NCBI GenBank assembly: GCA_013538855.1
Contig: JABXJS010000067.1
Coordinates: 1-50,740 of the forward strand
Reading direction: 5' to 3'
DNA length: 50,740 bases
From: Herpetosiphonaceae bacterium
GTDB taxonomy: Bacteria > Chloroflexota > Chloroflexia > Chloroflexales > Herpetosiphonaceae
Below, one piece after another: positions 1 to 50,740 of the stretch; position 1 is the stretch's first letter, and each line of letters opens with the position of its first letter. The position numbers and the translations under genes were made by a program. The notes under the pieces were generated by a model, which saw nothing but the letters and a program-made list of their open reading frames with translations, was not told where the DNA came from and made no database searches.

Positions 1-291
1 ACGGCCGAGTCTGCTGGGTGCACGTGCGCTCGCTCGATTGCGTGGCGGCCCGTCGCGCGGTCGGACCAGCTCTCGTCCACGCCGCGTGGCTGCGGTGACA
101 CGTGGCTGCGGCAGCCGCTGGCTCGGCGGCGCACCACCCGCAGCGCTGGGGCCGCCCAGAGAAAAGGCCGGGTTGGCGTAGCACCGCAGCCGACACCTGG
201 CTGAGCTGTGCCACCTAACCACAGACGAGTATTTTTCTCTCTAGCTGGCCAGGAGCAGCCCACGGCGGTTGGCAGCGCCGCAGGTGCCGGG
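1..291. other. GC-rich non-coding stretch at left edge
   Basis: No convincing gene was seen here. The stretch lies beyond the 3' end of the leftmost gene of the polysaccharide operon. A segment at about 198-245 (GGCTGAGCTGTG, then TAACCAC and a T-rich run) resembles one at 34838-34888, in another intergenic gap, so it may be a dispersed intergenic repeat. No T-rich terminator was identified with confidence. Confidence 0.4.
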
Positions 292-786
292 CTACAGCGG
301 CGCTGGCGGCTGGTCGAACACCACAATATCGGGGCGCTGCTGATGCACCTTGACGCTGATGCGCTGGCCGGGCTTTGGCCCTGGCGCAGGCAGATAGGCG
401 TAGATCGTGGTGCTGTAGCTGCCCTGGAGCGGGTTGGCGACCTCGATCTGGAGCTTGTACTCGTGGCTTGTGAGGCGTGGGCTAATGCACTTGGCGCGCT
501 TGCGTCTGCGCCAGCCAGTCGGACGCGCAGCGAGAATAACAGCCTCGAGCCGCAGGCCGTGCTGCGCGGCTTCACGGTAGGCGCGCGGGAAGAGCCAGCG
601 GCGCATGAGCACAAACCAGCCGATGGCCAGCAGCAGCTCAAAAACCACAAAGCCGCTGAGCGCTAGCAGCAGCGGGCGCTCTGGTGTTATGACGACCGCG
701 CTGATGGCCAGCCCGCCAAGCAGTGCGCAGACCGAGTAGCCCAACATGATGAACAGTGTTGAATACAGCTGACGCCATGTGCTCAT
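292..786 (-). CDS. Small membrane protein with soluble beta-rich tail
   Basis: The 164-residue product is not recognised by name. Two hydrophobic segments near residues 10-33 and 38-60 look like a transmembrane hairpin. A basic stretch with RRRKR follows, then about 80 polar residues rich in beta-forming sequence that end in VKVHQQRPDIVVFD. The layout, two helices then a beta domain, resembles DUF3592-type proteins, but that is only resemblance. The ATG start is preceded by AGGAGG. It is the last gene of the minus-strand polysaccharide operon, 32 bases after the glycosyltransferase stop. A role in envelope or glycan export is inferred from position only. Confidence 0.7.
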   Translation of the reverse strand: MSTWRQLYSTLFIMLGYSVCALLGGLAISAVVITPERPLLLALSGFVVFELLLAIGWFVLMRRWLFPRAYREAAQHGLRLEAVILAARPTGWRRRKRAKCISPRLTSHEYKLQIEVANPLQGSYSTTIYAYLPAPGPKPGQRISVKVHQQRPDIVVFDQPPAPL

Positions 787-818
787 CGCACCCTCCTAGG
801 GGCTAGGCCGATGGTTGA

Positions 819-2360
819 TCAGCGCAGGGCGGCGAGCAGCTGGGCCAGGCGCTGGCGAAATGCGGCTGGTCGAAAGGCGTGGGCGCGCGCGCTGGCGGCG
901 CTGGCGAGCTGCTGGCGCTGCGCGGCAGCGTCGATGAGCGTGCGTGTGTGCGCCTGTAGCTCGGCGCTGCTGCTCCAGCGCAGGCCATCGACCGCATGCG
1001 TGACGATCTCGCGCTGCCCGGCGTGGTCGATCACCACCGGCACGCAGCCCGCCGCCATAGCCTCGACGGTGGCGATGCCGAAGTGCTCGAAGCGCTCGGG
1101 CTGCTGCTGCGCGTCCTCGCCGAAGCCGGCCGCGTGCCAGAAGATGCTGGCCTGGGCGTAGAGATCGTTGAGCGTTGCCAGCGGCGCGTTGACGTGCAGG
1201 TGGATCGGCGCGCCCTGAGCGGCGGCCTGTAGCTGCTCCAGGTAGGCGCGCTGCTCGGGCTGGTCGAGGTCGCAGCCGCCGACGAGGTGATACTCCCAGC
1301 CGCGCAGCCCCTGCTGATAGAGCTGCTGAAACGCCTGAATGAGTGGCAGGTGCTTTTTGTTGTGCGCGCCAGCAAAGAAGCGCCCGACGCTAAGGATCAG
1401 CGGGCCTTTGGCGCGCTCCGGCAGCGCTGGTGCGGCAACGGCCGGGTAGAGGATGGCGCTAGCGCGCTGCCAGCGCCTGCGCACCCACGCCGCACTGAAC
1501 TCCGAGATGGCCCAGATCTGCTGATAGCTGGCGAGGGCGCTGTGCACCTGCGTCAGCGCCGCCGGGCTAGGCTCGCCGTCCGCCGTGAGCAGCGGCAGGT
1601 CGCGCCAGCGCTGCTCGGGGCCAGCCAGGGTGATGTTGGCCAGCGGAATGCCGCGCTCGCGATCATCGGGGGCGAGATCGAGCTGGCGCAAGGTCCATGG
1701 CGTGATCGCGAGCCGCACGTGGTGGGAGCCGCGCATGGGGCGGGGCAGCGGAATGCGCCAGTCGCTCCACCAGCCCTGGCGCTCTGCGAGCGGCTGACCA
1801 TCGAGCCAGACATGGACATGTGGCGCAGGAGCCTGCTGGGGCCAGACCGGCGCGCAGCGCAGCGCGAGGTGCGTGGCGGCTGGCCAGCGTCGCCGCAGCA
1901 CGGCCACGATGCTGCTGCCGCTCCAGGCCCACGTGTGCGGCGCGGCGTGCTCCAGGGCGTGCAGGCCGGCGATGTGCTCCAGGGCCGTAGGCAGGCTGCT
2001 GGTGCGGCGACCGCGCCCGCCGTGGCGATAAGTGTGCAGTGGCAGCGGGAAGAAGCAGACCAGGACATTCTGGCGGGCGCGGGCCAGCGGCAGATCGCCG
2101 TGCGAGGTGTTGATAAACAGATCGTAGCTGGCGGATTCGGCGCTCACAGTGGCCAAGTTTGGGCTATCGGCGAGCGTGGTGATGGTGATGCTGGCGAGGT
2201 CGAGGCCGAGGCGCTGGCCGATCTGGTCGGCTGTGATGGGCGCGTGGGTGAGCAGCGTGACCTGGTGGCCGAGGTCGCGCAGCGCGCAGGCCAGCTCGAT
2301 GGTGTAGCGCTCGCCGCCGCCGAGGGTGGCCAGCCAGCGCTGATAGATCGCCACGCGCAT
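819..2360 (-). CDS. GT4-type glycosyltransferase with inserted beta-rich domain
   Basis: The 513-residue product is a GT-B (GT4) glycosyltransferase, probably adding a sugar to a lipid-linked glycan at the inner membrane face. The N-terminus reads MRVAIYQRWLATLGGGERYT, a typical acceptor-side start with a GGGE loop. The donor half has LSVGRFF and, near the C-terminus, FEHFGIATVEAMAAGCVPVV, the E-x7-E region expected for GT4. Between the halves, at about residues 140-250, lies a block with WSG, a run of beta-like strands and a DDRERGIPLANI motif. It looks like an inserted beta-sandwich. The start is the ATG at 2358-2360, which overlaps the upstream stop by one base (TGATG). An in-frame ATG at 2942 would bury the N-terminus in the preceding gene and is rejected. 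Confidence 0.88.
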   Translation of the reverse strand: MRVAIYQRWLATLGGGERYTIELACALRDLGHQVTLLTHAPITADQIGQRLGLDLASITITTLADSPNLATVSAESASYDLFINTSHGDLPLARARQNVLVCFFPLPLHTYRHGGRGRRTSSLPTALEHIAGLHALEHAAPHTWAWSGSSIVAVLRRRWPAATHLALRCAPVWPQQAPAPHVHVWLDGQPLAERQGWWSDWRIPLPRPMRGSHHVRLAITPWTLRQLDLAPDDRERGIPLANITLAGPEQRWRDLPLLTADGEPSPAALTQVHSALASYQQIWAISEFSAAWVRRRWQRASAILYPAVAAPALPERAKGPLILSVGRFFAGAHNKKHLPLIQAFQQLYQQGLRGWEYHLVGGCDLDQPEQRAYLEQLQAAAQGAPIHLHVNAPLATLNDLYAQASIFWHAAGFGEDAQQQPERFEHFGIATVEAMAAGCVPVVIDHAGQREIVTHAVDGLRWSSSAELQAHTRTLIDAAAQRQQLASAASARAHAFRPAAFRQRLAQLLAALR

Positions 2361-3436
2361 CAGCCGACCTCGCGCAGGCGCTGCATGATCGCATCGAGGC
2401 CGCGCTGCCACGTCCACTGCTGGGCGTCCTGAGCGGCCTGCTGGCCTTTGGCGCGGCGCTCGTCTGGATGGCTGGCGACGTAGCGCAGCAGCTCGACCAG
2501 CGCGTCTTCGTCGGGCTGCGCCCAGCAGGCGCTCTGGTAGTAGGGGTGCTGCGAGCCGGTGGGCACGAGGCCAGTGATCGGCAGCGGGTAGCCGTTGGCG
2601 GCGCTGACGAACTCGGTGGGCGCGCTCCAGTCGGTGCTGATCGCTGGCAGGCCACAGGCCATAGCTTCGAGGATGGGCATGCCCCAGCCCTCGCCGTGGG
2701 TGGGCAGCACAAAGCAGTCGGCGCTCTGATAGAGCTGGCGCAGCTGTGCGCTGGAGAGCGGCTGATTGTAGATCACGCCGATGGGTGGCGCTGGGTCCGG
2801 CATAAGGGCGGCGATCTCGCGCAGCGGGTTGGCGGCGGGCACGCGGCAGTCGATCTTCAGGACGAGCACGACGGGGTCGCTGGCGCTGAAGGCGCGGCGG
2901 TAGGCGCGCACGAGCGTATCCCAGCCCTTGCGCTGATTCCACTCGAACACCGACACAAAGACCGTGCGCTCAGCGAGCTGCTGGCGCTGCGGGCCGGGGT
3001 AGAAGACCGTGCTGCTGATGCCGAGCGGCACAACGTGGATGGGCGTGGTTACGCCGCTGGCCTGGAACACCTGCGCGCCCCAGGTGCTGGGCGTCCACAG
3101 CTCGTCCATCTGGTTGGCCTGCTCGACCCATGTTGGCGGCAGGCGATCGATCTCGAGCATGGTGTAGCCGATGCGGTAGGCCCCGCTGTTCTTGCTGAAG
3201 CGATCGGCGGGGGCGTAGACCACCTGCGGCCAATCGAGGCGCAGCGGGGTGGCCTGAAGCTCGCGGATGCGCGGGTGCATCTGGCCGGCGATGATCTGCT
3301 CGTCGTGGTCGGCCCCGTACAAGAACAGCGGGCGCACGGCCACATCGAGGGCATCGAGGCCGAGCACAAACTGGCGCGCCGAGCCGCTGTAGCCGGTGAG
3401 CGAGGCGAACGACGAGTGCCAGACGATGCTGGTCAT
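2360..3436 (-). CDS. GT4-family glycosyltransferase
   Basis: The 358-residue product is a GT-B fold glycosyltransferase, with a Rossmann-like N-terminal acceptor half and a donor half. Diagnostic features are SLTGYSGSARQF near the N-terminus, a region reading VFVSVFEWNQRKGWDTLV, and the nucleotide-sugar site HGEGWGMPILEAMACGLP. The length is normal for the family. The start overlaps the upstream coiled-coil gene by 4 bases (ATGA), and its own stop abuts the next glycosyltransferase start, so translational coupling is likely. The donor and acceptor sugars cannot be read from sequence. Confidence 0.92.
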   Translation of the reverse strand: MTSIVWHSSFASLTGYSGSARQFVLGLDALDVAVRPLFLYGADHDEQIIAGQMHPRIRELQATPLRLDWPQVVYAPADRFSKNSGAYRIGYTMLEIDRLPPTWVEQANQMDELWTPSTWGAQVFQASGVTTPIHVVPLGISSTVFYPGPQRQQLAERTVFVSVFEWNQRKGWDTLVRAYRRAFSASDPVVLVLKIDCRVPAANPLREIAALMPDPAPPIGVIYNQPLSSAQLRQLYQSADCFVLPTHGEGWGMPILEAMACGLPAISTDWSAPTEFVSAANGYPLPITGLVPTGSQHPYYQSACWAQPDEDALVELLRYVASHPDERRAKGQQAAQDAQQWTWQRGLDAIMQRLREVG

Positions 3437-3816
3437 GGCGTCTCCTCGTAGGCGGCCTGCTCCTCGAGGCGGCGGCGGGCGGCGCGCTCCTGGTCGAGCT
3501 GCACAATCAAGCTGTCATTCAGGCGCACCAGCGTGGCGTGGACGCGGTTGATCTGCTGCAGCTCGCGGCCGAGCAGCCACCAGGCCAGGCGCGTGCGCAG
3601 CCGCGCCAGCCAGCCCTGGGCAGGCTGCGGCGCAACCTCCCAGGACTGGTGCAGCTCGACGAGCTGCTGGGCGAGGTAGGGATCGCCCAGCGCCACGTTG
3701 GTCATGGTTGGCAGCGCCTCCAGGGCGGCGCGCTCACCCTGCAGCGCCTGCTCGATGCAGGCGGCGACTGGCTGGTCCGGCTCGATGTGGATCACGACAA
3801 GGTTGGTTGACTGCAC
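3433..3816 (-). CDS. Small protein with operon-specific coiled-coil tail
   Basis: This 127-residue protein has no recognised catalytic domain. Its second half (about residues 55-120) closely matches the C-terminal tail of the FkbM methyltransferase in the same operon. Both have W-[ED]-V-x-P-Q-P, then L-x-R-[LV]-R, then ELQQI, and H-A-x-L-V-R followed by a charged heptad-like coil. The start is a GTG preceded by AGGAG; the stop overlaps the next glycosyltransferase by 4 bases. A scaffold or partner role for the glycan enzymes is inferred from the shared tail and location. It could instead be a remnant of a larger enzyme that lost its catalytic part. Confidence 0.75.
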   Translation of the reverse strand: MQSTNLVVIHIEPDQPVAACIEQALQGERAALEALPTMTNVALGDPYLAQQLVELHQSWEVAPQPAQGWLARLRTRLAWWLLGRELQQINRVHATLVRLNDSLIVQLDQERAARRRLEEQAAYEETP

Positions 3817-3824
3817 TCCATCTC

Positions 3825-5813
3825 CTACTGGCGCAGCGCTGGAATAAAGAACGTAAAGCGCTGTGCGCTGCTTGTAACGATGTTGACCGGAATCGTCTTG
3901 GCGGGCATGGTGCTTGGCTGGATGGTCACGCTGCCGTCGTAGCTGGTGGGGGCGCTGTTGGAGGCGCTGAGCGTCACCTGCACGCTGGCTTGGTAGTTCA
4001 GCCCGCCGCTAGCAGGTGTTAAGCTAAAGCGATTTGCTGGATCGGTTTCGCTGAGTGTCCAGCTGAACGGTGAGCCATCGCTGCTGCTCAGCTTGATGGT
4101 TGAGCTACGCTGAGTGTTGGGCTGGAGCAGGGCGTCAAGCTGTGCGGGTGCCTGGAGCGTTGGGCTGCGTAAGAAGGCTGTGTGGCTCGCGTTGCCGCGG
4201 AACATCGGCCATGGGGCGCTGTAGGGTCGATGTTTGCCCGCCGGGCTGCCGAGCAGGCCAGCAAAGTTCGTCCAGGCGTAGAGATAGCCATTGGGCGTGC
4301 CGCTGTAGTCTGCGCCGGCGTGGTGGCCGCCAACGACGATCTCGAGATCGCCATCGCCATCCATATCGCCGATAGCTGGCGTGGCTTTGAGCACCATCCA
4401 GGTGAACAGCGAGCGTGTGTTGCCGCAGGCGAGCAAGTTGCCTGGTACGCCTGCACAGGTGAGCTGTACGCCAGTGTCACCGCGCAGCACCACCACATCG
4501 AAGGAGTAGGCCAGCGCCACCTCCAGCGAGCCATTGCCATCGAGGTCGGCGATCACCACCGAGTTTAAGTCATCGGCGTTGGGATCGTGGTTGCCCATGC
4601 TGTCTACTGGCACGGTGGTCCATTTCGGATTGGGGTTGTTGAAGTCCCACGCCTGCACCCAGGAGAAGTTAACGCCGGAAAACTGCCCATTGGAAATATT
4701 AACGATCTCTAGCTGCCCATCGTCGTCGATATCGCCGACCGCTGGCGACGAGCGACTACAGCCCATGGCGTTGAGCGTGCTGATCTCGTTGCCAGATGCA
4801 GCATCGAGCACCTTCACCCAGCGGCCTGCTCCAACGTTATTGTTGTAGAAGCAGCCTGAGCCGATGACAACCTCGAGGCTGCCGTTGCGGTCCAGGTCGG
4901 CCACAGCCGGCGATGAGTAGATCGTCTGATTGTAGAAGTTGCGCCAGATATAGCCAGTGCCAAAGTGAATGATTTTATCGCTGGGGTACTGATTGGTGTC
5001 AAAGGCGTAGACATAGCCGCCGTTGCTGGTGCCAACTTGGGCGTTGCCGGTGATATCGGTGCCAACGATGAGCTCGAGCTGTGGGTCGGCGTCGATGTTT
5101 GCAAACGCTGGCGAGGACCAGACGGTATCGAACGCCTCGTAGCGCCAGCGCAGTGTTCCGTTGGCCTCAAGCAAGTACAGATTGCGATCAAAGGCCCCGA
5201 AGGCCACCTCCAGCGTGCCATTGCCATCGGTGTCGGCCAGCGCTGGTGCCGAGGCGACGCCGTCGAGGTTGCCATTGACCGCGAACTTCCCAACGATGTA
5301 GCGCCAGTGCTCGATGCCTGTGTCGCCGAACAAGGCCACCACGCCGCCTGGGCAGTTGGTGTTGGCGACGGTGCCGTAGCCGATGACAACAAACGGCACG
5401 CCATTGCCGTAGAGCGCGCCAACTGCTGGTGTGCTGTTGATGCGGCTATCGAACGGCGGCAGCCCATCGTTGCATGGCGGCACCACCAGTGTTTGCCAGA
5501 GCAGCTGGCCATAGCGATTGTAGGCGTACACAATCCCATCGCTGCCAGCGATCACCACCTCTTTGCCGTTCGACAGATTGCCGTCGATATCGGCGATCGT
5601 GGGGCTGCTGCGATATGGGCGTACTCCCGCCAGGGGCAGGCCAGCTGGAATATCGTCGCCGCGCAGCGGCGGATCGTGCTTAAACCCTGGGGAGCCGCTG
5701 GTTGGCTCAGCCTGAATTGGAAAGTAGTTAACATAGCTGGCGCTGGCGGTCCAGGTGGTGAGCACAAGCAGGATACAAATTAACAGACCCTGGAAATAGC
5801 GTCGTCGGTGCAT
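3825..5813 (-). CDS. Exported FG-GAP repeat (beta-propeller) protein
   Basis: The 662-residue product starts with a signal peptide: RRR, a hydrophobic stretch ICILLVLTTW, then ASA. The body contains many FG-GAP/VCBS-type repeats with calcium-binding-like loops such as DIDGNLSNGKEVV, DTDGNGTLEVAFG, DLDRNGSLEVVIG, DIDDDGQLEIV and DMDGDGDLEIVVG. This implies a seven-bladed propeller of the integrin-alpha type. The last 110 residues form a separate Ig-like or BACON-like domain (SFSWTL-type strand, SLTPASGG). The protein ends FIPALRQ. It lies between FkbM and a coiled-coil gene in the glycan operon. It may bind the exported glycan or act in cell-surface contact; this is inference. Confidence 0.88.
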   Translation of the reverse strand: MHRRRYFQGLLICILLVLTTWTASASYVNYFPIQAEPTSGSPGFKHDPPLRGDDIPAGLPLAGVRPYRSSPTIADIDGNLSNGKEVVIAGSDGIVYAYNRYGQLLWQTLVVPPCNDGLPPFDSRINSTPAVGALYGNGVPFVVIGYGTVANTNCPGGVVALFGDTGIEHWRYIVGKFAVNGNLDGVASAPALADTDGNGTLEVAFGAFDRNLYLLEANGTLRWRYEAFDTVWSSPAFANIDADPQLELIVGTDITGNAQVGTSNGGYVYAFDTNQYPSDKIIHFGTGYIWRNFYNQTIYSSPAVADLDRNGSLEVVIGSGCFYNNNVGAGRWVKVLDAASGNEISTLNAMGCSRSSPAVGDIDDDGQLEIVNISNGQFSGVNFSWVQAWDFNNPNPKWTTVPVDSMGNHDPNADDLNSVVIADLDGNGSLEVALAYSFDVVVLRGDTGVQLTCAGVPGNLLACGNTRSLFTWMVLKATPAIGDMDGDGDLEIVVGGHHAGADYSGTPNGYLYAWTNFAGLLGSPAGKHRPYSAPWPMFRGNASHTAFLRSPTLQAPAQLDALLQPNTQRSSTIKLSSSDGSPFSWTLSETDPANRFSLTPASGGLNYQASVQVTLSASNSAPTSYDGSVTIQPSTMPAKTIPVNIVTSSAQRFTFFIPALRQ

Positions 5814-5827
5814 TGCTGGCTGCCTTT

Positions 5828-6832
5828 CTACTGTGTTGGGGGCTTGCTGTGGGCCTCGAGCATGCGCAGCTGTGCTTGCAGCTCTTGGCGCTGATGCTGC
5901 TCATGTTCCATTTGTGCCGTGAGGCTGTCAATAGTCCGAACAAGTGCTGCATGCATGGTACTGATTTGCTGTAGCTCTGGCTTGAGCAGCTGCCAGCCAA
6001 GCCAGCTGCGCACGCGGCCAAGCAGCGTTGGCTGCGGCTGTGGATGGACGTCCCAAGCCTGGCGCAGCTGCTGTAGCTGCTGGTGAAAAAATGGCTCATC
6101 GATTGGCTCAGGGGCCGGGCGCTGTGCTTTAAACGTGCCAAACTGGGTGTTCTGCCAGCGTCGCCAGTAGACATTGAAGCCCTGCTGTGTCAGATACTGC
6201 TCCAGATCTTCCATGGTGAGCTGCGACTGGTTGCGGACATTCAGCCGTGCTGGCACCTGGCCGTTGCGATTGCATGGCCCATTGAACTCATGGAACTCGC
6301 CGCAGATTTCATCAACGAGATCGAGTCGCGTGGCGGTGAGCAAAATCGGAAACTCTGATCCTTCGCAGTCGAGCTTGAGCAGATTAATGCGCCGTTTGCC
6401 GTTGTTGCTGGCCTCAAGCAAAATACTGTCGAGGCCCACAGCTGTGACCGCTGCGCCGGCTGCGCGCTCATCCCACACATTGCCGCCGCCGAAGTTGTTT
6501 GCATCAGGTGACTCGGCGTAGAGCAGTGGCTCAGACAGCACGTCGGAGCGCCAGACGGCTTGCTGGCGAATGTCAGCCTTGGGGCCAAACGTGCTGAGAT
6601 TTTTGCGCAGCAGCTCGATATTGTCGGCCAGCACCTCAAAGCAGTACACCTTGCTGGCTCCACGCTGCAGCGCTGTGTAGCCAAAGCTGCCGATGTGCGC
6701 ACCAATGTCGATCAGCACTGTATTTGGCTTAAAGCGGTTTGGTAGCTCGTAGGCATTAACCGCGTACACCTCATGGAAAATTTCGGCGTCGGTGCTGTTC
6801 GCACGCAGCATAAAGCCTTCAGGCACTCTCAT
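5828..6832 (-). CDS. FkbM-family SAM methyltransferase with coiled-coil tail
   Basis: The 334-residue product has an FkbM-type methyltransferase domain. The SAM site is VLIDIGAHIGSFGYTAL, followed by VYCFEV and, further on, a LLKLDCEGSEFPIL motif typical of the family. It probably O-methylates a sugar or another glycan substituent. The last 75 residues form a tail nearly parallel to the small coiled-coil protein at 3433-3816, with AWDVHPQP, ELQQI and H-A-A-L-V-R. The ATG at 6832 has a good GGAGAG site 9 bases upstream. A longer in-frame start at 6871 would sit inside a strong stem-loop, so the shorter form is preferred. Confidence 0.88.
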   Translation of the reverse strand: MRVPEGFMLRANSTDAEIFHEVYAVNAYELPNRFKPNTVLIDIGAHIGSFGYTALQRGASKVYCFEVLADNIELLRKNLSTFGPKADIRQQAVWRSDVLSEPLLYAESPDANNFGGGNVWDERAAGAAVTAVGLDSILLEASNNGKRRINLLKLDCEGSEFPILLTATRLDLVDEICGEFHEFNGPCNRNGQVPARLNVRNQSQLTMEDLEQYLTQQGFNVYWRRWQNTQFGTFKAQRPAPEPIDEPFFHQQLQQLRQAWDVHPQPQPTLLGRVRSWLGWQLLKPELQQISTMHAALVRTIDSLTAQMEHEQHQRQELQAQLRMLEAHSKPPTQ

Positions 6833-6852
6833 GCTTCTGTCTCTCCATAGAC

Positions 6853-6890
6853 GGCGGGCGAGCACAGCCATGCTGCCGTACTCGCCCGCC
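6853..6890 (-). other. Intercistronic stem-loop in glycan operon
   Basis: A perfect 10-base stem (GGCGGGCGAG at 6853-6862, complement at 6881-6890) contains an inner CAGC/GCTG stem. It falls in the only sizeable gap of the operon, between the epimerase stop and the FkbM start. No T-tract follows, so an mRNA processing or stability element is more likely than a strong terminator. Confidence 0.6.
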
Positions 6891-6900
6891 TATGCTTTAT

Positions 6901-7920
6901 CTAGAATAAACTGCTGTTGGCCTGCACCCACTCTACAAGCCGCTTGATGCCCTCCTCGACCGAGACCTCGGGCTTCCAGCCTAGCTCGCGCTCGGCCTTG
7001 CTGATATCGCTGATGTACACTGGCTGGTCGCCAGGCCGCCAGTCGCCATAATTAACCTCGATTGGATGCGCGACAAGCTTTTCCAGCAGCGGGCCAAACT
7101 CGCTCCAGATCGCCAGGGTGTTAGCTGCGCCGCCGCCGATGTTGTAGATTCGTCCGCTCACGCTGTCGATATGCTCTAGCGCGCTGCGGTAGGCGCGCAC
7201 CAGATCGTCGATGTAGAGCATATCGCGCACCTGTTTGCCGTCACCGTAGATGGTGATTGGCCGACCGAGCACAGCGGCGATGGCGAAGTGCGCCGCCCAG
7301 CCCTGATCCTCCACGCCAAACTGGCGCGGCCCATAGATGCATGACTGGCGGAAAACCACGGTCTTTAATCCGTAGATGCGGGCGTAGTCGCGCACATACT
7401 GGTCGGCGGCACCCTTGGAGCAGCCGTAGGGCGAGTGGAAGTCGAGCAGCTGGTCCTCGGGGATGCCGTTGGGGAAATCACCGTAGGCGTAGCGATTGGC
7501 CTGCTCGACGATGGACACCTCCTCCATGCCGCCGTACACTTTATTGGTCGAGGCGAAGATCACCACCGGCGGCTTTTCAGCCTGGCGCGCTGCCTCCAGC
7601 ACATTGAACGTGCCCAGCGCGTTGATCTGGAAATCTTCGCGTGGGTCTTTGACCGAGGTGGTTACCGCTACCTGCGCGGCCAGATGGTAGACGGCATCGT
7701 GGCCAGGAATGATCTCGCGCATGGCGGCTGCGTCACGGATGTCGGCCTGGACAAAGCGCAGCTGATCGCCGCCGAACTGCTCCTGCAGCCAGGCGAGATT
7801 TTGATCGGTGCGCGGTCGTGAGAGGTTGTCAATCACTGTCACGGTAGCGCCTGACGTCAGAAATGAGGCGGCCAGGTTACAGCCAATAAATCCTGCCCCG
7901 CCGGTAATCGCAATATTCAT
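6901..7920 (-). CDS. NAD-dependent NDP-sugar epimerase (CDP-paratose 2-epimerase-like)
   Basis: The 339-residue product is an extended short-chain dehydrogenase/reductase. It has the Rossmann motif GGAGFIG at residues 7-13, DNLSRPRTD, HLAAQVAV, STNKVYG, and the catalytic Y-x3-K in SPYGCSKGAADQYV. The phrase RQSCIYGPRQFGVEDQGWAAHF is characteristic of the CDP-paratose/tyvelose 2-epimerase branch rather than plain GalE, so a CDP- or dTDP-linked deoxysugar is the likely substrate. The exact sugar is not proven. It overlaps the upstream glycosyltransferase by 4 bases and supplies activated sugar to the operon. Confidence 0.9.
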   Translation of the reverse strand: MNIAITGGAGFIGCNLAASFLTSGATVTVIDNLSRPRTDQNLAWLQEQFGGDQLRFVQADIRDAAAMREIIPGHDAVYHLAAQVAVTTSVKDPREDFQINALGTFNVLEAARQAEKPPVVIFASTNKVYGGMEEVSIVEQANRYAYGDFPNGIPEDQLLDFHSPYGCSKGAADQYVRDYARIYGLKTVVFRQSCIYGPRQFGVEDQGWAAHFAIAAVLGRPITIYGDGKQVRDMLYIDDLVRAYRSALEHIDSVSGRIYNIGGGAANTLAIWSEFGPLLEKLVAHPIEVNYGDWRPGDQPVYISDISKAERELGWKPEVSVEEGIKRLVEWVQANSSLF

Positions 7921-9557
7921 TGATTGTTCTCCATAGCTGAATGCGGCTGATCAGTGGGCGTAAGCGTGCTGAGCTGCTGCTCTAGCTGCCGAATACGCCG
8001 CTCAAGCATGCGCTGGTAGCGCTGCTGCTGCTCGAAGATGCGCTGCAGCTGCTCGATCAGGGTTGCATTAAAGTGATTTTGCTGCTCGATAATAACATCA
8101 AGGTATGGTTCTTTGATGTGCGCTGTTGACTGACGGCGCACCCACTCGATGAGGTCGCCGACGACTGGTAGCTCAGATTGTACAGCATAATCAGGCAGAC
8201 CGATCTGCGCATGCTGCAGCAGGTTCAGCAGCGGTTGGGCAACTGCTGCTGCGGTCCCCGCTGGCACTACTTCCTCGATCAGCGCCTCCATGCGCGCCTC
8301 GTAGCGCTCGCGCGTAAACTCAAGGGCGCGTCTGATGCCGCGCTGGGCCAGCTCGGCGGCCAGCGGCTGCGGCGCAAGAAACTGCGCCAAGGCGGCCTCT
8401 AGGCGCTTGATCACGCGATCCCAGCCATAGTTTTCAGCGACATAGGCGCGCCCGGCGGCACCGCGCTGGTGGGCTACGGCCGCATTCGTGCGCACGACCT
8501 GCAGCGCCTGCGCGAAGCTTGTGAAGTCGCGGAACATCCAGCCGCCGCCGCTGCGCTCCACATGCATGTGCGTGACTGGACAGTCGGCATGGACCAGCAC
8601 AGGCCGCCCTTGCTGCCACGCCTCCATGAGCACAATCGAGAAGCTTTCGTTCAGCGAGGGCTGGCAGAAAAGATCGGCAGCGGCGTAGGCGGCATACAGC
8701 TCCTCACGCGCTAGCTCGCCGACGTAGAGGACGCCCTCCACGTCGGTATCGACGCCTGACGACGCCTCGCCGCTGAGCACCAGGGTGAGATCTGCCGCGA
8801 CCTCACGCCGAAAGCGCTGCACGTACTCGATTAGCAGCGGCACATTTTTCTGGGGCAGCAGCCGCCCAGCATAGAACAGCATGGTGCCGCTGATCGCGTG
8901 CTGCTCGCGAAAGCGCGGCCCATCCACCTGCTCCGGTGCTGGCTCAATGCCCATGCCCACGACGGCCGTTGCTGGATTACGCAGCTTAAGCTGCTGGCGG
9001 GCGAAGGTTTCTTCGGCGCTGGTGTTGAACAAGATGCCGCGGGCGCTCTCAAGCTGCTCGCGGACGATGCTGGTATAGGCGAACGGCTCATCGTGCAGAC
9101 ACGGAATCCACACGGCGCGATCAGCGGCGGCCTGGGCTGCGGCGATCGTGACGCCAAAGGGCAGCGGTGCGATCAGCACAAGATCGTACTGCTCACGCTG
9201 CGTGCGCAGATAGTCACATAGCTCGCTACTGGTGAGTTGGTTTGCCAGCAGTTGCTGCACCTCGCGGTAGCTGAGCGTGGTCGTTTGCAGCTTGTGGTGC
9301 AGCACGCTGAAGCGCTCGACCACGCTGAAATCTGCCCGAAAACGCCGCACGCGCACGCCATCAACGGTGACAGCGCCGGGCGCAAACTCGTTGACGACTG
9401 GAAAATGGCGGCGCACACATGTTGTGAGCACTTCAACGTCGTGGCCGCGCGCCTGGAGCTGCTCGGCGTAGCCTTTGAGCAGCATCTCGGCCCCGCCGAT
9501 CATGGCGCTGAAGTAGCGTGGGGTCACCAGCGCTAGCCGCAGTGGTGTGTGGCTCAT
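7917..9557 (-). CDS. GT4-family glycosyltransferase with C-terminal coiled coil
   Basis: The 546-residue product is a GT-B transferase. The N-terminal acceptor half begins LALVTPRYFSAMIGGAEML, with the usual GGAE loop. The donor half has LFYAGRLLPQKNVPLLIEYV and FCQPSLNESFSIVLMEAWQQGRP, the E-x7-E region. From about residue 455 the protein continues beyond the normal family length into a helical tail. This contains INHF-like contacts and a heptad coil (FEQQQRYQRMLERRIRQLEQQL). The tail is of the same general type seen on several neighbours. Both ends overlap neighbouring genes by 4 bases, so expression is coupled to the epimerase and the preceding glycosyltransferase. Confidence 0.92.
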   Translation of the reverse strand: MSHTPLRLALVTPRYFSAMIGGAEMLLKGYAEQLQARGHDVEVLTTCVRRHFPVVNEFAPGAVTVDGVRVRRFRADFSVVERFSVLHHKLQTTTLSYREVQQLLANQLTSSELCDYLRTQREQYDLVLIAPLPFGVTIAAAQAAADRAVWIPCLHDEPFAYTSIVREQLESARGILFNTSAEETFARQQLKLRNPATAVVGMGIEPAPEQVDGPRFREQHAISGTMLFYAGRLLPQKNVPLLIEYVQRFRREVAADLTLVLSGEASSGVDTDVEGVLYVGELAREELYAAYAAADLFCQPSLNESFSIVLMEAWQQGRPVLVHADCPVTHMHVERSGGGWMFRDFTSFAQALQVVRTNAAVAHQRGAAGRAYVAENYGWDRVIKRLEAALAQFLAPQPLAAELAQRGIRRALEFTRERYEARMEALIEEVVPAGTAAAVAQPLLNLLQHAQIGLPDYAVQSELPVVGDLIEWVRRQSTAHIKEPYLDVIIEQQNHFNATLIEQLQRIFEQQQRYQRMLERRIRQLEQQLSTLTPTDQPHSAMENNQ

Positions 9558-11032
9558 ACAAGCTCCTTTTCGGCTCTATTCGCGGGGCTGAGCGCGCTTG
9601 CCTGGTGCGGCTGAAGGGTTGTGAGCAGCCGCAGCACCTGCGTGGCCATTGCGGCAGCATCGCGGGCTGGAAAGAGCAGCCCGGCGTTGCCAACCGTGCT
9701 GGGCAGCGCCGTGGTGTCGGTCGCCACCACCGGCTTGCCGCACGACATGGCCTCGATCACTGGCACGCAGAAGCCCTCGTGCAGGCTGCTGGTGACATAC
9801 ACGTGGGCCAGGTTGTAGAAGCGCGGCAGCTGGTCGTGGGCGATGGCTCCGGTGAAAATCACGCTGTCGCGACAGCCTAGCTCCTCGGCGATCTGCAGCG
9901 CCTCGTCGGCGCAGGCTTTATACACCGACGTGGTGTTGTTGCCGATCAGCATCAGCACGGTGTTGGGATAGGTGCGCTGAACGTTCGCCAGCATGCGTAC
10001 TAGATCATTGATACGCTTGTTGCCGGCCATGCGCCCAATGTAGAGCAGCACAAACATGCCATGCAGGTCGTACGTGTCCAGCAGCGCTGTCTCAGGCGGC
10101 TGCGGCACAAAGTGCTCCAGCGGCACGACATAGGGCAGCACGCGCACCTTGGCGCTGGCGATGCCGCTGTGCTGCTGAAGCTCGCTGCGCATGTACTCGC
10201 TGTGCACAATGGCGTAGTCGGCATAGTTGGCCAGCACCGCCCGCTCTTGGCCGCGAATGAGCAGCGGCAGCGTCTCGGGGTCGTTCCAGAACTCCGGCGG
10301 CGTAATGCCGTGATAGTCGAAGATGATCGTGCCATGTTGAATCGTGCTGATCGCCTCGGCCAGCTCATAGTAGACCGGGTAGTGAAAGATGTAGATGTCG
10401 GCGTTCAAGAACTGGCGCGTTGCCCAGTGATGCTCGCCGGTCTCGATCTCCTCCCGTAGCCGCGAGTAGCGGATGGGCATGAGCACCTGCCGGATATCGC
10501 TTGGAATGCCGCGATCGGCAACCCACTCTACCAGCAGGCTGACCTGATAGCCCTGGCTGCGAAAGAAGCGCACCTGATCCATCACATTGTTGGCCACTGC
10601 GTCGTTCAGCACAAGGTTTGTGTTGATGATACAGACGTGCGGCTTAGTGCGCTGCGCCTGCGTGATGTGCACCGGCAGCTGCAGCGGCGCGATACCCAGA
10701 TCCGCGAACCACGCATACTGCTCAGCAACGAGATCGATCTCTAGCGTATAGCTGCCTGGATACAGCGGCGGCTCTATCTGCATGTCAATGGTTGCGCTTG
10801 CGCCAGGCGCGATTGTTTCTGGCAGCGGGGTGCGTTGCCCATCGCCAACCACCAGCCTGCCTTGCGCGTCACGCCAGCGATAGGCCGCATTCACAAGCTT
10901 GGTGGGACTGCTGTGGCTCAGTGCGTCTTGGCCCAGATTGGTGATGGTGCACTCAACAAAGGCCACCTCGTCGGTGGCAATCTCTCGACTATGCCTTTCG
11001 CTACGGTAGCGAACATTGTAGTCTCGTTGCAT
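9554..11032 (-). CDS. GT4-family glycosyltransferase with N-terminal beta-sandwich
   Basis: The 492-residue product has two parts. Residues 1 to about 135 are a beta-rich domain (AFVECTITNLGQDAL, YRWRDAQGRLV, LPETIAPGAS, YPGSYTLEIDLVAE, AWF), a layout that recurs as an accessory module on bacterial glycan enzymes. The rest is a GT4 transferase with LLYIGRMAGNKRINDLVRML and SSLHEGFCVPVIEAMSCGKPVV. The start is the ATG at 11030-11032, preceded by AGAGGA and 8 bases after the upstream stop. A longer in-frame start at 11086 would lie inside the preceding gene. The beta module may position the acceptor glycan, but that is inference. Confidence 0.88.
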   Translation of the reverse strand: MQRDYNVRYRSERHSREIATDEVAFVECTITNLGQDALSHSSPTKLVNAAYRWRDAQGRLVVGDGQRTPLPETIAPGASATIDMQIEPPLYPGSYTLEIDLVAEQYAWFADLGIAPLQLPVHITQAQRTKPHVCIINTNLVLNDAVANNVMDQVRFFRSQGYQVSLLVEWVADRGIPSDIRQVLMPIRYSRLREEIETGEHHWATRQFLNADIYIFHYPVYYELAEAISTIQHGTIIFDYHGITPPEFWNDPETLPLLIRGQERAVLANYADYAIVHSEYMRSELQQHSGIASAKVRVLPYVVPLEHFVPQPPETALLDTYDLHGMFVLLYIGRMAGNKRINDLVRMLANVQRTYPNTVLMLIGNNTTSVYKACADEALQIAEELGCRDSVIFTGAIAHDQLPRFYNLAHVYVTSSLHEGFCVPVIEAMSCGKPVVATDTTALPSTVGNAGLLFPARDAAAMATQVLRLLTTLQPHQASALSPANRAEKELV

Positions 11033-11040
11033 GAATTCCT

Positions 11041-12057
11041 CTATGGCTCTAGTGCTGCGTGGTCGGCAGCAATACAGTGTTGACACAGCTCAAGCAGCAG
11101 CGCAAAGCGCCGCTCGCGCTCGGCGGCTTCCAGCGGTGTCTCCGTCCACTCGCTGCGGGCGTCACACCAGCTAGCGAAATTGGCCAGAGCGTCCTGATAG
11201 GCGCGCCGCAGTGCGCGCATGTCGTCGTGGCCGCCGTGGGCCTGCATCCAGGCCCGCTCAGCGGGGGCAAATGTTGTCTGCCAAAAGTTCCAGTCCTTGG
11301 TCTTAAAGGCGAAAAGCAGCCGTCCACGGTTGGCCATGCGGCTACGCACAAGCGGATCGCTGATGCTGGTGCCCTGCTGATGGATCGCGTGTGCCTGTGG
11401 GTTTACGACGATGCGCCCGCCAGTGCGCTGAATGCGGGCGCAGAGGTCGATCTCCTCCCAGTAGGCTGGGAAGTAGCGCTCGTCAAACAACCCAATGTTG
11501 TGCAGCACGCTTGTGCGCAGCGCCAGGAGTGCGCCAGTGGCGTAGGTCACATCGCGCAAAGCACTGTACTGGCCCCGATCAATCTCGCCATCGCCGGTGT
11601 GCGCGGTCAGCAGGCGCGGCAGCAGCACCTCGCCGCCGACGTGGCGCAGCGTCTGTCCATCAGGCGCATACAGCGCTGCTCCGACGGCAGCCACCGTCTG
11701 GTCCGTGAATGGCGCGATCAGCTGTGTAAGCCAGCCTGGGCGCACCTCGACATCTTGGTTGATCAGCACGACCACATCGGCGGGCGGGGCACTGTAGTCA
11801 GGATGGCTAGTCTGCCCAAGCGCGAGGCGTAGACCGACGTTCATCCCGCCGCTGAAGCCAAGGTTCGCACCATTGGCGATCACCGCCACATCTGCGTGGG
11901 CGGCGGCGGCCTGCTGTGCAATCGCCAGTGAGCGATCATGTGAGCCGTTATCGATGATGAGCAGGTTGCTGTCCGCATTCAGCGGCAGCAGTGATTCGAT
12001 GCACGCGCCGAGTGAGGCTTGGCCGTTGAAGGCCAACATGATCAGGGTTACGTTCAT
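11041..12057 (-). CDS. GT2-family glycosyltransferase (rhamnosyltransferase-like)
   Basis: The 338-residue product is a GT-A fold GT2 enzyme. The N-terminus has LIMLAFNGQASLGACIESL and LIIDNGSHDRSL. The metal/nucleotide region is VVLINQDVEV and the catalytic-loop equivalent is WEEIDLCARIQRTGG. It resembles the WsaE/rhamnosyltransferase-like GT2 group that carries an ED/EE-D catalytic region. It probably acts on the cytoplasmic side of the membrane. The start overlaps the upstream coiled-coil gene by 4 bases (ATGA), and the stop is 8 bases before the next gene. The sugar specificity is not readable. Confidence 0.9.
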   Translation of the reverse strand: MNVTLIMLAFNGQASLGACIESLLPLNADSNLLIIDNGSHDRSLAIAQQAAAAHADVAVIANGANLGFSGGMNVGLRLALGQTSHPDYSAPPADVVVLINQDVEVRPGWLTQLIAPFTDQTVAAVGAALYAPDGQTLRHVGGEVLLPRLLTAHTGDGEIDRGQYSALRDVTYATGALLALRTSVLHNIGLFDERYFPAYWEEIDLCARIQRTGGRIVVNPQAHAIHQQGTSISDPLVRSRMANRGRLLFAFKTKDWNFWQTTFAPAERAWMQAHGGHDDMRALRRAYQDALANFASWCDARSEWTETPLEAAERERRFALLLELCQHCIAADHAALEP

Positions 12058-12485
12058 ACGCTGGTATCCATGGATGCCTTGGATGCCAGTAGCTCGGTGA
12101 CGATGCTGGCTGTATCGGCGGCGCGGCCGTTGAGCGCATGGATAATGTCGCGCAGACGCTGGTTCTCTTGCTTAAGGCTATCTACCTGCGCTTGCAGCGC
12201 ATTCAGATGGCTCTGGGCGCTCTGCTGCCAATCAACCAGCGGGGCTAGATGCGCCTCAAGCCAGTAGATGCTTTGCACCAGCGCGGCGTTGAACTGCACC
12301 TGCTGTGCCAGCGTGGGCGCGAGCACTTTGCGCATGCCCTGCTCGATCAGCGCCCGGCTCTGTTCGCGGATATTCGCACCTGCTTCAGCGGAGTTGCTGG
12401 TGTCCCAGTGCTGCTCTAGCTGCTCGATCACCTGGCGCAGCTGCTCAAGTGGCTGCTGCGCCGTGGTCTGGTCTGTTGGTGCCAT
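12054..12485 (-). CDS. Small coiled-coil protein of glycan operon
   Basis: The 143-residue product has no recognised enzyme domain. It begins with a Gln-rich amphipathic segment (residues about 5-30). A middle region follows with RALIEQGMRKVLAPTLAQQ and QFNAALVQSIYWLE, then a long heptad coil (LNALQAQVDSLKQENQRLRDII). The N-F/H-A-A-L-V motif echoes H-A-x-L-V-R in the tails of the FkbM protein and the 3433-3816 protein. It sits between two glycosyltransferases, 6 bases after the first and overlapping the second by 4. A structural role holding enzymes together is the favoured inference. Confidence 0.72.
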   Translation of the reverse strand: MAPTDQTTAQQPLEQLRQVIEQLEQHWDTSNSAEAGANIREQSRALIEQGMRKVLAPTLAQQVQFNAALVQSIYWLEAHLAPLVDWQQSAQSHLNALQAQVDSLKQENQRLRDIIHALNGRAADTASIVTELLASKASMDTSV

Positions 12486-12491
12486 GGGCTG

Positions 12492-15056
12492 CTACTCTCC
12501 CTTGCGGCCTAAAATCCGGCGTGCGCCATTGATGCTGCGCATCACCCGTCCGCGCTCGAGCGCCTGAATCTGGCGCTCAAGGTGGGCGATATAGGTGTTC
12601 TTGGCCTCCACCACATCATCAAGCCAGTCGTTGCGCGCCTGGAGGTCGTTGAGCAGATGGACCAGGTTAGGGTCGCTAGGCTGTGGCGGTGTGGGCTGAT
12701 TGCGCTCGCGCTGCACGCGCGCCTGGCGGTCGGCGGCGTAGCGCGGGCGCTGACAGAACTCGATCAGCGGGCGCAGCGCGTTGGGCCACAAGAACTGCTC
12801 GCGCACCTGGGCGAAGTTGGCGCGCTTTTGCTCGCGCCCCTGGCCGTTGGCGGTGGCCTCCAGCAGCGCAGCCGTCCAGCCATCAACATCGCCTGGTGCG
12901 ACAACCCAGCCCAGCTCGTGCTGCTGCACCACCTCCGAGAGCACGTCGCCTGAGTTGACGATCATCGGGAGGTCGGTCCAGATGCAGTCGAGCAGGCGTG
13001 TGCGGAAGGAGAAGCGTGTCTCGATGTGCTCGATGTGCCCGCTGACAGCGAAGTCAGCCTCCAGCAGGTAGTTCTGGCGCTCCTCGTAGGGCACCCAGTT
13101 GGCGTTGAAGAAGACAGTCTCGTTGAGCAGGCCCAGCTCGGTGGCCAGCTCCAGCGCATGGTTGTACATGCGCATCTCGGGCACCAGCGGGTTGGGGTGG
13201 CGCGCGCCCATGAAAAAGAGCTTGACCTGCGGCCGCTGTGCACGGATCGCGGCCATGGCCCTGATCACCGACAGTGGGTCGAACCACTCCCAGATGCCGC
13301 CGTTCCACAGCAGCACCGTGTCATCCGCCTCTATGCCGGGCACGACGCCCTTCAGCACGCGCTTGGTCGCCTGCGGCTCAGCGGTGCTGATGCCAAATGG
13401 CACCACGTCGATCAGCGCGCGCAGCGAGGGGTCGTCGCGGTAGATGTAGGGCGAGGTGCGCCCGGCGGCGCTGAGCCAGCCCAGCCACAGGTCGCGCTGG
13501 CGCTCGCTGGCGCAGATAAAGTAGTCGCCGAGCCGGATCTGCTCGTCGATCACGGCAATGTCGTTGCGCAGCATCAGGTCGGCCTGCTCGACGCTGTGGT
13601 GGCGCAGATGCAGGTCGATGTTCTCAAACTGGATCGGGTCGTATAGATCGACCACGATGATGCGGTGCATCTCCTTCAGCGCCGGGAAGCGCAGCAGCGC
13701 AAAGCCCTGCACGATCAGCACGTCGGCGTCGTTGGCGAGCTTGCGAATGGTGTCGATATCGTCGCCGGCGAAGGCCACCACCGATACATCAGGCACCTCG
13801 ATCTCGGCCACATCCTCGGCGGCCAGAATCACGTGGCAGGTTTTGCTCAGGTTGCGCGCCATCTCCAGCGCGCGAATGCCCGGCCCCGCCAGCCGCTCGG
13901 TGAGCGGATCGCTGCTGATGATCAGCACGCGGGTGATTTTGCCCTGGCTGAAGAGATCGCGCACGTTGAAGGCGTCGCTGAGCAGCTGCTGCAGCAGCAT
14001 GTACTCGTCGGAGAGGAAACTGGGGCCGTGCGGACGGCGAAACAGCGGCAGAATTTCGCTGTCGGGTCGCTGGCGCAGCGCCTGCACCTGCTGGCGCTTG
14101 CGCCACCAGGCATCGAAGTTGTCGATCAGGTCGCGCGCGGCGGCCAGGTAGGCCAGCATCGAGCGCGGCATGGCCACGCTGTCGCTCTGTTCGTCGCCGC
14201 GGTAGCGCAGATCGAACTCGTCCCAGTTGATCTGCCCATTCGCCGAGAGCATGCTCTTCTTCAGCAGCAGCATGAGCGCCGCTGGCAAGGTGCGCATCAG
14301 CGCATCATCGCCGTAGTTTTTGATCACGGTTGCCAGCGCGTTGCGCTCGTAGAGCTTGCGCATCTGGTGCTGGCGAAACGCCCGCGAGGTGCCGTGGTGG
14401 CGATGGTAGACGACTGCTCCGGGCACTTGGTGCACCTCGTAGCCCGCCAGCCATAGCCGCCAGCCGAGGTCGATGTCCTCGAAGTAGGCGAAGTAGTCAG
14501 CGTCGAAGCCGCCCACCTTCAAGAACGCCTGGCGGTCGACGAGCATGGCTCCACCGCAGACAAACAGCACCGGCTCGTTGGGCATATGCACGTTCTCAAC
14601 TGGCAGGCTGTAGAAAAACTGGTCGCCATGGCCGTAGAAGTTGATGCCGCCAGCGATGAAGTCGATGCGCTGCCCGTGCCAGTCAAGCAGCGTCGAGCCA
14701 ACGCACATCACGCCACGCTCGCGCTCGCGCTCGATGTAGCTCACCAGCGTCTCGATCCAGGTGGGCGCAGCATAGGCATCGTTGTTGATCAGGGCGATGT
14801 ACTGCCCGCTGGCGGCCTCGACTCCCTGGTTGACCGCCGGCGCAAAGCCAAGGTTGCTGCTGTTGCTGAGCACCTTCACCTGTGGAAACTCGGCGGCGAC
14901 GAGGTCGAGCGAACCATCGCTGGAGCTGTTATCGACCAGGATGATCTCAATGCGCTCGCTCGGGTACGTCTGATGCAGCAGCGACTTAAAGCATGGCGCG
15001 AGGTGCTGTTTCCCGTTGAAGTTCACCACGATCACTGAAACAAGCGGCTGATTCAC
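12492..15056 (-). CDS. Two-domain GT2-GT4 glycosyltransferase with coiled-coil tail
   Basis: The 854-residue product joins two transferase folds. Residues 1 to about 290 are a GT2 domain: VSVIVVNFNGKQHLAPCF, ILVDNSSSDGS, ALINNDAY and an EDIDLGWRLWLAG catalytic region. A linker follows, then at about 375-770 a GT4-like domain (RVLIISSDP, LLWNGGIWEWFDPLSVIRAM, FFMGARHPN, and a variable donor region near LLDCIWTDLP). The last 60 residues form a coil ending in GRVMRSINGARRILGRK. The methyltransferase encoded just upstream ends in a similar GRVIRALKRL. A fused pair could add two successive sugars. The GT4 half lacks an obvious canonical E-x7-E motif, so its activity is less certain. Confidence 0.9.
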   Translation of the reverse strand: MNQPLVSVIVVNFNGKQHLAPCFKSLLHQTYPSERIEIILVDNSSSDGSLDLVAAEFPQVKVLSNSSNLGFAPAVNQGVEAASGQYIALINNDAYAAPTWIETLVSYIERERERGVMCVGSTLLDWHGQRIDFIAGGINFYGHGDQFFYSLPVENVHMPNEPVLFVCGGAMLVDRQAFLKVGGFDADYFAYFEDIDLGWRLWLAGYEVHQVPGAVVYHRHHGTSRAFRQHQMRKLYERNALATVIKNYGDDALMRTLPAALMLLLKKSMLSANGQINWDEFDLRYRGDEQSDSVAMPRSMLAYLAAARDLIDNFDAWWRKRQQVQALRQRPDSEILPLFRRPHGPSFLSDEYMLLQQLLSDAFNVRDLFSQGKITRVLIISSDPLTERLAGPGIRALEMARNLSKTCHVILAAEDVAEIEVPDVSVVAFAGDDIDTIRKLANDADVLIVQGFALLRFPALKEMHRIIVVDLYDPIQFENIDLHLRHHSVEQADLMLRNDIAVIDEQIRLGDYFICASERQRDLWLGWLSAAGRTSPYIYRDDPSLRALIDVVPFGISTAEPQATKRVLKGVVPGIEADDTVLLWNGGIWEWFDPLSVIRAMAAIRAQRPQVKLFFMGARHPNPLVPEMRMYNHALELATELGLLNETVFFNANWVPYEERQNYLLEADFAVSGHIEHIETRFSFRTRLLDCIWTDLPMIVNSGDVLSEVVQQHELGWVVAPGDVDGWTAALLEATANGQGREQKRANFAQVREQFLWPNALRPLIEFCQRPRYAADRQARVQRERNQPTPPQPSDPNLVHLLNDLQARNDWLDDVVEAKNTYIAHLERQIQALERGRVMRSINGARRILGRKGE

Positions 15057-15068
15057 CGATTTCTCCCT

Positions 15069-16334
15069 CTACGACAAGCGCTTGAGCGCACGAATCACAC
15101 GGCCATTTTGCAGGGCGGCGAGCTGCTGCTGTAGGGCTTGGTTCTGCTGCTCTAGCCAGCGTGAGCGCTCCTCTAGATCGCGAATCGCGTCGCGGTCACG
15201 CTCTTCGCGCAGGCGCATCTCGATGTGGGCGTTGGCGAGCTGCTCCTGCAGCATGGTCACGCGCTGGTTGTGGGCACCGCTCTGCTCGTTGAGCCGGTTG
15301 ATCAGCACCTGCTGGTCGGCCAGCACGCGCTCTAGCAGGCTGATTTGCTGGAGATAGTGCTCCATCTGATGCTGCTGGATGTGGTTGGTCTGCTGGAGCG
15401 TCTGGTTGAGCGCGCTGCTCGTGTTCTGGAGCGTATGCTCGAAGCCGCGCAGCTGGCGCTGCAGAATCGTGGTGATCAGCGGCAGCATGCCCTGGCCCCA
15501 CAGCTGGCTCGCGTCTGGCTGGTCGGGCATGATCGTGGGACTGAGCGCGGCATCAACCGCGTCGACGATGCCAGCCGTCTTTTCGGCCACGATGAGGTAG
15601 CGGTAGGCTGGGTTGCGCCGCTCGGTGGGAAAGAACACACGATTATAGAAGCCATCAACTAGGTCCTGTGTCTCTGGGCCGGTGCCGATATGGCCGAGCA
15701 CATGCTTCAGCAGCATCATGCTGACCCAGGCGTGCAGGTAGCCGGTCGGGTAGGCTTTGGCGCTCACATCGCGCTCGTGGAGGTAGCCGAGCCACTCGCT
15801 GAGCACTGGCAGCTTGTACTCGCGGTGCTCCTTCAGCTGCGGCTGCTCGACGTTCATCTCTGTCTTGATGTAGGCGTACACCAGCGCCTCGGCTGTCTCG
15901 GTCTCCAGCGTGCCAAACGGCGCGAGCAGCACCACACCATGCTTGGCCACCCGCAGCAGCTCCTGCCAGAAGGCCGCCCGCCGGTGCTGCGGAATGTGCT
16001 CCAGCGTGTCCGCCGTAACCACGAAGTCGTAGCTGGCATCGTCGAAGGCCAGGTCGGCACCATCGCCGCGCACGTAGCCCGGCAGATCGCACTCCACGAC
16101 GTCGAGCACGGTTACGTCGTCGTTGGGCAGAAAGCGCATGATCGGCAGGCTCGGCGTGCCATACTGGTCACGGTAGAAGCCGCCGACATCCAGCACGCGC
16201 AGTGTTTCCTGCTCAAGCTGCTGCCGACATGCGTCGAGCGCCTCGCGCAGCATATGGTAGCGCCCGAACTGGTCGAACGGCATCACTCGCGCCGCTGCCT
16301 CTAGCCCCGGCAGCATGGTTGCTCCGACGGACAT
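15069..16334 (-). CDS. SAM-dependent methyltransferase with long coiled-coil tail
   Basis: The 421-residue product has a class I methyltransferase domain in about the first 230 residues. It shows LRVLDVGGFYRDQYG, VTVLDVVECDLPGYVRGDGADLAF, and a TADTLEHIPQHRR region typical of the Methyltransf_11 group. From about residue 270 the protein is almost continuous glutamine-rich coiled coil, ending in NGRVIRALKRLS. The start has AAAGGAAG upstream. The gene directly follows the Wzt-like ATPase. In ABC-type glycan systems a methyltransferase often caps the chain, and coiled coils can measure or anchor the complex (as in WbdD). A capping role is therefore plausible but unproven. Confidence 0.88.
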   Translation of the reverse strand: MSVGATMLPGLEAAARVMPFDQFGRYHMLREALDACRQQLEQETLRVLDVGGFYRDQYGTPSLPIMRFLPNDDVTVLDVVECDLPGYVRGDGADLAFDDASYDFVVTADTLEHIPQHRRAAFWQELLRVAKHGVVLLAPFGTLETETAEALVYAYIKTEMNVEQPQLKEHREYKLPVLSEWLGYLHERDVSAKAYPTGYLHAWVSMMLLKHVLGHIGTGPETQDLVDGFYNRVFFPTERRNPAYRYLIVAEKTAGIVDAVDAALSPTIMPDQPDASQLWGQGMLPLITTILQRQLRGFEHTLQNTSSALNQTLQQTNHIQQHQMEHYLQQISLLERVLADQQVLINRLNEQSGAHNQRVTMLQEQLANAHIEMRLREERDRDAIRDLEERSRWLEQQNQALQQQLAALQNGRVIRALKRLS

Positions 16335-16355
16335 GTTGCTTCCTTTCTATTGCTT

Positions 16356-17732
16356 CTATTGTTGCTCTAGGGTTGGTTTGAGCGCCTCGCTGGCGCTGCT
16401 TCGCCCCGCACCATCGGCAGGCACCCAGTTCCACGCCGCTGGTATGTAGACTACGCCGTAGCGCTCGTCGATCGAGCGGGTGTACACCCGCAGCGACCAG
16501 CTGCGATCCTGGTGGTCGATCGCCACCGACATGGTGTAGTCGTAGATGGCGGCGGTCAACTCGTACTCGCCCTCCAGCAGCGGCAGCGCTTCGATATGGT
16601 AGTCAATAAAGCCGACGCCGTCGATCCGCGGGATGTCCAGCCCGCTGAAGCGCGAGTTTGGCCCGTTGATATGCATGCCGTTCTGATGGTGGATGGCCAC
16701 GCCAAACACCGGCTGCTCGATCGGCTTATGCGTTCGATAGTGGACGCGAATCGTCAGCGGCTCGCCTGTATAGGCGCTTAGGCTGGCCTGGCCCGCCGCA
16801 TCAAGCAGCTCGACCTTGCTGATCTCGGCATCGAGCGTGCCCCAGCGCCGGAGGTTGACCTCCGGCTCGTGCTCCTCTGCGGTCTCGTCGGCGTTGCTGA
16901 CCTCGTCGGCGTTGTCGCTCGCCTCCGCAGTCGACTCCTCGATCTCCTCGGCTTCCCCAGACTGGGCCTGCGCCTCGGCCTTCCGCCGGGCAGAATCACG
17001 CTGGTTGGTATCGAACAGATAGGCGTCGATGGCGCTGCTCGGCGCGCTATCAAGCAGCAGCTCGCCATGGTTAAACCATAGCGCTCGGTCACATAGGTCG
17101 CGCACTTGCCCAAGCGCATGCGAGACAAACAGAATCGTCTTGCCGCGCCGCTTCAGCGAGTAGATGCGCTCCATGCACTTGCGCTGGAAGGCCTCATCGC
17201 CTACCGCCAGCACCTCGTCGGTGATCAAAATATCTGGGTCAACGTAGATCGCCACAGCGAAGCCGAGCCGCATGTACATGCCCGATGAGTAGTGCTTCAC
17301 CGGCATGTCGATAAACTCGCGCATCTCCGAGAAGTCGATGATCGCGTTGATCTTGCTCGACATCTCGGCCCGCGTGAAGCCCAGCAGCGAGCCGTTGAGG
17401 TAGATGTTCTCGCGCCCGGTGAGGTCAGGATGAAAGCCCGAGCCTAGCTCCAGCAGCGCCGATACGCGCCCATCAACAAGCACCTGCCCGCTGGTTGGCT
17501 GCAGGATGCGCGTGATCAGCTTGAGCGTCGTTGATTTGCCCGAGCCGTTGTGTCCGATGAGACCGATCGTCTCGCCTTTGTTGATCTTAAAGCTTACATC
17601 GCGCAAGGCCCAGAAGGTCTCGCTCGGCAGCCGCGGCTTGAATAGCCCGGTCACAACCTCGTGAAAGCTGTTGCGGCGATCACGCTTGACCTCGAACCGC
17701 CGTGACACGTGCTCAAATTCTATTACTGTCAT
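16356..17732 (-). CDS. ABC glycan exporter ATPase, Wzt-like, with C-terminal binding domain
   Basis: The 458-residue product is the ATPase of a polysaccharide ABC exporter. The Walker A motif GHNGSGKST is at residues 60-68, the signature is YSSGM, and the Walker B region is ILITDEVLAVGD. The ATPase core extends to about residue 250. An acidic, Glu/Asp-rich linker follows, then a beta-sandwich of about 150 residues (ISKVELLDAAG, VHYRTHKPIEQPVFGVAIH). This matches the glycan-recognition domain found in Wzt proteins. The next gene encodes its permease partner, with 3 bases between. A C-terminal domain of this kind usually recognises the finished or capped chain. Confidence 0.95.
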   Translation of the reverse strand: MTVIEFEHVSRRFEVKRDRRNSFHEVVTGLFKPRLPSETFWALRDVSFKINKGETIGLIGHNGSGKSTTLKLITRILQPTSGQVLVDGRVSALLELGSGFHPDLTGRENIYLNGSLLGFTRAEMSSKINAIIDFSEMREFIDMPVKHYSSGMYMRLGFAVAIYVDPDILITDEVLAVGDEAFQRKCMERIYSLKRRGKTILFVSHALGQVRDLCDRALWFNHGELLLDSAPSSAIDAYLFDTNQRDSARRKAEAQAQSGEAEEIEESTAEASDNADEVSNADETAEEHEPEVNLRRWGTLDAEISKVELLDAAGQASLSAYTGEPLTIRVHYRTHKPIEQPVFGVAIHHQNGMHINGPNSRFSGLDIPRIDGVGFIDYHIEALPLLEGEYELTAAIYDYTMSVAIDHQDRSWSLRVYTRSIDERYGVVYIPAAWNWVPADGAGRSSASEALKPTLEQQ

Positions 17733-17735
17733 AGG

Positions 17736-19445
17736 TTATAGCTCTTCACCAAAGCGGTCGCTGAGGCGGTGGAACACGTAGGCCCCGATTGCCAGTGTCG
17801 CACCAACGGTGAGCGCGGTGCGCGCCACGCCGTCTAGCGCTGGCAAACCTGGCGTGGGCTGGCTCGTGAGGCCGCCGTACAGTATATCACGGTAAAAATC
17901 AATGATCGACGCCATCGGGTTGATCCAGCGCATTAGCTTCACGAAAACCGGACGGCCAAAGGACTCCAGCGAGTAGAACACTGGCGTGACGAAAAACCAC
18001 AGCTGAATAATCACGCCCATGATGTGCGTCACGTCGCGGAAGAACACTGCCAGCGCCGAGAGCAGCAGGATCATCCCCAGCAGAAATACGGACTCGATCA
18101 CCACAATCACTGGCAGCAGCAGCACTGCGCTGGTCACCGAGCCGCCGGTGATGAAGATCACGGCAAAGAGCACCGGCAGCGACAGCAAAAAGTTGATCAG
18201 GTTGGCCAGCAGCGTGCTCAGCGGCAGGATCTCGCGGGGAAAGTATACTTTCTTCACCAGGTTCGCGTTGCCAATGATGCTGGTCATGCCCTCGGTCATG
18301 CCGCCGGCAAAGTAGTTCCACGGCAGCAGCGCCACCATCAAAAAGATGTGAAAGTTGACGATCGGCGAGCCAAGCAGCGTCCGAAAGACAAAGTAGAACA
18401 GCAGAATCATCAGCAGCGGGTTCAGCAGCGACCAGAAGTAGCCCAGCACCGAGCTTTTGTAGCGCGCCTTGAGGTCGCGCACCACGAGGTTGCGAATGAG
18501 CTCGCGATACTGCCACAGCTCACGCAGCTTGGCGACGATCCCAATCGAGTGATCCACAAACACCAGCAGCAGCCCGCCGATCAGCCCCACCGCCAGCACC
18601 AGCGCGATCTGCCAGCCAAGATGCCGCGCGCGCGGCTCCAGCGGCAGCGGTGCCTGCTGCGCAATGTAGGCGGCCGACGCTTGCAGCCCCGTCGATTGGA
18701 ACATCGGGTAGTCCGCTTTGAGGAATGTTGCCAGCGTGCGCCGCGCAACCTCAAGGTCGCGCCGCTCCAGCGGCGCAAGGATTGCATTGGGGTCGCTCAG
18801 CCGCAGCGTAAGCTGGTCGTAGCGCACCTCCATGGCTCTGGCGATGTCGTTGTAGTCCTCGTCGCTCAGGACGGGCGCTGTCGGTGTGGCGCGGATGGGA
18901 AAGTCGAACGCCCCAAAGGCGATCAGCTGGCGCAGCGACTCGTTCCAGTCGCTGTTCACCGGCTGCCCCTGCCACATGCGATACTCCTCGGCGTTGAGTT
19001 CGCGCTGCAGAATGTCGCGGCCGGCGGCTGCGCGGATGTTGCGCATCAGGCGGTCGGCCACTATGTTCGCAGCCGCCTGGGTTGCTTCAGGATTAAGGCC
19101 ATGAATGTTCAGCGTGATTGTGCCATCGGTGGACGGTATGATCGCCACGCCGTACTGGTTGGAGCCAAAGCCGGTGAACCCCTGGTTCTCTAAATTGAAG
19201 CGCGCTGTGGCCTGCGCTAGCTCGTTGAGCGATTTGGCGACCTCGGGATCGTTGAAGTAGGCCGCGTAGCGCTGCGGGTCGGCCTTGATCACCGCTTGGG
19301 TGTCGTAGAGCACCGGCTGCGCGCTGAGCGTCGGCAGCGCGATCAGCATGGTCAGCACCACCGAGAGTACCAGCAGCATCCAGTGGTAGCCACCGATGCT
19401 GCGCCGCTGCGCAGTCGTTGGGGCTGCGTTTATGATTTGAGCCAT
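17736..19445 (-). CDS. Wzm-type ABC permease fused to N-terminal Wzz-like domain
   Basis: The 569-residue product is about twice the usual Wzm length. Residues 1 to about 300 hold a transmembrane helix (about 21-42), a large extracytoplasmic region (about 43-270) and a second helix (about 275-300). This is the layout of chain-length regulators (Wzz/Wza-co-polymerase, PF02706 type), and QRYAAYFNDPEVAKSLNELA resembles the start of their periplasmic part. From about residue 305 comes a standard ABC2 permease: LRELWQYRELIRNLVVRDLK, then SVLGYFWSLLNPLL, PWNYFAGG, and FFRDVTHI. The combined protein may couple chain-length control to export. It overlaps the upstream deacetylase by 16 bases and is followed by its ATPase. 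Confidence 0.88.
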   Translation of the reverse strand: MAQIINAAPTTAQRRSIGGYHWMLLVLSVVLTMLIALPTLSAQPVLYDTQAVIKADPQRYAAYFNDPEVAKSLNELAQATARFNLENQGFTGFGSNQYGVAIIPSTDGTITLNIHGLNPEATQAAANIVADRLMRNIRAAAGRDILQRELNAEEYRMWQGQPVNSDWNESLRQLIAFGAFDFPIRATPTAPVLSDEDYNDIARAMEVRYDQLTLRLSDPNAILAPLERRDLEVARRTLATFLKADYPMFQSTGLQASAAYIAQQAPLPLEPRARHLGWQIALVLAVGLIGGLLLVFVDHSIGIVAKLRELWQYRELIRNLVVRDLKARYKSSVLGYFWSLLNPLLMILLFYFVFRTLLGSPIVNFHIFLMVALLPWNYFAGGMTEGMTSIIGNANLVKKVYFPREILPLSTLLANLINFLLSLPVLFAVIFITGGSVTSAVLLLPVIVVIESVFLLGMILLLSALAVFFRDVTHIMGVIIQLWFFVTPVFYSLESFGRPVFVKLMRWINPMASIIDFYRDILYGGLTSQPTPGLPALDGVARTALTVGATLAIGAYVFHRLSDRFGEEL

Positions 19446-21187
19446 AGATCTATCTCCACGCTGGCGTCAGCCTGTAGGTCTAGCACCAGTCGTTCGTTGT
19501 AGGTGTTTATCGCCTGCGGTGTCTCAATTCGCTCGATGGTGCCAGGCAGCGCCAGCGTCACATCCTTAAGGTCATAGGGGCTGCGGTTGCGCACCAGCAG
19601 TCGCCAGTGGTCGCCCACCGGTGTAAGCTGCGTCTGCACTTGGCGCACGCCGCGCCAGTACGCGCCAATACTGGGCACGCTGGCAACCCACACATCGGCC
19701 TGCTGGGAGGCATCCATCAGCGCGTCCCACGTGGCAATCTCAGCCGGGTCCACGATCTCCGATGTGTGCGCCCATAGGTCGATCACGCCGCCGCTGGCGA
19801 TGGTCTCGGTCAGGGCGGCGCTGGCTGCGGCCTGATATTTCGGCGCGAGCTGCTGATCTGGCAGCACCAGCACGTTGTAGCCGGGCAGCAGGCGCGGCTG
19901 ATGGCGCTGACGATCGATCAGCAGCGTCGGGTCGCTCAGGTCGCTGAGGTTGTTGGGCAGCCGCGTGCGCACCACCGTGTCCACGCCTGCTTGCTCTAGC
20001 GCCTGCCAGTGCCCGGCGGTCATGCCGTCGGAGCTGCCCCAGGGAAACGCAAGCGCGCTCGCTGGCGCAACTGCCTGCGTCGCGGCTACCTCGCGCCACG
20101 CCGCTAGGTCGGCCTGCCACTCGGGGAGCTTGGTGAATCCGGCGTAGAGGTGGCTGAAGGTGTGGCTCTCGATCGGCTGCTGCGCGGCGCTGAGCATGCG
20201 CGTCAGGTCGCCGAAGTACCAGCCAGGATCGCTCGCAACCGTGCCGTAGGGGTCGTCGGCAAACCACGGCCGCTGCGACCAGTCGCGCTGCCAGCGGCTG
20301 CTGGCGTTGGCCCAGGCAAAGGTGGGGTTGCCCATCCACGTGCGCCGCTCGGTGTTGCCGTCGAGGAAGTTGTAGCCGTTGCCAAACCACGTGCCGCTGA
20401 AGCCGTGGGCCTGGAGCAGGTCCAGCAGGTTCTGCGTGCCCGCCCGCGAGCGCAGGCCCATGGCGGTGGCCTGCTCGACGCTGTACGGGTCGCCGGCGCG
20501 CGTGTGGATGTAGCCGCCCATGGCCGTCTCCCAGTCTACGCTGAAGCTTACGGCGGCGGCGGCACCGCTGGGCCAGGGCAGCACGTACACGGCGGCGGCG
20601 TTCATGCTGAGATTGTCGATGTAGAGCACATCGTCGCCGAGCGGGTGGATGGAGAAGGCGACGCGGTCGGCGTTGCTCGGCGCTTGGTCGGTCTCGATCA
20701 GCACGGGCGTCCAGGTCGGTTTGCCGTCGGCGGCGTAGCCGATGCTAGCCGGCGGCTGCTTGTCGAGCCGCACGGTGTCGCCCGCTGCGTCGATCCAGTG
20801 CACCCAGACCTGGAGCCGCGCCGGCGTGCTGCCGGTCTGCGTGCCTGGGTCCACCAGCGCCTGAAAGCCCAGCCGGTAGGCTTGTCCAGGGCTGGCCTTT
20901 AGCTCCGGCGCGCGGGCGCTGCTGTTGCTGCCGCGCATCCGCAGCGCGTAGTCGCCGGTCAGCTCGTAGCCCTGGCTGCCATCGACGCGCTTGACGTCGC
21001 CGCTGAGCTGCCAGCCGCTTGGGCTAGGCGGATCGCCGGTGGCGCTGCTCCAGTCGGCGTTGGGTAGCAGGTTCCCCGCCGTCCACACGCTTGGCGCACG
21101 CTGGCTGCGCCAGCGATTGACGCCCCACAGGCCAGCGATGATCAGCACCGCTAGCCCGGCCACAAGCACTCCTGTTCGTCGTTTCAT
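19430..21187 (-). CDS. Membrane-anchored polysaccharide deacetylase (NodB fold)
   Basis: The 585-residue product has an N-terminal membrane anchor (LVAGLAVLIIAGLWGVNRW). At about residues 35-200 a beta-rich, carbohydrate-binding-like domain follows (NLLPNADWSSA, ALRMRGSNSS, DDVLYIDNLSM). Then comes a NodB-type domain of about 280 residues. Metal and catalytic-site candidates are D218 and E220 in SFSVDWET, and the H-x3-H motif in ESHTFSH near residue 340. The Arg-type and second His motifs are less obvious. It would remove acyl groups from glycan outside the membrane. The ATG at 21185-21187 is preferred over an upstream TTG. It is the first gene of the operon. Confidence 0.85.
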   Translation of the reverse strand: MKRRTGVLVAGLAVLIIAGLWGVNRWRSQRAPSVWTAGNLLPNADWSSATGDPPSPSGWQLSGDVKRVDGSQGYELTGDYALRMRGSNSSARAPELKASPGQAYRLGFQALVDPGTQTGSTPARLQVWVHWIDAAGDTVRLDKQPPASIGYAADGKPTWTPVLIETDQAPSNADRVAFSIHPLGDDVLYIDNLSMNAAAVYVLPWPSGAAAAVSFSVDWETAMGGYIHTRAGDPYSVEQATAMGLRSRAGTQNLLDLLQAHGFSGTWFGNGYNFLDGNTERRTWMGNPTFAWANASSRWQRDWSQRPWFADDPYGTVASDPGWYFGDLTRMLSAAQQPIESHTFSHLYAGFTKLPEWQADLAAWREVAATQAVAPASALAFPWGSSDGMTAGHWQALEQAGVDTVVRTRLPNNLSDLSDPTLLIDRQRHQPRLLPGYNVLVLPDQQLAPKYQAAASAALTETIASGGVIDLWAHTSEIVDPAEIATWDALMDASQQADVWVASVPSIGAYWRGVRQVQTQLTPVGDHWRLLVRNRSPYDLKDVTLALPGTIERIETPQAINTYNERLVLDLQADASVEIDLWLKS

Positions 21188-21266
21188 TCTTCTAAAACCA
21201 CACAAAAACGACCCGGCGTGTGCTGCCGCGTCGGCTCATTAGGCAATCCGCCTTCAACATCGGCGT

Positions 21267-21295
21267 ATTTTAACACATCGCTCCCCCACTGACAA
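21267..21295 (-). promoter_or_regulatory. Candidate sigma70-type promoter of polysaccharide operon
   Basis: On the minus strand a TTGTCA (21290-21295) is followed after exactly 17 bases by TAAAAT (21267-21272). The spacing and distance to the deacetylase start (about 80 bases) fit a promoter for the whole 21-kb operon. No other promoter this good was noticed inside the operon, though not every gene was searched. Confidence 0.6.
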
Positions 21296-21684
21296 AACCA
21301 GCCGCCTGATCGCTCGCTCCAAGCGCGCCGATCACCACCTGGCTGGTTAACATCATGCCGCGTCCGCAGCGCTATGCTGGCTGCTTGCCTGCTGGTGTAG
21401 TTCGGGATCAGTTTGTGAATCAGCGCCAGCGCTGATCCGTCACGGCTGCTGCGTTGGTGTCTGGCTATGCCCGCCCGCTCGTTGTTCGGCGCACGGCTCA
21501 GGTGGGTCGCCGTAGTCCCCCGTGCGATGGATTAAGCAGTAAGTTAACCGCCACACCAGGGCGCGTGGCGGCCCAACCCCGGCGCTAGGCAATCGCGGCC
21601 AACGGCTGGACAATGAGCCGCAGGCGCATGGAGCACACGGGCCAGTGCTCAACCACACGCCTGCCATCAACCAACATAGCCAGC

Positions 21685-21707
21685 CGCCAAGGGGTCACAC
21701 CTTGGCG
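21685..21707 (-). terminator. Stem-loop after propeller lipoprotein gene
   Basis: A perfect 8-base stem (CGCCAAGG/CCTTGGCG) with a 7-base loop lies about 26 bases past the stop of the minus-strand lipoprotein gene. There is no strong T-run, so termination is plausible but not certain. Confidence 0.4.
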
Positions 21708-21732
21708 TCTAGACATCCATGTGGCTGCTGGT

Positions 21733-23286
21733 CTACGGCTTAATCAGCTGTGGATAGAAGGGCTGATAGGCGGTTGGCGCGCCAACGGCTGTGGCCGCGC
21801 CGATGCCTGGCTGGAGGTACAGCTGCCACGCGCCCTGAGCGGTTGGCGCAAAGTAGTAGAGCGCGTTGTCCGCGCCAAAGCCGGCCGGTATTGCGCCTGC
21901 TGGCAGCGGGATGCTCGTGCGCGAGTGATTGATGACGCCGCCCTCATCGCCGCCGACAGCGACATCGTTGTTGTCGCCCCACACGACCTGCTCGAAGCTG
22001 GCTGCGCCAAGCTCGATCAGCGTGCCGCTACGCCACACGCTCAGGTCGCTGCTGGGGCTGCCACCATCGGCGGCGATCAGCAGTGCTTGACCATCAGGCG
22101 ACAGCCAGATGTTTGAGAAGCCGCCGAAAGTGCCGATGCGCGTTGGCTCCGCTGAGGCCAGCACGCTCCAGGTGTAAATAGTGCTCTGGCGGCTCGTCTG
22201 GCCCAGCTCGATGCTGTTGTAGGCAAGTTGATCACCGGCAAACTCCAGCGTGTTGATCATCGGCAGCTCCAGCGCCTTCTGTGGCTCTTGGCCAGGCGTC
22301 GCAATCCAGACGATTGTTGTTCCGCCGCCGTTGTCGCTGGTGGCGGCCACTGTCTGGCCGCTGCTGGTCCAGCCAAGGATGCTTACCCCAACTGGCGGGT
22401 AGGTCGCCGGATCACCGATGATCGACTGGGTCTCGCCGCCAGTCAGCGGCTGCACCTGGGCCTGCACGCCGCCCCAGCCTGCGCCAGTGCCAAAGCTGGT
22501 GGCGCTGCCATAGGCCAGCTGCTGGCCAGTTGGATCGAGCGTGGCCTGTAGCTCTAGGTCGGGCGTATTGGTGAGGCGGCGCACGCCGCTGCCGTCGGCG
22601 GCCACCGCGTACAGATCGACCTGGCCCTCGTGGGCGGAGGTGACAATGATCTCGCTGCCGTCAGGTGTCCAGATCAGTTTCTGGTTTGGGCCAGCGATCA
22701 CGCTCTGCACCGATGCGGCGAGGATCGTGTCGCTGGTGTCGATCTCGACGTCGAGCAGGTCGAGCAGCTTGCGCGGCTCCGAGCCATCGACATTCACCAC
22801 CCAGAGCGCGGCGTCGTCGTTGGCGTAGTCGATGCCCAGGTCTTTGGGCTGGCTCATGCCATGGCTGACCACAACGGCGATACTGCGGCCGTCAGGGGCG
22901 GCGGCCCAGGCGAGGCGCTGGTTGGGATCGGTTGGATCGGCGAGAATGATCTCGCTGCCGCTGGCCAGGTCGATGGCGCGCACGCTGCCGTCGGCGTAGG
23001 CTTGGAAGATGATGCTGCCCTGACCGGTGGCTGGCTCAGCGACTGTGGCGGCTGGCTCAGCGGTTGGGGTTGCTGGCCCAGCGACTGTGGCGGCTGGCTC
23101 AGCGGTTGGGGTTGCTGGCTCTGCGACTGTGGCGGTTGGCGCGGCGCTGACGGCAGCGGTTGGGCTGGCGCTTGGTGTGGGCGGATCTGCTGCGCTGCTG
23201 GTTGGCGTTGGCGCGCCACCAACGCCGCAGCCGACAAGACTAAGGCAGATGAGCACGAGAACAAACTGGCGGGTAAAGCGGTACAT
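21733..23286 (-). CDS. Secreted lipoprotein with WD40/PD40-type beta-propeller
   Basis: The 517-residue product begins MYRFTRQFVLVLICLSLVGCGVGG, a signal peptide with a lipobox ending in cysteine. It should be anchored on the outside of the membrane. Residues about 25-110 form a low-complexity Pro/Ala/Thr linker whose DNA is a 42-base tandem repeat. The rest resembles TolB/PD40 beta-propeller blades: GRSIAVVVSHG, LIWTPDGSEIIVTSAHEG, DLYAVAADGSGVRRLTN, LDPTGQQLAYGS, IWLSPDGQALLIA. The ATG at 23284-23286 has GGAG upstream; an in-frame start 30 codons earlier is rejected because it precedes the signal peptide. A sensor or binding function is possible but unproven. Confidence 0.86.
   Translation of the reverse strand: MYRFTRQFVLVLICLSLVGCGVGGAPTPTSSAADPPTPSASPTAAVSAAPTATVAEPATPTAEPAATVAGPATPTAEPAATVAEPATGQGSIIFQAYADGSVRAIDLASGSEIILADPTDPNQRLAWAAAPDGRSIAVVVSHGMSQPKDLGIDYANDDAALWVVNVDGSEPRKLLDLLDVEIDTSDTILAASVQSVIAGPNQKLIWTPDGSEIIVTSAHEGQVDLYAVAADGSGVRRLTNTPDLELQATLDPTGQQLAYGSATSFGTGAGWGGVQAQVQPLTGGETQSIIGDPATYPPVGVSILGWTSSGQTVAATSDNGGGTTIVWIATPGQEPQKALELPMINTLEFAGDQLAYNSIELGQTSRQSTIYTWSVLASAEPTRIGTFGGFSNIWLSPDGQALLIAADGGSPSSDLSVWRSGTLIELGAASFEQVVWGDNNDVAVGGDEGGVINHSRTSIPLPAGAIPAGFGADNALYYFAPTAQGAWQLYLQPGIGAATAVGAPTAYQPFYPQLIKP
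23039..23137. repeat. 42-base tandem repeat encoding lipoprotein linker
   Basis: About 2.3 copies of a 42-base unit begin at 23039, 23081 and 23123. Each encodes a 14-residue Ala/Pro/Thr-rich repeat (AEPATPTAEPAATV-like) in the flexible linker of the neighbouring lipoprotein. Copies differ by a few bases. Confidence 0.8.
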
Positions 23287-23598
23287 ATGGTTGCTACTCC
23301 ATCTAAAAACTAGTCGGCACGTCGCCACGTGAGCAGCGGCTGTGTCTCTGTATCGGGGCTGATTCAGGTTTAGCATAGCGCAGGCGCTGTGTGCTTCCGA
23401 TCACAGCCTGATGATGCAAAGCTGAAGCGGCGGTGGTACCGTGTTCGCGATCTGCTGACGGAGGTGGTAGCTTGACCGCATTATGTTGCCAGAGCGCTTT
23501 TGACTCTGGGCCATCGACAGCGCTATAATCCCTGCACAACAACCTCTTAACATTCCTCATCTTCGTACCGCTTCTTGCATACTCCAAAGGAGGAGTCC
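23287..23598. other. Divergent intergenic region, lipoprotein / EF-G-like gene
   Basis: No gene was seen. The right part carries a good plus-strand promoter for the EF-G-like gene. No convincing minus-strand promoter for the lipoprotein was identified. Confidence 0.5.
23500..23529 (+). promoter_or_regulatory. Candidate promoter of EF-G-like gene
   Basis: TTGACT (23500-23505) and TATAAT (23524-23529) are separated by 18 bases, about 70 bases before the start codon. Both boxes are close to sigma70 consensus. Confidence 0.7.
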
Positions 23599-25707
23599 AT
23601 GAAAGAGTACGGCCCCGAACGTATTCACACTATCGGCCTTTTTGGACATGGCGGCTCAGGTAAGACGACGCTGATCGAATCATTGCTGTTTACCAGCAAG
23701 GCGACGTCGCGCCTGGGCCGCGTTGAAGATGGCACTACCGTCAGCGACTACGACCCTGAAGAAGTCAAGCGGGGCATGTCGATGAACCTCGCGGTGGTCC
23801 CGATAGAGTGGCACGATAACAAGTTTAACTTCATTGATGTGCCAGGCTATGCCGATTTTCGCGGCGATGCGGCTGCGGCGCTGCGGGTGATCGACGGCAT
23901 GGTGCTGGTGCTCGATGCGACCGGCGGGGTAGAGGTCGGAGCAGAGCTGCTCTGGCAGATGGCGCGCGAGGCAAACATGCCCCGCGTTGTTTTTATTAAC
24001 AAGATGTGCCGCGACAACGCCAACTTTGCCGAGACGGTCCGTCAGGCCCAAGAGCGGCTGAACGAGGCCGTGACGCCGATGCACCTGCCGATCGGCTCGG
24101 CGCGCGACTTCCGCGGCATTATCTCGCTGCGCAAGCGCCGCGCTTGGCTGCACCACAACGGCAAGGACGGTGCCTACGAAGATGCCGATATTCCTGCTGA
24201 GATGTATGATCAGGCGATTGCGATGGCCCATGGCCTGATTGAGAAAATCGCCGTCACCAACGATCATCTGGTCGAGAAGTATCTGGAGCAGGGTGCGAGT
24301 GCGATGACTGGCGATGAGCTGCGCGAGGGCCTGCGCGCCGGCATCGCCAACAACACGATTGTGCCGCTGTTTGTCGGCGATGCGCTGACGCTCTCGGGCA
24401 TCCCGCAGCTGCTTGACGGCATTCTCGATGCCATCCCCTCGGCTGCGCGCCGGATTACCACCGGCCACGATCTGATCAGCGGCGATGAGTTTTTGCTGGA
24501 GACGCGCCTGGACGAGCCGCTGTCGGCGCTGATCTTTAAGACGATGGCCGACCAGTACGTCGGCCGCCTGAGCTACCTCAAAGTGTTCAGCGGCACGCTC
24601 TACTCCAACTCGACGGTGCTTAACCCGCGCACTGGCCAGGAGGAGCGCATCGCCCAGCTGTATATGATCCGCGGCAAAGAGCAAGTGCCTGTCGATAAGA
24701 TTATCGCTGGCGATGTTGGCGCTGTCACCAAGCTCAGCAACACTGTGAGCGGCGATACGCTCTGCTCGCCTGATCGCCCGCTGTATTTGCGCGGCATCCC
24801 CTATCCCAAGCCCGCCTTCACCGGCAAGGTGACGCCGCACTCGAAGCACGATGTCGATAAGCTCAACCAGTCGCTGAGCCGCATCGTCGAGGAAGATCCG
24901 ACGCTGCAGATCGGGCGCGACGCGCAAACTGGCGAGGCCCTGCTCGCTGGCCTGAGCGAGAGCCATCTGGCGCTCATCGCCGAGCGCATCAAGCGCAAGT
25001 TCGACGTGAGCATCGATATCTCCATCCCCCAGGTGCCCTACCTTGAGCGCCTCCAGTCCACGGCCAGCGCCACCTACCGCCATAAAAAACAGACCGGCGG
25101 TGCCGGCCAGTTCGCGGAGGTATCGCTGCGCGTCGAGCCACTGCCGCCTGATCCGCAGCGCGAAGACCCGCTGGAGTTTGTCAGCGAGATCGTTGGCGGC
25201 GTGATCAGCCGTGGCTTCTGGCCGGCGATCGAGAAGGGTGTGCGCGAGGCGATGGAGCGCGGCGTGGTCTCAGGTAATCCGCTGGTCGATGTGCGCGTTG
25301 CGATCTACGACGGCAAGGAGCATCCGGTCGACAGCAAAGAGGTTGCGTTCAAGACCGCTGGCAAGCTGGCCTTCCGTGAGGCAGCGCGCAAGGCCAACCC
25401 CATTCTGACCGAACCGATCTACCAGCTCGACATCAACGTGCCCGATGAGTACGTTGGCGATGTGCTCGGCGACCTCAACGGCTCGAAGCGTGGGCGGGTT
25501 GTGGGCATGGAGCAGGTTGGCAGCGGTCGTACGATCATCACGGCGCATGTGCCGCTGGCCGAGTGTCAGCGCTACTCCACCGACCTGCGCTCGATGACGC
25601 AAGGTCGCGGCGATTTTACCATGCACTTTGATCACTACGCTGATCTGCCTGCACACCTGGCCCAGCAGGTGATCGCGACCGCCACCCACGCCGACGAGGA
25701 GGAGTAG
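23599..25707 (+). CDS. Elongation factor G-like GTPase (EF-G2 type)
   Basis: The 702-residue product is a translational GTPase of the EF-G superfamily. The P-loop GHGGSGKTT is at about residues 16-24, the G3 region reads DVPGYADF from residue 80, and the G4 NKMCRD is near 134. Domain II-V follow in the usual order; the domain IV region carries GGVISRGFWPAIEKGVREAM. The switch has Tyr where canonical EF-G has the catalytic His (DTPGHVDF). This marks the EF-G-like or EF-G2 subgroup, so its cellular role may differ from EF-G proper. The ATG has a strong AAAGGAGG site. A convergent hairpin follows. Confidence 0.93.
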   Translation: MKEYGPERIHTIGLFGHGGSGKTTLIESLLFTSKATSRLGRVEDGTTVSDYDPEEVKRGMSMNLAVVPIEWHDNKFNFIDVPGYADFRGDAAAALRVIDGMVLVLDATGGVEVGAELLWQMAREANMPRVVFINKMCRDNANFAETVRQAQERLNEAVTPMHLPIGSARDFRGIISLRKRRAWLHHNGKDGAYEDADIPAEMYDQAIAMAHGLIEKIAVTNDHLVEKYLEQGASAMTGDELREGLRAGIANNTIVPLFVGDALTLSGIPQLLDGILDAIPSAARRITTGHDLISGDEFLLETRLDEPLSALIFKTMADQYVGRLSYLKVFSGTLYSNSTVLNPRTGQEERIAQLYMIRGKEQVPVDKIIAGDVGAVTKLSNTVSGDTLCSPDRPLYLRGIPYPKPAFTGKVTPHSKHDVDKLNQSLSRIVEEDPTLQIGRDAQTGEALLAGLSESHLALIAERIKRKFDVSIDISIPQVPYLERLQSTASATYRHKKQTGGAGQFAEVSLRVEPLPPDPQREDPLEFVSEIVGGVISRGFWPAIEKGVREAMERGVVSGNPLVDVRVAIYDGKEHPVDSKEVAFKTAGKLAFREAARKANPILTEPIYQLDINVPDEYVGDVLGDLNGSKRGRVVGMEQVGSGRTIITAHVPLAECQRYSTDLRSMTQGRGDFTMHFDHYADLPAHLAQQVIATATHADEEE

Positions 25708-25741
25708 ACTCTGCTCTTTGCAGCAGCCTAAAAACCCACCC

Positions 25742-25768
25742 GCGCCGCACAGAGAGCCTGTGCGGCGC
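25742..25768. terminator. Bidirectional terminator-like hairpin
   Basis: A perfect 11-base stem (GCGCCGCACAG/CTGTGCGGCGC) with a 5-base loop sits between convergent EF-G-like and pssA genes. On the minus strand it is followed by GGGTGGGTTTTTAGG, so it may terminate both transcripts, with the minus direction stronger. Confidence 0.7.
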
Positions 25769-25782
25769 AGGTGTTTGTGGGA

Positions 25783-26475
25783 CTAGGCGGCCTTTGGCCG
25801 CGCTCGCAGCATCCAGAACAGATTCGCCAGCAGGCCGTAGGAGATATAGCTCAGCGGCAAGATAAACAGCAGCTGCCCTGGCCGTGCTAGCGCCAACAAA
25901 AACACAAAGGTAAAGATAATGCGGAACGGCAGCGGGGCCTCGAACGCTAACTGCTCCAGGCTTGGGTAGCGCAAGAGGCTGATCATCAGCAGGCCGGTGA
26001 GCGCGATCAGCGCAGTCGCCAGATATGGCTCGACGTTACCTTGGTACAGCGCCAGCGAGGCCGCAGTCATGCCCGCCATCGGAATGGGCATGCCCACAAA
26101 AAAGCGCTTATCGCTGGATACAATCAGGTTATAGCGGGCGAGGCGACCAGCGCCGCAGCACACAAAGATGCCTGCTGCGAGCACACCGAGCCAGCCGGCC
26201 TCGCGCAGCGCCACCTGATAAACCAAGAGCGCTGGTGCGACGCCAAACGACACGACATCGGCCAGCGAGTCAAGCTCCTTGCCAAACTCGCCGCTTACGC
26301 CGAGCGCACGCGCCGTACGCCCATCAAGGGTGTCGAAGCAGGCGGCCATGCAAATGAGCACCGCACCGCGAAAGGCCGCCCGAGGCCCATCGACAGCGGC
26401 AATAACGGCCAGGAAACCACAGAACAGATTGCCGGATGTAACGAGATTAGGAATCCATGACCGTCGAAATTTCAT
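25783..26475 (-). CDS. pssA: CDP-diacylglycerol-serine O-phosphatidyltransferase
   Basis: The 230-residue product is a CDP-alcohol phosphatidyltransferase. The family signature reads D-x-L-D-G-x2-A-R-x8-G-x3-D-x3-D in the stretch FDTLDGRTARALGVSGEFGK and ELDSLADVV. Several hydrophobic helices mark an integral membrane enzyme. It makes phosphatidylserine. The ATG at 26473-26475 overlaps the psd stop by 4 bases (ATGA); a GTG two codons upstream is less likely. With psd it forms a two-gene phosphatidylethanolamine pathway. Confidence 0.95.
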   Translation of the reverse strand: MKFRRSWIPNLVTSGNLFCGFLAVIAAVDGPRAAFRGAVLICMAACFDTLDGRTARALGVSGEFGKELDSLADVVSFGVAPALLVYQVALREAGWLGVLAAGIFVCCGAGRLARYNLIVSSDKRFFVGMPIPMAGMTAASLALYQGNVEPYLATALIALTGLLMISLLRYPSLEQLAFEAPLPFRIIFTFVFLLALARPGQLLFILPLSYISYGLLANLFWMLRARPKAA

Positions 26476-27137
26476 CGCCACTCTCCCAGCTTTGTGCGCG
26501 CCCCAACGGAGCGTTGGCCCGGCTTGACCAGCACCTCGGCTGCGCCACGCGGGAAGATGATATCGGTGCGGGAGCCAAACTTAATCAGCCCAAAGCGCTC
26601 GCCTGCACCAAGCTCTTCGCCGAGCGTCGGCCAAGTGACGATGCGTCGTGCCACGAGGCCAGCGATCTGCACAATCAGCACTGGTCCGTACGGGGTCTCT
26701 AGGCCAATGTAGGCGCGCTCGTTGGCGATGTCGGCCTCGCGATCCCAGGCGGCCCGAAACTCGCCGGGCACATAGTCGCGATAGCGCACCGTGCCTGCGC
26801 ATGGCGTGCGGTTGATGTGCACGTCGAACACTGACAGAAACGTAGCGATGCGCGTGGCTGGACCGCCGATGAAGCGGGTCTCCTCGATCTCCTCAACGCT
26901 GGTGACGAGACCATCGGCGGCGGCGTACAGCCCGCGTGGATCAGCCTCTAGCTGCCGATCAGGGTCGCGAAAGAAGAACGCCGTAAACCCGGTTAGCGCC
27001 AGCGGGGCAAGGGCAGCGCGGCGGTTGGCCAGCGCAGTTAAGCCAGTCAGGCCCAGCCCGGCCGCAATAAAAGGCAGCCCCTCGATAGCAATCCCAGGCA
27101 GAGAACGACGTGTCGTCGCACGCGAAGTTATGGTCAT
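26472..27137 (-). CDS. psd: Phosphatidylserine decarboxylase, short form
   Basis: The 221-residue product matches short-form (archaeal-type) phosphatidylserine decarboxylase. An N-terminal hydrophobic part (FIAAGLGLTGL) gives membrane association. Key sequences are FFRDPDRQ, AADGLVTSVEEIEETRF, FLSVFDVHINRTPCAG and the near-C-terminal LIKFGSRTDIIFPRG. The Gly-Ser within KFGS is the expected autocleavage site producing the pyruvoyl group. It turns phosphatidylserine into phosphatidylethanolamine. The start with AAGGAG upstream is chosen over an in-frame start 18 codons earlier. Confidence 0.95.
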   Translation of the reverse strand: MTITSRATTRRSLPGIAIEGLPFIAAGLGLTGLTALANRRAALAPLALTGFTAFFFRDPDRQLEADPRGLYAAADGLVTSVEEIEETRFIGGPATRIATFLSVFDVHINRTPCAGTVRYRDYVPGEFRAAWDREADIANERAYIGLETPYGPVLIVQIAGLVARRIVTWPTLGEELGAGERFGLIKFGSRTDIIFPRGAAEVLVKPGQRSVGARTKLGEWR

Positions 27138-27189
27138 GTGGAAAACTCCTTGAAGGTAGCAGCCGACGGGAGTCGGCAGAACGAATTGC

Positions 27190-27218
27190 ATTATACCATC
27201 GCCACATTTGGCCTACAA
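27190..27218 (-). promoter_or_regulatory. Candidate promoter of psd-pssA
   Basis: On the minus strand, TTGTAG (27213-27218) and TATAAT (27190-27195) are 17 bases apart, about 50 bases before the psd start. The -10 is perfect; the -35 is a partial match. Confidence 0.6.
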
Positions 27219-27297
27219 CCCATGCAACACTTTGTGTGCCACCAGCGTCCAACCAACAGAACTAGCCAAACCACACGGAACGGTGGAGGAATAACAG

Positions 27298-27933
27298 ATG
27301 AATGAGCAACGCTTAATGCGTGCCCGCCACGATCGCATGATCGCTGGAGTTTGTGGCGGACTAGGAAAATATTTTGAGGTCGACCCGACGATCGTCCGTC
27401 TGGTTATGGTCCTGCTTTTCTTTGCAGGCGGGGTGGGCTTTGTGCTCTATGGCGCGCTCTGGCTGATCATGCCCGTCGAGGGGCCAGGCGCGCCGGTGCC
27501 GCCACAGCAGCTCGGCCGTGATCAGATGTGGACGCCGCCGCCGCAGTACGATCCGCGCTGGCAAGCGCCAGCCACGCCGGTGCAGGCGCAGCCCAATCAA
27601 ACGCCGTCTGGGCGTTTCCGCTACGATCCGTACACAGGCGAGCCGCTCCAGCCGGAGGTCGCCGAGCCCGCTGCAACTGGCACAACCGTACGCCTAGAGG
27701 GCGAGGCCCCGAATCCGGCCAATGCTGCGAGTTCTTGGGCACAGCCTGTTACGCCGCCGCCGGCCTATATGGCTCCGCCAGCGGCACGTAATCGCAAGCC
27801 GGTGATGGGGGTTATTTTACTTGTTGTTGGAATGTTAGCCTTTGCTGATCAGATCGGCATCAACGATGTTATCTTCCCATTGGTCCTGATCGCATTTGGC
27901 TTTGTGCTGCTGATGCGTCAGCGAGGGAAGTAG
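27298..27933 (+). CDS. PspC-domain envelope protein
   Basis: The 211-residue product begins with a PspC domain: MRARHDRMIAGVCGGLGKYF, VDPTIVRLVMVLLFFAGGVG and a second hydrophobic part, GALWLIMPVE. A long Pro/Ala-rich linker follows (about residues 62-165), then a C-terminal pair of hydrophobic segments (MGVILLVVGMLAFADQIG, LVLIAFGFVLL). PspC proteins sense or respond to membrane stress. The ATG has GGAGGAAT upstream. The next gene starts 2 bases after the stop and has related LiaF-like membrane and beta domains, so the two probably act together. Confidence 0.85.
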   Translation: MNEQRLMRARHDRMIAGVCGGLGKYFEVDPTIVRLVMVLLFFAGGVGFVLYGALWLIMPVEGPGAPVPPQQLGRDQMWTPPPQYDPRWQAPATPVQAQPNQTPSGRFRYDPYTGEPLQPEVAEPAATGTTVRLEGEAPNPANAASSWAQPVTPPPAYMAPPAARNRKPVMGVILLVVGMLAFADQIGINDVIFPLVLIAFGFVLLMRQRGK

Positions 27934-27935
27934 CT

Positions 27936-28952
27936 ATGTCAACGCCTTCACAGGAGTTTCAAGAGTGGCAGCAGCAGCAGCAGAGCGCTGCGCCGCCAAG
28001 CCAGCCTCCAATGTCGCCAACCCAGGAGTATCAACAGTGGCAGCAACAGCAGCCGCAGTGGCAGCCGCAGCCCGAGCGGCGTCAGCGCCGCTCATCGGTG
28101 TTTGTGCCGCTGCTGCTGATCGGCCTCGGCGGCCTCTTCTTGGCCCAAAACCTGGGCTGGCTTAACATCAGCCTCGGCACGATCTTGGTGACCTTCTGGC
28201 CGGTGCTGCTGATCGGCTTTGGGCTTGACCTGATCTTTGGCCGCGGTCGACCGCTCGTCGGGATCATCTTGGGCCTGTTTGTCGCTGGTGCGCTGGTGCT
28301 TGGCTCGATATTCGCTAATCCTGCTGCTTCAGGCAGTATGCAGGCGGTTGGGTTTGGTCAGCCGCTTGGTGACATCCGCGCTGCGAACCTCACGCTTAAA
28401 GGCGATGCGGGCACGGTGGAGCTATATACGCTGCCCGCGAACAGCAGCGAGTTGATCAAGGGCGATCTGCAAAGCCCGCACTCTAATCCGGTCTTCGATA
28501 TTGATACCAACGATGGCATTGCGGATATTTCGCTCAAGGTCAATAATCCGCAAGGGTTTTTCTGGCAGGGCGGTGCGCAAAACTGGGACGTGGGCATCAA
28601 CCCCGCCGTCCCCTACAACATCGATCTGGATATCGACGCTGGCAACTACGATCTGCGCCTTGGCGATCTCGATCTCCAGAAGCTGTACCTCAACTCTGAT
28701 GCGACCGATGGCAGCATCACGCTGCCCGATCATGGCAATGTTGAGATCGACCTTGACGCTGGCGCACTTGAGCTGTCTATTCCGGCTGGGGCAGCCGCAC
28801 GCATTAAGGTCGATGCTCAAGCAAGTGCGGTAAGCGTGGACGAGCGCTTCCAGCAGCAGGGCAGCATCTACACAACCACCAACTGGGACGATGCTGAGCA
28901 AAAGTTGGAGATCACCATCGAAGCTGATGCTGCATCGCTCAAGATTCGCTAA
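27936..28952 (+). CDS. LiaF/toast-rack type membrane protein
   Basis: The 338-residue product begins with a Gln-rich cytoplasmic stretch, WQQQQQ, that repeats (EFQEWQQ and EYQQWQQ). Three hydrophobic segments follow (VPLLLIGLGGLFLAQNLG, TFWPVLLIGFGLDLIFG, VGIILGLFVAGALVLGS). From about residue 140 to the end is a beta-rich extracytoplasmic domain with GDIRAANLTLKGDAGTVELY, NYDLRLGDLDL and ALELSIPAGAAARI. This is the pattern of LiaF_C or toast-rack repeats. Such proteins are linked to cell-envelope stress regulation. It follows the PspC gene directly; a terminator lies just beyond it. Confidence 0.82.
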   Translation: MSTPSQEFQEWQQQQQSAAPPSQPPMSPTQEYQQWQQQQPQWQPQPERRQRRSSVFVPLLLIGLGGLFLAQNLGWLNISLGTILVTFWPVLLIGFGLDLIFGRGRPLVGIILGLFVAGALVLGSIFANPAASGSMQAVGFGQPLGDIRAANLTLKGDAGTVELYTLPANSSELIKGDLQSPHSNPVFDIDTNDGIADISLKVNNPQGFFWQGGAQNWDVGINPAVPYNIDLDIDAGNYDLRLGDLDLQKLYLNSDATDGSITLPDHGNVEIDLDAGALELSIPAGAAARIKVDAQASAVSVDERFQQQGSIYTTTNWDDAEQKLEITIEADAASLKIR

Positions 28953-28968
28953 GACACTGTCTGGCTGC

Positions 28969-29000
28969 GGGCCTGGCTTAACGCCAGGCCCTTTGTTTTT
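28969..29000 (+). terminator. Rho-independent terminator after LiaF-like gene
   Basis: The hairpin GGGCCTGGC/GCCAGGCCC has a 5-base loop and is followed by TTTGTTTTT. It ends the PspC-LiaF transcript and overlaps the stop codon of the convergent ComEA-like gene. Confidence 0.85.
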
Positions 29001-29649
29001 AATCACCGACGCTGATGTACGGCTCTAGGTCGGCGTAGGTGGCCGGGCCGATGCCACGCACGCTGCGTAGATCTTCGATGCTCATGAATGGCCCATGGTC
29101 GTCACGGTAGTCCACGATGCGCTTGGCGGTGGTCGGTCCAATATTGGGCAGCTGCTCAAGCTCGCTGGCACTGGCGGTGTTGATGTTGACGCGCCCTGAC
29201 GCGCTGGTATCGCTGGCAGCGCTGGCATTAGGCGCGCTGGCGCTCGCTACTGGCGGCGGGCTGCTCTCATGGAGCTCGGGCACATAGATCTGCTGGGCAT
29301 CTGCGAGATGCGCGGCTAGATTGATACGCACCGGATCGGCGCTGATGGTGAAGCCGCCAGCGGCCTGTACTGCGTCGTTAACCCGCGCTGCCTGCGGGAG
29401 CGCATAGACGCCAGGACTCTGGACCGCCCCGCTGACATACACACTGATCAGGCTTGGCGTGGCTGTGGCGGCTGGTGTGGGCGTGCTAGCGCTGGTTGGT
29501 GTGACCACGCTGCTTGAGTCTAGCAGGCTTAGCGCCGCTGCTGTGGGTGTGAGCGGGCTGGCGGTACTTTGCTGGCGCATCCATAGCGTGATGCCGACGA
29601 TCATCAGCCCGCAGAATCCAAAAACTATCCAGGCGCGGTTGTTGGTCAT
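28999..29649 (-). CDS. comEA: ComEA-like DNA-binding protein (SLBB + helix-hairpin-helix)
   Basis: The 216-residue product has an N-terminal membrane anchor (AWIVFGFCGLMIVGITLWM) and a Thr/Ala/Pro linker. An SLBB domain follows (ISVYVSGAVQSPGVYALP, VNDAVQAAGGFT, QIYVP). After a short low-complexity stretch comes a C-terminal double helix-hairpin-helix: VNINTASASELEQLPNIGPTTAK and IEDLRSVRGIGPATYADL. This is the ComEA layout, where the tail binds DNA during natural transformation. No other competence gene is visible here, so a different DNA-binding use is possible. Confidence 0.88.
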   Translation of the reverse strand: MTNNRAWIVFGFCGLMIVGITLWMRQQSTASPLTPTAAALSLLDSSSVVTPTSASTPTPAATATPSLISVYVSGAVQSPGVYALPQAARVNDAVQAAGGFTISADPVRINLAAHLADAQQIYVPELHESSPPPVASASAPNASAASDTSASGRVNINTASASELEQLPNIGPTTAKRIVDYRDDHGPFMSIEDLRSVRGIGPATYADLEPYISVGD

Positions 29650-29730
29650 ACGCTTGCTCCTTCTGTAGATAGGCTTTAATTATTTGATAAGATGCAAGCT
29701 GGAGCTGTTCTGTATCTCGAAGGAAGAAGC

Positions 29731-30498
29731 ATGACCAATTTGGATCTTCTGCCGCCATTTGTCGCTGTGCCCGCTGGCGAGTTTTTGATGGGCACGCCTG
29801 CCGCAGCGCTTGCTGATCTGGCTCGTGCCTACGGCGGCACCCGCGAGTCGTATGCCGAGGAAGCCCCGCAGCACGTGCTTGATCTGCCCGCCTTTATGAT
29901 CGCTGCTGTGCCGGTAACCAACCGACTCTATGCACCATTTGTGCAGGCCACCGGCGCACGCGCGCCGATCACCTGGCATGGCCCGACTCCGCCTGACTCC
30001 CTGTTGGATTTGGCTGTTGTTGACGTAACGTGGGATGAGGCCCAAGCCTACTGTGCCTGGCTGCGCACGCAAACCGGCCGCAGCGTGCGCTTGCCCTCCG
30101 AGGCGGAGTGGGAGAAAGCAGCGCGCGGCAGCGATGGACGTATGTGGCCGTGGGGCAACACGCTCGATCCACTGCGCGCGAATGTGCTTGAGTCGGCGCT
30201 TGGCGGTCAACTCCCGGTTGGCGCATTTCCCGATGGCGCAAGCCCCTATGGCGTGCTAGATATGGCTGGCAACGTCTGGGAGTGGACCGCCTCGCTGCAA
30301 AAATCGTATCCCTACGCGTCCAACGACGGCCGCGAGTCGCCACAGCCTGTCGCCGAGCTAGATCGACGGCGGATTATGCGCGGCGGCTGCTGGGCCAACC
30401 CTGGCCATTTTGCCCGCACGACATGCCGCTTTCGGCTGCCGCCAACCAGCTCGACGCATCTGCTCGGCCTGCGGCTCGCCTCTGCTGTAGATCACTAG
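29731..30498 (+). CDS. FGE-sulfatase-fold protein (SUMF1-like)
   Basis: The 255-residue product has the formylglycine-generating enzyme fold. Landmarks are FVAVPAGEFLMGT, APQHVLDLPAF, PVTNRLYAPF, VTWDEAQAYCAWL, RLPSEAEWEKAARG, YGVLDMAGNVWEWT and MRGGCWANPG. The canonical FGE C-x4-C pair near this last motif is absent; there is a single GGC then a later TTC. It may not convert sulfatase cysteine and could instead be a PvdO/EgtB-like or binding variant. The start with AAGGAAG upstream is preferred over one 13 codons earlier. No sulfatase was seen nearby. Confidence 0.85.
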   Translation: MTNLDLLPPFVAVPAGEFLMGTPAAALADLARAYGGTRESYAEEAPQHVLDLPAFMIAAVPVTNRLYAPFVQATGARAPITWHGPTPPDSLLDLAVVDVTWDEAQAYCAWLRTQTGRSVRLPSEAEWEKAARGSDGRMWPWGNTLDPLRANVLESALGGQLPVGAFPDGASPYGVLDMAGNVWEWTASLQKSYPYASNDGRESPQPVAELDRRRIMRGGCWANPGHFARTTCRFRLPPTSSTHLLGLRLASAVDH

Positions 30499-30514
30499 AT
30501 GGTGCCTGCGCTGC

Positions 30515-32026
30515 TCACCGCGCAGCAGGCTGGGGAATGGCGCTTGGCCAGCGTGCGGCCCATGGACGCGCCTGCTCTAGCTGGCCTGCCAAGCGCAGCA
30601 GCGTGGCCTCGTCGCCGTAGCGACCGACGAACTGCATGCCGATTGGCAGGCCGTCGGCACTCCAGTGCAGTGGTACCGACATGGCCGGCTGACCAGTCAT
30701 GTTGAACGGCGCTGTATAGGGCATAAAGCCGTACACCTTGTCGATAATCGTATCGGTGACACCGATCCACTCTAGCAGCCAGCCAGCATTGAGGCGGTTG
30801 ATAACCCGCAGCGCGGCGTTTTCCAGCGCCGTAGCATCGAGAAAGCCCAGCGGCTGCGGCGGCTGGGCCAAGGTTGGCGTAAGCAGGATATCGTAGCCCT
30901 GGAAGAAGCGCCCGATCTCGCGCTTGGTTTGGTCGAGCGCACGCTGCACAACTTTGTGCTCGCTAAGGCTGACTCTGGCTCCCAGCAGGCCCAGCGCGTA
31001 GGTTGTCAGGTCGAAATCCGCTGGCGTCAGCGGACGACCGGCAAGGCGCGCGGCCTGCTGCATGTCGGCGCGCACTTCGCTGGCCACGATCTGCAGCATG
31101 GCGGTGGTGCACAGCTCACGGTCGATTACTGGCGTGGCCTCGACCAGCTCATGGCCCAGCGCTTCTAATAGTTTGACGGTGTTTTCGAGGCCGCGGCGAC
31201 ACTCTGGGTGCACTGTGCCGCCGAAGAACGGATGGTCGGTAAAGGCGATGCGCAGCCGCCCTGGCGCTGTCGTCACCTCGCTCAGAAAGGGCCGCTGTGG
31301 TGTTGGCGCGGCGTAGGGCGCGCCAACTTCGCTGCCTAGGCTGGCATCGAGCATGGCGGCGCTGTCGCGGACCGAGCGACTAACAACGTGCTCGACGCCA
31401 AGGCCGCTCCACATTTCGAGCTGATCTGGGCCAAGCGCCATGCGCCCGCGCGACACCTTCAGCCCAAAGATGCCGCAGCACGCCGCCGGAATGCGAATTG
31501 ATCCGCCGCCGTCGGTGGCGTGGGCCAATGGCACCATGCGCGCCGCCACCGCTGCCGCCGCTCCGCCGCTCGAGCCGCCAGGCGTGCGCTCAAGCTGCCA
31601 GGGGTTGCGGGCTGGGCCGAAGACCTCTGGCTCGGTGGTTGGCACACAGGCGAACTCGGGCGTGTTGCTTTTGCCCACAATAATGGCCCCAGCGGCATGG
31701 TAGCGCTGCACGCTGGCGCTGTCGTGCTGGCTGGGAATTGTGCGCAGCACGCGGTTGCCAGCGCTGGTGGGCACGCCAGCGTAGGTGGCCCAGATATCTT
31801 TGAGCAGCATCGGCACGCCTTGAAATGGCCCAGCGGGCAGCGGGGCTTGTGCCCGCTGCCGCGCCTGCACATCCATACGTGTGATCACGGCGTTGAGCGC
31901 TGGATTGAGCTGCTCGATCTGCTCCAGTGCGGCCTCTACCAGCTCCAGCGCTGTCACTTGGCCGCTGCGCACCAGCTCAGCCAAGCCTAGTCCATCGTAG
32001 TTGGGATACTCTGCGAAGCTGCTCAT
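30515..32026 (-). CDS. Amidase (amidase-signature family)
   Basis: The 503-residue product has the amidase signature. The catalytic Lys is in [13 protein letters not shown], and the Ser-Ser pair lies in [15 protein letters not shown] with [19 protein letters not shown] following. This is the Ser-cisSer-Lys triad. It hydrolyses an amide; the substrate is not inferable. The ATG at 32024-32026 has AAAGG upstream; a start 75 codons earlier is unlikely. It is divergent from the TetR-family gene across 142 bases that hold an operator-like palindrome, so TetR may control it. It is convergent with the FGE-fold gene. Confidence 0.92.
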
Positions 32027-32110
32027 TCGATGTCTGCCTTTCGTTTGCTGCGGTCTGTCATTGGGTATTCTAGCAGCATGGCCGCAGATCGAGAAGTTCA
32101 GCACTGCCGC

Positions 32111-32139
32111 TTGACAAAGGGCTTGTGCTCTTTTATTAT
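32111..32139 (+). promoter_or_regulatory. Promoter of TetR-family gene
   Basis: TTGACA (32111-32116) and TATTAT (32134-32139) are 17 bases apart. The start of transcription would fall near 32146, inside the palindrome at 32141-32156, an arrangement that suits auto-repression. Confidence 0.72.
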
Positions 32140-32140
32140 T

Positions 32141-32156
32141 CAGAATATCTATTCTG
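32141..32156. promoter_or_regulatory. Palindromic operator 1 (TetR-type)
   Basis: CAGAATATCTATTCTG is a perfect palindrome with a 2-base centre. It lies just after the TetR promoter and between the divergent TetR and amidase genes. Two related sites occur at 32767 and 33888. Confidence 0.65.
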
Positions 32157-32168
32157 TAATGGTGAGCT

Positions 32169-32750
32169 ATGGCCCGACCGCGCGAATTTGAACCGACAGA
32201 GGCGTTGCGCAAGGCGATGCTGCTGTTTTGGCAGCAAGGCTTTGTTGCCACATCGCTTGATGATCTTGTCCAAGCAACCGGGGTGAGCCGCTACGGTTTC
32301 TACAGCACGTTTGGCGATAAACATGCGCTATTTATCAAGGCGCTTGAGCACTACGCGGCAACCGTTATCACCGGCATGCTTGGCCCCCTAGAGACGCCAA
32401 CGGCCGCACGGGCCGAGATTCGCGCCTACTTCGCTGCGCTGCTGAGCCAAGCCCAGTCGGCGAGCGCCCAGTCCGGCTGCCTTATCGGCAACACCGCCAT
32501 GGAGCTGCCGCACGCCGATGGGCTGATCGCCGCTATTATCGATCAGCACTTTGCACGCATGCGGGCGGCCTTCCTCAATGCGCTTCAGCATGCTATTCAG
32601 CACGGCGAAGTTACCACAATCGCCGATCCAGCCGCCTACGCTGATTATTTGGTCGGCGTGGCGATGGCCTACCTCGTCTATGTGCGCGCCGCTATGCCCG
32701 CCCAGGCCCTGCAGCACTTTATCCAGGTCGCCCTAGCCGCACTCGATTAG
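32169..32750 (+). CDS. TetR-family transcriptional regulator
   Basis: The 193-residue product has an N-terminal TetR DNA-binding domain: LFWQQGFVATSLDDLVQATG and VSRYGFYSTFGDKHALFIKAL. The remaining helices form a ligand/dimer domain with GCLIGNTAMEL near the middle, a sequence seen in a TetR subgroup. Operator-like palindromes lie at 32141 (upstream), 32767 (downstream) and 33888. Auto-repression is likely. The divergent amidase and the membrane-protein gene at 33981 are possible targets. The ligand is not inferable. Confidence 0.93.
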   Translation: MARPREFEPTEALRKAMLLFWQQGFVATSLDDLVQATGVSRYGFYSTFGDKHALFIKALEHYAATVITGMLGPLETPTAARAEIRAYFAALLSQAQSASAQSGCLIGNTAMELPHADGLIAAIIDQHFARMRAAFLNALQHAIQHGEVTTIADPAAYADYLVGVAMAYLVYVRAAMPAQALQHFIQVALAALD

Positions 32751-32766
32751 GTTTTTTGGTTTTTTT

Positions 32767-32782
32767 CAGAATGTATATTCTG
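32767..32782. promoter_or_regulatory. Palindromic operator 2 (TetR-type)
   Basis: CAGAATGTATATTCTG shares both half-sites (CAGAAT, ATTCTG) and spacing with operator 1. It lies between the 3' ends of the TetR and PHP genes, an odd place for a promoter operator. Confidence 0.5.
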
Positions 32783-32812
32783 GATTGGTATTGAATGCTT
32801 GTAGCGCTGGTG

Positions 32813-33667
32813 TCAGCATAGCCGGATGCCTAGCCGCTCCAACAGCGCACGGCATAGCTCGGCTGGGTACTTAATCGGCGGCTTGTCGGGGCCATGCGAG
32901 TCCGAGCCAGCGCTGACCAGTAAGTTGTGCTGCGCCGCGTAGTCTTGGTACATGGCTATCTGGGCTGGCGCATGCTTGGGGTAGTACACCTCGATGCCGT
33001 CGATGGGCACGTCGGCGCGGAGCTGATCGAGCTTGGCGGTGTCGAAGCAGACGAAGCCATCGTCGCGGCCTGGATGGGCCACGATACACACGGCACCGCT
33101 CTGATGTGCGGCCGCGACCACAGTGGCGATGTCGGTGGCCGCGAAGCCGCAGCCTGCATCCCACACCTGCTGCTCGGCTGTGTGTGCGTCAACGCCGCTG
33201 CGCTGCATAAGCGCTACAAGCGCATGTGGCTGCTGTGCGCTAGGTGTCTCCAGCAGCGTGTGCAGCACAGACGGCTGATCCATACCTAGATAGCCTTGTT
33301 GACATAAACGCTCATACACCTTGCGCGTGTTGTCCTGCTGCCGCCGCAACACATCGTGCGCTACGGCGGACAGCGCCTGCTGGTTGAGCGCATAGCCAAA
33401 GCAGAGCACATCGACTATGCCGCCGCGCCAGGTTGTGGTCATCTCCGCAGCTACGAGGACCGGCATGGCCATGGCACTGGCGAGCTGCTGCAGTGCCGCA
33501 GCGGTGTCAGGCCGATCATGGTCGGTGATGGCGATAAGCCCGAATTGTTCGCGCTGGGCGTGCTGTAGCAGCGCTTCCGGCGTCCAGTGGCCATCGCTGT
33601 GCACCGTGTGTACTTGTAGGTCGATGGCGCTAGCGCGCTGTAGTTCAAGTTTAGTTGTCGATACCAT
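32813..33667 (-). CDS. PHP-domain phosphoesterase
   Basis: The 284-residue product is a PHP metal-dependent phosphoesterase of the YciV/RNase AM-like type. Metal-site motifs are IDLQVHTVHSDG, IAITDHDRPD, HPGR in the middle and GSDSHGPDKP. The first motif has Gln where DLH-x-H usually has His, a variant also seen in this PHP subgroup. It likely removes a phosphate from a small molecule or nucleotide. An ATG with AAAGG upstream marks the start. Confidence 0.9.
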   Translation of the reverse strand: MVSTTKLELQRASAIDLQVHTVHSDGHWTPEALLQHAQREQFGLIAITDHDRPDTAAALQQLASAMAMPVLVAAEMTTTWRGGIVDVLCFGYALNQQALSAVAHDVLRRQQDNTRKVYERLCQQGYLGMDQPSVLHTLLETPSAQQPHALVALMQRSGVDAHTAEQQVWDAGCGFAATDIATVVAAAHQSGAVCIVAHPGRDDGFVCFDTAKLDQLRADVPIDGIEVYYPKHAPAQIAMYQDYAAQHNLLVSAGSDSHGPDKPPIKYPAELCRALLERLGIRLC

Positions 33668-33980
33668 ATGTGAGGCCTTTCAGTAGATGCAGGAGCGTGG
33701 GGCATGGGCATGCCCCACTGCATTGTACGCAAGGTGGAGCCATCAAGTCTAGCTCTTTTCTTAGACCACGTCCTGGTGCAACCCCAACCTGAGTGAGCGG
33801 GTTTGGAGCGCAGTCTCGCGCCCCCGGCAGGGTTCCACCCTGCACCTAGACTGTGCGATGTTTACGGCTCCATGGTCTACGTTATTTCAGAATGATAATT
33901 CTTTAAATCCCTAGGCGAGCGTATTTGCAAGTGCACAAGGGTGTATGGGCGACGCTCGCACCTAAGCTAAGGAGGCAACA
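33668..33980. other. Intergenic region with hairpins and operator 3
   Basis: No gene or tRNA was found. It holds a 10-base perfect inverted repeat at 33697-33718 (GTGGGGCATG with 2-base centre), a 7-base stem-loop at 33827-33843, and an operator-like palindrome at 33888-33903. Confidence 0.5.
33888..33903. promoter_or_regulatory. Palindromic operator 3 (TetR-type)
   Basis: CAGAATGATAATTCTT differs from the two other sites in the last base and centre only. It lies about 80 bases before the membrane-protein gene at 33981, which it may control. Confidence 0.5.
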
Positions 33981-34451
33981 ATGGGCCTGAACGTACTTGC
34001 GGCGGCACTTGGCGGACTGATCGGAACAGCGGTGATGACGAGCATGATGCTGCTTGGCAAGCAGTTAAACCTGCCCGCTGTTGATGCGCATGGCATCCTC
34101 GGCTACCTGCGCTCTGCTGATCGGGCGAGCAGCCTTGGCTATATCATCCACTTTGGACTGGGGGTTGTCTTTGCGCTTGGCTACATAGTCTTTTTTGCAC
34201 GTATTCCGGCCAACGTGCTGCTGCTTGGCGCGCTGCTCGGCGCTGCACACTGGCTCGCGGTCGGCTGGATGTTTGCATTCGCGCCGCTAGGCCATGCTGG
34301 TATGCGCGCCGGCACCATCCAAGCGCCAGGGCCATATATGCTGCGCTCGCTTGGTGTGCCGGGCTTTGTTGCCGGACTACTTGGTCATGTCGTGTTTGGC
34401 CTAACCGTTGGCTTTGTGTACAGCATGCTCGGCGCTGGCTTTGGCGGCTAA
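33981..34451 (+). CDS. Small four-helix membrane protein
   Basis: The 156-residue product is largely hydrophobic, with about four membrane helices (LAAALGGLIGTAVMTSMMLL, IIHFGLGVVFALGYIVFF, LLGALLGAAHWLAVGWMF, VAGLLGHVVFGLTVGFVY). The first part resembles the protein at 38941-39399 (GG-x-x-x-T-x-x-M-T). A strong AAGGAGG precedes the start. The function is unknown. The TetR-type operator just upstream suggests regulated expression. Confidence 0.8.
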   Translation: MGLNVLAAALGGLIGTAVMTSMMLLGKQLNLPAVDAHGILGYLRSADRASSLGYIIHFGLGVVFALGYIVFFARIPANVLLLGALLGAAHWLAVGWMFAFAPLGHAGMRAGTIQAPGPYMLRSLGVPGFVAGLLGHVVFGLTVGFVYSMLGAGFGG

Positions 34452-34955
34452 TCTGCGATCCTAGCGTGCAGCGATGGGTGCTGGCTGGATGCGCGCGCGG
34501 TGGTTGGCGCAGGTCGGCGTGGTGCATGCGCGCGCGGCTCAGCCAGCGCGCGTCGGGCGGGATTGCCAAGCGCTGCGGGGCGGCTGGTGGCAGGAGGTGC
34601 TGGCTGGATGCGCGTGCGGTGATTAGCGCAGGTCGGCATGGTGCATGCGCGCGCGGCTCAGCCAGCGTGCGTCGGGCGGGATTGCCAAGCGCTGGGTTTG
34701 GGTCGCCAAACACAGCGTGCTGCGCGAGGAGCACGCAGCGGCCTTAACTCACGCTGTACCCAATCGCACGGCGGATGCGGGGCTGGGCACCTAGGCCATG
34801 GGCCAACCGACGCGCGGGCGGGCGGAGCCTGACTCTGTTGGCTGAGCTGTGGCGGTTAACCACGCACGATTCTTTGCTCACTATAGAGGCTGATGCCGCC
34901 GCTAGAGCAGGGGCAAGCGCCAGCGCTGGGGAGGCGCTGACGCTTGGCTGGGGCG
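34452..34955. other. Repeat-containing intergenic gap before ileS 3' end
   Basis: No convincing gene is present. It contains a 100-base direct repeat in two copies (34477-34576, 34596-34695) and a segment at 34838-34888 that resembles the left edge of the window. Confidence 0.6.
34477..34695. repeat. Direct repeat, two ~100-base copies
   Basis: Copy 1 starts at 34477 and copy 2 at 34596, period 119. Both read through TGGCTGGATGCG, GGTGCATGCGCGCG, CAGCCAGCG and GATTGCCAAGCGCTG. They differ by a few bases. The function is unknown. Confidence 0.85.
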
Positions 34956-37900
34956 CTACTGCTTGACGATGCCGAGCGTGACCGAGCCAGATTCGAGGCT
35001 CATCTCGCTGGTGTAGGCGTCGCTGCCTGGTGCGCCGAGCGCGAGATCGCCGCAGAGCGTCTCGGACTTGATGTAGTCGGCGTACTCGGCGAGCACAGGG
35101 CTAAGGTCAACCTCGGCGCTGGGCTGGAGCGTGGCGCTGATGCGATCGGTGAGCTGGAGATCGGCGGCCTTGCGCGCATCGTTGAGGTTGCGCACGATCT
35201 CGCGGGCCAGGCCCTCGCGGCGCAGCTCGTCGGTGAGCGTGGTGACCAGCGCGACGAGCACGCCATCGCCCTCGGCTACGGCGTAGCCCTCCGGCGAGGT
35301 GGCCTCCATCAGCACATCATCCGGCTCCAAGGTTAGGGTTTCGCCTGCGACAGCGATGTCGAAGGACTGGTTGGCCTCGACCTTGTGGGCGGCGGCGCTG
35401 GCGCTGTCGGCGTCGAGCTGGGCGAGCGCCTCGCGCAGGGCGGGCACGAGCTTGCCAAATTTGCGGCCGACGGAGCGCAGGTTGGGCTTGAAGCGATAGC
35501 TCACGACGCCATCGCCGACGCCGAGCCAGCGCACAGTCTTGATGTTCAGCTCGTCGGTTAGCTCGTCCTCGAACTGGGCCAGGCTTTCGCCGCGCGGCAG
35601 GCGGATGAGCACCTCGGCGAGTGGCTGACGGATGCGCACACCGGCCTGCTTGCGGGCGGCGCGGCCGAGGCTAACCGTCTTGATCAGCATATCGGTGGTG
35701 CGGATCAGCTCCTCATCGAGCAAGCTTGCATCCACGCTGGGCCAGTCGGCCATGTGCACGCTGTCGGCGGCGGCGCTGTCGTGGGTTGTGACGAGGTTGC
35801 GATACAGCGACTCGGCCACGAACGGCGTGAACGGTGCGATCAAGCGTGCGACGGTGGTGAGGCAGGTGTAGAGCGTCGCGTAGGCTGCCTGCTTATCGGC
35901 GGTCTGCTCGCCGCTCCAGAAGCGGCGGCGATTGCGGCGCACATACCAGTTCGACAGCTCATCGGTGAACTGCTCAAGGCGCTTGGCTGGCGTATGGATG
36001 TCATAGGCCTCTAGATCGGCGGTGACATCGCGCACGAGCGCGTTGAGCCGTGCGAGCGCCCAGCGGTCGATGGGCAGCAGGGCGTCGCGCACCTGCTCCA
36101 GGCTGTTGGCGGTGCTTGGCGTCCAGCCATCGACATTGGCGTAGGTGACAAAGAAGCTATAGGTGTTCCACAGCGTCAGCAGGAACTGGCGCAGCGACTC
36201 GCTGACCAGATCGGCCGAGAAGCGGCGGGCGTTGTAGGGCGGCGCGGAGGCGTACATATACCAGCGCGCAGCGTCGGCCCCAAACTGGCTGATGATCTCC
36301 CACGGATCAACGATATTGCCCTTGGATTTGGACATCTTCTCGCCCTTGCCGTCGAGCAAGTGGCCGAGGCAGATCACATTTTTATAGGCTGGTCGATCAA
36401 AGAGCAGCGTGGCCAGCGCGTGCAGCGTATAGAACCAGCCGCGGGTCTGATCGATGGCCTCGGAGATAAAGTCGGCCTGGCCGGCGACCTCGAAGATCTC
36501 CTGATTCTCGAACGGGTAGTGCCACTGGGCGATGGGCATCGCGCCTGAGTCGAACCAGCAGTCGGCGACATCGGGAATGCGCTGCATCGTGCCGCCGCTA
36601 CAGCCAGGGCAGTCCCAGCTCGGCGTATCGACGGCCGGTCGGTGCAGATCGAGATCGGACACATCGTGGCCCGAGCGCTCGGCCAGCTCGGCGATGGAGC
36701 CGACGACATCGATGGTGCCGCAGCTATCGCAGAGCCAGACGGGCAGCGGCGTGCCCCAGTAGCGCTCGCGGCTGATGGCCCAGTCGATGTTGTTCTCCAG
36801 CCAGTTGCCAAAGCGGCCATTTTTGATGTGCTCGGGGACCCAGTTGATCAGCTGATTGTTGGCGATCAGGCGATCCTTGAGCGCGGTGGTGCGGATGTAC
36901 CACGACTGCTTGGCGTAGAAGAGCAGCGGTGTTTTGCAGCGCCAGCAGAAGGGGTAGGTGTGCAGCACACGGCCGGACTTGAACAGCAGGCCGCGCTCTT
37001 TCAGATGGCGCGTGATTTTAGGATCGGCCTCCTTGAAGAACATGCCTGCAAAGCCGAACTCAGCGAAGTCGGGCAGCACCTTGCCGGCCAGATCGACGGA
37101 GAACAGCGTGGGCAGGCCGTATTTGCGGCCGATCTCCAGGTCGCCATAGGCTGGGGCGATGTGCACGATGCCGGTGCCGTCCTCAAGCGAGACAAACTCA
37201 TCGGCGACGACGCGATAGGCGGTGCTGATGTCGGTCTCGACGCCAGCTGCGCCGACGCCAGCGTAGAGCGGCGCATAGCGCAGATCGCGCAGATCGTTGC
37301 CGCTGAAGGTGGCGAGCACGGCTGCGTCCTCGGCGACCACCTGCTTGTAGAGCGCCTCGGCAAGCACCAGGCGCTCACCGTCGTGCTCGATGAGCACATA
37401 GGTGGCCTCGGGATTGACGGCAAGGCCCGCATTGGCGGGCAGTGTCCAGGGCGTGGTTGTCCAGGCCAGGAAGGCGGCATTGGCGAGCTGCTCATCGAGG
37501 GCGTGGCCGCTGGGCTGGATGCGGAAGCGCACCCAGACCGACGGATCGTCGGTGTTATCCTGATAGCCTTGGGCGACCTCGTGGTCGGAGAGCGATGTGC
37601 CACAGCGCGGGCAGTGCATTGTAACCTTGAAGTCGCGGAAGAGCAGATCGCGCTCGTGGAGCTGCTTGAAGATCCACCAGAGCGACTCGATGTAGCTATT
37701 GTCGTAGGTTGTGTAGGGATCGTCGAGATCGATCCAGAACGCGATGCGCTCGGTTAAGTCGGCCCAATCGTCGATGTACTCCTTGGCGGAGGCGCGACAG
37801 GCGGCGTTGAAGGCGGCGATGCCATAGTTTTCGATGTCGGGCTTGCCATTGAAGCCTAGGTTCTTTTCGACCTCGATCTCGACAGGCAGGCCGTGGGTAT

Positions 37901-38162
37901 CCCAGCCGCCGCGTGCGCCGATGACATAGCGCCCGCGCATGCGCTGGAAGCGCACGATGATATCTTTCGAGGCGCGCGACTCGACGTGGTGGATGCCAGG
38001 CTTGCCGTTGGCGGTGGGCGGCCCTTCGAAGAACACAAACGGACGTGAGCGATCGCCGTGGGCCAAGGTGCGCTTGACCACATCGTTGGCCTTCCACCAT
38101 GCGCTCACAGCGTCTTCGAGCGTGGGAAGTGCAACTTTTGGATCGACAGGATTGAAGGTCAT
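34956..38162 (-). CDS. ileS: Isoleucyl-tRNA synthetase
   Basis: The 1068-residue product is a class I aminoacyl-tRNA synthetase that charges tRNA-Ile. The HIGH-type motif is GIHHV at residues 56-60, and the KMSKS loop is in GEKMSKSKGNIVDPW near residue 605. The editing domain lies between (TTPWTLPANAGLAVNP). Zinc-type pairs include CPRCGTSLS and CWRCK. The length fits the eukaryote-like long IleS form. A strong AGAGGAGG precedes the start. A T-box leader upstream gives control by uncharged tRNA-Ile. Confidence 0.97.
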   Translation of the reverse strand: MTFNPVDPKVALPTLEDAVSAWWKANDVVKRTLAHGDRSRPFVFFEGPPTANGKPGIHHVESRASKDIIVRFQRMRGRYVIGARGGWDTHGLPVEIEVEKNLGFNGKPDIENYGIAAFNAACRASAKEYIDDWADLTERIAFWIDLDDPYTTYDNSYIESLWWIFKQLHERDLLFRDFKVTMHCPRCGTSLSDHEVAQGYQDNTDDPSVWVRFRIQPSGHALDEQLANAAFLAWTTTPWTLPANAGLAVNPEATYVLIEHDGERLVLAEALYKQVVAEDAAVLATFSGNDLRDLRYAPLYAGVGAAGVETDISTAYRVVADEFVSLEDGTGIVHIAPAYGDLEIGRKYGLPTLFSVDLAGKVLPDFAEFGFAGMFFKEADPKITRHLKERGLLFKSGRVLHTYPFCWRCKTPLLFYAKQSWYIRTTALKDRLIANNQLINWVPEHIKNGRFGNWLENNIDWAISRERYWGTPLPVWLCDSCGTIDVVGSIAELAERSGHDVSDLDLHRPAVDTPSWDCPGCSGGTMQRIPDVADCWFDSGAMPIAQWHYPFENQEIFEVAGQADFISEAIDQTRGWFYTLHALATLLFDRPAYKNVICLGHLLDGKGEKMSKSKGNIVDPWEIISQFGADAARWYMYASAPPYNARRFSADLVSESLRQFLLTLWNTYSFFVTYANVDGWTPSTANSLEQVRDALLPIDRWALARLNALVRDVTADLEAYDIHTPAKRLEQFTDELSNWYVRRNRRRFWSGEQTADKQAAYATLYTCLTTVARLIAPFTPFVAESLYRNLVTTHDSAAADSVHMADWPSVDASLLDEELIRTTDMLIKTVSLGRAARKQAGVRIRQPLAEVLIRLPRGESLAQFEDELTDELNIKTVRWLGVGDGVVSYRFKPNLRSVGRKFGKLVPALREALAQLDADSASAAAHKVEANQSFDIAVAGETLTLEPDDVLMEATSPEGYAVAEGDGVLVALVTTLTDELRREGLAREIVRNLNDARKAADLQLTDRISATLQPSAEVDLSPVLAEYADYIKSETLCGDLALGAPGSDAYTSEMSLESGSVTLGIVKQ

Positions 38163-38216
38163 CCAAGCCTCCTCTAAAAATTGGCTGCGCTGCCTATGGA
38201 TGGATCAGGAAAAGCG

Positions 38217-38253
38217 CTAAAAATAAAACAGCCCCGCCCCTGCTGGGACGAGG
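38217..38253 (-). terminator. T-box terminator hairpin of ileS leader
   Basis: CCTCGTCCC (38245-38253) can pair, with two G-U pairs, to GGGGCGGGG (38232-38240) around AGCA. A CTGTTTTATTTTT tract follows. The CCTCG side also lies just after the T-box core, as needed for the antiterminator. Confidence 0.85.
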
Positions 38254-38501
38254 TTTTTGCCTCGCGGTACCACCCCGCTTGACACCAAGGTGGTGCCCGC
38301 TTACTGCGCTGCCATCACAGCGCCGCCCTGCTAACGGTGGGCGAAAACCGGTCGGCTTACTGACGCAGCGTGCGAGTTCAGCGTTCTGCTCGGGAGGGAT
38401 ATTCGGCGGTTCGTGGCCGGCGTGCCTTGCACCATCTGCACGCTCGCTGGGCGGTCGGGTTCCGCGTACTGGTCTCCGTCATCGCATTGTGTGTGTAGCT
38501 A
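38217..38501 (-). promoter_or_regulatory. T-box riboswitch leader of ileS
   Basis: The minus-strand leader carries the T-box core GGTGGTACCGCG (38263-38274) just before a hairpin and U-run. An ATC isoleucine codon in the stem-I side (38398-38400), within GAATATCCC, is the probable specifier. Two AGTAAGC elements precede the core. Uncharged tRNA-Ile would pair with ATC and the T-box and allow read-through into ileS. The stem-I fold was not computed. Confidence 0.88.
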
Positions 38502-38507
38502 CGCTCT

Positions 38508-38536
38508 ATTATACGTAGGTGCTGGATTGGCGTCAA
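38508..38536 (-). promoter_or_regulatory. Promoter of ileS T-box transcript
   Basis: TTGACG (38531-38536) and TATAAT (38508-38513) are separated by 17 bases on the minus strand. The -35 includes the TGA stop of the preceding serine-repeat gene. Confidence 0.8.
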
Positions 38537-38901
38537 TCGGCCTGACGGCGGAGCCTCAGCTGGCGGATGCGCTGGCCAATGTAGCCAAGGCTGAAGCGTG
38601 CGTCGATGGCACTGAGGCTGAACATGCTGTTGATGCTCAGCGCACTGAATAGGCTGCCAATGCTCAAAAAGCTGCCGATGCTGAGGATCGAGCCGGAGCT
38701 GCCGATGCTGAGGATCGAGCCGGAGCTGCCGATGCTGAGGATCGAGCCAGCGCTGCCGATGCTGAAGAGCGAGCCAGCGCTGCGTGTGCTGAGGATCGAG
38801 CCAGCGCTGCGTGTGCTGAGGATCGAGCCAGCGCTTTCGATGGAGCTGATCGATTTGGCGCTATCAATGCTCCGCAGCGGCGATGCGGGGTTTGAACTCA
38901 T
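38533..38901 (-). CDS. Serine-every-third-residue repeat protein
   Basis: The 122-residue product is dominated by S-x-x triplets: from SIDSAKSIS to SMFSLS there are 29 in a row. A nine-residue unit (SAGSILSIG and variants) recurs six times. The tail is basic (RQLRLRRQAD). No catalytic motif is visible. Ser at every third position with hydrophobic or small residues between suggests a narrow beta-solenoid or similar repeat fold. An ATG with AAGGG upstream marks the start. The stop overlaps the ileS promoter. Function unknown. Confidence 0.72.
   Translation of the reverse strand: MSSNPASPLRSIDSAKSISSIESAGSILSTRSAGSILSTRSAGSLFSIGSAGSILSIGSSGSILSIGSSGSILSIGSFLSIGSLFSALSINSMFSLSAIDARFSLGYIGQRIRQLRLRRQAD
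38672..38833. repeat. Six copies of a 27-base tandem repeat
   Basis: Units begin at 38672, 38699, 38726, 38753, 38780 and 38807 and code for the nine-residue serine repeats of the overlapping gene. Copies differ at a few bases, mostly in the third and fourth codons. Confidence 0.9.
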
Positions 38902-38940
38902 GGTTGCTAGACCCTTATCACTAAATGATCTTGTGCTATT

Positions 38941-39399
38941 TTAGCGCTGTAGTCGCTCAACCACAAGCCCAAGCATTGATCCCCAGACAAGGTGTGCGGC
39001 AATAATGGTCGCAGTGCGTTTTGCTGGGCGCTGGAATGCCGAGCGCAGCAGGCCCATGGTTGGTAGCAGGCCAATGTAGTTGGCCGCCCACACGCCAAGA
39101 CCATAGAGATTACCCTTGAGCAGGGGTGATTGGCGGCGCTGGGCGACCAGCGCGCCGTAGAGCATGCCGAGTGCTGTGCCGTAGACAAAATGATTAATCC
39201 ATGCTAGCGCAGTGAGCTGCTCGTGCTCCAGATAAGGCCGCACATTGAGGTCGGCGGCAATGTTCTCGGTAACTTGCTGCGGCGGCAGGTCGGTTTGCTG
39301 GGCGGGCGGTAGCAGCTGGTGCAGGCCCAGCATGGTCAGCGTCATCGGTCCGGTGGCGACGAAGCCACCGATGGCCCCAGCGAGCAATTGTTTGTTCAT
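38941..39399 (-). CDS. Small membrane protein, paralogue of 33981 gene
   Basis: The 152-residue product has several hydrophobic helices (LLAGAIGGFVATGPMTLTMLG, FVYGTALGMLYGALVA, LYGLGVWAANYIGLLPTMG, IIAAHLVWGSMLGLVV). Its opening resembles the membrane protein at 33981. The start at 39397-39399 has AAAGGATC; an in-frame start 18 codons upstream is less likely. Function unknown. It lies between the Roadblock gene and the serine-repeat gene on the same strand. Confidence 0.8.
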   Translation of the reverse strand: MNKQLLAGAIGGFVATGPMTLTMLGLHQLLPPAQQTDLPPQQVTENIAADLNVRPYLEHEQLTALAWINHFVYGTALGMLYGALVAQRRQSPLLKGNLYGLGVWAANYIGLLPTMGLLRSAFQRPAKRTATIIAAHLVWGSMLGLVVERLQR

Positions 39400-39613
39400 G
39401 GCCGATCCTTTCTGCAAGCGAGTTGGCCATGAGTCTGTCACAAAGTGTGCCATGATTGCATTAAGAGTGCTAGTCCTAGCTGCAAAGAAGGCGGTTGCCT
39501 GTTAGGACATTAACGCCAATAGTAAGCTGCGCTTGAGCGGAACAGTGCTTGACGTGCGCAGGGCCTGTGCTAATTGAGCTGGTGGAGCAAGCGCTTCAAG
39601 TCGATACTCCGCG

Positions 39614-40000
39614 CTATGATTGCTGCTCGTTGACCAGGGCGTTGGCGATGGTCTCGCCCATCTCACGAGCCTCAAGCCGGGCGAGGCCCAGATTAGCACC
39701 TGAAGTGAGGGTGATGGCGAGCACCACCTGCTGTGCGACAGGGTAAACGACGAGATAGCCATTATCGGCGCTGACGATCGTCTCGTATGTCTTGCCAATC
39801 TTAAGGTCGCTGACGACCCGGTTGGTCACGCCCATCATCGTGGCGGCGATGGCCCCGACACGGTCAGGATTGATTTCGGCGGTGATGCGTGACGCGATCA
39901 GCATGCCGTCGCTGCCGACCACGACAGCGCCCTGCACATCGTTCGAATTAGCGTCGATAAAGCGGTCGAGGGCTTGACTAATAAACTCAGAGCGGGTCAT
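39614..40000 (-). CDS. Roadblock/LC7 domain protein (MglB-like)
   Basis: The 128-residue product is a single Roadblock/LC7 domain: ALDRFIDANSNDVQGAVVVGSDGMLIASRI, then GAIAATMMGVTNRVVSDLKIG and YLVVYPVAQQVVLAI. Such proteins act as activators or partners of small Ras-like GTPases. Its neighbour at 40040-40579 is such a GTPase. The ATG at 39998-40000 has AAGGAAA upstream; a start 9 codons earlier is less likely. The three-gene set (DUF4388, GTPase, Roadblock) resembles conservons or MglAB modules. Confidence 0.9.
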   Translation of the reverse strand: MTRSEFISQALDRFIDANSNDVQGAVVVGSDGMLIASRITAEINPDRVGAIAATMMGVTNRVVSDLKIGKTYETIVSADNGYLVVYPVAQQVVLAITLTSGANLGLARLEAREMGETIANALVNEQQS

Positions 40001-40039
40001 AGTGTTTCCTTCAGATTTCAGCGCCATAATCCATAGCGG

Positions 40040-40579
40040 CTACAGCTGATGCTTAAGAATCAGCTCAATGTGATCCATCAGAGATTCTAGGACAGACTGC
40101 ACCGAATCGGGGTCGCAGGCGTTGCAGCCGACTACAGGAATCGAGGGTGGCAAGCCGAGGCGGCGGTGGAGGTAGGCTGGCGGCAGTGCGCCAGGCAGAT
40201 CCTGCTTGGTGGCTCCGACGATAAAGGGGGCGGCCGTGAGCTGGGTGAAGCGCTGAAGCAAGGTGAAGGTGTCCTCAATATGGGCCGGGCGACAGCTATC
40301 GACAAGGACGATGTAGCCCAGGCAGCCCTCGGCCAGCACCTCCCAAAGAAAATCGAAGCGCTCCTGGCCGGGTGTGCCAAACAGGCACAGCGTATCGCCA
40401 GACTCGAGCGTGATCATGCCGTAGTCGAGACCGACCGTGGTGTACTCTTTGATCAACAGCTCTTCGCTGTTGGTGACCGGCACATCGGTATCGACGACCT
40501 CAATCTCGCTAATGGTGCGAATAAACTGTGACTTGCCGGTTGCATAGGGGCCGGTGATCACAACCTTAATGACTGACAT
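40040..40579 (-). CDS. Small Ras-like GTPase (MglA/CvnD-like)
   Basis: The 179-residue product has a P-loop GPYATGKS near the N-terminus, an FGTPGQERF region as G3 and TKQD in GATKQDLPGA as G4. The usual Asp of D-x-x-G is replaced: the local sequence is CLFGTPGQ, with Phe before GTPGQ. This variation is seen in some bacterial GTPases of the conservon type. It starts within the DUF4388 gene, overlapping it by 14 bases, with GGAGGAG upstream. The Roadblock partner follows. It may control polarity, motility or signalling, but no specific role can be read. Confidence 0.9.
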   Translation of the reverse strand: MSVIKVVITGPYATGKSQFIRTISEIEVVDTDVPVTNSEELLIKEYTTVGLDYGMITLESGDTLCLFGTPGQERFDFLWEVLAEGCLGYIVLVDSCRPAHIEDTFTLLQRFTQLTAAPFIVGATKQDLPGALPPAYLHRRLGLPPSIPVVGCNACDPDSVQSVLESLMDHIELILKHQL

Positions 40580-41276
40580 GGACTCCTCCACGCTGCATGC
40601 GGAAGCGCAGGCGCTGCTTAACTGCTTCGACCAAGCTGCGGACATGGCGCTGCTGCTGCTGTGGTGCGAGGCTTGTTCCAACCATGCACTGGCGCTGCGG
40701 CACGGCGAGCGGGGTGTGAATATTGACTAAGTTGAGCGTGATCATCTCCTCAAGCAGCTTGATAAGTTGATCGTAGCTGTAGTTTAGCTCATCGGCGAGC
40801 TGCTCGACCGAGGTTTCAACCACAAGGTGGCTGATGATGCGCCAGTGATCGATCGATAGTGAGATGCCCCCGCTGCAGCTAGGGGCAAGCTGTGGTGCAA
40901 GCCGCACAAGCGAGTTTGGCTCTAGGTGTGATTGGCGCATATGCTTACTTTGCCGCTGCTGGAGCGCATTGAAGAGCACAACCTCTAGCGGGCTGGTGAT
41001 CGAGACCTTAACCTGCTCGTCTGCGCACAGCTCCATAAAGCGGAAGCTGGCGTCACTCCACTCGAAAAGCAGGGCGATGGCCTCCTCGCCTTGAGCTAAG
41101 GGAACCTTGGTGCGTGCATTTACGGCGATAGCGTGGACAAGCTGCCCATCCTGAAGCCAAATCATGCCGAGATCGGTCCCATGAGTGAAACACACCTTGC
41201 CCACTTTATGTGAGGCTTGGAAGATGTAGAGCATATCGATAAGTGGTAAATCGCGTAGATGTCCTTCTAGTGCCAT
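40566..41276 (-). CDS. DUF4388-domain protein
   Basis: The 236-residue product begins with a DUF4388 (PATAN-like) domain: MALEGHLRDLPLIDMLYIFQ, VGKVCFTHGTDLGMIWLQDG and IALLFEWSDASFRFME. The C-terminal half has a winged-helix-like segment (ISLSIDHWRIISHLVVETS, VEQLADELNYSYDQLIKLL). DUF4388 proteins frequently occur with Roadblock and small GTPases. It is the first gene of the trio, and the GTPase starts inside it. A symmetric ACTAGG palindrome at 41331-41352 lies about 55 bases upstream. Confidence 0.88.
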   Translation of the reverse strand: MALEGHLRDLPLIDMLYIFQASHKVGKVCFTHGTDLGMIWLQDGQLVHAIAVNARTKVPLAQGEEAIALLFEWSDASFRFMELCADEQVKVSITSPLEVVLFNALQQRQSKHMRQSHLEPNSLVRLAPQLAPSCSGGISLSIDHWRIISHLVVETSVEQLADELNYSYDQLIKLLEEMITLNLVNIHTPLAVPQRQCMVGTSLAPQQQQRHVRSLVEAVKQRLRFRMQRGGVHVSH

Positions 41277-41615
41277 GGTACCCTCCTCTGGCCACGTTCT
41301 TCGAGTATATCAGCTTGCCCCTTAGGTATGACTAGGCAAATCACTACCTAGTATGAAAATATCGTTACACGAGCATTATTTGTTCTCAAACGTAGCGCTG
41401 CTTTGAGGGGCTGTTCATGATGATAGCACTGCTGTTTGTACAGGCACAATGCATCAGCAGTCCAACGCTCGCACCGCTAGGGGGCAGGTTTGGACTAGTA
41501 CTATACGCTAATACGATATGCTGTCGTAGATTTGTGAGGGGGGAGTGTTAGGATGAGCTGCCACTCACCACAAGGTGGCAGCTCTGTGGAATTTATTTAC
41601 ATAAAGTTGAGTGGC
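41277..41615. other. Intergenic gap with hairpins, DUF4388 / glgX
   Basis: No gene is evident. It carries the ACTAGG palindrome at 41331 and a 10-base perfect stem at 41555-41564/41575-41584 (GAGCTGCCAC), without a T-tract. The stem may act on glgX or transcripts entering from the right. Confidence 0.45.
41331..41352. promoter_or_regulatory. Possible operator upstream of DUF4388 operon
   Basis: ACTAGG and CCTAGT form a 6-base inverted repeat with a 10-base spacer. On the minus strand it is about 55 bases before the DUF4388 gene. No regulator is known, so this is only a suggestion. Confidence 0.35.
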
Positions 41616-44156
41616 TTAGATCCGAAAGCGCCGCTTGAGCAGCGGATGCAGCGTCTGTCTGAGGAAGGTGCGCCAGCCAGCCTGGCCTGCTAGCGGATCG
41701 CTGGCGCACACAGCATTTGGCAGCGTGAGCGCATCGCTAGCGATATCGACGACAATCTGCTCTGGCGGGCCAAGCAGGAGCGCCTCGATCGATTGCTCGG
41801 CGGTGCTATTTGGCTCGAAGGCTGCATCGAGCACGAGCTGCTCATCAATGCGATAGCTCACCGGGTACACCTGGTTGCCATCATCGTAGCTTGGTGGCAG
41901 AAAGACCTGCACATGGCAGCTTTGGCCAAGCTCAGGACTCCAGATGTTGGCAAGAATCAACATTGAGCCGACATTGGGCTGCTGCTCAAGCCACTCCAAC
42001 GGCAGTGCGCTAGGATCGGCTTGCAGCTCTGTTGGCTGGCGGGACTGCTGGGCCAAGAGCACGAGTGAGCGCCCGGCGAGTGGGTAGGTGTGGTCATCAA
42101 ACAGATGTGGATCGGCGGTTGACTGGGATGTATCAAGCAGCACGTGCCACGCCTGCTGCGGCTGAATAGTTGGCAGGACGAAAGGAATCTGCTGATGATC
42201 GGCGTTCATCAGCAGCAGCAAGACATCATCGCTAACCGGGTTACCCTCGGCGTCTAGCTCCTCCATGCACAGACCATTGAGCAGCATGCCGATGCAGCGC
42301 ACAAAGCTGTAATCCCACTCATCATCGCTCATCATCTGGCCATCCGGGCGATACCACTCGATGTCCTTGATATCGTGGCCGTGAATTGCGCGGCCCTGAA
42401 AAAAGTAGCGCCGATGCAGCACAGGATGTTGTTTGCGCAGCTGGATGAGGCGCTGCGTCCAATCGAAGAGCGCCTGGCCTTGTGCGGTCCACTGCCAGTC
42501 GAACCAGCTTAGCGGCGTATCTTGGCAGTAGACATTATTGTTGCCCAGCTGGGTGCGATTGCACTCATCGCCGTAGAGCAGCATCGGCACGCCTTGGGAG
42601 AGTAGCAGGGTGGCTAAAAAGTTACGCTGCTGTTGGGCGCGCAGCGCATTGACGTGCGGATCAGCGGTTGCGCCCTCGATGCCACAGTTCCAAGAGTTAT
42701 TGTGGGCTTCGCCATCGGTGTTGTTGTGGCCATTGGCCTGATTATGCTTATGATTATAGCTGACCAGATCGTGCAGCGTGAAGCCGTCGTGAGCGGTGAC
42801 AAAGTTGATGCTCGCATACGGGCTGCGGCCGGTGTTCTGATACAAATCGCTTGAGCCGCTCAGGCGATAGGCTAGCTCGGCGACCTGCGACTCGTCGCCT
42901 TTCCAGTAGCGGCGCACAGTATCGCGATAGCGCCCGTTCCACTCGGCCCAGCCGACGGGGAAGTTACCGACCTGATAGCCGCCTGGTCCAACATCCCACG
43001 GCTCGGCGATGAGCTTCACCTGCGAGAGCACCGGATCCTGGTGGATGATATCGAAGAAAGCCGAGAGGCGATCACCCTCGTACAGACCACGGGCGAGGGT
43101 GGCGGCGAGATCGAAGCGAAAGCCATCGACGTGCATCTCAAGCACCCAGTAGCGCAGGCTATCCATCACGAGCTGGAGCGTGCGTGGATGCAGCATATTG
43201 AGCGTGTTGCCGGTGCCGGTGTAGTCGAGATAGTAGCGTGCGTCGGGCATCAGGCGATAGTACGTTGCATTATCGCAGCCCTTCATCGAGAGCGTGGGGC
43301 CAAAGTGATTGCCCTCGGCGGTATGGTTGTAGACGACATCGAGAATCACCTCGATGCCAGCCTTGTGCAAGGTTTTGACCAGCTGCTTGAACTCCTGCAC
43401 TGTCTGATGCGGTGATTGCGAGCTGCTGTAGCGTGGCTCGGGAGCGAAGTAGCAAAGGGTATTGTAGCCCCAATAATTGCGCATCCCCTGCTGGACGAGG
43501 TTATGATCATCGATAAAGGCGTGGATGGGCATCAGCTCAACAGCAGTGATGCCAAGCGCTTGGAGATAGTCGATGACTGGCGGGCTAGCGAGGCCGGCGT
43601 AGGTGCCGCGCAGCTCTGGAGGTATCCCCGGATGCTGAGCGGTCATGCCCTTAACGTGCAGCTCATAGATGATTGAGTCGTGGAGCGAATAATTGAGCGG
43701 CGCATCGTCCTCCCAGTCGAAGTCAGGGTCGATAACGACACAGCGGGGCAGATAGGGCGCGCTATCGAGCCGATTGAAGCTAAGATCGGCGTCGGGATCG
43801 CCGAGGCGATAGCCGAAGAGGGCATCGTCCCAGCTGAGCTGGCCGACGAGGGCTTTCGCGTAAGGATCGAGCAAGAGCTTATGGGGGTTGAAGCGATGGC
43901 CGTAGTTTGGAGCGTAGGGGCCATCGACGCGATAGGCATAGGTTTGGCCAGGCTTGAGACCGGCGATATAGCCGTGCCATACAAAGTCGGTGTACTCGGT
44001 AAGGCTGACGCGGATGCTTTCGCGCGGATCGGTAGGATGTTCGAAGAGGCACAGCTCGACGGCGGTGGCATGTTCGGAGTAGAGCGCGAAGTTTACGCCA
44101 GCGCCATCCCAGGTTGCACCGAGGGGGTATGGGACGCCAGGTTGTAAGGATACCAT
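41616..44156 (-). CDS. glgX: Glycogen debranching enzyme GlgX with extra C-terminal domain
   Basis: The 846-residue product matches GlgX-type isoamylase (GH13). An N-terminal CBM48-like part ([22 protein letters not shown]) precedes the catalytic barrel. Likely residues are the nucleophile Asp in [15 protein letters not shown] (about 350), acid/base Glu in LIAEPWD (about 383) and Asp in FVTAHDGF (about 454). It cuts alpha-1,6 branches of glycogen. The protein extends about 130 residues beyond usual GlgX. The extra tail contains [12 protein letters not shown] and a terminal [16 protein letters not shown], echoing Esterase_D/Fes-type proteins, but no GxSxG is visible. Confidence 0.95.
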
Positions 44157-44248
44157 GAAAAAGACCTCTCATAGAGACACAGGTGGTCTCCTAAGCCAGC
44201 AGTATGTGGATGTAGCAATTGGAGTGCCAAGCAGCAGCAGAGAGGCAC

Positions 44249-44715
44249 AAAAAACCGCCGGTAGTTGCGCGGGGCAACTGGCGGTGGGGCAAAAGAATAA
44301 GCCCGGGTGATACAACCATACCAGCTTCAACACATACCAAGTAAACAAGCAGCTAGGTATCTGTGTATCGTCCGCGGCTGCCTGCCGCAGGGACACTGCG
44401 CAGGGGCTGGGCGTCGATACAACCCTCCCATTGCGGACCCTGCATGCTTTTGGTCTCGGTCAACGGGGGTCAGATATCGGCCTCACTCACACCAGAGCAT
44501 CGGGTGATTCATCGTCGTCGGTCAGTCACCGCACGCCCGTGTCACCAGGATGTCTTGGTTCACCTCCTCAACGAAACTAAAGATCCGTCTTTCCTTGAAC
44601 GTACGTCCAGCGCCACAGGCCAATCCTGTAGCTCATACCAACTGGCGCTAGTGAGTGAGGTTTTTGCTGCTTGTTTAGGTGCTGGGTTTTGTTGGTTGTA
44701 TCACCAACGGGCTAC
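44249..44715 (-). ncRNA. Candidate long structured RNA, class not recognised
   Basis: A predicted transcript of about 470 nt starts near 44715 and ends at a hairpin plus T6 near 44249. Its 5' and 3' parts pair by an AGCCCG-UU-GGUGAUACAACC strand (44694-44713) with 44300-44317: 18 base pairs with a 2-nt bulge. Inside, CCTCACTCAC (44651-44660) pairs perfectly with 44481-44490. Further stems are AGCGCCA (44609-44615/44643-44649), GTTCA (44558-44562/44596-44600), AAAGA hairpin (44579-44592), and GGTGA (44503-44507/44526-44530). RNase P and tmRNA signatures were not found. It may be an independent RNA or a leader of glgX. Confidence 0.6.
44255..44284 (-). terminator. Terminator at end of candidate RNA
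   Basis: On the minus strand CCGCCAGTTGC and GCAACTACCGGCGG form a stem (with a small bulge) around CCCGC, followed by six T residues (44249-44254). This fits Rho-independent termination or attenuation before glgX. Confidence 0.75.
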
Positions 44716-44721
44716 GCTGTT

Positions 44722-44750
44722 AATATAAATCTGCGAGCGTCGATAGTCAA
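44722..44750 (-). promoter_or_regulatory. Promoter of candidate RNA
   Basis: TTGACT (44745-44750) and TATATT (44722-44727) on the minus strand are 17 bases apart. The first nucleotides of the strong terminal helix begin only a few bases downstream of the predicted start. Confidence 0.7.
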
Positions 44751-44861
44751 GACATAGATCGTTGTTTGACGATGCTACCTTAAGATTTTTTATTTATCGC
44801 TTTAGAAAGCCCTGCTGAAACACATGGTCGTCAAACGATTAACCATGCCGCTCCAGGGGGG

Positions 44862-45665
44862 CTACGGATGCGATGAGGGATTCTTATCGGTGGTGCTTGC
44901 ACGTGGCTGTACGTGGCGATACTGGCCGGTGAGCGCATTCCAGCGAATCTTGAGCACATCAACCAAGTTGCGCCAGGAGTCGCGCACGGTGCTGACCTTG
45001 GTCTCTTCGCCGTAGCGCCAGAGGACGGGCACCTCGGCGATGTGGTAGCCACGGCGTAGCGCTAGGTATAGCACCTCAACATCGAAGGCGGTAACGGCGG
45101 CACCTTTAGGCGCAGCAGTTGTGTCGGTGTACAGGCGCAGCGCCTGAAATAAATCTTGTGCGGCCTCGGCGGTAAACACCTTGAACCCGCACTGGGTATC
45201 TTGAAAGCTGCCGACAGCGAGCAGGCGAACGATGAGGTTAAAGACGCGGCCCATAAAGTGGCGCAGCGGCGGCTCGTCGATGCGCTGCGCGCCTGCGCCC
45301 TCGCGCGAGGCGATCGCCACATCGGCACCATGGGAGAGCGCCTGCTCCAGCTTCGACCACTCGACAAGGGGCACGGCGAGGTCGGCGTCGGAGAAGAGCA
45401 CGAACTGACCAGTGGCAGCGAGCATACCCGTGCGCACAGCATAGCCTTTGCCGCGGTGCGGATTGCGGATGACACGAGCGCTTGGCTCGGCGGCGAGCGT
45501 CTGCTCGGCCTCGGTGGCGGTGGCATCGTCGCTGCCATCATCGACGACGATCAGCTCCCAATCCCATGGCTGCTGATGGAGGAAATCAAGCGTTTGGGTG
45601 AGCGTTTGCGGCAGGCGGCGTGCCTCGTTGTAGGCCGGAATGACAATTGACAAATATGGTTTCAC
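44862..45665 (-). CDS. Dolichyl-phosphate-type GT2 glycosyltransferase
   Basis: The 267-residue product is a GT2 enzyme of the dolichyl-phosphate glucosyl/mannosyltransferase (ALG5-like) type. Motifs are LSIVIPAYNEARRLPQTL, VVDDGSDDATA, VLFSDADLAVP, and TQCGFKVFTAEAAQDLFQ. Such enzymes make polyprenyl-phosphate-sugar donors. The GTG at 45663-45665 overlaps the upstream stop by 4 bases (GTGA) and has AAGGAG upstream. It is the last gene of a three-gene minus-strand set with an rfbD-like gene and a GT2 enzyme. Confidence 0.92.
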   Translation of the reverse strand: MKPYLSIVIPAYNEARRLPQTLTQTLDFLHQQPWDWELIVVDDGSDDATATEAEQTLAAEPSARVIRNPHRGKGYAVRTGMLAATGQFVLFSDADLAVPLVEWSKLEQALSHGADVAIASREGAGAQRIDEPPLRHFMGRVFNLIVRLLAVGSFQDTQCGFKVFTAEAAQDLFQALRLYTDTTAAPKGAAVTAFDVEVLYLALRRGYHIAEVPVLWRYGEETKVSTVRDSWRNLVDVLKIRWNALTGQYRHVQPRASTTDKNPSSHP

Positions 45666-46627
45666 GCAGGTCTCCTTGTCCAATCGTCGCCCAGCCAGGG
45701 AGCGAGATTCTGATGGTCAGTTGGGCTGAACTGCCGTTGTCGCCACACAGCAGGCAGGCGGCGAACGCCGGCCCACTGGCCGCGCAGGCGTGCGCGTGCA
45801 GCAGCTCCCCGAATGTGGCGGATGGCGGCCCAAGCGATTTTGAGCTGGGCGGCCATGAAGCGCGGCAGTGAGCGCCACAGCAGCGGCATAGGCATATTTT
45901 TGGCCCAGACCAGAATGAAGTTGCGTCCGCAGTAGTAGCTGGCGAGCACGCCACCGCCAGTGGCGCTGAGCTTATGGTAGACGATGGCTTGGGGCACAAA
46001 GAGCGTGCGCCAGCCGGCCCGGCGGGCGCGTAGATTCAAGTCAACATCCTCACAGTACATCACCAGCTGGGGATCGAAGACGGCCCCGGTCTGATCGGCG
46101 AGGGCTTGCAGCGTCTCGCGGCGGTAAGCAGCGGCTCCAGCACAGGCACCGAAGATCTCGCTGACAACATCGAACTGGCCGCGATCCTGCTGCCAGACGC
46201 CCCGGCTGAAGGGGACGCCATCCCAAGCGTAGCCATCGCCAGCCGAGTGCAGGTGATCGCGCTGATCGAAGAGGCAGAGCTTCGACGCAGCGACGGCGTA
46301 GCTCGGATACTGCTCTAGTGCGCCGACAAGCTGCTCTAGCCAGGTGGGGGCTGGCTCGGTGTCGTTGTTGAGCAGCACCACGAACGGGGCGGCGGTGGCG
46401 CGTATCCCCAGATTGACCGCCTGCACGAAGCCACCATTGTGTGGTGCGACGACGAGCTGCACCTCGGGGTAGTGCGTGCGAATGAGGGCGGCGGAGTCGT
46501 CCGTTGAGGCATCATCGACGACAGTGATGCGGAAATCGCGGCGCGTCTGTGCGCGTAGTGCTGCAAGGCAGGCGGGCAGCAGCTGTGCTCCATTGTAGTT
46601 GGGGATGATGACATCGATTGTAGTCAT
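45662..46627 (-). CDS. GT2-family glycosyltransferase
   Basis: The 321-residue product is a GT2 (GT-A) transferase. Motifs are IDVIIPNYNGAQLLPACL, TVVDDASTDDSAAL, LLNNDTEPAPTWL and CEDVDLNLRARRAGW. The C-terminal third is basic and includes a possible amphipathic membrane contact (MPLLWRSLPRFMAAQLKIAW). The ATG at 46625-46627 overlaps the upstream stop by 4 bases. A start 16 codons earlier is rejected. It probably adds a sugar to a lipid-linked glycan with its neighbours. Confidence 0.92.
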   Translation of the reverse strand: MTTIDVIIPNYNGAQLLPACLAALRAQTRRDFRITVVDDASTDDSAALIRTHYPEVQLVVAPHNGGFVQAVNLGIRATAAPFVVLLNNDTEPAPTWLEQLVGALEQYPSYAVAASKLCLFDQRDHLHSAGDGYAWDGVPFSRGVWQQDRGQFDVVSEIFGACAGAAAYRRETLQALADQTGAVFDPQLVMYCEDVDLNLRARRAGWRTLFVPQAIVYHKLSATGGGVLASYYCGRNFILVWAKNMPMPLLWRSLPRFMAAQLKIAWAAIRHIRGAAARARLRGQWAGVRRLPAVWRQRQFSPTDHQNLAPWLGDDWTRRPA

Positions 46628-47472
46628 TGATCCGGGTCCATCGACTGAACGAAGGCGGTCACGGCATCCTGCCATGGGCGCAGCTCGATGCCGAGCGCGG
46701 CAGCGGCGGAGTTGTGCAGCGGCGTCCAGGCGGGCGGCGTGCTTGGCCGTGAGAACTCGGCGAGTGCGATTGGCTCAATGGGCACATCGATGCCCAGGGC
46801 CTGCAAGCTCGCGCGGGCCAGCTCGTAGCGCGAGCAGTGGCCGCTATTGACGATGTGATAGATGCCAGGGATGCCATGCTCGACGAGCTGGCGCACGGCG
46901 CTGGCGGCATCGCGGGCATAGGTGGGGCTGCCGACCTCGTCGGTGACAACGCGCAGCGGATCGCGGCTTAGGCTGCGCTCGCGGCCGAGGCGCACCATGG
47001 TGCGCACAAAGTTGCGCGGGCCGCCGAACAGCCAGGCCACACGCACGATATAGGCGTGTGGAGCGTGCTGCAGCACCGCCTGCTCACCGCCCCACTTCGA
47101 GCGCCCATAGGCATTGATTGGATCGGGCTGATCGTACTCCCGATAGGGCTGGGTCGCGCGGCCGTTGAACACCTCGTTGGTGCTGATGTACACCAGTGGC
47201 ACATCGAGCGCCTGGCAGGCGAGGGCGACATACTTTGGCCCGAGCGTATTGACGCGATAGGCGCGCTCAGGATCGAGCGTGCATCCATCGACGTTGGTAT
47301 AGGCACCTGGCAGCAGCACCAAGTCTGGCCGCAGCTCGCGGACAGTATTAATAATGGCAGGGCTGCTTAAGTCGCATGCCTGCGAGGATGGCAAGAGCAG
47401 ATCGTCGGCGGCCCACTCGTGCGCCAAGGCGCGGCCCAACTGCCCACTGCCACCAATGATCAAAACACGCAT
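46624..47472 (-). CDS. rfbD: dTDP-4-dehydrorhamnose reductase-like (RmlD family)
   Basis: The 282-residue product is an RmlD/SDR-type reductase. It has GGSGQLGRALAHE at the N-terminus, PGAYTNVDGCTLDPERAYRVNT, VYISTNEVFNG and the catalytic Y-x3-K in NAYGRSKWGGE. RmlD makes dTDP-L-rhamnose, a common surface-glycan sugar; the other rml genes are not in the window. An SD-like AAGGAGA lies upstream. It heads the three-gene set and is divergent from the UbiA-family gene. Confidence 0.92.
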   Translation of the reverse strand: MRVLIIGGSGQLGRALAHEWAADDLLLPSSQACDLSSPAIINTVRELRPDLVLLPGAYTNVDGCTLDPERAYRVNTLGPKYVALACQALDVPLVYISTNEVFNGRATQPYREYDQPDPINAYGRSKWGGEQAVLQHAPHAYIVRVAWLFGGPRNFVRTMVRLGRERSLSRDPLRVVTDEVGSPTYARDAASAVRQLVEHGIPGIYHIVNSGHCSRYELARASLQALGIDVPIEPIALAEFSRPSTPPAWTPLHNSAAAALGIELRPWQDAVTAFVQSMDPDQ

Positions 47473-47544
47473 GAGGTTCTCCTTTCGCCCGACGAATAGT
47501 AGGGCATCGCCGCATTTTCGTCAATGAATCCGTCGCGCGCAGGT

Positions 47545-47573
47545 TTGACGCTGTAGAAGGCATCAAGTAGAAT
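47545..47573 (+). promoter_or_regulatory. Candidate promoter of UbiA-family gene
   Basis: TTGACG (47545-47550) and TAGAAT (47568-47573) are 17 bases apart, about 42 bases before the GTG start. Confidence 0.65.
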
Positions 47574-47614
47574 CAGTGGGCTAGCATATCCGTTGATATG
47601 CAAGGAGATCAATC

Positions 47615-48547
47615 GTGGACCAAACGTTTCAAGTTGCAACACCGCGTCTCGCGACGCTGCCAAAATATTTATTGCTGGCAATGCGGCCTAAGCAATGGGT
47701 GAAAAACGTATTTGTTTTTGCTGGCATCATGTTCGCCAATGATCTGCTGCTGACCCAGCCTGCCAGCATTGTGCGCGTTGTGGCCACTTTCCTGCTGTGG
47801 TGTCTCGTGGCCAGCTCGATCTACTTAATTAATGATCTGGTGGATATCGAGAAGGATCGTCAGCATCCTAAGAAGCGCTATCGGCCGCTGGCGAGCGGCC
47901 ATCTGGCCCCTAGCGCGGCGGTGACAGCTACGGTCATCTTTCTGGGCATTGGCCTACCGCTGGCCTGGATGCTCAATCGCTACCTGGGTATTATCTTGTC
48001 GGTGTATGTGCTGATGCAGCTGGCCTACTCGTTTCGGCTGAAGCATGTGGTTATCCTCGATGTGTTCATCATTGCGGCAGGGTTTGTGTTTCGCACGGTC
48101 TCTGGCGCGGTGGTACTCCAGATCTCGATCTCGCACTGGCTGCTGATCTGCTCGGGGCTGCTATCGCTGTTCTTGGCGCTGGCCAAGCGGCGGCACGAGC
48201 TGGTGCTGCTGGAGGCTGGCTCGGGCAGCCATCGGCGGGTGCTCGATGACTACTCGACCGAGCTGGTGCAGGAGATGATCTCCATTGTCACGGCAAGCAC
48301 GATCATCGCCTATATTTTGTACACGATGAACCCGACCAACCCGCACATCCCCACGCGCCCATTTCCGCTGCTGCTGATCACGGTGCCCTTTGTTGTCTAT
48401 GCGATCTTTCGCTACTTATACCTGGTGTATAAGAAGGACGAGGGCGGCAGCACCGAGGAGCTGCTGCTGAAAGATTGGCCCATGCTGATCAATGTGCTGC
48501 TCTGGGCGGCAACGGTGGTTGCGATTGTGTTTATCTATCGCGCCTAG
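47615..48547 (+). CDS. UbiA-family prenyltransferase (decaprenyl-phosphate phosphoribosyltransferase-like)
   Basis: The 310-residue product is a polytopic UbiA-superfamily enzyme. The first Asp motif is NDLVDIEKD and the second region YSFRLKHVVILDVFII. The opening MRPKQWVKNVFVFAGI and AKRRHELVLLE near the second half are typical of the decaprenyl-phosphate phosphoribosyltransferase branch. That enzyme starts arabinose-donor synthesis for cell-wall glycans in actinobacteria. The GTG has AAGGAG upstream. A terminator follows. The exact donor is not certain. Confidence 0.9.
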   Translation: MDQTFQVATPRLATLPKYLLLAMRPKQWVKNVFVFAGIMFANDLLLTQPASIVRVVATFLLWCLVASSIYLINDLVDIEKDRQHPKKRYRPLASGHLAPSAAVTATVIFLGIGLPLAWMLNRYLGIILSVYVLMQLAYSFRLKHVVILDVFIIAAGFVFRTVSGAVVLQISISHWLLICSGLLSLFLALAKRRHELVLLEAGSGSHRRVLDDYSTELVQEMISIVTASTIIAYILYTMNPTNPHIPTRPFPLLLITVPFVVYAIFRYLYLVYKKDEGGSTEELLLKDWPMLINVLLWAATVVAIVFIYRA

Positions 48548-48572
48548 CCCGCCGCGCTGCGCTAAGCGATGA

Positions 48573-48603
48573 GATCACGGCTGCACAGCTGTGGTCTTTT
48601 TTT
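48573..48603 (+). terminator. Rho-independent terminator after UbiA-family gene
   Basis: GATCACGGCTG and CAGCTGTGGTC form an 11-base arm pair (with G-U pairs) and are followed by seven T residues. It lies before the ribosome site of the next gene. Confidence 0.85.
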
Positions 48604-48618
48604 GTGAGGAGCTATCGC

Positions 48619-49608
48619 ATGGACGCCCAGAATATTGTCGCGCTTTTAAGTGCTGACTATGCGCTCGTACCAGTCGCGATTGTCCCGCTGCGGCCGCCTA
48701 CACCCAAGCGGGTAGTGTATCGAATTGTGCTGGCTGATGGCAGCAGCTGGCGCTTGGAGTGGCGCAGCGCTTCGGTGGCTCCGCCGGTCTGGTGCAATGT
48801 GGCAACCCCGCAAGCATGGCTTGAGCGCCAGGCGGCGGCGCTTACGCTGTGTGCCACGTATGGGCTGTCAGCGCCGCGCGTGCAACCAACGCTCCAGGGC
48901 GCAGTGGTGGTGGCTATGCCACTAGGAGCTGCGCTGCTGACCGAGTATGTGGCAGGGCAGCCGCTTGTGCTTGAGCCGAGTGGTGTGCAGCAGCTGGGTG
49001 CTGTGCTCGGTCAGCTGCACCAGCTGCCCGGGACGGCGCTGCCGCCGAGTTGGTGGTCGCCGCTGGCCGCCATAAGCGCGCGGGCGCTAGGCTGGGTGAC
49101 AACGGCGCGGGCGCAGGCGTCCGGCTGGGTGGATCTGCTGGACACATGCGCGGAGGTGCTAGAGGAGGCACAGGCGCTGCCACTGCTTCCGCAGGGCCTG
49201 GTACACGCGGACTGCTGGGCCGACAATGTGATTGCGGCCGCGAGCGGCGGGGTGCAGTTGATCGACTGGGAGTTCGCTGGGAGCGGTAGCGTCGGGCTTG
49301 ATCTGGGCAGCCTGCTTGGTGACTGCTATAGCGTTGATGCCGCTGGACCACAGCTGCGCGTCGATCTGCTTGAGGCGGCACTCGCAGGCTACACTGCCTG
49401 GCGCCGGCTTGATTTGTGTGAGCTAGAGCATCTGCCCACACTGATTCAGTTTGGAGCCGCGTTTCGAAGCGGGCTACGCTTGTTCGCGGCCGGTGCTGAA
49501 CGCCTCTCGGAAAGCTTTGCCCGCGGCATGCAGTGTGAGCGAGATCGGCTGGCGGTGAGTGGGGCAATTGCCGCGTATGCCCAGCAGTGTCTGTGGCAGC
49601 AGCGCTAG
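48619..49608 (+). CDS. APH-fold kinase-like phosphotransferase
   Basis: The 329-residue product has the aminoglycoside-phosphotransferase/choline-kinase fold. The catalytic loop is LVHADCWADNVI (H-x-D-x4-N) and the metal site is LIDWEFAGSGSVGLDLGSLLGD. The N-terminal beta-rich part includes VYRIVLADGSSWRLEWR. It phosphorylates a small metabolite or acts on an antibiotic; which one is not inferable. The ATG with GTGAGGAG upstream is chosen; an upstream in-frame start overlaps the UbiA-family gene and is rejected. Confidence 0.85.
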   Translation: MDAQNIVALLSADYALVPVAIVPLRPPTPKRVVYRIVLADGSSWRLEWRSASVAPPVWCNVATPQAWLERQAAALTLCATYGLSAPRVQPTLQGAVVVAMPLGAALLTEYVAGQPLVLEPSGVQQLGAVLGQLHQLPGTALPPSWWSPLAAISARALGWVTTARAQASGWVDLLDTCAEVLEEAQALPLLPQGLVHADCWADNVIAAASGGVQLIDWEFAGSGSVGLDLGSLLGDCYSVDAAGPQLRVDLLEAALAGYTAWRRLDLCELEHLPTLIQFGAAFRSGLRLFAAGAERLSESFARGMQCERDRLAVSGAIAAYAQQCLWQQR

Positions 49609-49628
49609 CCGCCTCTGCCGCCATGCTG

Positions 49629-49667
49629 CTGCGAGCGCCAGAGCCTCGTTCGCTGTGGCGCTCGCAG
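49629..49667. terminator. Convergent-gene hairpin
   Basis: A perfect 11-base stem (CTGCGAGCGCC at 49629-49639 and its complement at 49657-49667) separates the APH-fold gene from the convergent PRC-barrel gene. No T-tract is obvious, so termination is possible rather than certain. Confidence 0.45.
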
Positions 49668-49779
49668 CGCTGTGGCGCACCACAGTGAACAAGCGTACAC
49701 GCATCTCCTTGCACGGCGAGCAGCGCCACTCGACGGCCGTGCGCTATCCAGCCACTGCTACGGATATCTCCACCTGGTG

Positions 49780-50559
49780 TCATTCGGACTGCTTGGACTG
49801 GGCGGCGTAGTGCTGCTGGAGCTGCTGGGCATACGCGGCCGTAATTGGCTGATGCGGATCGTAAGCAGGGCTAGATTTAATGCTGGCGCGCGTAAGATCA
49901 ACGTCTAGCTCGGCGGTCTCCCAGTGGAAGGCGGTGATCCAGGCTGGCTCGAGCAGCACATGCTTGCCGGGCCACCAGTTGCGCGTGTCGATAACCAGAT
50001 AGTGGATGCGCCATGTGTCCGCGTCGACCAGGAAGTCGCTGACATGGCCGATGGAGCCGTCACGGGCACGCAGGTGATAGCCCTTCACCGTGTGGCTGCT
50101 GCGCAGGTGCGGGTCGCCATGAGCGATCTGCTGGCGCTCGGTCGCTTGCTCCATGGCTTGAACCAGCGGCGGGGCGGGATTGCTCAGCGCGCCGGTGTAC
50201 TGTGGGTAGGGGTTGGTGCCCCAGAGATTGCCGCCGCTCCAGTAGAGCGGATAGCCGTAGAACTGGGCGTACTCCGTCTCCCACTGGCGCGAGACCGGCT
50301 GATTATCGGCAAGCGGGGGACTCTGCTCGATCTGAGATTTAGTGGGGGTGACGGTGATGCTGGGCTGCTCCCAGTTGATTTTTTCGATGGCTGGCGGTGC
50401 GATGAGCACACGGCGACCAAAGAGCCAGCTGCCAGTGTTGATGACGATGTAGCGGATGGTCCACTGGTGATCGTCGAAGAGGAAATCGCGCGCTGAGCCA
50501 GCACTGCTGTCGCTGGCATGGACCGGCGCGCCGTGCAGTGTTTCAAGTGTGTAGAGCAT
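49780..50559 (-). CDS. Double PRC-barrel domain protein
   Basis: The 259-residue product has two PRC-barrel domains. The first is at about residues 5-70 (HGAPVHASDSSAGSARDFLFDDHQWTIRYIVINTGSWLFGRRVLI), the second at about 160-230 (HLRARDGSIGHVSDFLVDADTWRIHYLVIDTRNWWPGKHVLLEP). Each ends in a short strand with W. A polar linker lies between. PRC barrels occur in RimM, photosynthetic reaction-centre H and stress-related proteins. A link to stress or surface structure is possible; no partner is visible. The start has AAGGAGG upstream. Confidence 0.88.
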   Translation of the reverse strand: MLYTLETLHGAPVHASDSSAGSARDFLFDDHQWTIRYIVINTGSWLFGRRVLIAPPAIEKINWEQPSITVTPTKSQIEQSPPLADNQPVSRQWETEYAQFYGYPLYWSGGNLWGTNPYPQYTGALSNPAPPLVQAMEQATERQQIAHGDPHLRSSHTVKGYHLRARDGSIGHVSDFLVDADTWRIHYLVIDTRNWWPGKHVLLEPAWITAFHWETAELDVDLTRASIKSSPAYDPHQPITAAYAQQLQQHYAAQSKQSE

Positions 50560-50740
50560 TGGTGGTCCTCCTTTCTGGTTTGGTAGTGTAGATAACGGTT
50601 GGTGGATCGGGAGTGAGTATGGATGGTGGGCAGCGGATTATAGCTAGTATCAGTAGATCACAGGACTCCCTGGGGCCAGGGTAAACGGTGTGGCGGCCGA
50701 ATCGTGCGGTATCCTTTGTGGTGCCAACCAAGAAAGGAAC

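Follow-up and report, generated by a model that had tools for sequence, protein, structure and literature searches.

Large bacterial RNAs that have been studied, such as RNase P RNA, tmRNA, OLE, GOLLD and ROOL, are catalysts, ribonucleoproteins (RNPs) or RNA particles. To our knowledge, few bacterial RNA classes of such size and complexity have been described. GOLLD, ROOL and OLE, whose profiles were taken from Rfam, are all reported to form homo-oligomers; GOLLD and ROOL are carried by phages and prophages, close to tRNA islands, with a length of 659 nt for ROOL env-120 and often over 800 nt for GOLLD (PMC12286853). The smtA motif ('Soda Lake RNA') exceeds 350 nt and has a complex fold supported by covariation; it occurs in Thioalkalivibrio only and its function is unknown (PMC11109978). 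Within the Chloroflexota, the Chloroflexi-1 motif (RF01698) is specific to the phylum and was given for Chloroflexus aggregans (PMC2864571).

We analysed a 50.7-kb stretch of Herpetosiphonaceae DNA (the window) in which one gene-free gap quite probably encodes a structured non-coding RNA, about 465 nt long, that is free-standing and acts in trans. On balance we also favour the view that this RNA represents an undescribed class of large RNA throughout this family of predatory filamentous Chloroflexota, forming the core of an RNP or of an RNA-only particle and having its own regulator.

The locus and its homologues

The gap of 705 bases (44157-44861) lies between a GT2 glycosyltransferase gene and glgX. 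Every feature that an earlier note on this DNA had placed in it was found at the claimed position: the promoter, the 18-bp end-to-end helix with a 2-nt bulge (UU; 44712-44708 and 44705-44693 with 44318-44301), the perfect 10-bp long-range helix, the shorter stems nested inside, and the hairpin followed by T6. Coordinates and helix names (P1 to P11) are given in Table 1. The glgX start is 93 nt past the T-run of the RNA terminator. Just before the glgX start codon, an inverted repeat AGACC...GGTCT followed by TTTTT (44158-44189, minus strand) overlaps the likely Shine-Dalgarno sequence GAGAGG of glgX; it may control that gene as a small attenuator or as a hairpin acting on translation.

Table 1. 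Features of the RNA locus and its flanking genes (window positions; RNA elements in RNA letters)
Feature	Position	Strand	Remarks
GT2 glycosyltransferase gene	44862-45683		Upstream neighbour of the RNA in the window
Palindrome ATCGTCAAACAACGAT, putative operator	44758..44773	-	Conserved; upstream of the -35 box by exactly 7 bp in 8/8 genomes
Promoter TTGACT-17-TATATT, sigma70-type	44722..44750	-	Spacing of 17 kept in 8/8 genomes
Predicted full transcript, about 465-470 nt	44249..44718	-	5' end placed by the -10 box, 3' end by the terminator
Conserved RNA core, 420 nt	44301..44720	-	Counterparts of 411-416 nt in 7 further genomes align with it
P1 5' strand, GCCCG-UU-GGUGAUACAACCA	44693..44712	-	Closing 18-bp helix; covariation
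P1 3' strand	44301..44318	-	
P2 5' strand, CAGC	44681..44684	-	Pairs with 44322-44325; CAGU/ACUG in MGR_bin20 (L002)
P2 3' strand	44322..44325	-	Invariant unpaired UUGAA just before
P3 5' strand, UAAACAAGCAGC	44666..44677	-	12 bp with 44342-44353
P3 3' strand	44342..44353	-	
P4 5' strand, CCUCACUCAC	44651..44660	-	Perfect 10-bp helix
P4 3' strand	44481..44490	-	
P5 arm	44603..44648	-	P5a GCGCCAG/CUGG-A-CGU and P5b hairpin CUACAGG-AUUGG-CCUGUGG
P6 arm, GUUCA/UGAAC	44558..44600	-	GUGCGU/ACGCAC in Herpetosiphon
P7 domain, GACAU ... UGCUC	44495..44554	-	Apical hairpin; invariant CGGGC and GACGA
P8 arm, UAUCUG/CAGAUA	44358..44476	-	Encloses P9, P10 and P11
P9 stem, CCCGUUG/CAAUGGG	44427..44467	-	Inner GACC/GGUC
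P10, UGUAUCG/CGAUACA	44364..44421	-	Carries P11
P11 hairpin, CCUGC-GCAG...CUGC-G-GCAGG	44381..44404	-	
Intrinsic terminator, ACCGCCAGUUG...ACCGGCGGU then U6	44249..44285	-	Hairpin 44285-44254
glgX	41616-44156	same as RNA	CBM_48 and alpha-amylase domains

Homologous regions in related Chloroflexota, which the earlier note had proposed to look for, were found in the form of seven homologues in two other genera. In a blastn-type search of 60 relatives, the Herpetosiphonaceae MAG MGR_bin20 (second genus) had a 67% identical stretch (E 1.7e-19), and the six genomes of Herpetosiphon, the third genus (including H. aurantiacus DSM 785, H. geysericola, H. llansteffanensis and H. giganteus), each matched over a short conserved block (E 6e-5 to 0.016). 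Reading of the matched loci gave complete homologues of 411-416 nt; that of H. aurantiacus DSM 785 lies on the plus strand of record CP000875, at about 3,840,833-3,841,248. The RNA was thus present in 8 of the 9 Herpetosiphonaceae genomes, with one match each. No match was obtained in the ninth genome of the family (G001, 75% complete), where its absence may be a true loss.

Model searches of 82 genomes of the order, 158 of the class and 400 of the phylum returned family members only, plus weak partial matches at chance level in G045 and G279; few candidates were scored per genome in these large scans, so very diverged relatives could escape. Nothing convincing was seen among the other 73 Chloroflexales genomes searched. 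The P11 pattern matched 58 stretches over GTDB r220 and was genuine for Herpetosiphon and MGR_bin20 only. The phage and plasmid records searched gave no match, and pattern matches in viral contigs had chance-level scores. The RNA class is so far seen only in Herpetosiphonaceae. Such a narrow distribution could also be compatible with a dispensable element.

Transcription signals, fold and covariation

Across the eight genomes the palindrome reads ATCGTnAAnnnnCGAT, at an identical distance to the -35 box in all of them, and in Herpetosiphon it extends into a 12-bp inverted repeat. The promoter itself varies, with TTGACT-17-TATAGT at the MGR_bin20 locus (L002) and TTGTAG-17-TATATT in Herpetosiphon. 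The palindrome together with the strict promoter geometry suggests a putative operator of a dedicated regulator. Elsewhere, the palindrome-plus-TTG combination gave one second match, in three Herpetosiphon genomes; it lies inside a coding frame resembling zwf (G6PDH) and was therefore taken as a coincidence. At the 3' end, the MGR_bin20 locus has its own terminator after P1 (9-bp hairpin plus U7), and in Herpetosiphon, close to where a convergent gene ends, there is a strong hairpin whose U-tract is weaker. From these conserved signals we infer that the RNA is transcribed.

The fold of the locus had been claimed to exceed chance expectation, and folding of positions 44240-44720 bore this out: the minimum free energy was -193 kcal/mol vs. 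-163.9 +/- 6.5 in shuffled sequences (z = -4.5, with 0 of 100 shuffles as low). Two homologues gave z = -3.7 and -4.8. Covariation was then counted among the three genera at hand (the window organism, MGR_bin20 and Herpetosiphon). In a plain sequence alignment (MAFFT; A2), 67 in-register pairs were counted without refitting. Standard pairs made up 97.2% of the cells, vs. 34-39% when the 3' partners were slid by 1-3 columns. Changes on both sides were found in 27 pairs, compared with at most 4 after sliding and 8.9 +/- 2.2 in shuffles (0 of 500 reached the observed count); the six Herpetosiphon sequences are closely alike, so independent changes are fewer than these cell counts. The trimmed alignment A4, which adds P8-P10 in the Herpetosiphon register, gave 86 pairs, of which 93.5% were paired and 35 double-changed. 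When helices were registered by hand, compensatory changes appeared in 46 of 94 pairs, a structure-guided count that is biased towards the model.

Compensatory changes keep both long helices, the point on which the earlier note had proposed its covariation check. Five of the 10 counted upper pairs of P1 and 6 of the 9 counted pairs of P4 were changed on both sides. P4 is nearly wholly replaced base by base, reading CCUCACUCAC/GUGAGUGAGG in the window, ACUCAG/CUGAGU in MGR_bin20, and CAAAUUGAU/AUCAAUUUG and CACAUUGGU/AUCAAUGUG in Herpetosiphon. A leave-one-out covariance model (R3), built from six homologues with the window sequence excluded, gave a single match in the 50.7-kb window, at 44322-44684 on the minus strand, over the whole model length (153 bits, E 2.2e-39). 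This comparative evidence confirms that both long helices are evolutionarily conserved and settles that the structured locus is real. In most helices, selection maintains shape over sequence.

The predicted map supported by covariation holds at least 11 helices. The RNA would be closed on itself by the stacked P1-P2-P3, followed by two arms: P4, carrying P5, P6 and P7, and P8, carrying P9 and P10-P11. Near-invariant motifs were found in unpaired positions or internal loops (UUGAA, CGGGC, GACGA and CCCAGCC/CAGCCGC); the last two flank P11, in what is the best-conserved stretch of the whole RNA.

Two further pairings were noticed. A near-repeat, GATACAACC(A/C)T(A/C)CCA, occurs at window positions 44309-44323 and 44416-44430, and in the window's RNA only, the P1 5' strand could alternatively pair with the internal copy over 10 bp (UGAUACAACC/GGUUGUAUCG). 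A possible pseudoknot, GGGC(G/U) with (C/A)GCCC (44534-44538 with 44409-44413; A2 columns 194-198 with 327-331), would join the P7 internal loop to the base of P10 and is mutually exclusive with the inner P10 pairs; it shows one compensating column and one mismatch in MGR_bin20 (L002).

Possible roles of the RNA

In the mechanism we propose, the sigma70-type promoter beneath the palindromic putative operator would make the RNA, the intrinsic terminator would end it, and a regulator binding the palindrome would tune its expression. The folded RNA would act in trans as a scaffold, most likely one that binds protein. That it is the scaffold of an RNP with one or more proteins is the reading we put forward first, tentatively and by analogy.

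The RNA could instead self-assemble into an RNA-only particle in the manner of GOLLD, ROOL and OLE, with no dedicated protein needed. It resembles these homo-oligomer-forming RNAs (PMC12286853) in its size and ornate closed architecture, and its near-invariant internal-loop motifs might serve as quaternary contacts. We nevertheless consider this reading unlikely: no Rfam match was obtained at E 10, the locus is chromosomal and single-copy with no tRNAs in the window, the RNA was absent from the phage and plasmid records searched, and no conserved kissing loop was identified.

Rather less probable is a protein-titrating or mimic RNA that sequesters a regulator, like 6S RNA or CsrB, and is switched on via the palindromic operator. 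The regulated-looking promoter with its conserved palindrome and the invariant loop motifs would fit such a role. However, we saw no recurring loop motif shared between the genera, 4 of 4 genomes tested encode 6S RNA itself at another locus, and the nested fold is more elaborate than a sponge needs.

We give little credence to a ribozyme, a ligand-binding RNA or a dual-function RNA with a frame for a short peptide, even though invariant unpaired motifs are present. No self-cleaving family scored above noise (Hairpin ribozyme model, E 0.16). As to a peptide, the longest open frames differ in position between genera, and no open frame is common to all homologues. A frame open for up to 13 codons, ending at an invariant UGA (A2 columns 206-208), is indel-free in the three genera, but it has no common start codon, P6 and P7 account for its conserved letters, and the homologues have no longer frame in common.

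The earlier note had left two readings side by side, a free-standing RNA and a long cis-acting leader of glgX. The first of them is supported by the intrinsic terminator. The second has in its favor that glgX is on the same strand and starts close by, but the terminator stands between the RNA and glgX, and the RNA is conserved in MGR_bin20 and Herpetosiphon despite a different, convergent downstream gene. The gene next downstream is glgX in the window only and a convergent membrane protein gene in the 7 other genomes; upstream, Herpetosiphon has a Ser/Thr kinase gene. MGR_bin20 is intermediate, with the upstream glycosyltransferase as in the window and the downstream membrane protein as in Herpetosiphon. 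This mixed neighborhood indicates that the RNA locus is orthologous while its neighbors changed, and the retention of the RNA through these changes favors action in trans and makes a glgX leader very improbable.

The reading with the least to commend it, to the point of being negligible, is a strongly diverged form of one of the known housekeeping RNAs (RNase P, tmRNA, SRP, 6S or Y RNA), which the size near that of RNase P and tmRNA and the paired ends might suggest, but RNase P, tmRNA, SRP and 6S RNAs are at other loci of the same genome and Y RNAs lie beside the Ro60 gene.

Comparison with known RNA families

Over the whole window, Rfam 15 gave no match at gathering scores; when E values up to 10 were admitted, the window and two homologous loci (L002 and L006) still had no credible match. 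Together with the strong covariation, this outcome supports the earlier proposal of a new or unrecognised RNA class, which had asked for an Rfam search. A miRNA-model match on a terminator hairpin was spurious, and the Poribacteria-1 match and the Hairpin ribozyme match, which overlaps the promoter edge, were noise. The GOLLD, ROOL and OLE profiles had no match at E 10 for the window or L002, and L006 gave chance models only.

The earlier note had seen none of the fixed motifs of RNase P RNA and tmRNA. RNase P RNA (RF00010), which it resembles in a length of about 400 nt and paired ends, had no match at the locus; the organism's own copy is at G000:C137 (full length, 1-367; 64.8 bits, E 4.7e-19, below the Rfam cut-off of 100). 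Chloroflexales RNase P RNAs (L021-L024) scored 64-80 bits with RF00010 and are therefore missed by Rfam default thresholds. No tmRNA (RF00023) match was found at the locus either, and the tmRNA is at G000:C114 (183.5 bits). The organism's SRP RNA (RF00169) is at G000:C102 (66.2 bits) and its 6S RNA (RF00013) at G000:C5 (71.8 bits); the fold at the locus is multi-branched, not the single long bulged hairpin of 6S RNA.

Ro60-associated Y RNA (YrlA) was rejected as well, as the Ro60 gene and tRNA-like RNAs are at other loci. Ro60 is present in the complete genomes of the family and also in 9 Chloroflexales genomes without the long RNA. The TROVE/Ro60-like protein of Herpetosiphonaceae is 547-555 aa long, and its gene is closely preceded by one or two tRNA-like RNAs of 107-149 nt (L116-L122). 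These RNAs (e.g., L119 2512-3173 and L117 2603-2995) match the tRNA model with insertions and YrlA weakly, and are probably bacterial Y RNAs.

In the literature searched, which covered few subscription papers and supplementary motif lists, we found no description of such an RNA from Herpetosiphon. The RNA is single-copy, with clear boundaries and a map of at least 11 helices, and one of its hosts, H. aurantiacus DSM 785, is culturable and has a complete genome, so its expression, partner and structure are directly testable.

Like the smtA motif, the RNA combines a large, complex, covarying fold with restriction to one narrow lineage; the smtA motif differs in lying upstream of smtA and in another lineage, and the two were compared via Rfam 15 only, which may not include it. 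The Chloroflexi-1 motif is likewise lineage-restricted in the Chloroflexota, and its Rfam model has no match at the locus. Like GOLLD, ROOL and OLE, the RNA is a large and ornate bacterial RNA that runs to several hundred nt and keeps its secondary structure conserved, whereas GOLLD and ROOL are longer and phage- or prophage-borne and the Herpetosiphonaceae RNA is chromosomal and single-copy with no tRNAs in the window. It is called new because it shows homology to none of the families tested; as a large structured non-coding RNA of unknown function, it joins an already known kind of discovery.
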